Made by a program: the position numbers and the translations under genes. Positions 1 through 36,124 of a DNA stretch of 36,124 nucleotides are shown here, piece by piece. Origin of the DNA: a virus; the IMG/VR virus record IMGVR_UViG_3300049255_000117, positions 1-36,124 of that record, one strand, 5' to 3'. Position 1 is the stretch's first letter. Each line of letters begins with the position of its first letter. The notes under the pieces were generated by a model. It saw only the letters and a program-made list of their open reading frames with translations. It did not search any database and was not told the DNA's origin.

Positions 1-2
1 TG

Positions 3-2285
3 CGCAATTATTTCTATCAGCGTATCGCGAAGGAGAGCCCGCAAACCGCGCAATTGCGCACTGATCTGGGAGCGCACGACCGGCAGGAGCCTGACAAAAT
101 GACCACCGACTTGTTCGGCGATACCGTCGTCAATCCCGATCATCAAGCCTGGACATCGGCCAGAAACGATCTGATCGGTCAAATCAAGGCCAGCGGTTCG
201 AACTGGACTGATTACGTTAAAACCATGCGTAGTCCGGCAGCAGCTTATTCTGCGATTCAGGACAAGGTACGTTCGACCGTCAGTGCCGAATTCGCCAAGC
301 ACTACAACACCTTGAATCCGGACAAGCCGCTCAAGCTGGGCAAAACCGTCATCCGGGGCAACCTGAATCATCTTGACGCAATCGATCCCGCTGCACGGGA
401 GGCGAGAGTGCGTTCTGAGCGTGAACTGGTGGACGCGCTACGTGAGCGGCACCAGGGACGCTATGCGGCGGGGACGGTAGCTGACAAACTCGACGGCGCG
501 CGGCAATCGAAGGTGGCATTCGAGCAGGCGCAGATGGGTTTCTTTTCTGCAGATGAGGCACCAGCGTCTGCTGGCGCCAGTCAAGCGGAAACGAAGCCGC
601 TGGCGCTTGACGAGCGTCATACCATCGGCCACGCCGCAGAGAATCGTCTGGCATCGATGATGGGCGTGGTGGGGCGCAATTTCGTACCGGGCCAGCCCGT
701 GAAATTGTTTCACGCATCGATGTCCGGCAAGGATGGCGTCAAACGTCAGCGTGCGATCAAGTTCCTGAAAGCGAACAAGCGCATGTTCGCAGGGCTTGGT
801 GTCGGTTCAGGAAAAACGGGTATCGGACTCGGGGCCTTTGCCGATCTGCACTCCGCTGGCAAGATTAAAAAGGGCGTTTTCGTAGTCCCGTCGATCGTGC
901 AAGGTCAGTTCGGTGCAGAAGCGTTGCGCTTCCTGAAACCAGGGCAGTTCAACTGGCACTGTCAACCGGGCGCGTCGCACGCCGAGCGCCTGTCTGCCTA
1001 TCGGGACAAGAACGTCGACTTTCATGTGGTGACCCACCAGTCCTTCCGCGACGATCTGCTCAAGATCGCGGCGAAGCAGCAGAACGTCTCGCCGGATCAC
1101 GTCGCGCAACAGATGGAAGCCATGACCGGCGATGAGCGCCAGACCTTCATGAAGGATGTGCTGGATCGCGAGGGTATCCACTTCGACTACGCGATGGCCG
1201 ATGAAGGGCATGGCCTGCTGAACCGGGAAGGCAAAGAGAATAGCCGCTTGTCGAATACGGTGCAGGCCGTTACCGACAATGCCGCGTATTACCTGCATGC
1301 GTCTGGCGATCCGGTCAAGAACGACGCCTCTGAAGCGTTCGATCTGCTCTCCAAGATGGATCGCAAGCGCTATTCGGATCGTGCTGCCTTCATGCGCCGC
1401 TATGGGGGCGATACCGCCTACGCAAAAGAAGGATTGCGACGCGAGCTCGCGCGGCATGGCTATACGGCGGCGATCACGCCGGACGTCAATGTGACCCGTC
1501 ATGTACGCCAAATCGAGATGACGCCTGCCCAGCATGCTGCGTTAGATGCAATCGACCGGCAGGTAGCGGCAGCGCGGATTGCGAAGATGCAAGGCAAGGT
1601 CGATATCGGCGCTTTGCAATCGTTGTCGCCCGACTCCTTTGCAGGTAGCGACGAAAGCCAGCACGAAGCCATAGCCCATAGCCTGACGCAAGCCTTGGGT
1701 GTGATTGCCAATGCGGCGACCAATCGCGTCATCAATGCGCACGCCGATTCCGGTAAGCTCAACGACATCGAGTACCTGGCCGACAGCCATAAAGATCGGC
1801 CCGGTGTCGTGTTCGCCAGATCGCTTGATGCCGTTGATCAGATAAAGGCCAGACTGGAAGCAAAAGGCCATCGCGTGATTGTGGTGACAGGCAAGGACTC
1901 ATCCAAAGACAAGGCAGCGAAGATTCGCGCATTTAACCCGGATTCAGGCGAGCGCAAGGCGGATATCGTCGTTTGTTCGGATGCCGGTGCAGTCGGCGCC
2001 AACCTGCAAAGCGGTAGCTGGCTTGCGCAATACGACACGCCCGATACGGCAATGGTCTACAACCAGCGAGCGGGGCGCATTGCCCGCGTTGGCCAGCGCA
2101 ATGACGTTGACCTCTACGATCTGGTGGCGAATCATCGCAGCGAGCGGCGTTCGCGTGCGCGGCTCGCGCGCAAGCAAGACTTAAGGGAGGTGGTGACCAG
2201 TCCGTTAGATGGACTGGACGATACAGGTCTGGCTTCATTTCTATTCAAGCGCAATCAGACACGGCAGCAAGCGATGGCGATGTAA
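3..2285 (+). CDS. SNF2/superfamily 2 helicase-like protein, 5' end uncertain or cut
   Basis: This is a DNA-dependent ATPase/helicase. Counting from the TTG at 54, I see Walker A GVGSGKT (249-255), DEGH (383-386), SGDP (417-420), a motif V-like stretch CSDAGAVGANLQSG (641-654) and motif VI QRAGRIARVGQ (671-681), in the order of SNF2-type SF2 enzymes. The first 230 residues are a polar helical region I do not recognise. The frame is open from base 3, so the gene may be the end of a longer polyprotein. Alternatively it starts at ATG 99, which has AGGAG nine bases upstream and an ATGA overlap with an open frame ending at 102. Helicases beside phage head genes are known in injected 'polyvalent' proteins (family knowledge); injection here is inference. 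Confidence 0.8.
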   Translation, partial: RNYFYQRIAKESPQTAQLRTDLGAHDRQEPDKMTTDLFGDTVVNPDHQAWTSARNDLIGQIKASGSNWTDYVKTMRSPAAAYSAIQDKVRSTVSAEFAKHYNTLNPDKPLKLGKTVIRGNLNHLDAIDPAAREARVRSERELVDALRERHQGRYAAGTVADKLDGARQSKVAFEQAQMGFFSADEAPASAGASQAETKPLALDERHTIGHAAENRLASMMGVVGRNFVPGQPVKLFHASMSGKDGVKRQRAIKFLKANKRMFAGLGVGSGKTGIGLGAFADLHSAGKIKKGVFVVPSIVQGQFGAEALRFLKPGQFNWHCQPGASHAERLSAYRDKNVDFHVVTHQSFRDDLLKIAAKQQNVSPDHVAQQMEAMTGDERQTFMKDVLDREGIHFDYAMADEGHGLLNREGKENSRLSNTVQAVTDNAAYYLHASGDPVKNDASEAFDLLSKMDRKRYSDRAAFMRRYGGDTAYAKEGLRRELARHGYTAAITPDVNVTRHVRQIEMTPAQHAALDAIDRQVAAARIAKMQGKVDIGALQSLSPDSFAGSDESQHEAIAHSLTQALGVIANAATNRVINAHADSGKLNDIEYLADSHKDRPGVVFARSLDAVDQIKARLEAKGHRVIVVTGKDSSKDKAAKIRAFNPDSGERKADIVVCSDAGAVGANLQSGSWLAQYDTPDTAMVYNQRAGRIARVGQRNDVDLYDLVANHRSERRSRARLARKQDLREVVTSPLDGLDDTGLASFLFKRNQTRQQAMAM

Positions 2286-2295
2286 GAGGTCAAAC

Positions 2296-2319
2296 GGTCG
2301 TGACCTGATGCTGTTCATA
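2296..2319 (+). promoter_or_regulatory. Putative late promoter P1 (GGTCGTGAC type), leaderless
   Basis: GGTCGTGAC is followed by A at +4 nt, T at +8 nt, and T/A at 14/15 nt after the octamer. The A/T pair falls at -11/-7 if transcription starts at A2319, which is also the A of the next gene's ATG. No Shine-Dalgarno sequence precedes that ATG. It lies in the 33-nt gap after the helicase gene. Promoter function is inferred from the shared pattern of nine sites. Confidence 0.7.
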
Positions 2320-2564
2320 TGGCTGCATCGATCGACACCCTCCGTACTCTCGCAACGCAAAACGCCGCATTATCGGCACAGGCACAAGCAACGCAGCAAT
2401 CCCTGCTAGAAGCCGCCGACAAGGAATGTTCGCGTTTAAGCGCATTGATCGCTGCTACCAAGCCTGCCGATGTCCTGACTGATGAAACCAAGGCTGCGCA
2501 ATATCAAAGCTGGGTCATGCAGCGTGCGCGGCTACTGGAACTGCTGGCCAGCCCATCCTCCTGA
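2319..2564 (+). CDS. Small helical protein ahead of prohead protease
   Basis: This 81-residue protein is rich in Ala, Gln and Leu and predicted largely alpha-helical, with no cysteine cluster, membrane segment or motif I recognise. It sits between the helicase and the prohead protease, a position where small head-joining (gpW-like) proteins occur, but the sequence alone does not prove that role. No ribosome-binding site is visible. The ATG coincides with the predicted start of transcript P1, so translation would be leaderless. The gene is followed 45 nt later by a second copy of the same promoter element, which gives it its own short transcription unit if the upper one terminates. Confidence 0.65.
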   Translation: MAASIDTLRTLATQNAALSAQAQATQQSLLEAADKECSRLSALIAATKPADVLTDETKAAQYQSWVMQRARLLELLASPSS

Positions 2565-2586
2565 ACTACTCGCTGATAGCAGCTTC

Positions 2587-2610
2587 GGTCGTGACGCGAC
2601 ACTCGTCGCA
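2587..2610 (+). promoter_or_regulatory. Putative late promoter P2 (GGTCGTGAC type), leaderless
   Basis: GGTCGTGAC, invariant A and T at +4 and +8 nt, and C/A at 14/15 nt; the predicted start base is A2610, the A of the prohead protease ATG. The octamer-to-ATG distance is 14 nt, as at P1, P3, P5 and P6. No Shine-Dalgarno sequence is present. Confidence 0.72.
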
Positions 2611-3527
2611 TGGACACCTTTGCCAACGACACCGCCGATCAAGCGCTATTGGACGCCACGCCGGGCTTCCTTTCCATTTCGGAATTGTTTAAGGCCACGC
2701 CCGCGACAGAAGGTGGCAAGCGTTTTGTCTACATGGAAGCGTCGAATGAATCACGCGACCTGCAAAACGAAATCATCCTGCAAAAAGCCTTGCAGGAATC
2801 TGCCGACTATTACCTGAAATTCGGCAATCTCGACCTCGATCATTACACGCAAGTCGGACGTCCCAACCCAGCCAAAGGTTACCCCGGCTTTCCTGGTTAT
2901 GAAGCATACGAGATCGGACGTCCGGTTGACGTGCGTGTCGATGGCAAGCGCACGTTCGTCAAGGCGCAAATCAGCGAAGGCGCTGGCCCTGCTGCCGAGA
3001 AGGCCAATTATTTCTGGAACTCGATTACTGACTTGAATCCGCCGAAGCGGTGGTATCCCTCGGTCGGTGGTTCGGTATTGGAGAAAGCGATCCAGATCGA
3101 TCCCAGCACCGGCGCACGTTACCCCGTCATCACGAAGGTTCGGTGGTCGAACATCGGCATGAGCCTGACTCCCGTGAACGCTGATCTTCCAGAAGTGTCG
3201 TGCGTGCCGATTGGGCTGCTTACCAAGAGTTGGGGGCCGTCAGGGCTGGATCTGCGCAAGTCGCTGCCTGCCAATGGTGTCACTTCAAATCGGCAACCGC
3301 TTGGTCAAGGCAAGTCATCTGGCGTGCTGTCCTACTGGAATTTCCGCGATCAGTTCGCCAAGACGATTAGCAGTGGCGAACTGAAAACCGATTTAACGAA
3401 CCTGGTCAGGGAGGCCGGTTCCCGGTTCCAGCTTTCCCCGAGCGTTGCGTCCGAATACGTCGAACGCTTTCTCGATGACCTCAAACGGGGATTGCAACAA
3501 AGAACACAGGAGAAAAATCCACAATGA
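2610..3527 (+). CDS. Prohead maturation protease
   Basis: This 305-residue protein resembles the serine proteases that cleave scaffold and capsid proteins inside phage proheads. Seen in sequence: the entry block FVYMEASNESRDLQNEI (39-55), the helix leading to GNLDLDH with candidate catalytic His78, and WYPSVGG with candidate nucleophile Ser151. The spacing and order match S78-type/gp21-like proteases. The last 100 residues are extra and could be a scaffold-like tail. The stop overlaps the next ATG (ATGA), so it is translationally coupled to the scaffold-like gene. The start has no Shine-Dalgarno sequence and matches the predicted P2 transcription start. Confidence 0.85.
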   Translation: MDTFANDTADQALLDATPGFLSISELFKATPATEGGKRFVYMEASNESRDLQNEIILQKALQESADYYLKFGNLDLDHYTQVGRPNPAKGYPGFPGYEAYEIGRPVDVRVDGKRTFVKAQISEGAGPAAEKANYFWNSITDLNPPKRWYPSVGGSVLEKAIQIDPSTGARYPVITKVRWSNIGMSLTPVNADLPEVSCVPIGLLTKSWGPSGLDLRKSLPANGVTSNRQPLGQGKSSGVLSYWNFRDQFAKTISSGELKTDLTNLVREAGSRFQLSPSVASEYVERFLDDLKRGLQQRTQEKNPQ

Positions 3528-4225
3528 GTTTCGACCAGCTTCTGGAAACGATGGGCACCCTTGCGAAGTCGCAAGGCGTCGACAACCCGGACGATCAAAC
3601 AGTTGCCGATAACACCGACCCCAATGGGGGGGATGGTAATGGTGGCGACGGTCTTGCCGCCGATGGCATTGGCAAGGGCGGCGATGGCAAAACCGGCAAA
3701 GGCAAAGACAAGGGCAAGCCGATGCAGAAGTCATTTCTGCTGACGATGGCCGATGGCTCCGAGATGGAAGCGTTCGACGGCACCGACATGCTCAAAGCCT
3801 TGTCCGACCGGCTCGACGCATCCGAGCAGGAAATTCAGGAAGCCAAACAGCTAGGTCAAACCACCGAGGAGAACGTCCTGAAATCCCTGCAAGCCGCAGT
3901 GAACCTGATCGCAAAGCAGAGCCAGACCTTGAAAGAGCAGGGCGCGATGATCAAGTCCCTGAACGACCAGGTCACTGCGCTTGGTAGTACCGGTCGAGGA
4001 GTCCGCTCGGTGCGCTCGGTCACCGACATCAGGAGCAACGACCTCAATAAATCGCTGAACGGTGGCGCACAGGACAAGCAATTGACCGGCTCTGAGATTC
4101 TCGCGAAGTCGCTCCACGCGATGACCGCCGGGCGCATCTCAGGCTACGACGCTGCCCGTATCGAAACTGCAATCAACCTCGGCATCCCTGTCGCACCTGA
4201 GTTGATGAATGCCATTTCCGCGTAA
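3524..4225 (+). CDS. Scaffold-like head protein
   Basis: This 233-residue protein lies between protease and capsid genes, the classical place of the scaffold. It has a Gly/Asp/Lys-rich flexible stretch (about 30-68), then a long helical, probably coiled-coil region (about 85-155) with heptad-like Leu/Ile spacing, and a C-terminal helical domain. No enzymatic motif is visible. The ATG overlaps the protease stop, and an AGGAG ribosome-binding site lies nine bases upstream. The role, organising capsid subunits and then being cleaved by the neighbouring protease, is inferred from position and composition. It could instead be a capsid accessory protein. Confidence 0.7.
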   Translation: MSFDQLLETMGTLAKSQGVDNPDDQTVADNTDPNGGDGNGGDGLAADGIGKGGDGKTGKGKDKGKPMQKSFLLTMADGSEMEAFDGTDMLKALSDRLDASEQEIQEAKQLGQTTEENVLKSLQAAVNLIAKQSQTLKEQGAMIKSLNDQVTALGSTGRGVRSVRSVTDIRSNDLNKSLNGGAQDKQLTGSEILAKSLHAMTAGRISGYDAARIETAINLGIPVAPELMNAISA

Positions 4226-4259
4226 TCGCCGCCCCTAACCTGAAGGACAACTGAACACA

Positions 4260-5738
4260 ATGTTGCAAAACCTTTTCAACCAGGGCAATCGCTCTGGCGA
4301 CACAACTTTTGGTGCGATGAGCCAAGGCGAGCTTTCGGCGTTGCAGAAATCGCTGGAAGCTGGCTACGGCTCCGACATGGCTGCCCTGACCGGCGGCTCC
4401 GCGCTACGAATCCAGTCGCTCGATACGACCATGCAAGCCACCGTGCAGGACAGCAAGCACTTTACGCTGTTCAATCTGCTGGCAAAGCCCAAGGCAACAG
4501 CCGTGCTGGACGAATGGACGGAGCAATCCGACATCGGTGGCTTCTTTGGCGGTACCTTCAATACGCAAGATGGCCCCGCGATGGAAACCAACGGCGACTA
4601 CGCGCGGATGGTCGGACAGGTCAAATACATGATGACTTACCGCAAGGTTCCGATTGTGCTGCAAACGCAGAACAATATAGTGGATGCAATTACGCTGGAA
4701 ACCACCAACGGCACCAAGCAGCTATTGACCGATATCGAAATCGGCCTGTTTGAAGGGAGAAGCGACGTCACCCCATTGGCATTTCCCGGCATCCGTCAGC
4801 AGATCGAATCGCTCGGTAAGAGCAATAACATCATCGACATGGCCGGAGCGCCACTGGCGTCAATCGGGCCGATTGCACAGGCAGCGGAAACCATCTATGG
4901 CTATGGATCGTTCGGCACCGCCACCGATATTTTTCTGCCGCCGTCGATCCAGACCGATCTGAACATGAACCTCGATCCGGCCTTCCGTATCGGGCTGAAC
5001 GACTCTGCGATCTCGACCGTGCGTGGCACCAACGTCACCGGGGTGCAGACTTCCTACGGCAAGATCAGCACGCGCAACGACATCTTTATCCGCGATGAAA
5101 AGCTGAAGAAGCCATTTGAAGTGCGCAATGCAGCCTATCTGGCGACGGCTGTTGCCAACAACACTTTCAAGCCGGGCGCGTTGACGTTGTCGGTACCAGC
5201 GGCAGATGCACAATCGGCGTTCCTGTCGTCGCAAGCCGGTAATTTCTATTACTACGTGACTGGTATCAATCAGTTCGGTGAATCGCAAGGTGTAGTGTCT
5301 GCGCAAGTTGCCATTGGTTCCGGTCAATCGGTCACGCTGACCATTCCCCCCTCGCCGTCGCAACAGGAAACGGGCTATGTGATCTATCGCTCGCGCATGA
5401 ATGGCACCAACCAGTTGAACGATCTGCGCGAAATGACCCGTGTTCCCTATGTGTCTGGCAACGCGACCACGACCTTTGTTGATCGCAACCATGACATTCC
5501 GGGATCAACGTCGGCTTTCATATTGAACCTGTCACCTTCGGATCACGCTATTTCATGGAGGCAATTTATGCCGATGTTGAAAATCGCGATGGCGGCGACG
5601 AACTCACCCATCATTCCGTGGATTCAAATGATTTGTGGATATTTGCGCGTGACCAAGAGGTCGCAGCATGTCGTCATCAAGAACGTGGTGCCGACCAACG
5701 CTGCTTGGCAGCCGTTTGGCGCTAATAGCGGCGGATAG
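4260..5738 (+). CDS. Major capsid protein with Ig/FN3-like insertion
   Basis: At 492 residues, after protease and scaffold, this is the expected major capsid protein (HK97 fold). An N-terminal helical arm is followed by an E-loop-like region, a P-domain section, and a C-terminal A-domain-like segment (about 430-490). Between roughly residues 322 and 418 is a beta-rich block containing FYYYVTGINQFGESQG and TGYVIYRSRMNG, which reads as a fibronectin-III/Ig-like domain and probably projects from the shell. AAGGA precedes the ATG at good spacing. A strong hairpin lies just after the stop. The family call rests on position, length and general sequence character; the surface domain is inferred. Confidence 0.8.
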   Translation: MLQNLFNQGNRSGDTTFGAMSQGELSALQKSLEAGYGSDMAALTGGSALRIQSLDTTMQATVQDSKHFTLFNLLAKPKATAVLDEWTEQSDIGGFFGGTFNTQDGPAMETNGDYARMVGQVKYMMTYRKVPIVLQTQNNIVDAITLETTNGTKQLLTDIEIGLFEGRSDVTPLAFPGIRQQIESLGKSNNIIDMAGAPLASIGPIAQAAETIYGYGSFGTATDIFLPPSIQTDLNMNLDPAFRIGLNDSAISTVRGTNVTGVQTSYGKISTRNDIFIRDEKLKKPFEVRNAAYLATAVANNTFKPGALTLSVPAADAQSAFLSSQAGNFYYYVTGINQFGESQGVVSAQVAIGSGQSVTLTIPPSPSQQETGYVIYRSRMNGTNQLNDLREMTRVPYVSGNATTTFVDRNHDIPGSTSAFILNLSPSDHAISWRQFMPMLKIAMAATNSPIIPWIQMICGYLRVTKRSQHVVIKNVVPTNAAWQPFGANSGG

Positions 5739-5756
5739 CCGAATCAACTTGGCATT

Positions 5757-5782
5757 GCAGGCTCTGCGCAGACAGAGCCTGC
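5757..5782 (+). terminator. Strong hairpin after capsid gene
   Basis: GCAGGCTCTG and CAGAGCCTGC form a perfect 10-bp stem around a 6-nt loop, 18 nt after the capsid stop. There is no T-tract downstream (TCGCGCACATTCC follows). It may be a partial terminator, or an mRNA-stabilising structure that keeps capsid mRNA more abundant than downstream messages. Confidence 0.5.
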
Positions 5783-5832
5783 TCGCGCACATTCCTCTCA
5801 TCCAGCAACCAGAAACACACAACAAAAATCCC

Positions 5833-6201
5833 ATGAAAGTCATTTGCACATTGCATCACGCATCCGAATTGATCAACGGTATCCGTTTCGATAAACACGC
5901 GCTCGGACGCATCTCGGAAGAGATCACACAGGAGCAAGCCAAGGCGCTGCTCGCCATTCCCGGCTATGTCGAGGAATTCAAGGGCGGTGGCAAGGCCGCA
6001 GCGCAGACAGCGCAACTTACACAACCCGCTGCGCTTATACCTGATCAAACCGCGAAACAGGACAACTTCCTGCCATCGTCTTTCGATGATGGGCAAGCGA
6101 TGTCGCCGACCTTGCAGGATGCCTCACCAGGTTGGGAAAAAAACGACCCAGCCGGTGCGCCAGCCCCTGTCGAGGGCAAGTCGGCCGACAAGAAGAAATA
6201 A
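5833..6201 (+). CDS. Small head-associated protein
   Basis: This 122-residue protein follows the capsid gene. The ordered N-terminal half contains LINGIRFDKH, then EEITQEQAKALLAIPGYVEEF. The C-terminal half is polar and Pro/Ala/Lys-rich, ending in a lysine run (KSADKKK), and looks disordered. I start it at ATG 5833 rather than at an upstream in-frame GTG, because the earlier stretch lies in the hairpin region and is not protein-like. No clear Shine-Dalgarno sequence is visible. The position suggests a capsid-associated or head-completion protein; I do not recognise the family. Confidence 0.65.
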   Translation: MKVICTLHHASELINGIRFDKHALGRISEEITQEQAKALLAIPGYVEEFKGGGKAAAQTAQLTQPAALIPDQTAKQDNFLPSSFDDGQAMSPTLQDASPGWEKNDPAGAPAPVEGKSADKKK

Positions 6202-6221
6202 CCCAATGACAGGCACACTCG

Positions 6222-7049
6222 ATGGCAAATAGTGTTGTCTTCCCGGATCAGGCTGCTGCCGTTGCCAATCTGACGGCGCTCCTGAATGTCGGGGTGGGGA
6301 ACTACATCAATGTCAATGCGCTGACCTCGGCGCAGCTCTGGGCGAAACTGAAGGCCGCCGAAGCATCAGCGCAGCGTCAGTTGCGGGTATTCTTCGGCCC
6401 GACCGAGGTCATTCCAGAATGGACACTGGATCAGGAGCAAACCGTCGCTGCGTTTGAAGCGGCGGGGACGCCGTATGCGTTCCAGTCAGCGTTCGATTAT
6501 GACCCTGAGTCATTCATGGATGAGCGGTGGGCGTTCATGCAACTGGCTCATACGCCGGTACAGGCCATTCGCAAGATATGGTTTGACGTGCCGTCTCCCT
6601 TCCTGATGGGTTTTACGGTGCCGGACAACTGGATACGCCTAGATAAGAAATACGGGCAATTGCGCTTGATTCCGGTCACCAGTGTCGCCTCGCCACAGAT
6701 GGCTTACGGCTTCCAGTTACTCTCTGGTGGGAGCGCCTATCCGCTATCGATCCAGGTCAGTTATCTGGCGGGTTTGACGAATGTTGACGGCAATGTTGTA
6801 TCGTCGTTTGCCGAGTATTGGGACGACCTGGTCGATGTGATCTACAAGATCGCCGTTCTTAAAATATTGCAGGACGCGTTCGTGCCGGCGTCGTCCTCGA
6901 TCTCGGCGGACGGCCTGTCGCAATCTTCATCCGTTTCGATAAGCGATTACCAGTCGTTCATTGATTCCATTCTGTTCGGCGGCAAAGGATCGAACGGCGG
7001 CTTGTTTGCATCCATCCACGGTGCGTCCGGTAGTTTGATGGTGTGCTGA
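6222..7049 (+). CDS. Neck / head-tail connector protein
   Basis: This 275-residue protein follows the head genes. The segment RQLRVFFGPTEVIPEW (about 48-63) and the later YWDDLVDVIYKIAVLKIL helix (about 196-213) resemble helical head-tail adaptor proteins, but the protein is longer than the usual gp6-like adaptors. The remainder is beta-rich, followed by a Ser/Gly-rich tail. Its TGA overlaps the ATG of the next gene, so the two are coupled. Connector function is inferred from gene order (capsid, small head protein, connector, neck, tail completion). Confidence 0.6.
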   Translation: MANSVVFPDQAAAVANLTALLNVGVGNYINVNALTSAQLWAKLKAAEASAQRQLRVFFGPTEVIPEWTLDQEQTVAAFEAAGTPYAFQSAFDYDPESFMDERWAFMQLAHTPVQAIRKIWFDVPSPFLMGFTVPDNWIRLDKKYGQLRLIPVTSVASPQMAYGFQLLSGGSAYPLSIQVSYLAGLTNVDGNVVSSFAEYWDDLVDVIYKIAVLKILQDAFVPASSSISADGLSQSSSVSISDYQSFIDSILFGGKGSNGGLFASIHGASGSLMVC

Positions 7050-7687
7050 TGATGTTTTCGTCATTGGCATTTAATCGCTTCCTCGGCGCCATTGGTCAGC
7101 AGTATGTCTGGAGGCAGTCGTTCGCTTGCCCATGCTGCGATCCGCACTCCGGAGCGGCGAAGCCATCTTGTTCCCTGTGTAGCGGTAAGGGACGGCAGTG
7201 GTCGGATGGTGTGCAGGGCGTCGCCGGGATGGCAGGCGCCAAGGTGCAGCGCGAATGGACGCAGTTTGGCTCATACGAAAGCGGCGATGTTGTGATCACC
7301 GTCGGCAGCGATCAGCCGTTGGCGGCAATTGGTCAGTTCGACCGGGTGACGGCTTTGAATGCGTTTATGCGATTCAGTCTGGTTCTCACGCATGGATCGC
7401 CGACCGAGCGGTTGAGGTTTTCGGTGACGAAGATTGACAGGGTATTTTGGTTGAATGACGAGGGGACGTCAACAATTGCGGGTGGCATTCCATCGGTGTC
7501 TGCGAGTGGCAGCTTGTCATGGTCGGATGGGGGCGAGCCGACGGCTGGTGCTCAATACACGATATCGGGGTGGAAGAATATCGATTATTTCTGTTATGGC
7601 GATTACCCAGCGAACCGCAACGAGCAGTCAGGATTGCCGTTGCCTCGCCGGGTGGTGTTGCGGGATTTTGATTTATATTCCCGTTAG
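7049..7687 (+). CDS. Neck protein with four-cysteine zinc-like motif
   Basis: Start chosen at ATG 7049, which overlaps the upstream TGA; ATG 7052 and GTG 7043 are alternatives. The 212-residue protein has CPCC at 27-30 and CSLC with SGKG at 41-48, a knuckle like the DnaJ-type cysteine repeats. The rest is beta-rich and ends in Tyr/Asp-rich strands. Its place between the connector and the tail-completion genes suggests a head-closure or neck role. Metal binding is inferred from the cysteine spacing. It is the last gene before the first cargo island. Confidence 0.6.
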   Translation: MMFSSLAFNRFLGAIGQQYVWRQSFACPCCDPHSGAAKPSCSLCSGKGRQWSDGVQGVAGMAGAKVQREWTQFGSYESGDVVITVGSDQPLAAIGQFDRVTALNAFMRFSLVLTHGSPTERLRFSVTKIDRVFWLNDEGTSTIAGGIPSVSASGSLSWSDGGEPTAGAQYTISGWKNIDYFCYGDYPANRNEQSGLPLPRRVVLRDFDLYSR

Positions 7688-7835
7688 GAAATTTTGTGCA
7701 AGCTCACGTTACGTCTGTAGTTGCTCGTTTCCGCAAAATAGACTAAAGCATCTTCTCTGTAATCGAAACGAGAGTCCGTTGTATGATTCCTGATGAAGCT
7801 AACACTGGTACCAAAATTTTTCAGGGAATACAAGA

Positions 7836-9158
7836 ATGGCATTCACTAGCACATTTGCACGTCGTCCTTCACGCAAGTCGCTGCGTACCAAAAGTGCGCC
7901 CGATAAAAAGGCCCCCTATATATTTGCAAATACGATATTGGACATCATATTGAAGGTGTCCGCTATTTCAATAGTGTTTGGTGGATTGGTTGTGAAACAG
8001 TTTCTGAATCAGATGGGATTTGGATATCTATTCCCGACAGTTATCGGGTCCCAAGGTGCGCTGCTCGCGATCATTTTTAGCCTTGGGGTTGTTGTCTTCG
8101 TCGTTTGCCTTACATGGTTCTTCACACCGTGGTTGGTATTAAAAGCGAAGGAATATGGATTGAAGGAGGGCGTGTCGCCCACGCTTTTTAGCCATCGAGC
8201 CCTGATTGGCCTCCTCACTGGGACGCCAGCGGTGATGTTGGCACTTCTTTGCTATGTACCGGCAGGTTCGGCGACCTTTTCCGTGTTGGCCGTTCCTGTG
8301 ATGATGGCGATTTTTTGGATTATAAGTGATACGAAAACGAGGGAGACAGTAACTTCGCTATTTCACCTCGATACCGCAACGCGACTCGCGTTTGCTTCTA
8401 CAGGCTCAACACAAAGCCCGTCAACACCAAGTGCTGAACTTATCAGTCGCCATCTACGCACGTGGCTGAAGCTAATGCTCTTTAAGATCAAGGGTTGGAC
8501 GGCAGACGATAAAAAAGTTGTTCGTTTGGTTTTAGTATTGATTTTTTTGGAATCGGTCGCAAACATATTTTCAATGCTGCCGTGGGTATTCTTGATCAAT
8601 GTCATTCATCGGCAACTTGAGGTTAGTGCAGATCCAAACTACATTGAATCCATCGGGATGTTACTGCTTTCCCTATGGATATTGCTTTTTGGCTTGGTAA
8701 GCGGCGGCATCACGGCATCGGTTAATATGCAAATGAAAGAGAGTGGTGAAAGAGGCTTGCAGGCACTGGTAGGTGCTATTGCAGGTTTAGCTTTTGTCGT
8801 GACTCTGTTAGCACCAACTTCCATTATTGAGGCGGCGATGTATGCAGCATCGATTCGGGAAAATCCGAATCAGGCACATTGGTATGCTATCGACGATGCT
8901 GCCTATGAAAAGCTGATGCCCGGAACTAATAAAATTCCTTTTCGAAGGATAGGTGATTCACACTCTCGGTACATATGTGCGTATAGTCCATTTTTATATG
9001 CCGACAAAAAAATTCTATGCGCACCGAGTGTTAAACACGCTAACGCAAATCAATGTGTCGTCATGACTGAAGCGGAGGCGCGGATAGTAGCACCTCCAAC
9101 AAGCACGGTAGAGTCGGCAGATGAGAAATATTGCCAAGCCCATCCGGTTTTAAAATAA
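7836..9158 (+). CDS. Multi-pass membrane protein, probable cargo (moron)
   Basis: Function unknown. The 440-residue protein has a basic N-terminus, then hydrophobic segments near 28-55, 68-98, 121-158, 228-257, 268-298 and 308-330, followed by a soluble C-terminal domain of about 100 residues with four cysteines (about 378, 394, 404 and 434). This suggests six or so membrane helices with an exposed tail. AGGGAA precedes the ATG. The gene is visibly AT-richer than the flanking structural genes and uses different codons, which suggests separate acquisition. It is not a recognisable virion gene. Superinfection exclusion, host membrane modification or abortive infection are candidate roles by position only. 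Confidence 0.75.
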   Translation: MAFTSTFARRPSRKSLRTKSAPDKKAPYIFANTILDIILKVSAISIVFGGLVVKQFLNQMGFGYLFPTVIGSQGALLAIIFSLGVVVFVVCLTWFFTPWLVLKAKEYGLKEGVSPTLFSHRALIGLLTGTPAVMLALLCYVPAGSATFSVLAVPVMMAIFWIISDTKTRETVTSLFHLDTATRLAFASTGSTQSPSTPSAELISRHLRTWLKLMLFKIKGWTADDKKVVRLVLVLIFLESVANIFSMLPWVFLINVIHRQLEVSADPNYIESIGMLLLSLWILLFGLVSGGITASVNMQMKESGERGLQALVGAIAGLAFVVTLLAPTSIIEAAMYAASIRENPNQAHWYAIDDAAYEKLMPGTNKIPFRRIGDSHSRYICAYSPFLYADKKILCAPSVKHANANQCVVMTEAEARIVAPPTSTVESADEKYCQAHPVLK

Positions 9159-9222
9159 TTTGAGCGGCTATTCTTGGTTTGGGAAATCACGTGCGAGTTT
9201 TCCATGTATTACACACAAACTA

Positions 9223-10062
9223 TTACCGACAGAGTATGAATGCTTCCTTGATAGCTGATTCGGCAAGTGGGTGTAACTCGTCGACCACTTTCTTTGCCAA
9301 ATATAATCCCGGTTTCGCCGGAATCAACCATCCTTGGGAACCTTCCATCATCACCCGGAAGGTCATGTAGGTAGATCCGCCCGTTGACTCCTTCATCCTG
9401 ACCAGCCCTGCATACTTGCGCCGATCCGCTTTCGATTGATCGCGCAGCATCGCTGGTTTGATCCGTTCACCCCATTGGTAGTGGCTTTGATTGACCAGAT
9501 AAGCGGACTGGCTATTGTGACTCGACAGAAATGGCGTTTGCTTCTTTGCTGCGCTCATTCCTGTTTTCGCTGACAGGATCGTAAGTTGACCAGCCGGTCG
9601 CTGGCTCGCTCCAGTAACCGCGCTGTGCTTGAGATTTAACGCCATTTGTCCGATTGCTTCGGGCATGGATGGTGCGTGCGCATCAGAACCGGTCACATTG
9701 TGCCGCATGGGGATGATCAAAAATCTACGGCCATCCAGCGTTCGCCTGACTTTCGGGCTGGTATCGAGCATGCGTTTTAAATCGCGTGCCGGTCTGCCGG
9801 TTTCGATTTCCTCCGCGTATCGATAATCGCTACTTACTACTGCGGAGAATGGCCCTGTCATCTGCATTGTGATCGATGCGATGTACGGATTTTTCTCACC
9901 AGACCATAGTCGTGCATCGTAGACGGCACGCTGCCAGTTCGCCTTGGCCTGATTGGCGATTGCTTGCACTGCTTGCGTGACTCTGGGCAGTACGGTGCTG
10001 TTGACGATTTTCGTAACCTCGTCGGCAGATGGCAGATCAAGCGTGAACGTGTATTGCGTCAT
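9223..10062 (-). CDS. Tail-completion (HK97 gp10-like) protein, inverted
   Basis: This 279-residue protein resembles phage tail-completion/neck proteins of the HK97 gp10 type: an N-terminal helix with AIANQAKANWQRAV, the strand-turn YRYAEEIETGRPARDLK (about 84-100), and a C-terminal helix PGLYLAKKVVDELHP before AIKEAF. GGGAGGA five bases before ATG 10062 decides the start; the longer reading from 10092 has no support. It lies on the opposite strand from every neighbouring structural gene, between the membrane-protein cargo and the tail-terminator gene. A divergent copy of the late promoter element (10073-10096) lies directly upstream, so it should be expressed late despite its orientation. 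Confidence 0.7.
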   Translation of the reverse strand: MTQYTFTLDLPSADEVTKIVNSTVLPRVTQAVQAIANQAKANWQRAVYDARLWSGEKNPYIASITMQMTGPFSAVVSSDYRYAEEIETGRPARDLKRMLDTSPKVRRTLDGRRFLIIPMRHNVTGSDAHAPSMPEAIGQMALNLKHSAVTGASQRPAGQLTILSAKTGMSAAKKQTPFLSSHNSQSAYLVNQSHYQWGERIKPAMLRDQSKADRRKYAGLVRMKESTGGSTYMTFRVMMEGSQGWLIPAKPGLYLAKKVVDELHPLAESAIKEAFILCR

Positions 10063-10072
10063 AGATTCCTCC

Positions 10073-10096
10073 CGCGTCGATCCTCGCATCACGTCT
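10073..10096 (-). promoter_or_regulatory. Putative late promoter P9, divergent minus-strand copy
   Basis: On the minus strand the octamer reads GACGTGAT (one and two changes from the other copies), with A at +4 nt, T at +8 nt, and C/G at 14/15 nt. The predicted start is 10073, giving an 11-nt leader, GGGAGGAATCT, that ends at ATG 10062 and carries the Shine-Dalgarno sequence. It abuts plus-strand P3 back to back. Confidence 0.55.
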
Positions 10097-10119
10097 GTCG
10101 TGACGCCAGTATCGGCGCA
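10096..10119 (+). promoter_or_regulatory. Putative late promoter P3 (TGTCGTGAC type), leaderless
   Basis: TGTCGTGAC, then invariant A and T at +4 and +8 nt and C/A at 14/15 nt; the predicted start A10119 is the first base of the tail-terminator gene's ATG. No Shine-Dalgarno sequence. It restarts rightward transcription after the inverted gene and cargo island 1. Confidence 0.72.
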
Positions 10120-10955
10120 TGATCGTCAATATCACCCCCATCGCCGTTGGCAATGCCTTGCGCGTGTTTCTGGAGCCACCAGCAACGGCTGTGAGCTGGG
10201 TTCTGCTCAGAAATTCGACTGGTACCTTTTCAGGGCCGACCGATCCGTCTTCCGTGGTGGTATTCCACGGCAACAGTGAGACGGTCGCGCTCGATGCCGA
10301 TCATCTGCTTAATGGCGTGACCGTCCACTACGGCGTCTTCTACTTCGACGGATCTGAGTGGACGACGGGTAACGCCGCCTCCGGCACGCCGCAGACGACT
10401 TATGCCGATCAGAGCATCGATGTCCTGACCATCGTGCGTGAGCGGCTGGATTGGGGCTTGCAGGCCGAAATATCGGCGGGAGCCCTGTCACCGGCGATGG
10501 GTGTGATTGCGGTCTTGAATGCACCGCCTGTGTTCGAACAAACGAGCTGGCCGGTGGTGACTGTCCACGTTGCATCAGATGCCAGCGGCGCGCGCGCTGT
10601 CGGCGAGATGCCATTTCCCGATGTTGTAGATGCTGAATCTGGCAACTGGATCGAGTCGCAAGGCTGGCTCGCTCGCGTGCAACTCACGATAGTGGGCTGG
10701 AGCAAGAACGCCGACGAACGAATCGCACTGCGCAAAGCCTTGCGCAAGATCGTACTCGGCAACCTGGAAGTGTTCGATTCCTTCGGCCTCATCAACATCG
10801 ATTTCTCACAACAGGATATCGATGAACTGTCGTCCTATCCGGCGCCGGTCTACCAGTCCTACTGCACGTTTTCCTGCCAGGCGCCAGCCGGTGTTGCCGA
10901 TAGGGTCGCTCCGACCATGTTGGCGCCGCAAACCACCATCACTCCCGTCTTTTAA
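10119..10955 (+). CDS. Probable tail terminator / tail-completion protein
   Basis: This 278-residue protein is the first of the rightward tail genes. The N-terminal 90 residues are beta-rich and resemble an Ig-like accessory domain (VSWVLLRNSTGTFSG, VVFHGNSETVALD). The C-terminal part, from about 100, has the helix VLTIVRERLDWGLQ, strands around PVVTVHVASD, and a helix ERIALRKALRKIVLGNLEVF, as in gpU-type tail terminators that cap the tube and join it to the head. No Shine-Dalgarno sequence is visible; the ATG coincides with the predicted P3 start. Assignment is by gene order and fold-like pattern rather than a diagnostic motif. Confidence 0.55.
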   Translation: MIVNITPIAVGNALRVFLEPPATAVSWVLLRNSTGTFSGPTDPSSVVVFHGNSETVALDADHLLNGVTVHYGVFYFDGSEWTTGNAASGTPQTTYADQSIDVLTIVRERLDWGLQAEISAGALSPAMGVIAVLNAPPVFEQTSWPVVTVHVASDASGARAVGEMPFPDVVDAESGNWIESQGWLARVQLTIVGWSKNADERIALRKALRKIVLGNLEVFDSFGLINIDFSQQDIDELSSYPAPVYQSYCTFSCQAPAGVADRVAPTMLAPQTTITPVF

Positions 10956-10965
10956 AGGATCTATC

Positions 10966-11238
10966 TTGTCTGACACACAGGACCAAGGCGGCATTGCTGC
11001 GCCATCAGAAGTTACGGCGATTGCAGCCAAGTCGCCCCCAAAGCAAACCGTTTCCAATCCAGAACCCGCGATCACCCTGACGCAGTTCGGCATCGAATTT
11101 TCCAAGAAAGAGAAGCGTGTCGAACTGCTGAACGCTTTCATTTTCACCCAGCGTCAGGCCGGGTTTCATAAGGACGTGAAGTCCGCCTATATCGGGCGTT
11201 TCGAGGCGTTCGTGCATCAACCGGCTGATAAGGGGTAA
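10966..11238 (+). CDS. Small conserved-looking tail-region protein
   Basis: Start placed at TTG 10966 because AAAGGA lies seven bases upstream, and the longer reading from 10822 overlaps the preceding gene and is not protein-like. The 90-residue product has a polar, disordered N-terminus (about 1-38) and then a compact helical region with FGIEFSKKEKRVELLNAFIF. It is packed between the tail terminator and sheath genes, with two bases to the sheath gene. I do not recognise the family. A tail assembly or neck accessory role is suggested only by position. Confidence 0.6.
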   Translation: MSDTQDQGGIAAPSEVTAIAAKSPPKQTVSNPEPAITLTQFGIEFSKKEKRVELLNAFIFTQRQAGFHKDVKSAYIGRFEAFVHQPADKG

Positions 11239-11240
11239 GC

Positions 11241-12971
11241 ATGGCAGCCGGATATTTCTTTAACGGTCGCCTGTGGATCACACCGGCGACGATGTCTGCG
11301 ATCAACGACGATGCAATGGTGCCGCAGAGCCTGTCGGTCGGGAACGTTGCCGCCTTTATCGGATGGTCGGTAGGCGGGGAACCGAATACGCCACTGGTGT
11401 TTGGCAACCCAGCGCAGGCGCAATCCACCCTGATCGGTGGCGAGCTGCTGCAAGCGGTGTTGCGCGCCTTTAGTCCAAGCGACGAGACTGGTGGCCCGGC
11501 TACGGTCGTAGCTATCCGCGTCAATCCGGCGGTGCCATCTACATTGACCCTCAACGATAGCGCGGGCAATCCATGCATCGCGCTGAATTCTGCCGACTAC
11601 GGACAACACACGAACCAGATCAGCGTTTCGATTTCCGCTGGCTCGGTGCAAGGGATACATGCCACAGTGCAATTGGGGAGCGCGAACTATTCGCAGGACA
11701 ACCTGTATGCGGTGCCACTGTCGATCCAGTACACCGGATTGAATGCCAGTGCAACAGCGTCGATCACCGGCACCGCCTTGACCCTATCGTCTCCGGCCGG
11801 AACGGTCGTTTCAACGATCAGTCTGTCCACCTTCCCGACAGTCGGGCAACTCGCGCAAGCGATCAACGCCATCCCGAATTTCACGGCAGTGGTGACAGGC
11901 GGATTTATCAACGCTCCAACGTTGAACGGATTGGATACCGCTACCGCGCAGGACGTCAAAACGGCACCTTACAACGTGACGGCCAATCTGCAAGCAGTCA
12001 TCAACTGGTTCAACAGCCCGGCGCAAGGATTGGTTGTCGCAACCCGCGCACCAAATGCCGCGTTACCGCCGGCACCCGTCGCGTTCACCTATCTGACTGG
12101 TGGTTCAGATGGTATTACGACCAATGCTAATTGGTCGGCAGCATTTACGACCCTGCAAAGCGTTGCCGTGAACTGGATCACGCCGGTGACTTCCAATCCG
12201 GCGATTGTCGCGATGACCGATGCGCATGTGCAGTACATGTCTACGGTAGGACGCAAGGAACGCCGCGCTATCTGTGGCACAGCCTTGGGAACCACTGACG
12301 CACAGGCTCTCGCTGCGGCCCTGGCAATTAACAGTGATCGCACCTCGTTGGTTCATCTGGGTTTCTACGGTTACGACCTGTCTGGAAAACTCTCAGGTCT
12401 GCAACTGTATTCGCCGTATCTGACGGCGGCGGCGATTGCCGGTGCCTTTTCCGGACTGTCGCCAGGTACGCCGATGACGAACAAGTCATTGAGCTTCTCC
12501 GGTGTTGAGCGATCACTGCTGAATCCGACCGAGACCGATCCGTTGATTCAGGGCGGTGTGTTGTGCATCGAATCCACCAGCAACGGCTACAAGGTGGTGC
12601 AATCGATTTCCACCTGGTTGGACGACAACCGTTACGACAAGGTCGAGCAATCCGTCGGTTGGGCGCTGGACTTCGTCGCACAGAACGTGCGTAACGCTCT
12701 TGATGTATTGCGGGGCGCGAAAAATACGCCGATCACGATGGGGCGTGCGATCAGCATCACGGAGTCGCAACTGCGTCTGCTCGCAACTCCCGAACCGCAA
12801 GGGCCGGGCGTGTTGACTGGCGATGCAGACAATCCGGCTTATACCGGCATTACCGCGACATCAATCGGCAACGTGCTGGCGGTGTCTTTCCAATGTTCAC
12901 CGGTACTTGGCGTCGATTTCATTCCAATCACGATTTTTGCAGTGCCGTTTACCGGCTCGGCCAGTGCATAA
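11241..12971 (+). CDS. Tail sheath protein
   Basis: This 576-residue protein forms the contractile sheath. Support: large size directly before the tube gene; the central repeat-domain signature GTVVSTISLSTFPTVGQLAQAINAIPNF (read as GTVVSTISLS and TVGQLAQAINA), typical of sheath insertion domains; and the conserved C-terminal core with WALDFVAQNVRNALDVL, SITESQLRLLATP and a final beta-hairpin (IPITIFAVPF), the part that in sheaths interlocks with neighbours. GGGG eight bases before ATG 11241 is the ribosome-binding site. Its presence fixes the particle as a myovirus or a related contractile device. Confidence 0.88.
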   Translation: MAAGYFFNGRLWITPATMSAINDDAMVPQSLSVGNVAAFIGWSVGGEPNTPLVFGNPAQAQSTLIGGELLQAVLRAFSPSDETGGPATVVAIRVNPAVPSTLTLNDSAGNPCIALNSADYGQHTNQISVSISAGSVQGIHATVQLGSANYSQDNLYAVPLSIQYTGLNASATASITGTALTLSSPAGTVVSTISLSTFPTVGQLAQAINAIPNFTAVVTGGFINAPTLNGLDTATAQDVKTAPYNVTANLQAVINWFNSPAQGLVVATRAPNAALPPAPVAFTYLTGGSDGITTNANWSAAFTTLQSVAVNWITPVTSNPAIVAMTDAHVQYMSTVGRKERRAICGTALGTTDAQALAAALAINSDRTSLVHLGFYGYDLSGKLSGLQLYSPYLTAAAIAGAFSGLSPGTPMTNKSLSFSGVERSLLNPTETDPLIQGGVLCIESTSNGYKVVQSISTWLDDNRYDKVEQSVGWALDFVAQNVRNALDVLRGAKNTPITMGRAISITESQLRLLATPEPQGPGVLTGDADNPAYTGITATSIGNVLAVSFQCSPVLGVDFIPITIFAVPFTGSASA

Positions 12972-12984
12972 GGGAGGCCGCTAA

Positions 12985-13419
12985 ATGGCAATTCAACAAA
13001 GCGTCAATCTCAAAACGCGCACCGGCAACCTGATCGTTGCCACCTTCGGCGGTGTCCAGATTGGATTGCTCCAGTCGGTACGATTGAACGATGACTACGC
13101 ACCGGAACCAGCTTCCGGCATAGGGGATATTCATGTGCAGGAGTACGTGCCAACGATGGCACGCCACTCGCTCTCCGTGCAGGTGATGGCGTTGAACACA
13201 GGCGCCATGATTGCGAGCGGTGCTGCTGCCGAAAACGGAGACGCAATGCTGCGAGGGTTGGTATTCGATATCGAGGTGTACTCGAAAACAGATGGTACGT
13301 TACTGCGTAAATATGTCGGCTGTTCCTATGCGTCGGGCGATATCGAAATCTCCAAGCATGCGATTGTGATGCAATCCGGGCAGTTCTATGCGCTGGATGT
13401 GCAAGGGACAGCTTTGTAA
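12985..13419 (+). CDS. Tail tube protein
   Basis: This 144-residue beta-rich protein directly follows the sheath, the standard sheath-tube order. It is of normal size for a tube subunit. It shows alternating hydrophobic strands (NLIVATFGGVQIGLLQSVRL, HSLSVQVMALNTGAMI, LVFDIEVYSK) expected for the hexameric tube barrel. GGGAGG precedes the ATG by nine bases. It is the last gene before cargo island 2; a hairpin lies just after its stop. Confidence 0.8.
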   Translation: MAIQQSVNLKTRTGNLIVATFGGVQIGLLQSVRLNDDYAPEPASGIGDIHVQEYVPTMARHSLSVQVMALNTGAMIASGAAAENGDAMLRGLVFDIEVYSKTDGTLLRKYVGCSYASGDIEISKHAIVMQSGQFYALDVQGTAL

Positions 13420-13424
13420 CGCGG

Positions 13425-13462
13425 CACCGATCAAGCGTTGAATTTTTTTGCGTTGATCGGTG
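13425..13462. terminator. Hairpin between converging genes
   Basis: CACCGATCAA (13425-13434) and TTGATCGGTG (13453-13462) form a perfect 10-bp stem around an 18-nt loop that holds a run of seven T. It lies between the tail tube stop (13419) and the minus-strand GIY-YIG stop (13474). The T-run is in the loop, not after the stem, so it is not a textbook intrinsic terminator. Confidence 0.5.
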
Positions 13463-13473
13463 TTCGCGAAGAA

Positions 13474-13977
13474 CTACGATTGTTTCTTGGCCTTCGCGGC
13501 CGGATTTTTCGTCAGGGCTCGCTTGACCAACATAAGTCTTGGCGCAATAGCTTCCGATGTGCGGTTCCCTATGAAGTTGATTTCATCGGTAGGCAGCTTT
13601 GTTCCCTTTTGATTGAAAAGGACGTGTCCTTCCGATTGAATGTGCAATATCAGCGCCTTCTCAATAATTTGGATTTGCTGCTTGGCCTTTGCTTTAGCTC
13701 GCGCCTTTACAGTGCAGTAAATGATGAATTTCTTGCCGGCTGCAGCTTCGTCTATTGTGCGCATCAAAGGAAGCGATTTGAGGTGATTGTTTATTCGAAG
13801 TCGAATGGAAAGTGCTTCACCGACATAGATTGGCGTTATCTTTTTCCCAAATTTACGACAAAATATATAAACACCAGGCTCTGTTGGAAGTTGTTCAGAG
13901 TTAACGTGATAGGAAAGTTTGCCACGTTTGTCTTTGAGGAGGGGAACAGGATCTGACCAGGTCGCATCGATTTTCAT
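13474..13977 (-). CDS. GIY-YIG family nuclease
   Basis: This 167-residue protein carries the GIY-YIG nuclease signature: GVYIF at 35-39, YVGEA at 51-55, the following RLR around residue 59-61, Glu106 in the IIEKALI helix, and Asn122 in LFNQKG. The catalytic set appears complete. The C-terminus is basic (KRALTKNPAAKAKKQ), suitable for nucleic acid contact. GGGAG lies ten bases before the ATG. It sits downstream of the PD-(D/E)XK gene on the same strand, 67 nt away, so the two are probably one transcription unit. The target is unknown: free-standing homing-type nuclease, phage competition weapon or defence effector are all possible. Confidence 0.85.
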   Translation of the reverse strand: MKIDATWSDPVPLLKDKRGKLSYHVNSEQLPTEPGVYIFCRKFGKKITPIYVGEALSIRLRINNHLKSLPLMRTIDEAAAGKKFIIYCTVKARAKAKAKQQIQIIEKALILHIQSEGHVLFNQKGTKLPTDEINFIGNRTSEAIAPRLMLVKRALTKNPAAKAKKQS

Positions 13978-14044
13978 ATTTTCAAAACTCCCACAATGTG
14001 TGCAGACGGAAAAGGTTGATCAATCGCAGTCGTGTCTTCTTGAC

Positions 14045-15250
14045 TTAGTTAAAGGCGATGTTTTGAATCCATACAGAAAATTCTGCAATCCCGAGAATTG
14101 CGCCATCCTTTGTGTTTTGCTTCGGATGGCAATCTAACGCGAGCAATTGTGAATTGTTTTCAGGCCACGAGCTGGCATTTTGCTGACATATTGAATCCGG
14201 CCATCTCGCCGAGTCCTTCAAGGAAAATTGCGTGCCTATCTCTTCGATGTCCCGATCCGTGTATCCGAGATCGATAAACGCGCGAATACCAAAGCTAATT
14301 TGTCTGTTTTTGGTGCTATCGTCTTCGGGCAGATATGTCAGCACAACATGCGAATTGCCTTTCCAGTGATTGGGGAAAAACCGCAATGCTTTCTGCCCTT
14401 TCCAGTCTGTCGTGTTGGTTCGGATTGTGGTATCGATACCCGTTGATAGGAACTTATTGGCGATAGCTATCCGTGTTTCCGTCTGTAGTTGCGTCGAGAA
14501 TGACTGGAGTAATTCATTTGCCTTAAATAAATTTCGATAGTTCGCCAATACAAAATTTTCGGATTCGTTACTCATGATCGCATTTTCTATAGGAGACGAT
14601 AATTCGCTGAGATGTGACAGAAATTCCTGATAAAACACCTGCCACTTGCTGATCTGACTTGTCGCGATTTCTCTTCCATACATGGAGAGCGCCTGCGCAA
14701 CGAGTTCTCCATAACTGACGACTGGCCAGCCGGCAGGTACGTCATCCGAGCGTGAAGTTGGTCGAAGAACGCATTTCAGGATACGTCCTTCCTCGGCGCG
14801 GCTCGCGAGCAAGGCGTCATAGGTTCCGAACGGATTGTCATGCGCGCTTGCCCATACTTTGTTTTCGATGCCGAGCACAAAATTCCCATCACCAAGAACG
14901 ATATCTAACCTTTTGTATCCCTGATCTTCACGATCTCGAAACGATACCTCCCTTTCCGCTTTGACGGCGGTCCAGTCGATTGCAATGTCGGCCGAGGAGG
15001 CTTTTCTGGCGGCAAGACAGGCAATTAGCGCTTTTGCGAGCCAGGGTGGTACATTTTTTTGCCCACCCATAAATAGAAGCATCAGATCGGACGTGGGGTT
15101 TTCAAGATATCCGCTCCCGCCGACATCAAAAAAATTTGGCTCTTTGGCGGAAATCGGTGGCAGGGACTTTATATCGGCTAACACGGTAGCCAGAGCAGTC
15201 AATTCGAAGCTATTCATACTGGTTATTTCCGCATTTGAATCAATCACCAT
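14045..15250 (-). CDS. PD-(D/E)XK superfamily nuclease (PDDEXK_4-like)
   Basis: This 401-residue protein has the nuclease core seen in PDDEXK_4-type proteins: YLENPTSDLMLLFM (48-61), an acidic-basic lead-in, RLDIVLG with Asp116, and GIENK with Glu129 and Lys131, giving D-(X)12-EXK. The C-terminal 200 residues are helical and include a Trp-rich region, with no further motif recognised. Starts at 15250 and at the internal Met12 (15217) are both possible; neither has a strong ribosome-binding site. The gene is AT-richer than the structural genes and lies antisense to them. It precedes the GIY-YIG gene, forming a two-nuclease cassette. The role is unknown; defence or inter-phage competition is inferred from domain type and location. 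Confidence 0.8.
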   Translation of the reverse strand: MVIDSNAEITSMNSFELTALATVLADIKSLPPISAKEPNFFDVGGSGYLENPTSDLMLLFMGGQKNVPPWLAKALIACLAARKASSADIAIDWTAVKAEREVSFRDREDQGYKRLDIVLGDGNFVLGIENKVWASAHDNPFGTYDALLASRAEEGRILKCVLRPTSRSDDVPAGWPVVSYGELVAQALSMYGREIATSQISKWQVFYQEFLSHLSELSSPIENAIMSNESENFVLANYRNLFKANELLQSFSTQLQTETRIAIANKFLSTGIDTTIRTNTTDWKGQKALRFFPNHWKGNSHVVLTYLPEDDSTKNRQISFGIRAFIDLGYTDRDIEEIGTQFSLKDSARWPDSICQQNASSWPENNSQLLALDCHPKQNTKDGAILGIAEFSVWIQNIAFN

Positions 15251-15257
15251 GTTTGGC

Positions 15258-15272
15258 TTTCGGTTTCCGAAA
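15258..15272. promoter_or_regulatory. Short palindrome upstream of nuclease cassette
   Basis: TTTCGG TTT CCGAAA is a perfect 6-bp inverted repeat with a 3-nt spacer, ending 8 nt from the minus-strand ATG at 15250. Its position would suit an operator or leader hairpin controlling the nuclease pair. Confidence 0.35.
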
Positions 15273-15327
15273 AATCACATAGCTAGAAATATTACACGGA
15301 ATTTGTCCGGGCGCTTTTTACTCCTAT

Positions 15328-15351
15328 GTCGTGACGCAATGATGTTTTTAT
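15328..15351 (+). promoter_or_regulatory. Putative late promoter P4 (TGTCGTGAC type)
   Basis: TGTCGTGAC, with A at +4 nt, T at +8 nt, and T/A at 14/15 nt. The predicted start is A15351, here followed by TC rather than TG, giving a 38-nt leader before the chaperone ATG. It restarts rightward transcription immediately after the minus-strand nuclease cassette. Confidence 0.65.
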
Positions 15352-15388
15352 CGCAACTAAATCCGGGCTACCTGCACCGCACGACGAT

Positions 15389-15778
15389 ATGCCTCGCTCC
15401 CCACATGCTACGGATTTCACGGTCGATGTCGACCGCCTTGGCCGTTTCACGTTCGCCCGCCGCACCATCGGCGACCAGTTCAAGATACGCGGTCGCTATA
15501 ACCAGATTACCGATGGGTTTTACGACGCCGACGGCAACATGGCCGACATGTCGGCGCTGGCCTATGTGACGATCCAGACGCTCCTGGTATCCGCCCCATC
15601 GGGTTTCGATCTGGATGCGCTCGATCCGCTCATCGACGACGAGTTCGAGACCAAGATCGTTGCGATCTGGCGTGCGCTCCGTCAAAAGGAGCTCTCTTTT
15701 CGACCGCAACCGAACCAGGGCAGCGAAGCAGCAGGGGCGGCTGCTTGCGAACACGTATCACCTGTGGTTCCGCGATAA
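15389..15778 (+). CDS. Tail assembly chaperone, short (G/E-like) product
   Basis: This 129-residue product lies between the tube and tape-measure genes, where nearly all long-tailed phages encode a chaperone read in two lengths by programmed frameshift. The protein has the usual compact start (FTVDVDRLGRFTFARRTIGDQF) and helices through ETKIVAIWRAL. After about residue 104 the sequence in this frame becomes low-quality, while the overlapping frame becomes clearly protein-like, as expected for a frameshift pair. It would assist folding of the tape measure. The ATG has no clear Shine-Dalgarno sequence. Confidence 0.7.
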   Translation: MPRSPHATDFTVDVDRLGRFTFARRTIGDQFKIRGRYNQITDGFYDADGNMADMSALAYVTIQTLLVSAPSGFDLDALDPLIDDEFETKIVAIWRALRQKELSFRPQPNQGSEAAGAAACEHVSPVVPR

Positions 15779-16043
15779 ATACCGGCTCGCGCCAACCGAC
15801 CTGCGCTTTCTGGCCGCGACTGATGAACAGATCGAGGCCGAATTCTGGGCCTATCAGTATCAGTCCAATAAAGCCAAGGAAGAAGTCGAAGACGACGACT
15901 TCGATCTTTCCGACGTGCTTGCCGGTTTCGAGCGCAATGCCACTACTTCGCCTATGCAGCAAGCATCGCAACCCGTAAAACCGAGTCAGGCAACTTTGCC
16001 GGTCGACGCCGTCTCCGACTGGGAGGAGGTCGACCTTGGCTGA
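15615..16043 (+). CDS. Tail chaperone extension (GT/E'-like), made by frameshift
   Basis: The downstream frame is +1 (equivalently -2) relative to the chaperone and overlaps it through 15778. The convincing protein part begins around AAKQQGRLLANTYHLWFRDKYRL and continues through an acidic EEVEDDDFDLSD segment to a disordered C-terminus. It most likely exists only as a fusion, about 217 residues from 15389. Candidate slip sites: TTT-C at 15698-15701, where tRNA-Phe can re-pair on TTC, before CGA and six nt after an AAGGAG; or GGGG at 15734-15737. A TCTCTCT run at 15693 also permits a -2 slip. The ATG at 15615 is not expected to be used. Its end overlaps the tape-measure start. Confidence 0.7.
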   Translation: MRSIRSSTTSSRPRSLRSGVRSVKRSSLFDRNRTRAAKQQGRLLANTYHLWFRDKYRLAPTDLRFLAATDEQIEAEFWAYQYQSNKAKEEVEDDDFDLSDVLAGFERNATTSPMQQASQPVKPSQATLPVDAVSDWEEVDLG

Positions 16044-19026
16044 CGTAAAAATCGGTGTCAACGCCGACGGCAGCAATGTCTCGAAGGCGATTGATCAGAT
16101 CACGCATTCCGTGAACGATCTGGCGCGTGCGGTCGCCTCTGCCGGTAAGGTCAAATTCCAGCCGGTTGATGTCAAGACCGCCGAGCGTGACCTGCAAACG
16201 CTGAATAAGCAATTCGACCAGGCAGTCGCCAGATCGAAGTCTCTGCGCGACGCGCTGAAAGCCACCGGACAGACCGGCAGGGCGATCCATGACGTTGATT
16301 TTTCCAAGCTAAGTGTCGATCCACATGCAGCGCAACGCATGCGCAACAAGGCGTTTGGTTACTCTGCGGCTGGCACCGCATGGGATATCGGCATGTTCCC
16401 GGCGCTGCCTCCGGTACCGCCCGCACCACCACCTCCGGCGAACCCACCCCCACCCAATCCAAAAAACAAGCCCCGGCGTCGCGAGCATTTCTTCGCACGC
16501 GCCGGCAGGGCGTTTTCCGGCGGGGTGGGCGGTGGTGTCAGCCAGATCGTGCATGGTGCGATCAACGGTGCCGAAGAAACCGGCGGCGGTGGCGGGGCAA
16601 TGGGCCTCCTGCGCGGCGGCCTGATCGGCGCAGCGATGTTCGGCTTGTTCAAGGCCGGGCAGACGGTGTCCGAAGGCTACAGCATGGCGAAGGATCGCGA
16701 TATCGGCCTCGATAACCTGAAGCGTCAGATGGGAGATCTGGGCGTCAGCTTTACGGGCCTCAAAGCGATGAGCGATGCTGCCAGCGCTGGTCTGGGTATC
16801 AATTCCAAGGAATTTACCCAATTGGCCGAGCAGTACCAAAGCGCGGCGCATGGTCCGTTTGGGCAATCGCCGCAATCCTTGATGGGTGATGTGCAGAGCT
16901 CTGCCGGGTTTGCACGCGCCTACGGCATCGACCCCGCTAAATCGGTGAGCTTTTACGGGAACCTTAAAAACATCGATCCACGCCAGAACAACCGCGAGCT
17001 GGCCTTGCAGATCGCCGAGGCGATCAACCACTCCGGTGGCAGGGCGATGGCGGGTGACGTGATGCAGTTCGTGCAGACCATGGCCAGCAGCGTTGCCCGC
17101 TTGTCGCTCTCGAATCCGGACACGGGAGCCTATGCGGCCGCGTTCGGTTCCATGCTGCACGGCAAGTCGGCAGGCATGACTGCCGACAATGCGCAGATCA
17201 TCCTCGGTCAAGCCAATAGCGCCGTGACCAACATGGGCAATGCAGGCGAGCCGGGACAAAACTTTACGCTCGCGTCATTCAACCGCAACGGCTATCTGAA
17301 TCCCTTCCTCGCCAGTTCACTGGCGTCAGGTGGCCTGTTTGCGTCGCGTGGATCGATCTTCAATAGTCAGACCGAAATTGGCAAGTACCTGCGCCATAAC
17401 GGCATTGATCCGGACGCCGATGGCACGGTCACTGGTGCTAACCGCGACGTTACCAATTTCGAGTCGTTGCGCACCAATCTGGATCGTCAATATCGCAACC
17501 CGCTCCTGAAACTCGACGCAGCCAAGAATTATTTCGGTTTGCAGTCGAACCAGCAGGCAGCAGCCTTGTTGAATCTCGATCCTCACCAAGCCAGCGGTTT
17601 GGGTAACGCGATCAAGCGCGCAGGGATCGACGTCAATCAAATCAACGCTGGCGGTATGGCGACGCTGGCCGCCATCGGCGGGGCGGGAAATCATGCGGAT
17701 CTGAATGCGGTCTACGCCGACATCTTGAAGCGCACCGGCAAGGATGCGCTGACGCGCGACGAGAAGACGACGCTCGATGGCGCGCAGTCAAGCAGTACAG
17801 AGGATTTTCGTACTGCCCTGATCAAAATCATGGCTTCCAAGGATCAGCAGGAAACCGAAGGCTCGAAGCTGCGCGCGACGATCAAGGACCTGGAAACCGT
17901 GCAAACAGCCATCGGCGACAAGATGATCGGCCCGATGAACACGATGCGCGACGCGCTGCTCAAAATCGCCGGAAAGGACGGCAAGTCTGCCACGGCGGCG
18001 ATTCTGCGCAAATCGGCCTACGACGCCGAACGCGCCGACGTCGATGCCGGATATGACGAGCAGATCGGGCAAGTCAAAGCGAAGGCACTAGGTCAATACA
18101 ACGACCTGGAAGCCAAACGCGCCACGCTGATCAATCCGATGACGCACACGCCCTATCTACGCGGCCAGAGCCGGGAATCCGTGATGAAGCAGGTTGCCGA
18201 TATCGATGCGCACATGAAAGCGATCAACGGCCAGCGCGACACCGATATCGCGGCGCTTGATAAACAGCGCGCAATCGATAAGGCGACAGTCGATGCGCGC
18301 GAACAGCAAGAAAAGGCCGCTTACGATCAGGCTGCCAAGGCCACGAATATCCAACAGGGTGGAAATACCGCCAATGCAGCCGTCGACAATGGCGCTGCAA
18401 CCCCGACAAACGATTCCGTGTCGGCAGGCGTGCAGGGCAATCCCAACGGCGCGATTGGTGAGCGCAATAACAATCCGTTCGATTTGCGTCCGTGGTCGAA
18501 GTCACAGACCAATGTCGCAGGCGGGTTTCTCAAATACGCAGATATGCAAACCGGCGTGAACGCCGGATTCAGAAACCTGCTGGTTGCGCAGGACGTACAC
18601 CACCGTAACACCATTGCGCAGATCCTGTCGCCCTATGCGCCTAAAAAGGACAAGAACGACACCAAAGGCTATATCGATCAGGTCGCGAAGATGACAGGCT
18701 TCGGCAAAGACGAAGCCTTGAACCTGCACGACCCCAAGGTCTTGAAATCCTTGGGCAAGGCGATCCTCAAACGCGAAAACACAAACAACACAGTAACCGA
18801 CAGCCAGATCGACCAGGGCGTGCTGTCCGCGCTGGGTGGCAATCCGGCCAAGATCGCCGATACGCAACAGGCCAGCGGCGCGCAGTCCAGCGTGCAGGAT
18901 ACGTTGAACGTCAATGTGAACGTGAACACGGTCGGCAAATCCGCGCAGGGGGCGACCGTGCAGCACAACCTGCAAACCTCAGTAGCGGTTCCGCGCGGCT
19001 CCGGTACGCAGACGGTATCGCTATGA
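16036..19026 (+). CDS. Tape measure protein with C-terminal muramidase-like domain
   Basis: This 996-residue protein sets tail length and is ejected before the DNA. The start is TTG 16036, decided by GGGAGGAGGT six bases upstream. An N-terminal helical region (1-80) is followed by a Pro-rich hinge (122-142), basic RRRE, and a Gly/hydrophobic segment (185-207) that could insert in membrane. A long helical body follows, with a predicted coiled coil around 600-770. The C-terminal domain (about 809-925) begins ERNNNPFDLRP, a pattern seen in phage virion proteins of the 'structural protein P5'/peptidoglycan-associated type. No catalytic residue can be assigned with confidence. The last 40 residues repeat Val/Asn (NVNVNVNTVG). 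Its stop overlaps the hub ATG. Confidence 0.85.
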   Translation: MADVKIGVNADGSNVSKAIDQITHSVNDLARAVASAGKVKFQPVDVKTAERDLQTLNKQFDQAVARSKSLRDALKATGQTGRAIHDVDFSKLSVDPHAAQRMRNKAFGYSAAGTAWDIGMFPALPPVPPAPPPPANPPPPNPKNKPRRREHFFARAGRAFSGGVGGGVSQIVHGAINGAEETGGGGGAMGLLRGGLIGAAMFGLFKAGQTVSEGYSMAKDRDIGLDNLKRQMGDLGVSFTGLKAMSDAASAGLGINSKEFTQLAEQYQSAAHGPFGQSPQSLMGDVQSSAGFARAYGIDPAKSVSFYGNLKNIDPRQNNRELALQIAEAINHSGGRAMAGDVMQFVQTMASSVARLSLSNPDTGAYAAAFGSMLHGKSAGMTADNAQIILGQANSAVTNMGNAGEPGQNFTLASFNRNGYLNPFLASSLASGGLFASRGSIFNSQTEIGKYLRHNGIDPDADGTVTGANRDVTNFESLRTNLDRQYRNPLLKLDAAKNYFGLQSNQQAAALLNLDPHQASGLGNAIKRAGIDVNQINAGGMATLAAIGGAGNHADLNAVYADILKRTGKDALTRDEKTTLDGAQSSSTEDFRTALIKIMASKDQQETEGSKLRATIKDLETVQTAIGDKMIGPMNTMRDALLKIAGKDGKSATAAILRKSAYDAERADVDAGYDEQIGQVKAKALGQYNDLEAKRATLINPMTHTPYLRGQSRESVMKQVADIDAHMKAINGQRDTDIAALDKQRAIDKATVDAREQQEKAAYDQAAKATNIQQGGNTANAAVDNGAATPTNDSVSAGVQGNPNGAIGERNNNPFDLRPWSKSQTNVAGGFLKYADMQTGVNAGFRNLLVAQDVHHRNTIAQILSPYAPKKDKNDTKGYIDQVAKMTGFGKDEALNLHDPKVLKSLGKAILKRENTNNTVTDSQIDQGVLSALGGNPAKIADTQQASGAQSSVQDTLNVNVNVNTVGKSAQGATVQHNLQTSVAVPRGSGTQTVSL

Positions 19027-20546
19027 AAGTCGATACCCGCATACCCGGCCTGCTGGTGACCTTAAAAAAGAACGTCGCCAGAACCACGCTCGATGGCAAA
19101 ACGCCGGTTTCCACCCGCTTCGCAGGTCAGTATCCTTTCGTGGATCTGACCCCGTATATCGGCGAAAACAATGGCGTGCGCGTGTCGAAGTCAGTACGGG
19201 AGGCGGCCGGATCGTTCTCGATCACATTGACCGATCAGCTCTACTACCAAGGGGAAACCTGCTATGGCGATTCGCTCTACGGACTGATCGAGCCGATGGA
19301 TTCCATCGAGATTCGCATGACCGGCAATGCATATCAATCGGCGGCTGGCCCTGGTGCGCAACCGCCGATGATGATGCGTGGGTTTGTGTCGCGGATCGAG
19401 CTGTCGGAAGCGATGAGCGCCGACGGCAAGCCGCAGCGCCAGATTGCGGTCAGCGGGCAGGATTACGGCAAGATTTTACAGATGATGCAGGTGTTTCATA
19501 TGCCGGGTATCCCGAACAGTGACGCCAGTTACATCACAGCGTTTCCCTTTTTTGCGCAGTTCGGCGTCGGTGACAACATCATGCCTGCTGACAAATTCGT
19601 CTCGCAACTGTTCAGCGAAGTCATCAACCCGTATATCGCCAAGATGCGCGGTGACGTCAGTCCGGCCGCATGCAGCGCTCCGTTGCAATCGATTACGCCG
19701 GATATCCAGATCACAGGAGGTCAGGTATCCCCTTACGGCAACGGCGGCTGGATGGGAGGTACGATCTACAGCCTGATTCAGTCCTTGGGTGACATCGGAT
19801 CGTGGAACGAGTTTTATATCGAGGACAGGGAAGACGCGCCCTATGCAGTCTATCGGCCTAACCCGTTTCTCGCCGTTGACGGGACGCCGATATTCGCGGG
19901 CAGCAGATCGCCCGCTACAACCGTGATTGAGCGGTCCGACGTGGTCAGCATCTCAGCGGTCAGAACCGATGCGCATGTCGCCAATTACTTCTGGGTGGAA
20001 GGCCCACGCTACAACCTCAATTACGAACCAACGCTACGCATGGTGGCAGTGCAGGCGAATCAGGCAAATCCAGTCGATGCGACGACTCAGGGACCGTATC
20101 TGACCGGCTACGCAAACGTCGATCCGGCCTTGTACGGTCAGCGCAAGATGACTGAGCAGACCCATCAAGGCGGCAGTGGCGAAACCGATAACGGCAATGG
20201 CACTCCCAGAAGTGCGCAGCGGATCAACAACAAGACTTCACTAGGGAACTGGATCACGCAGCGGCGTATCGATCTCATTGCGCAGAACCGGGACAACATC
20301 GTATTCGAGTCCGGCTCTATGCGCTTGAAGGGTAACGAATCGATCAAGGCTGGCACCTACATTCAGTACCAGCCGGGCAATGTGCCGGGCATGTACTACG
20401 TCGTGGCGGTGGAACACGACTACACGCCATTTGGTTCTTATTTTACGACCGTCCAGTTTGAACGGGGTACGGGTTTTATTGGGCGTGTGCAACAGGAAGC
20501 GGGTAGCGCCTCTCCTTATCTGGCGGAAATGGCGAATAACGAATGA
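19023..20546 (+). CDS. Baseplate hub protein (gpD/gp27-like)
   Basis: This 507-residue protein follows the tape measure with an ATGA overlap, the usual place of the hub. Features typical of hub proteins: an N-terminal beta-domain with VSKSVREAAGSFSITLTD (about 53-70), a second tube-like domain with RQIAVSGQDYGKIL (about 139-152), and a C-terminal block ending DYTPFGSYFTTVQFERG that carries the pre-spike strands. It would form the trimer adapting the sixfold tube to the threefold spike encoded next. No ribosome-binding site is visible; translational coupling is likely. Confidence 0.75.
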   Translation: MKVDTRIPGLLVTLKKNVARTTLDGKTPVSTRFAGQYPFVDLTPYIGENNGVRVSKSVREAAGSFSITLTDQLYYQGETCYGDSLYGLIEPMDSIEIRMTGNAYQSAAGPGAQPPMMMRGFVSRIELSEAMSADGKPQRQIAVSGQDYGKILQMMQVFHMPGIPNSDASYITAFPFFAQFGVGDNIMPADKFVSQLFSEVINPYIAKMRGDVSPAACSAPLQSITPDIQITGGQVSPYGNGGWMGGTIYSLIQSLGDIGSWNEFYIEDREDAPYAVYRPNPFLAVDGTPIFAGSRSPATTVIERSDVVSISAVRTDAHVANYFWVEGPRYNLNYEPTLRMVAVQANQANPVDATTQGPYLTGYANVDPALYGQRKMTEQTHQGGSGETDNGNGTPRSAQRINNKTSLGNWITQRRIDLIAQNRDNIVFESGSMRLKGNESIKAGTYIQYQPGNVPGMYYVVAVEHDYTPFGSYFTTVQFERGTGFIGRVQQEAGSASPYLAEMANNE

Positions 20547-21322
20547 ATGGTGCGGAATTAGGAATAGTCGTTGCAACCTACCCGGAGGGCAGCTCGATCG
20601 ACGTGGTGATGATCAAGGATGGCAGCCGTCTGTCCAATGTGCAGGTGGCGACCAGCTCTGCGAGCTCGAACACCGGGATTGCAGACTTGGCGGATATCGG
20701 TGCTCCTGCTGGCGACACGCGTTGGGACATCACGCAACCGGTCGAGCGACTGGTGCGCGGCATCATCATGTTCGTGCAAGGCGTGCCAATCTGCACCGGG
20801 TTTCTGTTCCCGCAGGTGGGGCAAATGACGTTCCAGCGCAAGAATTTTAAGGTGGAACGGCACGCCAGCGATGTCTATTCCACCATCAATGCCAGCGGCG
20901 ATATGGAGACCTATCATCCGAGCGGCAGCTATTTCCGTATTGGCGCGTCGCCTGCGCACGAGGATCTGACCGGGCAGGACTATGACCGGCAATGGAAGAT
21001 TGCGAACAACACCGGCTCGGCGGTGCATGCGCATCTTGCCGTCGCTAATGCCGGTAGCATCGTTGCCACCGTCGATATCGACCCGCAAGGTAATGTGACC
21101 CTGATGCACAGAGGAAATTTAACGACTACGACGACTGGCAATGCAACTCTAAACGTATCGGGTACAACGACGATCAATTCGACGGGCAATCTGTCTATTC
21201 AGTCTCAAGGCAATGTTACGGTCAATACGTCATCGGCGGCGACCCTTACCGCAAACGGTGGCGTGACGATCTCTGGAGGTGGTGCTGTCTCGATTACGGG
21301 GGCACTAGTGAGTCTGAACTAG
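20543..21322 (+). CDS. Baseplate central spike protein (gpV/gp5-like)
   Basis: This 259-residue protein overlaps the hub stop by ATGA. The N-terminal 90 residues form a small beta domain, consistent with an OB-fold (LGIVVATYPEGSSIDVVMI). A middle linker follows, and from about 185 onward come short Thr/Gly/Asn/Ser repeats (GNLTTTTTGNATLNVSG, NSTGNLSIQSQGNVTVNTS) that read as an intertwined triple beta-helix needle. It would pierce the outer membrane. The tip could be capped by the PAAR protein encoded at 33939. No lysozyme domain is visible. It is the last gene before cargo island 3. Confidence 0.8.
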   Translation: MNGAELGIVVATYPEGSSIDVVMIKDGSRLSNVQVATSSASSNTGIADLADIGAPAGDTRWDITQPVERLVRGIIMFVQGVPICTGFLFPQVGQMTFQRKNFKVERHASDVYSTINASGDMETYHPSGSYFRIGASPAHEDLTGQDYDRQWKIANNTGSAVHAHLAVANAGSIVATVDIDPQGNVTLMHRGNLTTTTTGNATLNVSGTTTINSTGNLSIQSQGNVTVNTSSAATLTANGGVTISGGGAVSITGALVSLN

Positions 21323-21372
21323 CACCCGAACCGTAGATAAGTTGCGCTTAAATAACAACAGACAAGCTCAGT

Positions 21373-22101
21373 TCATAGTGATAAAAATTTGCTTTGTCCA
21401 ACATCCCACCTTTTAGTTGGACCACTAAGACGAGACAGAATGCCATCCAATGTATTACGTAAAGATCCATAGGAGGCTAATACCGCTGATACGGTAGCTT
21501 TACCAGGACCCGCGTGAGTGTTGGCATATGTCAAGGCGTTTGCCAGCGACATTGGTGTATGACGCGTAGCGGCACTTGCATTGCGAATTACAGTCGGTGT
21601 CGCGATATAAAAGGCGATTGCCGTACTGTCGACAAGGTTGTTCATCAAGTCATCGAAGCTTGCTAGTACAGATCTTTTCCAGGCGGCTGTGCCGCCTCCA
21701 ATATATCTATCCTCTCCTCCTGCATTAAATCCGGTGCTAACAATCTCGCATAGCTGCCATTGCAGGCGGCTTGAGTATCCTCCAAACATATAGGAATGTT
21801 CGTCTGGTTCGGCAACTCCCGTGCGCTGGGTCAACGGCGGAGCGGCGCCGTGCCCCAGGTTAACGCCCGCCAGACCGTTCCACACCATGGCGAGCGTGGA
21901 GTCATAAGACGCGATCCGATGAGCCACAAGAGCACCACCTCCAAAGATTTCCTGGAAAGCTGTGTTAATTGCGCCAATTACATCGCCGAATATGTGATCA
22001 CCTTGCAAAGGTGCCAGGGAGGGGGCGGCTGCAGCGACCGGGGGCGCAGGCAAGTTTACACCGACAGGATTTGGGTAAGTGCCATTGCGGAGTAGAGTCA
22101 T
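21373..22101 (-). CDS. Unknown protein, probable cargo
   Basis: This 242-residue protein lies on the strand opposite the baseplate genes, converging on the spike gene. It has an N-terminal Pro/Ala-rich stretch (about 10-34), helices around IGAINTAFQEIFGG, and aromatic central segments (HSYMFGGYSSRLQWQLCEIV). It has no membrane segment long enough to be clear and no motif I recognise. No strong Shine-Dalgarno sequence precedes the ATG. Its upstream region is rich in inverted repeats. It interrupts the spike-to-wedge gene order, and rightward transcription has a late promoter element beyond it, the same arrangement as the other two cargo islands. It could be a virion protein or a host-modifying protein. 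Confidence 0.55.
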   Translation of the reverse strand: MTLLRNGTYPNPVGVNLPAPPVAAAAPSLAPLQGDHIFGDVIGAINTAFQEIFGGGALVAHRIASYDSTLAMVWNGLAGVNLGHGAAPPLTQRTGVAEPDEHSYMFGGYSSRLQWQLCEIVSTGFNAGGEDRYIGGGTAAWKRSVLASFDDLMNNLVDSTAIAFYIATPTVIRNASAATRHTPMSLANALTYANTHAGPGKATVSAVLASYGSLRNTLDGILSRLSGPTKRWDVGQSKFLSL

Positions 22102-22444
22102 AGTATGTCCGTGAATGTTTCTGTGAATAAGATTTGGGCAATGCTCTGATGAATTGCCCCTTGGGGCGATATATTGGATAAATTCGGGCGATCCAAATAC
22201 AGAGCTTGAGAGCGTACTGTTGTCTGGAAAATAAAATTTTCAGCTATGTTAGCCATTTGTCTTTACTGCGACAATCTCAATCAGTGATCTGATTGTGGTT
22301 CTTTCTAACCATTTGTGGCTGTGCGTGGTTAAACGATCGGTTCAACCGAGTAGGCGTCCAGAACCTAATGTAAGGGCTGTGATAGACGTACTGCTACAAA
22401 TGCTCCCTCGGTGCATCTTAGTGTCGTGACGACAAAATCGGGCT
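22102..22444. other. Repeat-rich regulatory gap between diverging genes
   Basis: This 343-nt stretch has no convincing gene. From left: GCCCCTTGGGGC at 22156-22167 (extends to 22153-22170 with one mismatch), TTGGAT/ATCCAA at 22174-22179 and 22191-22196, a 7-bp stem CAATCAG-TGAT-CTGATTG at 22278-22295, and two copies of a YTARCCATTTGT direct repeat on either side of that stem. Late promoter P5 is at the right end. The leftward promoter of the 21373-22101 gene must also lie here. These repeats may be operators. Confidence 0.5.
22278..22295. repeat. 7-bp inverted repeat flanked by a direct repeat
   Basis: CAATCAG and CTGATTG are perfect arms around TGAT; an alternative pairing ACAATC/GATTGT shifts the stem. 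TTAGCCATTTGT and CTAACCATTTGT lie on the two sides. This could be a regulator binding site or an RNA hairpin. Confidence 0.4.
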
Positions 22445-22445
22445 A
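22422..22445 (+). promoter_or_regulatory. Putative late promoter P5 (TGTCGTGAC type), leaderless
   Basis: TGTCGTGAC, with A at +4 nt, T at +8 nt, and T/A at 14/15 nt; the predicted start A22445 is the first base of the baseplate gene's ATG. No Shine-Dalgarno sequence. It follows cargo island 3. Confidence 0.72.
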
Positions 22446-23674
22446 TGTCCCTCTCGTCCCTCGCTTCAACGCTATCGAGCGCCGCGTCTGCTGTCTCGTC
22501 GTTCGGCCTGCAGCCACCCAGCAGCCAGAAAGCAGGGGATCGCCCAATCAGTTTTGTCCTGACCGAGATGACGCAATCCACGGTCACGCCGGTCAAATTC
22601 ACAATGATCATCCGGCCCGAGGAGTTGACCCGCACCGACGTTTCGCGCGCAACCGTGCAGCAAACTTTGGGTGGCGCTTGGTCTGATGACTTCGGCCCCG
22701 GTATTGCCTCGATCAATATCAGCGGCACGACAGGTTGGCGCGGTAATGCCCAAGGCGACGGCATGGCGCAATTCACGACCCTCAAAAATCAGGTATTTAC
22801 CAACTGGCACGCAAAACGTACTGTGGCAGTTAAAGCCGGTCTCGACCCGCGTGGTGTCGAGTTGCGCTTTGTCGATGCGCTCGACTCCACCGTGGATTTA
22901 GTGCAACCAATGAGTTTCACGTTGCGACGCTCGAAGTCTAGACCACTCCTGATGCAATTCAGCATTGCGATGCTGGTCTTGAACAGCGGCAGCTATACGG
23001 CCCCACCGAGCCAGTCGGCAAATGGGTTGACCAGCATGCTGCAATCGATTCAGCGTCTGATCGCTGGTGCGCGCAATGCGGTTAATTTCGTCAATGGTGT
23101 TGTCGGTCAGGTCACGTCATTCATGCAGACCGCGACCAGCATATTCCAGTCGGTCAGCAACCTGATTCAAGCCGCTGAAGCCGTCCCGCAAAGCCTTGTC
23201 GGTTCCGCGCAGGCGATGGCGCAAGCTGGTACGACCATGTTCGCAACAATTGCCGCGATTCCAGCCAATACGACCGCGCAGATGGCTGCCGCGATGTCGA
23301 TGGCATCCGAGTTCTCGAACATCCTTTGTCTGCTAGGTAACGTCGTCAGTGCGCAGCAAACTTACCCGGACTATACGCCGTTATACGGTGCGTCGAACTG
23401 TAGCTCGACTAATGGCGGCAGTCCTGTCAGTGCATACGCCGACACCAATCCGTTTTATGCGGTCGCAGGCACCCCGCAAAACGCGCCCGCGCCAGTGTCT
23501 TCCGCTCCAGCGGTTCCTGCGCCGACCGTTCCAGTCCCCACTGTTACGATCACGCCGTCTGCCCAGCAATCCCTCGCCCTGGTCAACAGTTCCGATCCGG
23601 TTCTGGCGCCGATGTCGATCACCACACTCGGCGTGGCCGCAGCGAACATCGCCGCAGGAGTCTCCGTGCGATGA
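22445..23674 (+). CDS. Baseplate/tail protein preceding the LysM-gp25 wedge
   Basis: This 409-residue protein has a beta-rich N-terminal domain (about 30-185: ISFVLTEMTQSTVTPVKFTM, then IIRPEELTRTDVSR) like the tail-tube-associated baseplate initiator proteins that often precede LysM proteins in myoviruses. A long Ala/Ser/Gln-rich helical region (about 190-300) and a Pro/Val-rich low-complexity tail (about 330-385) follow. The stop overlaps the ATG of the LysM gene. No Shine-Dalgarno sequence is present; translation would start at the 5' base of the P5 transcript. Its role in connecting tube or hub to wedges is inferred from gene order. Confidence 0.6.
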   Translation: MSLSSLASTLSSAASAVSSFGLQPPSSQKAGDRPISFVLTEMTQSTVTPVKFTMIIRPEELTRTDVSRATVQQTLGGAWSDDFGPGIASINISGTTGWRGNAQGDGMAQFTTLKNQVFTNWHAKRTVAVKAGLDPRGVELRFVDALDSTVDLVQPMSFTLRRSKSRPLLMQFSIAMLVLNSGSYTAPPSQSANGLTSMLQSIQRLIAGARNAVNFVNGVVGQVTSFMQTATSIFQSVSNLIQAAEAVPQSLVGSAQAMAQAGTTMFATIAAIPANTTAQMAAAMSMASEFSNILCLLGNVVSAQQTYPDYTPLYGASNCSSTNGGSPVSAYADTNPFYAVAGTPQNAPAPVSSAPAVPAPTVPVPTVTITPSAQQSLALVNSSDPVLAPMSITTLGVAAANIAAGVSVR

Positions 23675-24285
23675 CGACGCCGTTTGACCGCCCGTTAAAC
23701 GGCTATCGCTTCGTGCAGACACAGCACGGCGATACGCTGCCGAAGATCGCCGCACGCGAGCTGGGCGATGCCGGTCGCTGGGCCGAGCTGATTGTCTTGA
23801 ACGACATGCGCTATCCCTACCTGACGGACGATCCCACTAAGGTCACGCCCGGCGTCTTCCTCACCGGCGGTTTGATTACCGTCCCGGCGGCAACGCCGGG
23901 TGCCGCTACCAACGATCCCGATGCGGTGTTCGGACAGGACATCCTGCTCACGAATGGTGGATTCTCTTTTGAGCATGGCGACTTCGCCGTCGTCAGCGGT
24001 CTGGATAATCTGAATCAGGCATTGACCAATGCGCTGGATACCGACCAGGGCGAGCTGCTCTATCACACCAGCTACGGCAGCTTGGTGCGCCTGGTTGTGG
24101 GCGGCAAGAACGATGCGACCGATGTATTGCTGGCCGCCGATTACGCCAAATCGACCGTATCGGCCGATCCGCGCATTTCCAGTGTCGCCAGTTCTACCGG
24201 CACAGCGATCGGTAATGCGATCTGCGTTGCCGTCGACGCCGTCACGATTCAAGGCTCGACGTCTTCGACCGGCACGACGTATTAG
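23671..24285 (+). CDS. LysM plus gp25-like baseplate wedge protein
   Basis: This 204-residue protein fuses two parts. Residues about 13-50 are LysM-like (QTQHGDTLPKIAARELGD, then WAELIVLND), a peptidoglycan or oligomerisation module common in baseplates (gp53/P2 X type). Residues about 85-200 resemble the gp25/gpW wedge domain (LDNLNQALTNALDTDQGELLYHTSYGS). In many phages these are separate genes, so the fusion is notable. GCAGGAG precedes the ATG. It joins the J-like protein in the wedge. Confidence 0.75.
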   Translation: MTTPFDRPLNGYRFVQTQHGDTLPKIAARELGDAGRWAELIVLNDMRYPYLTDDPTKVTPGVFLTGGLITVPAATPGAATNDPDAVFGQDILLTNGGFSFEHGDFAVVSGLDNLNQALTNALDTDQGELLYHTSYGSLVRLVVGGKNDATDVLLAADYAKSTVSADPRISSVASSTGTAIGNAICVAVDAVTIQGSTSSTGTTY

Positions 24286-24294
24286 AGGATCGGT

Positions 24295-25440
24295 TTGGCT
24301 TTTCAGATCAAGAATTTCGTTTCGATCGTCGCGTCGATGATCAACCGGATGAAAGTCACGCAGACCAAGCTGACCGATTTTAATGTCGGCGCAGTTGCCA
24401 GAACACTGGTCGAAGCGCCAGCCGCAGAGATCGATCAACTGTATCAACAGATGTTCAATGGTCTGCGCGAGGCGATTCCGGTGTCGGTGTACCAGTCGTT
24501 CTCGTTCGCGCCACTGGCGGCTACCGCAGCCACGGGCTCGATCCAGTTGACGATTGCCCCACAGACGACGCCAATATCCATTGCGGCCGGAACGTTATTT
24601 TCGACTGCCGTCAGCGCAAATCAGTATGCGGCAATTGCTGCGGTCATCGTTCCGGCTGGAACCAGCACGGCTTCGATTGCTGTCGCCGCGACGGCGACCG
24701 GGGCGGCAACCAACCTCGTCGCCAATTGCCCGTTCACGATGACGCCATCTCCTGCGGGTTTCGTGTCGGCCATCAATCTTGCGCCCTTTGTGAGCGGACA
24801 GGACACCGAAACGCCAGCCCAGCAGCAATTGCGGTTCAATGCCTTCATTGCCTCATTGCCTCGCGGGACCGTACCGGCACTGTACTATGGGATAAGCCTG
24901 GCCGCCGTGCTGGACGCCAACGGCAACGTGATCGAGCGTCCGGTATTCGCGTCCGTCGTGGAGCCCTATCTGACCGATCCAACGCAGCCGGTCGCGCTTG
25001 TGAACTGCTATGTGCATAACGGCGTCGGCAATACCTCGGCAGCACTGGTTGCCCAGGTGACGGCGTCGCTCTATGGCTACTACACGCCACAAGCCGTCCC
25101 TGTTCCGGGATACAAGGCGGCAGGGGTCAAGGTCGTCGTTGCTGCCGCAACCGAAATTCCGGTCAACGTGGCGGCGCTCATTACTGCTGCGACCGGATAT
25201 TCCAAGGCGGATGCCGTTGTCAATGGCGTCACTATTTCGGGCTTGATTACGCTGGCCACCGCAGCGATTGCTTCTTACCTGCAAAGCATTCCGATTGGCG
25301 GCTCGGCCTTGGTCGCGAAGATTGACGCGCTGGTCATGGCGATACCGGGCGTGGTGAACTACACCCCGACATTGCCCGCTGCCGACACGCCATCGACCAC
25401 GGCGCAGAAGATCATGCCGGGAGCGATTGCGCTGTCATGA
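24295..25440 (+). CDS. Baseplate J-like protein (gp6 wedge)
   Basis: This 381-residue protein matches the baseplate J family. It has an N-terminal helical part with KLTDFNVGAVARTLVEAPAAEIDQLY (read as FNVGAVARTL and AAEIDQLYQQ), a beta domain with a threonine/alanine-rich sheet, then TPAQQQLRFNAFIASLPRGT (about 180-197), the signature of J proteins, and a C-terminal helical bundle. The start is TTG 24295 after AGAGGAT. Its stop overlaps the next ATG. It should form the ring of the baseplate that connects wedge units. Confidence 0.88.
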   Translation: MAFQIKNFVSIVASMINRMKVTQTKLTDFNVGAVARTLVEAPAAEIDQLYQQMFNGLREAIPVSVYQSFSFAPLAATAATGSIQLTIAPQTTPISIAAGTLFSTAVSANQYAAIAAVIVPAGTSTASIAVAATATGAATNLVANCPFTMTPSPAGFVSAINLAPFVSGQDTETPAQQQLRFNAFIASLPRGTVPALYYGISLAAVLDANGNVIERPVFASVVEPYLTDPTQPVALVNCYVHNGVGNTSAALVAQVTASLYGYYTPQAVPVPGYKAAGVKVVVAAATEIPVNVAALITAATGYSKADAVVNGVTISGLITLATAAIASYLQSIPIGGSALVAKIDALVMAIPGVVNYTPTLPAADTPSTTAQKIMPGAIALS

Positions 25441-26315
25441 GACTCACGCAACGCCTGGTTAATTACCTGCATCGCGTGTTCGATCGCAGTCCCTCGGCAT
25501 TCATTGCACTGCGCATCAACTGCAACGATAGCAGGATGACATGGCAGATTCGCGATGCCGTGCTCACAGTCACACCGACTGGTGGCTTGGCTTCTCCATT
25601 GACGATCGACCTTACAGCCTATACGGTCGCTTCGTTGGCAGCCTATATTGCCGCGCAACCCGGTTATAGCGTTCCCGACGTCGACAGTTCCGCACTCTCT
25701 GTACTCAGTTCGCAGGTGCTGATCGACGGGAGAGGTGATGTGTCGCAGACCAACGGCGACCAGCTAGTTGGCTACACCAGCGTCGTTTGGTCTTACATGG
25801 ACGCGTGCGCCGCTGAACTTGAAGCAGCCGGATATCAGATCGGCCAGATGCTGCTGCAAATGAATACCGTCACAGCATCCGGGACATGGCTGGATCTGCA
25901 AGGAGCCTATTACGGCGTACCGCGCAATATCGGCGAAGCAGACGCACAATATGGGCCACGCATCATCGCGACGGTGATCCGGCCACTCGGCAATAATGTT
26001 GCCATCGAATCCGCGCTACGTGTGTTGAACGGCGGACTTGCCGTTTCCGTGGTCGATTACCCCGAGCTCGTCAACAACAGCTATGGGTTGTTCGATGTCG
26101 ATTTCGCCGTCAGCCTAGCGATGCTGCAAGTCGAGTCGATTGCGAACTGGCAGGCGGCGATCAGCACGATCATCAATGGCATGCGCGACGCCGGTACGCA
26201 TGTCAGGACGATCAATATTCAGGCACCTATCGAAGCAACCCTGAATCTGGGGGCGGTGGTCATTTCCGGACAAATCATCCGCATCTATCCCCAATTCCTA
26301 ACCGTGCCGACGTGA
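25437..26315 (+). CDS. Baseplate wedge / tail protein I-like
   Basis: This 292-residue protein follows the J-like gene with an ATGA overlap, the P2-type J-I order. Helices around VWSYMDACAAELEAAGYQIG lead to TWLDLQGAYYGVPRNIGE (about 148-165) and RIIATVIRPLGNNVAIESAL, typical of gpI-type proteins that bridge baseplate and fibre. An N-terminal 100-residue beta-rich extension is not part of the core family. It is followed by late promoter P6 and the fibre genes. Confidence 0.7.
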   Translation: MRLTQRLVNYLHRVFDRSPSAFIALRINCNDSRMTWQIRDAVLTVTPTGGLASPLTIDLTAYTVASLAAYIAAQPGYSVPDVDSSALSVLSSQVLIDGRGDVSQTNGDQLVGYTSVVWSYMDACAAELEAAGYQIGQMLLQMNTVTASGTWLDLQGAYYGVPRNIGEADAQYGPRIIATVIRPLGNNVAIESALRVLNGGLAVSVVDYPELVNNSYGLFDVDFAVSLAMLQVESIANWQAAISTIINGMRDAGTHVRTINIQAPIEATLNLGAVVISGQIIRIYPQFLTVPT

Positions 26316-26331
26316 CGGCATCATCGTCGCA
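26308..26331 (+). promoter_or_regulatory. Putative late promoter P6 (GACGTGAC variant), leaderless
   Basis: CGACGTGAC (one change in the octamer), with A at +4 nt, T at +8 nt, and C/A at 14/15 nt; the predicted start is the A of the fibre-gene ATG. The element overlaps the end of the I-like gene. No Shine-Dalgarno sequence. It would give the fibre genes their own transcript. Confidence 0.65.
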
Positions 26332-27710
26332 TGACGACCTATTCTGCGACTTTGACCAATGCCGGTGCTGCGCTCTATGCGCGGGCGCTTGCAACGAATA
26401 CGCCGATTGTGCTGGCCACTGCTGCCGTCGGCGATGCCGGTGGTAACGATATTGCCACGCCCGACCCGACACGCAACTCGCTCGTGAATCAGGTTTATTC
26501 CGGGCCGATCACCTCATTGTCGGTCGATCCGGGCAATCCGAGTCTGATGTGGGCAGAGCTCGATATACCGCCCAATATCGGCGGATTTACGGTACGCGAA
26601 GTGGGGCTGTTCACATCCTCCGGCGTGCTCTTTGCCATCAGTAATTTCCCGGACACGTATAAACCTCTGGTTGCCAATGGCAGCTCTGCCGACCTAGTGA
26701 TCAACTTCGGCTTGTTGGCATCGAACACGTCGCTGATCACGATCACCATCGATCCTTCGGTTGTACAAGCCACGCGTGCGTGGGTATTGGCAACCATTAC
26801 ACCAGCGTATCTGCTACCCGGTGGCACGCAGTATCAGGTGCTGCAGAAGAACTCAAACAGCAATGGCGACGTCAGTTGGCAAGATCCGAATAACCCGTGG
26901 GAAGCGACTTTGACAACGACCGGCGGGGTGGTGCCGGTGTCGGCGCTGCAGGCATATAACAAACTGATCAAGGTGGTCGGAAATCTCACCAGCCCGGTGA
27001 CGCTCACGTTCCCTGCAGCGTTTGGCAAATGGGTAGTCATCAATATGACGACGGGTAATTTCCCATTGACGGCGATTGCCATCGGTGGCACCGGCGTACC
27101 GATCCTGCAAGGGCATGCCGACGCTGTCCATTGCGACGGTGCCAATGTCTACTACTCGACCGCGAGCGCGGGCAATCGTCCGGCACTGGATGCATCGCAG
27201 GCGATTGCCAATACCTTGTATGTTGACTCGGCGGTCGGACGGGCCACCCCATTCCGCTATGTGGTGCCTGTCTTCCGCAAGTATGGCTCTGCCCCCGCTC
27301 AGATGGTTCTTGTCGGGGACACGCGCGCTGCGCAGTTTCAAAGTGGCACCGCAACGTCAATCACATGGAGCATGCCTGTGCTCTCGACGTTCAACCAGGC
27401 GAAGCCGCTGATGCTCCGGATGCATTACACAGGCGACGTGGCTGGGAATTCCTATTTTCTTCAGCTTGGTTACCAGGCGATCTTGAATGGCCCGCTCAAA
27501 CCAGCGAGCTACACAAATTTGACCGAACAGATTGCAGCACCGACGGTAGCCGGGGATCTGGCGATTTACCTGACAACGAGCCTGGTTATTCCTGCCAACA
27601 CCCTGACGACCCAGCAATGGGTGAATTTTGTGTTGACACGCTTGGCGACAAATGCCGAGGACACCAATGCCGGAAATTTTCAATTGATCAATATCACGAT
27701 GGAGCAATAA
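26331..27710 (+). CDS. Tail fibre protein, gpH-type N-terminus
   Basis: This 459-residue protein. The first 150 residues match the attachment domain of P2 H-like fibres: YSATLTNAGAALYARAL, WAELDIPPNIGGFTVREVGLF and INFGLLASNTSLITITIDPS. The rest is beta-rich (about 190-459), with a probable jelly-roll-like C-terminal domain. This domain would dock to the I-like protein. The stop abuts the next ATG, pairing it with the propeller-like protein. The start has no Shine-Dalgarno sequence and coincides with predicted P6 start. Confidence 0.82.
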   Translation: MTTYSATLTNAGAALYARALATNTPIVLATAAVGDAGGNDIATPDPTRNSLVNQVYSGPITSLSVDPGNPSLMWAELDIPPNIGGFTVREVGLFTSSGVLFAISNFPDTYKPLVANGSSADLVINFGLLASNTSLITITIDPSVVQATRAWVLATITPAYLLPGGTQYQVLQKNSNSNGDVSWQDPNNPWEATLTTTGGVVPVSALQAYNKLIKVVGNLTSPVTLTFPAAFGKWVVINMTTGNFPLTAIAIGGTGVPILQGHADAVHCDGANVYYSTASAGNRPALDASQAIANTLYVDSAVGRATPFRYVVPVFRKYGSAPAQMVLVGDTRAAQFQSGTATSITWSMPVLSTFNQAKPLMLRMHYTGDVAGNSYFLQLGYQAILNGPLKPASYTNLTEQIAAPTVAGDLAIYLTTSLVIPANTLTTQQWVNFVLTRLATNAEDTNAGNFQLINITMEQ

Positions 27711-29165
27711 ATGAGCGAATTGCTCGATGATGGCGAGCTGCCATCTGGTTATTTTTTTGCTGGCCCGACTGCGACGCCGGTTGGTGGAAGCACAGGCGTT
27801 CTTCCCGCCAATGGCGCGATTGTGTCTCTAGAGACCTATCCCGGTCTGAGCTACTTGAACGAGAATATCGGATACCTCCCCGGCCCGGCATACCTGCCGC
27901 AGTATGGCGCACCCGGCTTCAACGTCAATCAAAGCTCCGGCCCCGGTGGGGAAATGCTGTACAACTACTCCGCTGTTATCGGACCGTATTACATTCTGTG
28001 TGGCTCGAACAATCAGCCGAACTCGACCATTGGTATCGGGGCATCGCTCAGTGTTTCTTCTGACCTGGTGAACTGGACGATCTCGCAAATTAATACCCTG
28101 GTAGGCACCATTTGCGTGGGTATTGTGAAAGTCGGAGCAACTTACTACGCAACGGTTCAAGGGACAGGCCAATACCCTGATGCCATCTACAGCAGTACGA
28201 ATCTGACGTCGTGGACTATTGCGTTTTCATATACTGGCGTAACTGCGGTCTATGATGTAAGTGCGATGGCAGCGACTTCGCAGATTGCCGTTTCGCTTCG
28301 TGGCGGGAACAGCAATATCACGTTCTTCAATGGGACTAAATGGGTTCTCGATACGAACAATGTCGGGGCCCACAATTACTTATCCAACCTCAATACCCTA
28401 TCTACAGGGGAGATTGGCGGTATCGCGCTGACGTCGAGCGGCGGCGGGGCATATTCGTTTTCGGCATGGAAAGTTGGCGTCGGCGCAACTACATCAACAA
28501 TCAGTCTGGTTGAGCCGAATTTCACGGGTAGCGCCCTCTGCCCGTCGGGCGCAAATCTGGATACGTCTGCCCCAAATAACCCGTTTAACGCAAAACTATC
28601 CTACGTCGGCGGACACTACGTCGCGATCATTTTCGGCATTGTCTATACGTCCCCGGATTTCACGCACTGGACGAAGCAGGGGGACAAGCAATTTATCGCG
28701 CTGGAGAACATGGGCGGGACCATGTATGCCATTTCGATTGACAATAATGTGAATCAGTATTTCTCGTCGCCGGACGGAATCAATTGGACGCTGTATTACA
28801 CCAGTCAAATGAATCAAGGTTACATCGCCGGGAATTGCGGAGCGTTGATCCTTCCACTGGCAAACAACGTGTGGGCTGTATGCAGCAGCGTCTTCGACCA
28901 ATATATTTCCAATATTGGCAATTTGTACGGTCAGCAAGGTTCCTGGATATCGTTCGTCTATAACCCGACGACAACTCCACTTGTGATGCAAAGTCCGACT
29001 AACCAGTCGACCAGTGTCTGCACGTTCAGTGTCACGCCGAATGGGGCGGGCATCATGGGGGGAGGCTACACGATAGTCCCTTCGTACAATCCGACCGTAT
29101 CTGTACTGATGCCGAACCTCACATCGCCGTATGGAGCGGGTACAGAAATGTTCATGAAAATCTGA
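27711..29165 (+). CDS. Propeller-like receptor-binding protein 1
   Basis: This 484-residue protein is Ser/Thr/Asn/Tyr-rich. It contains repeated short motifs of the form S-x-D/N-L/G-x-x-W-T (SSDLVNWT, SSTNLTSWT, TSPDFTHWT, SSPDGINWT), each followed by strands, as in sialidase-like or kelch-like beta-propeller blades. I count at least four such blades. It begins immediately after the fibre gene stop, with GGAGC upstream, so it is probably the distal receptor-binding part of that fibre. No catalytic residues can be assigned; glycan binding rather than hydrolysis is the safer inference. Confidence 0.7.
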   Translation: MSELLDDGELPSGYFFAGPTATPVGGSTGVLPANGAIVSLETYPGLSYLNENIGYLPGPAYLPQYGAPGFNVNQSSGPGGEMLYNYSAVIGPYYILCGSNNQPNSTIGIGASLSVSSDLVNWTISQINTLVGTICVGIVKVGATYYATVQGTGQYPDAIYSSTNLTSWTIAFSYTGVTAVYDVSAMAATSQIAVSLRGGNSNITFFNGTKWVLDTNNVGAHNYLSNLNTLSTGEIGGIALTSSGGGAYSFSAWKVGVGATTSTISLVEPNFTGSALCPSGANLDTSAPNNPFNAKLSYVGGHYVAIIFGIVYTSPDFTHWTKQGDKQFIALENMGGTMYAISIDNNVNQYFSSPDGINWTLYYTSQMNQGYIAGNCGALILPLANNVWAVCSSVFDQYISNIGNLYGQQGSWISFVYNPTTTPLVMQSPTNQSTSVCTFSVTPNGAGIMGGGYTIVPSYNPTVSVLMPNLTSPYGAGTEMFMKI

Positions 29166-29174
29166 CGGGTTTCC

Positions 29175-29786
29175 ATGGCATTCCACGATTTAGCCAAGGC
29201 CACGACGCCGACGCAGGGAACCGGCACGATCACTCTCGGCTCCGCTGTCTCCGGCTTTCTGACGTTTGCGCAAGCAGGGGTCATCGATCAGGAGACAGTG
29301 TCCTATGGCATCTTCGATCCGCAGTCGCTCGCTTCCGAGGCGGGGCATGGCGTTTATTCGGCAGCCAACGGCACGCTGACCCGTGGCCCGATAGCATCAT
29401 CCAATGGCGGGGCTGCGATCAACCTGTCGGGGTCTGCAATCGTTGTCCTCACCGTGCTCGCGGAGGATCTGACGCCGCGCCCGATCTGGCAGGTCAAGGT
29501 TGCGAGCGCCAGTAACACCAGTTATACCGCGTCGAATAACGACTGCCTGCAAATCAATACGACAAATGCCGCGTTTTCTGTCGTGCTGCCCGCCAATCCG
29601 CAACCGGGCTGGACGGTGCGCATCGCCGATTACGCAGTCACGTTCGCCACCAACAACGTCACCGTCGTTTATAGCGGAGCCGGGATTATGGGCCTCGCGC
29701 AAAACATGACCATCTCGCAAAACATCACCGTCGGCAGCATCGATCTCGTCTACATCGATGCTGTGATGGGCTGGAAGATATTATGA
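29175..29786 (+). CDS. Second fibre adaptor protein
   Basis: This 203-residue protein has an N-terminal domain of a type found in many tail fibres and spikes (about 1-95): TQGTGTITLGSAVSGFLTFAQ, VSYGIFDP and YSAANGTLTRGPIASSNGG. The C-terminal 100 residues form a beta-rich domain with repeated hydrophobic strands (NAAFSVVLPANPQPGWTVRI), similar to trimeric fibre adaptor folds. Its stop overlaps the next ATG, so it is coupled to the second propeller-like protein and forms the second receptor-binding unit. Confidence 0.65.
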   Translation: MAFHDLAKATTPTQGTGTITLGSAVSGFLTFAQAGVIDQETVSYGIFDPQSLASEAGHGVYSAANGTLTRGPIASSNGGAAINLSGSAIVVLTVLAEDLTPRPIWQVKVASASNTSYTASNNDCLQINTTNAAFSVVLPANPQPGWTVRIADYAVTFATNNVTVVYSGAGIMGLAQNMTISQNITVGSIDLVYIDAVMGWKIL

Positions 29787-32377
29787 GTAACCTGAGCCAA
29801 TTTCTACAGAACAGCGCCGTGCCGGTTGGGCAAAGCGTGCAAATGCCTGCGCTTGCCAATGCTGGCACGAACCAGTTTGTCACCGCTGCCAACGAGCTGT
29901 ACGTGAATACCGCGACCGCTTCGGTCGTGCCGCAATCAAGCTGCAGCCCCTTGCTGCCTGCTGCATTGGGAGCGGTAAACGACGTCATCCTGCCGACGTC
30001 GCAGGTGAGCCTTGCATCGTTCCAGATGGCGTCGAATGTTCCTGCTTCGGGTTTCTATGCCGGTCTGATTACGTCGGCGGCGATGCAATCGACCAAAGGG
30101 TTTTATGTTGGCGGCGTGTACTACCTGTTCAGCCCGAACGACACCACCAATACGATAGGCTGGATCAGCACAACCGATACCGTCAACTACACGGGCTTTG
30201 TTCCGATTACGCCCCTGGCTGGCCTGATGATCGTGGACGTGTTTTATAACGCGGCGAACGCGATGTGGTGCTTCCTTGAGGCAAATGGGACGATATTTAC
30301 AACGTCGAATCTTACTACCTTTGCGAATGCGACCTTCTATAGCCTGCCTGCACTTGCCACGGCAAACGGTTATGTGCGATTGACGAACATCAACGGCACC
30401 TGGTATGCCGTCGGCGGTAGCACAACCGGAAGCGGCTACCGGGTGTCGTCGTCCGCAAATTTGACCGCATGGACTGTCGTCATCGAGAACACAGCAGGAG
30501 GCGCTCCCGCATTCAATATTGTGCAGGGAGCAGGGGCAGGAGCGGCCACCGAGATTCTTGTGATCTGCAATAACAACACGATCCTGAAAAGCACGAATAA
30601 TGGCACGAGCTTTACGGCTGTCACCCCGGTGCTATCAGTTTCTGGGCAGACAGTGCAAGGTTTGAACAATGTTTTTTACTCCGCGCGCACCGGCCTTTAT
30701 TACCTCGCAGCGACCATATCGAATTACACCTATGTCGCCGTTTCCACGACTGGTACATTGGCTTCCGCCGGATGGACAGCATACAGCACCGGGTATCTCG
30801 CGGTAGGCAACTCGGCAACCGCAAATATCAATTTCATCGATACCGGCACATGGGTCGGCCCCGTCTTTTCTACTACCGTATATGGGACATACTTCTTCTA
30901 CGGAGCGTCTTATAACACCTTGAGCAGTCCGATCCTTACGGCAGCGCAGCAGATGACGCTGGAGACTGCTGCTTCGGTCTACTATCAGGGCTGCAAGGCG
31001 ATGTGGCTGAACAATGCTCTGATCGTGGCATACTCCGGCCAGCCAGATCCGACCTACGCATACCAGCGCCCGAATGCGTTGCTTGCTGTGGCGAGCGGCG
31101 CGACTTGCAGCAGCGGGATTGGGATCAATCTGTGGTTCCCCGTGTCCAGCACTGGTGTTTCCCCGCCGCAATGGGGATCGTGGTCGGGTGTCACCTGGTT
31201 CAATGGCGCGTACTACGCAGCGGCAGGTGCGTTCAGCGCGCAGGGAGCGACCTACTTTTATTATTACGCGCTGTTCCTGTACAAAATCGCATCGAGTCTG
31301 GCGACTTTCTCCTGTCCATTGGCGCCGGTATCCGAGGTTTTCGGTGTGGCGCTGGAAAGCTGCACGCAAATGACTTTATCTTGCCCGATGCCGACTCCGA
31401 ATGGCACCGGCCTGTATTGGGCCGCGTCGCAGAATTCCAATGCGTACCCGCAGCAGGCTGTTTCCACCATCGTTGTGTTCAGCTTTAACGGTTCTGTCCT
31501 CACGGCCTGTTCGCTATCGCCGTCCAGCTCCAGTCTGACTGGAACGAATACAAGCAGCATCAATGGTTATTCCATTGCGGGGCAGCCCAACGGCAGCGTG
31601 TCGGTGCCAAAGTGGAGCAGTCTGTTGAATGCCTACGTTCTCGCGTTGCCTGCCACCGCATCCTATTCCGGCACCGGCTCGACCGCTGCTGTGGCGGTTG
31701 GGACGGTTCCCTCATTGTCCAGTTCGTCACTGTCAAACCTGATTACCTCTGCGTCATGGTCGTCTGCGCAATGGACTAACGTATTCGGCCTGGATGTGTT
31801 GAGTTCCGGCGGCGTGGTGATGGTAATCCAGAGTTCAACCTCATTGAGCCTGTCGGTCTGCTTCGGGGCTGGTGTCATCAATGTGTTTTCCAGCACCTAC
31901 AACAACAATGTTGGTAACAATACGCCAAATAGCTATGCGATGTGGGAGATCGTCTCGAATGGCGTGTCCTACCTTGCGTATGCATACGTCAACACGAACA
32001 CCTATCTGAACGTCTACAAGTTGAGTGCGACGGGCGGCCCTACCCTGGTGGTGAATGCTTGCCCGATTCCTAACCTGAACCTCGCAGCGACGGTGACGAA
32101 TAACCTGCGTCGGGTATTCAACCTCAACGGCTCGTTCTATTTGGGCGACACCGCAGCCGCGTCGAGCACGATGCGTAATTCGCTGATGTTGACCCCTAAC
32201 GGTCTGGGATCGTTCTCGATTGCGCCTGAATGGTTGCAGGTGGCAGGCGATGCGACGCCGGCAGGCAAGGCTTCCACTTATACGACGCAGAACACGATTA
32301 CTACGGTAAGTACCAGTGGCGTGCCTGCTGTCTTTATTCCTGCCGGTGCAGCAGGTTCATTTCTGAAAGTTAAATAA
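29783..32377 (+). CDS. Propeller-like receptor-binding protein 2
   Basis: This 864-residue protein is the second largest here and has the same composition as protein 27711-29165. Repeated blades include TTDTVNYTGF, TTSNLTTFANAT, SSSANLTAWTVV, KSTNNGTSFTAV and SAGWTAYS in the first half, and Trp/Ser-rich strands continue through the second half, which suggests two propellers in tandem. GGAAG precedes the ATG, which overlaps the adaptor stop. Receptor binding is inferred from position and repeat type. The two propeller proteins probably give a host-range choice. Confidence 0.7.
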   Translation: MSNLSQFLQNSAVPVGQSVQMPALANAGTNQFVTAANELYVNTATASVVPQSSCSPLLPAALGAVNDVILPTSQVSLASFQMASNVPASGFYAGLITSAAMQSTKGFYVGGVYYLFSPNDTTNTIGWISTTDTVNYTGFVPITPLAGLMIVDVFYNAANAMWCFLEANGTIFTTSNLTTFANATFYSLPALATANGYVRLTNINGTWYAVGGSTTGSGYRVSSSANLTAWTVVIENTAGGAPAFNIVQGAGAGAATEILVICNNNTILKSTNNGTSFTAVTPVLSVSGQTVQGLNNVFYSARTGLYYLAATISNYTYVAVSTTGTLASAGWTAYSTGYLAVGNSATANINFIDTGTWVGPVFSTTVYGTYFFYGASYNTLSSPILTAAQQMTLETAASVYYQGCKAMWLNNALIVAYSGQPDPTYAYQRPNALLAVASGATCSSGIGINLWFPVSSTGVSPPQWGSWSGVTWFNGAYYAAAGAFSAQGATYFYYYALFLYKIASSLATFSCPLAPVSEVFGVALESCTQMTLSCPMPTPNGTGLYWAASQNSNAYPQQAVSTIVVFSFNGSVLTACSLSPSSSSLTGTNTSSINGYSIAGQPNGSVSVPKWSSLLNAYVLALPATASYSGTGSTAAVAVGTVPSLSSSSLSNLITSASWSSAQWTNVFGLDVLSSGGVVMVIQSSTSLSLSVCFGAGVINVFSSTYNNNVGNNTPNSYAMWEIVSNGVSYLAYAYVNTNTYLNVYKLSATGGPTLVVNACPIPNLNLAATVTNNLRRVFNLNGSFYLGDTAAASSTMRNSLMLTPNGLGSFSIAPEWLQVAGDATPAGKASTYTTQNTITTVSTSGVPAVFIPAGAAGSFLKVK

Positions 32378-32730
32378 TGGACGACATCGTTTTTATTGCC
32401 CCGACGCCACAAGCGCCGCCGGTCTATACCTGGTACGTCGATACTGGCGCATTCCTTGATCGCTTCGACACTTGCATGATGGCGGTGCTGCTCTCGACCG
32501 ATGCGGTGGTGCAAGCTCTGTTAAAAAGCCTGTTGGCACGCAAATGGGTTGATTTGCAGCGTCAGGATGTGATCGATGCCGTCAAATACATTGCGGGAGA
32601 AACCGTGCAAGGTTTGGGTACGATCTCGATGCCGATCACTGGGATGACGGCGGAACTGGCTACCGCTATTTTGACGACGGTGCCGTTGCCGGAAGAACAG
32701 ATGACGACGGTAAAACTGTATTTCTCTTAG
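32377..32730 (+). CDS. Small tail-region protein after receptor-binding protein
   Basis: This 117-residue protein overlaps the preceding stop by one base (TAATG). It has a hydrophobic/Pro N-terminus (IAPTPQAPPVYTWYVD), a helical middle (FDTCMMAVLLSTDAVVQALL and WVDLQRQDVIDAVKYIAGE) and a beta end. It is not a membrane protein. I do not recognise a family; fibre assembly help or a tail structural role is suggested by coupling to the receptor-binding gene. Confidence 0.6.
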   Translation: MDDIVFIAPTPQAPPVYTWYVDTGAFLDRFDTCMMAVLLSTDAVVQALLKSLLARKWVDLQRQDVIDAVKYIAGETVQGLGTISMPITGMTAELATAILTTVPLPEEQMTTVKLYFS

Positions 32731-32743
32731 GGCTTGGTAAACC

Positions 32744-33937
32744 GTGCTGGGGTTTTACGCGCTCGCGACCGCTGCGCTCGGCACGGATGGCGCTGCCTAC
32801 CTAGATGCAACACTGTCCGGGGCGACTGCGACCGGAGCCATCGGCACGCTCTCTGGGGACGCCACGTCGGTTCAACTCGCGTCTACTCTGGGTGCTGGTG
32901 CGGTTGCCACTCTCGTCGCGTCTGAATCGCTTGCCTCCTTTGGCGTTTCTGCAGCCGGCGCCACAGGCGTCTCTGTGGCAAATCCAGAAGTGCTGGATTC
33001 TTCGACGTCCGCATCAGGTGTTGTCGCCCCATTCGCACTATCGCTATTGGCGCAGTCCTCCGGCGCGGTTGGCATTGGCGCGGTTGCGCAGCTCGCTGAT
33101 TACCTGACCACCTGGTTTGTCGGTGTCGATAGCGCTGCTGCCATCGCTACGCTAATGCCGGATGTCGGCGTAGCGTTTGGCGCGTTCCCGATCACGAGCG
33201 ACGGTGTTCTGGGTTTATGGACGCTCGGCGATGCCGCTCTGGGAATAGACGCGCCGTCGGAGACATTGTTCTCTGGTGTGGCAGGCAACGGGCGGTGCAG
33301 TTCCATGGCGACGTTTGTCGACAATAGCGTTGTGGCGGTTACGGTCGCCGCTCCGGTGATAGCAAATCCGGGCGTCGATGTGCCGGGCGTTGCCGCAATC
33401 GGGCAGGTTGGCCAGCTCGCAATCTATTCGACGTTGCCATTGGCGGGTGTTGTTGCGACAGCTTTTGCGGGGACGACGGCGACGGATCTGTTTGTGTCGT
33501 TTGGTCAGGCAACTGCAACTGCTTACGCTGGATTTCTTGGCGGCGACATGGGTTTGCCGATGACCGGAATGTGGGCTGTGACTGCATGTGGCTCCGGCAG
33601 TGTCGACGATCCAGGTGTGCGCCTGTCGGGTTGCGTCGCGACGGCGGCACTAGGGACGTTCCTGTCGCATACCCCGTCGTCGGCCTTTGCGCTGTGGGGC
33701 GCACCTGTTCCCGGTGGTGCAGCGTCGGTCGCATTTGCCGGGTTGCCGACGATTTCGTTGTCCATCGGTACCGGCCAGACCGCCGCGCAGGTTGCCGGTG
33801 GGCTCGCTGCGCTGATCAATGCGAATGCAGCGCTGGTTACCGCTGGCGTCACCGCAAGGGTGGTCGATAACCTCGTGGAGCTTCACCAGCCGCAACCGGC
33901 ATTGATCGCTTCCACTCTTTTCTTTACAGGAACATGA
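32744..33937 (+). CDS. Ala/Gly/Val-rich repetitive tail protein
   Basis: This 397-residue protein starts at GTG 32744. It is dominated by loosely repeated strands of about 25-30 residues of the type GATATGAIGTLSGDA / AIGQVGQLAIYSTLP, with few charged residues, which looks like stacked beta repeats. The last 65 residues form a separate domain (TISLSIGTGQTAAQVAGGLAALINANA, read as SIGTGQTAAQVAGGLA and ARVVDNLVELHQP) that resembles a small domain reused in sheath and tail proteins. It is probably virion-associated. The function is unknown. Confidence 0.6.
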   Translation: MLGFYALATAALGTDGAAYLDATLSGATATGAIGTLSGDATSVQLASTLGAGAVATLVASESLASFGVSAAGATGVSVANPEVLDSSTSASGVVAPFALSLLAQSSGAVGIGAVAQLADYLTTWFVGVDSAAAIATLMPDVGVAFGAFPITSDGVLGLWTLGDAALGIDAPSETLFSGVAGNGRCSSMATFVDNSVVAVTVAAPVIANPGVDVPGVAAIGQVGQLAIYSTLPLAGVVATAFAGTTATDLFVSFGQATATAYAGFLGGDMGLPMTGMWAVTACGSGSVDDPGVRLSGCVATAALGTFLSHTPSSAFALWGAPVPGGAASVAFAGLPTISLSIGTGQTAAQVAGGLAALINANAALVTAGVTARVVDNLVELHQPQPALIASTLFFTGT

Positions 33938-33938
33938 T

Positions 33939-34217
33939 ATGGGCATGACGGCCAGCATCAGTCTCGCACGCTTGAATGAGCAAAGCTCGCACGGTGGCAC
34001 GATTATCACGGCCTCGGGCAACAATATTCTCGCCAACGGTATCGCCGTTGCCGTCGATGGCGATCTGCACAGTTGCCCGATTCCCGGTCACGGCATTACA
34101 CCCATCACGTCGTCATCGAAGAATACCAGCGGTGGAAAGGGCTTGATCAAGGCCGGAGATGTCGCCGGATGCGGCGCGGTCGTCACCACCGGCAGTATGG
34201 ATGTGCTGACGGTGTGA
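33939..34217 (+). CDS. PAAR-domain spike tip protein
   Basis: At 92 residues this is a normal size for a stand-alone PAAR protein. It shows the repeated Gly/His pattern: LNEQSSHGGTIITASGNNIL, GDLHSCPIPGHGITPI and AGDVAGCGAVVTTGS, with metal-binding candidates His17, His47, Cys49 and His54 plus Cys81. PAAR cones sharpen the tip of gpV/VgrG spikes. Here the gene is 12.6 kb downstream of the spike gene (20543-21322), after the fibres. AGGAA precedes the ATG by seven bases. Confidence 0.85.
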   Translation: MGMTASISLARLNEQSSHGGTIITASGNNILANGIAVAVDGDLHSCPIPGHGITPITSSSKNTSGGKGLIKAGDVAGCGAVVTTGSMDVLTV

Positions 34218-34229
34218 GTTTGTCCTATA

Positions 34230-34253
34230 GGTCGTGACTGCAACATGCGCCCA
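34230..34253 (+). promoter_or_regulatory. Putative late promoter P7 (GGTCGTGAC type)
   Basis: GGTCGTGAC, with A at +4 nt, T at +8 nt, and C/A at 14/15 nt. The predicted start is A34253 (followed by TC), giving a 27-nt leader that carries GGGGA before ATG 34280. Confidence 0.62.
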
Positions 34254-34279
34254 TCGATTGCGTGCTGATGGGGAAATGG

Positions 34280-34750
34280 ATGTCTACCGGGATATTAGTG
34301 ACGAATGGCGGGCCACATAGCGCCGATAAATGGGCGGAAGCGACCGCGTCGCACATTGTTGATATTGCAGACCATATCGCAGGAGAGAAGCGCGGAGCGG
34401 CAATCCGGCTGCAAGCTGCAGTCATCGATATCCTGACCGCGCATCACACAACGGTGCAAGTTGGCGAGCGCAATGCCTTGCAGAATGTCGGTCATTCCCG
34501 CTTGTGCGCGCCGTTGAATCCAATCGACCATGTCGCCATCGATCAGGTCGCCTCGGAAATCATCGCCGCAGCCAACGGTACGCCATGGGCCGCCGAATTC
34601 AACGACCCCGAAGCGGCTATTCATTTGCAGGCAGTGCTTCGCCAGCATTTTGCGACCTCCATGCATATCGAGCGTAGTTGGCACGCCGACCGCAATCCGA
34701 ATGTTCCAGAAGCGATGCAGTTTCGGGCTACTCACAATCTAGGGGGCTGA
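34280..34750 (+). CDS. Unknown helical protein
   Basis: Start placed at ATG 34280 because GGGGA lies five bases upstream; GTG 34262 and ATG 34268 are in frame. The 156-residue protein is Ala/His-rich and mainly helical (ADKWAEATASHIVDIADHI, IRLQAAVIDILTAHH, HLQAVLRQHFATSMHIE), with no membrane segment. The many histidines (about 12) are notable but no catalytic motif is evident. It lies between the PAAR gene and a further tail-like protein, behind its own promoter element, so it may be a chaperone or assembly factor. Confidence 0.6.
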   Translation: MSTGILVTNGGPHSADKWAEATASHIVDIADHIAGEKRGAAIRLQAAVIDILTAHHTTVQVGERNALQNVGHSRLCAPLNPIDHVAIDQVASEIIAAANGTPWAAEFNDPEAAIHLQAVLRQHFATSMHIERSWHADRNPNVPEAMQFRATHNLGG

Positions 34751-34751
34751 T

Positions 34752-35237
34752 ATGGCGGGGTTTACGACAGCCATGCCGACCTCCTTCAAGTGCGAACTGT
34801 TGCAGGGTTTGCACAACTTCGTCACGGGTTCCGGTAACGATTATCGCGTCGCGTTGGGAGTCGCGAATCCATCAGGCACCTACGGGCCAGCGACCACAAA
34901 CTATGGCTCAGGATCTGGCACGCCGACTACCACCAATATGGGAACGGATGAGTTGCCGACAGCAAACGGTTATACACAGGGTGGATTCGATATTACGGCG
35001 GCGAACAACACCACGCCGATCATCAGCGGCACGATTGCTTTTACCACGCCTGCCGTCAATCCGAGCTGGACCTCTGCGTCGTTCTCAACCTCGGGATGCG
35101 TTATGTACAACAACTCCAATGGCACGCGTGCCGCCTATGTCGGTTCCTTCGGAGGTATGCAGACCGTGACAGCCGGGACTTTCACGATTTTGATGCCCGT
35201 GAATTCCTCATCGACCGCTCTGCTGCGCTTGCAGTGA
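34752..35237 (+). CDS. Beta-rich virion-like protein
   Basis: This 161-residue protein follows after one base, with AGGGGG ahead of the ATG. After a helical start (TSFKCELLQGLHNFV) it is a Thr/Asn/Gly-rich beta domain with repeated strands and no charge clusters, as in phage minor structural or fibre proteins (ISGTIAFTTPAVNPSWTSAS, SFGGMQTVTAGTFTILMP). Proteins starting in this way, with a first helix followed by a 'GNDYRVALG' strand, occur as minor structural proteins near phage lysis genes. The exact role is unknown. Confidence 0.6.
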   Translation: MAGFTTAMPTSFKCELLQGLHNFVTGSGNDYRVALGVANPSGTYGPATTNYGSGSGTPTTTNMGTDELPTANGYTQGGFDITAANNTTPIISGTIAFTTPAVNPSWTSASFSTSGCVMYNNSNGTRAAYVGSFGGMQTVTAGTFTILMPVNSSSTALLRLQ

Positions 35238-35249
35238 TTTGATTCGCTC

Positions 35250-35273
35250 GGTCGTGACATCAAGATCGAGTCA
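35250..35273 (+). promoter_or_regulatory. Putative late promoter P8 (GGTCGTGAC type)
   Basis: GGTCGTGAC, with A at +4 nt, T at +8 nt, and C/A at 14/15 nt. The predicted start A35273 leaves a 22-nt A/C-rich leader without Shine-Dalgarno sequence before ATG 35295. It would drive the lysis genes. Confidence 0.62.
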
Positions 35274-35294
35274 AACCAAAACCCATTCAACACT

Positions 35295-35618
35295 ATGGCT
35301 GACAACCTGGATATTGCCGTCGCAAGGCTTGACGAGCGCGTAAAGAACCACGACAGCTTCATCGAGCAGATCGCGAAGGATCTTGAGCGCATGGCTGCGG
35401 CATACGAAGAACTGGTGCGCAGCAATCAGCGTATCAGCCTGCTTGAACAGGATCTGGTCAACATGAAGGATGCGCAAAGGAAGCTTTCCGAGAGGGCCGA
35501 TGCCCGCGAGCTTGCGCAAAACCGTATCACCGGACTGGCGCTGTACGACGTCGTCAAGCTGCTGCTGGCAGTCGGCATGGGTATCGCTCTCGACCACTAC
35601 GGCATCCGTTTGCCGTAA
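35295..35618 (+). CDS. Holin-like / lysis-associated coiled-coil membrane protein
   Basis: This 107-residue protein. Residues 1-75 form a charged coiled coil (ARLDERVKNHDSFIEQIAKD, LLEQDLVNMKDAQRKLSER), and residues about 80-102 form one hydrophobic helix (ALYDVVKLLLAVGMGIAL), ending in a short tail. This layout, a cytoplasmic coiled coil plus a single C-terminal membrane helix, is that of XhlA-like and similar proteins beside phage endolysins. With the endolysin 44 nt downstream, a holin or holin-partner role is likely, although a single helix is minimal for a holin. Confidence 0.7.
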   Translation: MADNLDIAVARLDERVKNHDSFIEQIAKDLERMAAAYEELVRSNQRISLLEQDLVNMKDAQRKLSERADARELAQNRITGLALYDVVKLLLAVGMGIALDHYGIRLP

Positions 35619-35662
35619 TTCCAAAAATCAGCCATCAACCTACATGCAAGGATACAGAGTCC

Positions 35663-36124
35663 ATGACTCCGCAAAGTTTTATTGAAGTTGTCGCTCCGGC
35701 CGCTGTCGCTTCACAAAAGATCACTGGCATTGCTGCTGCTTTCGTGATCGCGCAAGGCGCATTGGAGTCCGGTTGGGACAAGTCCGGGCTGGCCATCTCC
35801 GCGAACAACCTGTTCGGGGTGAAGGCCGATCCAAGTTGGCACGGCGAGACGATTACGTTGCCGACCGAGGAATATCTCAATGGCGAAATGGTTCAGGTCG
35901 AGGCTACATGGCGCAAGTATCCGACATGGCAAGCCGCATTTGATGACCATGCACAGTTCTTCTATGACAACCCGCGCTATGCGGATGCGCTGAAGGTCAA
36001 AGACGACCCGATTGCGTTTGCACGCGCCATCGAGGCAGCGAAGTACGCAACCGATCCCGGCTACGCCGACAAGATTATTGCGCTGATCGACGAATTCCAA
36101 TTGACGCAGTACGACCTACCTTCG
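35663..36124 (+). CDS. Endolysin, GH73 glucosaminidase-like, cut by the window
   Basis: Open from ATG 35663 to the last base (154 codons, no stop), so the C-terminus is missing. The sequence has the FlgJ/GH73 pattern: IAQGALESGWDKSGLA with candidate catalytic Glu35, NNLFGVKAD (about 48-56), then RKYPTWQAAFDDHAQFF (about 85-101), YADALK and AIEAAKYATDPGYADKI (about 125-141). Such enzymes cut the glycan backbone of peptidoglycan. No signal peptide is visible, so export would depend on the upstream holin-like protein. AAGGA lies ten bases before the ATG. Confidence 0.88.
   Translation, partial: MTPQSFIEVVAPAAVASQKITGIAAAFVIAQGALESGWDKSGLAISANNLFGVKADPSWHGETITLPTEEYLNGEMVQVEATWRKYPTWQAAFDDHAQFFYDNPRYADALKVKDDPIAFARAIEAAKYATDPGYADKIIALIDEFQLTQYDLPS

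Follow-up and report, generated by a model that had tools for sequence, protein, structure and literature searches.

The window (i.e. the whole 36-kb stretch of DNA that was analysed, record IMGVR_UViG_3300049255_000117) corresponds to the structural part of a virus genome and carries a contractile-tailed gene set, comprising protease, major head protein, sheath, tube, tape measure, baseplate and fibre genes. It is a fragment of a myovirus of about 90 kb whose relatives include Touem01, Mecenats66, PHB04, Dolphis and fHe-Yen8-01. According to the head protein, the closest named phage is Pseudomonas phage Touem01 (62 %); other near phages are Morganella Mecenats66, Bordetella PHB04, Pseudomonas Dolphis and Jeremy, Aeromonas ST4, Yersinia fHe-Yen8-01 and Enterobacter phiT5282EW, and Thermus phages are more distant relatives. 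The head-tail connector slot, located between the connector genes and the tail sheath/tube genes, is occupied by a gene read from the opposite strand, which faces away from a neck gene whose homologues are annotated 'head-to-tail adaptor' in Dolphis, Jeremy and ST4 (Table 1).

Table 1. Features of the inverted-gene locus and motif copies in the window
Feature	Position	Strand	Score or remark
Weak motif copy GTCGTGACCTGATGCTGTTCAT, followed directly by ATG, 22 nt ahead of ORF 2319-2564	2297..2318	+	below the 7-bit listing
Motif copy starting exactly 22 nt ahead of the head maturation protease ATG	2588..2609	+	17.0 bits
Inverted tail-completion gene (putative), HK97 gp10-like predicted fold, phrog_16819	9223..10062	-	279 aa, ATG start
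11-nt predicted leader GGGAGGAATCT with GGAGG Shine-Dalgarno	10063..10073	-	sequence
P9, putative leftward promoter motif GACGTGATGCGAGGATCGACGC, -22 to -1	10074..10095	-	14.0 bits; predicted +1 at 10073
P3, putative rightward promoter motif GTCGTGACGCCAGTATCGGCGC, -22 to -1	10097..10118	+	23.7 bits; conserved in relatives
Neck gene, predicted P3 target	10119..10955	+	first gene of sheath/tube unit
Motif copy 5' of tail assembly chaperone ORFs; next ATG 15389, none at 22 nt	15328..15349	+	22.6 bits
Motif copy, ATG 22445 at 22 nt, virion/baseplate protein	22423..22444	+	21.4 bits
Motif copy, ATG 26331 at 22 nt, tail fibre/collar	26309..26330	+	18.6 bits
Motif copy 5' of ORF 34262-34750, no ATG at 22 nt	34231..34252	+	18.0 bits
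Weaker motif copy 5' of ORF 35295-35618, 44-nt spacing	35251..35272	+	13.4 bits

The product of the inverted gene had no match in Pfam, and its only PHROG matches, phrog_16819 and phrog_3734, are both of unknown function. Its AlphaFold (AF2) model (pLDDT 74) was compared with known structures and aligned with 108 of the 109 residues of chain 9mu2_P (Z 13.5, rmsd 3.1), the second-best structure match reaching Z 4.9; going by the entry title, we take 9mu2 chain P to be the SaPI1 neck/tail-completion protein. The Thermus homologue of the gene matches phrog_5, 'tail completion or Neck1 protein' (E 1.3e-4). Together with the connector slot, these matches support the assignment, proposed in the first-pass annotation, to the HK97 gp10-like tail-completion proteins, with which the protein shares a predicted core fold and a gene position between connector and sheath genes, and from which it differs by its length of 279 aa with an extra middle region, its location on the opposite strand and its lack of a Pfam match. 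The fHe-Yen8-01 record marks particle-associated proteins and leaves the homologue of the inverted gene unmarked, although this protein may be below detection.

Two copies of the motif GTCGTGAYGSCANNAT stand back to back in the 56-bp region between these two genes, with 5' ends at 10095 (-) and 10097 (+) separated by the single base 10096, as the first-pass annotation had described. Both were scored with a matrix trained on relatives only, the window being excluded; chance expectations are 0.025 sites of at least 20 bits per window and 0.55 sites of at least 13 bits for the whole window and both strands, and the empirical P of P9 is 0.0055 for the 60 nt upstream of the inverted gene. The pair is not a chance occurrence, since nearly every relative that carries the inverted gene has it too. 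The P3 motif starts exactly 22 nt ahead of ATG 10119 (GTCGTGACGCCAGTATCGGCGC followed directly by ATG). On the minus strand, the order is GACGTGATGCGAGGATCGACGC, GGGAGGAATCT and ATG 10062, so that both the leftward start proposed earlier at 10073 and the leader carrying a Shine-Dalgarno sequence agree with the predicted position and with the GGAGG found there; equivalent Shine-Dalgarno leaders, with distances of 33-39 nt, are found in phages fHe-Yen8-01 and phiT5282EW, contigs L160, L009 and L004, and others. The minus copy is, in the window as in the relatives, a systematically weaker variant, usually with G or A replacing T at -21. The two copies together form a near-palindrome at 10085-10106 (GCATCACG tctgt CGTGACGC). 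A generic scan for sigma70 promoters and terminators gave no match at 10060-10122, Rfam and tRNA scans of the window were empty, and the repeat search did not recover the motif as a family because its copies are too degenerate.

Further copies are distributed along the window (Table 1), and an ATG lies exactly 22 nt from the motif start at five sites (2297, which is weak, 2588, 10097, 22423 and 26309). At 15328 and 34231, two strong sites with no ATG at this distance, an ATC codon occupies the predicted start (15350 and 34253, respectively) in frame with the downstream ORF, which may reflect chance or unusual initiation.

In a set of 20 genomes or loci, 90 sites of at least 16 bits were retrieved, for about 3.5 expected from Markov shuffles. 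An ATG was located at offset 22 in 34 of them and at offset 23 in another 20 (i.e. 54/90), with about one at most other nearby offsets. The aligned sites give GTCGTGAYGSCANNAT with a pyrimidine (C/T) at -1 and A at +1; where the ATG is at 22 nt, A is present at -11 in 97 % of sites and T at -7 in 100 %, a pattern that, counted from the ATG, appears to be that of a bacterial -10 element. No position upstream of -23 was conserved in the 34 sites with the ATG at 22 nt, i.e. no -35 hexamer was detected, and only a faint bias was found upstream of the motif in the 19 aligned sites with an offset of 23 nt. When viral contigs were scanned blind for the motif followed by an ATG, at least 119 loci were retrieved, and clade proteins were found at 103/119 loci among the matches listed. 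Contigs picked solely by the zinc-finger protein considered below contained 53 sites for 3 expected, again with an ATG peak at 22/23. The motif and its spacing to the ATG come out of comparison; the motif matrix was seeded from exact TCGTGAY matches, but this seeding does not account for the ATG spacing, the independently chosen zinc-finger contigs or the independent-matrix result. Mecenats66 has almost no motif sites genome-wide and none at the inverted gene, and therefore the motif system is not universal in the clade.

Homologues of the inverted gene were found in the same slot and on the strand opposite to the operon in 9/9 proteobacterial phage records (PHB04 being counted twice, as two records), and the gene is present in the same connector slot in dozens of contigs. 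Co-oriented homologues in that slot were identified in Thermus phage phiMa and in contigs L007 and L169. As a tree built from the inverted gene by itself had too little resolution for counting flips, a concatenated tree of five neighbouring proteins was used; it requires at least two orientation flips, and a single clade of inverted phages was rejected (p-AU 0.004). Therefore, a local inversion plus a reversal or a second inversion occurred. The local inversion that the first-pass annotation asked about is consequently real, the same slot holding the gene in either orientation; a putative morphogenesis gene does face away from its operon here, but the rarity ascribed to this arrangement does not hold, since inversion is the rule within this phage group.

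Comparison of 80 distinct homologues of known orientation revealed a motif facing the gene in 64 of the 70 inverted cases and in none of the 10 co-oriented ones (Fisher p about 5e-9, a value that overstates independence given that the homologues are related, although the tree contains at least two orientation changes). Six inverted homologues had a motif score below 0. This association supports the earlier suggestion that a matching promoter ties the inverted gene to the late set, and the gene may accordingly be expressed late. In L169, the co-oriented gene lies in an ATGA overlap with its upstream neighbour and has no motif, and the next gene retains its promoter motif. The distance from motif start to ATG was 21-23 nt in 50 cases and, when longer, mostly 33-39 nt (11 cases), none of the inverted homologues with a motif having a distance of 24-32 nt; therefore, the leader is either absent or long enough for a Shine-Dalgarno sequence, as would be expected if transcription began 22 nt downstream of the 5' end of the motif. 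When pairs were scored with a matrix built from other genes, the operon-facing copy was the stronger one in 68 of 71, mainly because the copy towards the inverted gene had lost T at -21 and A at -8. Predicted divergent starts are at least 44 bp apart (median 49), so that two 22-bp elements may abut but do not overlap.

The best reading of these data, to which we assign a probability of about 0.85, is that the motif represents a self-contained late promoter class of about 22 bp that mainly yields leaderless mRNA, the two copies at this locus being divergent and mutually exclusive. Promoter function, timing and leaderless initiation are strongly supported predictions from sequence comparison; mutual exclusion and gene dosage we infer from the layout. 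Each promoter would comprise a GTCGTGAY box (-22 to -15) followed by G-S-C-A-N-N-A-T, a -10-like element with A-11 and T-7, then 6-7 nt, with a pyrimidine at -1 and an A at +1. From P3, the mRNA is predicted to begin on the A of ATG 10119, i.e. to be leaderless, whereas from P9 it would start 11 nt ahead of ATG 10062, the short leader supplying the Shine-Dalgarno sequence. The tail-completion gene would have been inverted inside its own slot in an ancestor of the clade, losing operon read-through and keeping or gaining a weaker copy of the late promoter, and it would thereby belong to the late regulon from the opposite strand. Simultaneous occupancy by two polymerases would be impossible because the 22-bp promoters abut; the -35 position of each is taken by the other promoter, and each would therefore function without a -35. 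The stronger P3 would be used more frequently, making mRNA of the sheath/tube operon abundant and that of the low-copy tail-completion protein scarce, so that competition may set the ratio of operon to tail-completion message.

Four other explanations were weighed. The compact, rigid layout of about 22 bp without a -35 matches the size of T7-type promoters and could thus indicate reading by a phage-encoded single-subunit (T7-like) RNA polymerase. However, the T7-type polymerase profile PF00940 had no match in nine relatives while the same search detected T7 polymerase at 1e-109, no obvious polymerase stands out among the large proteins shared by seven genomes, and A-11/T-7 is a sigma-type -10 pattern; we regard such a polymerase as very unlikely. 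A constant distance to the ATG could also mean ribosome contact, the motif being then a translational signal (an unusual ribosome-binding element) inside longer mRNAs. This is very unlikely in view of the A-11/T-7 pattern and the pyrimidine at -1 before A+1, of the absence of the motif where the gene is co-oriented with the operon, and of the distances themselves, as a pattern of either 21-23 nt or a Shine-Dalgarno-sized spacing is hard to explain in this way: longer distances jump to 33-39 nt with an ordinary Shine-Dalgarno sequence between motif and ATG, so the motif is no substitute for it.

The near-palindrome at 10085-10106 and the fact that the gene flipped more than once would be compatible with a role outside transcription initiation, either as a repressor/activator operator or as a recombination site. 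Such a role seems even less probable, since most genomic copies are single, directional and pointing into a gene, and since motif copies occur at one end only of the flipped gene, so they do not form a flanking pair of recombination sites. Finally, the window does contain other minus-strand cargo genes (14045-15250 and 21373-22101), and the inverted gene might be a mere moron or a mis-annotated ORF facing a motif by chance; yet no phage motif was found upstream of those two ORFs, whereas the inverted gene, with its predicted tail-completion fold, keeps the same slot in nine proteobacterial phage records and in dozens of contigs, which makes this explanation extremely improbable.

If the motif is a late promoter as preferred above, its recogniser would most likely be the RNA polymerase of the host, with a small phage factor redirecting it. 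Sigma70 region 2 (Sigma70_r2) was detected in none of seven relatives, the controls being positive and the window itself being a fragment, and Sigma70_r4 gave only sub-threshold matches in the relatives. A 1205-aa protein of Touem01 was at first suspected to be a polymerase and was ruled out by its ADP-ribosyltransferase domain. Touem01_00128, a zinc-finger protein of 160-190 residues, and its neighbour Touem01_00001, neither with an assigned function, are present in 7/7 genomes compared, and both types are confined to these phages among 50,697 records. An ordinary-looking TATACT lies upstream of the zinc-finger gene in Yersinia fHe-Yen8-01, Enterobacter phiT5282EW and Aeromonas ST4. A fold search with the zinc-finger protein retrieved no structural relative and family scans gave marginal matches only; it is its conservation, clade restriction and co-occurrence that make it a candidate late regulator, and proteins of the Touem01_00128 type could be the redirecting factor. 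We consider tentatively, and with more doubt than confidence, a new class in which a 22-bp box plus -10-like element without a -35 is read by host RNA polymerase redirected by this previously unrecognised zinc-finger protein, so that late mRNAs lacking a leader would be made throughout a large group of proteobacterial myoviruses, most of them uncultured, with the inverted tail gene dosed by back-to-back competition.

Short phage-specific late promoters and leaderless late mRNAs are already known separately. The gp36-dependent middle/late promoters of phiEco32 consist of the single element tAATGTAtA, and those of the late genes of phage 7-11 are likewise short and phage-specific (PMC8948821). 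The putative promoters described here resemble both in having a short phage-specific element, a start 6-8 bp downstream and an association with late genes of a Gram-negative phage, and resemble those of phiEco32 in having no separate -35; they differ in that a GTCGTGAY box of different sequence is joined to a -10-like CANNAT, in that no Sigma70 region 2 protein was found in seven relatives, and in that the predicted start coincides with the initiation codon. Most middle/late mRNAs of Thermus phage phiYS40 are leaderless, according to work cited in PMC3594737; in contrast to that Thermus host, leaderless initiation is here predicted in Pseudomonas, Bordetella, Aeromonas, Yersinia and Enterobacter phages. 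T7-type promoters are similarly compact and rigid, with about 20 bp and no -35, but no T7-like polymerase gene was found in nine relatives, and both the sequence and the -10 pattern are different.

No description of the motif was found in the papers available, the Mecenats66 and Touem01 papers making no mention of promoters, nor did we find any of a single 22-bp element that would combine both properties in proteobacterial myoviruses and be gained or lost with gene flips. The motif would allow late promoters and start sites to be recognised from sequence in a widespread phage group, for which no such rule was described in the literature found, and it predicts that ordinary proteobacteria translate late messages without leaders when infected. 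One tail gene that flipped repeatedly, with the promoter present or absent accordingly, provides a natural experiment on orientation versus promoter presence, and the zinc-finger protein, small and conserved, offers a testable candidate for a phage factor reprogramming host polymerase.

Several other genes of the window and of its relatives were examined. A low-GC ORF at 7836-9158 (+; 440 aa, many hydrophobic segments, no family match) separates the connector gene from the inverted gene; it is absent from this position in the named phages, and its product looks like a cargo (moron) membrane protein. Between the tube and tail-chaperone genes, a low-GC ORF at 14045-15250 (-) carries a PD-(D/E)XK nuclease domain (PF14281, 1e-22) and may be defence or competition cargo; the 242-aa ORF at 21373-22101 (-), within the baseplate region, has no assigned function. 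At the tail assembly chaperone position (15389-16043, +), two ORFs overlap in different frames, the second matching phrog_25000, and their offset would fit a +1 or -2 programmed frameshift. Proteins of about 1200 aa with a C-terminal ADP-ribosyltransferase domain, possibly injected Alt-like enzymes, are encoded in relatives (L010:14216-17833 and L012:22805-26521), the corresponding Touem01 gene lying immediately downstream of a late-motif copy. Two adjoining small cysteine-rich proteins (L011:41020-41565 and L010:84-398) are kept in 7/7 complete relatives compared and are restricted to the same clade among phage records.
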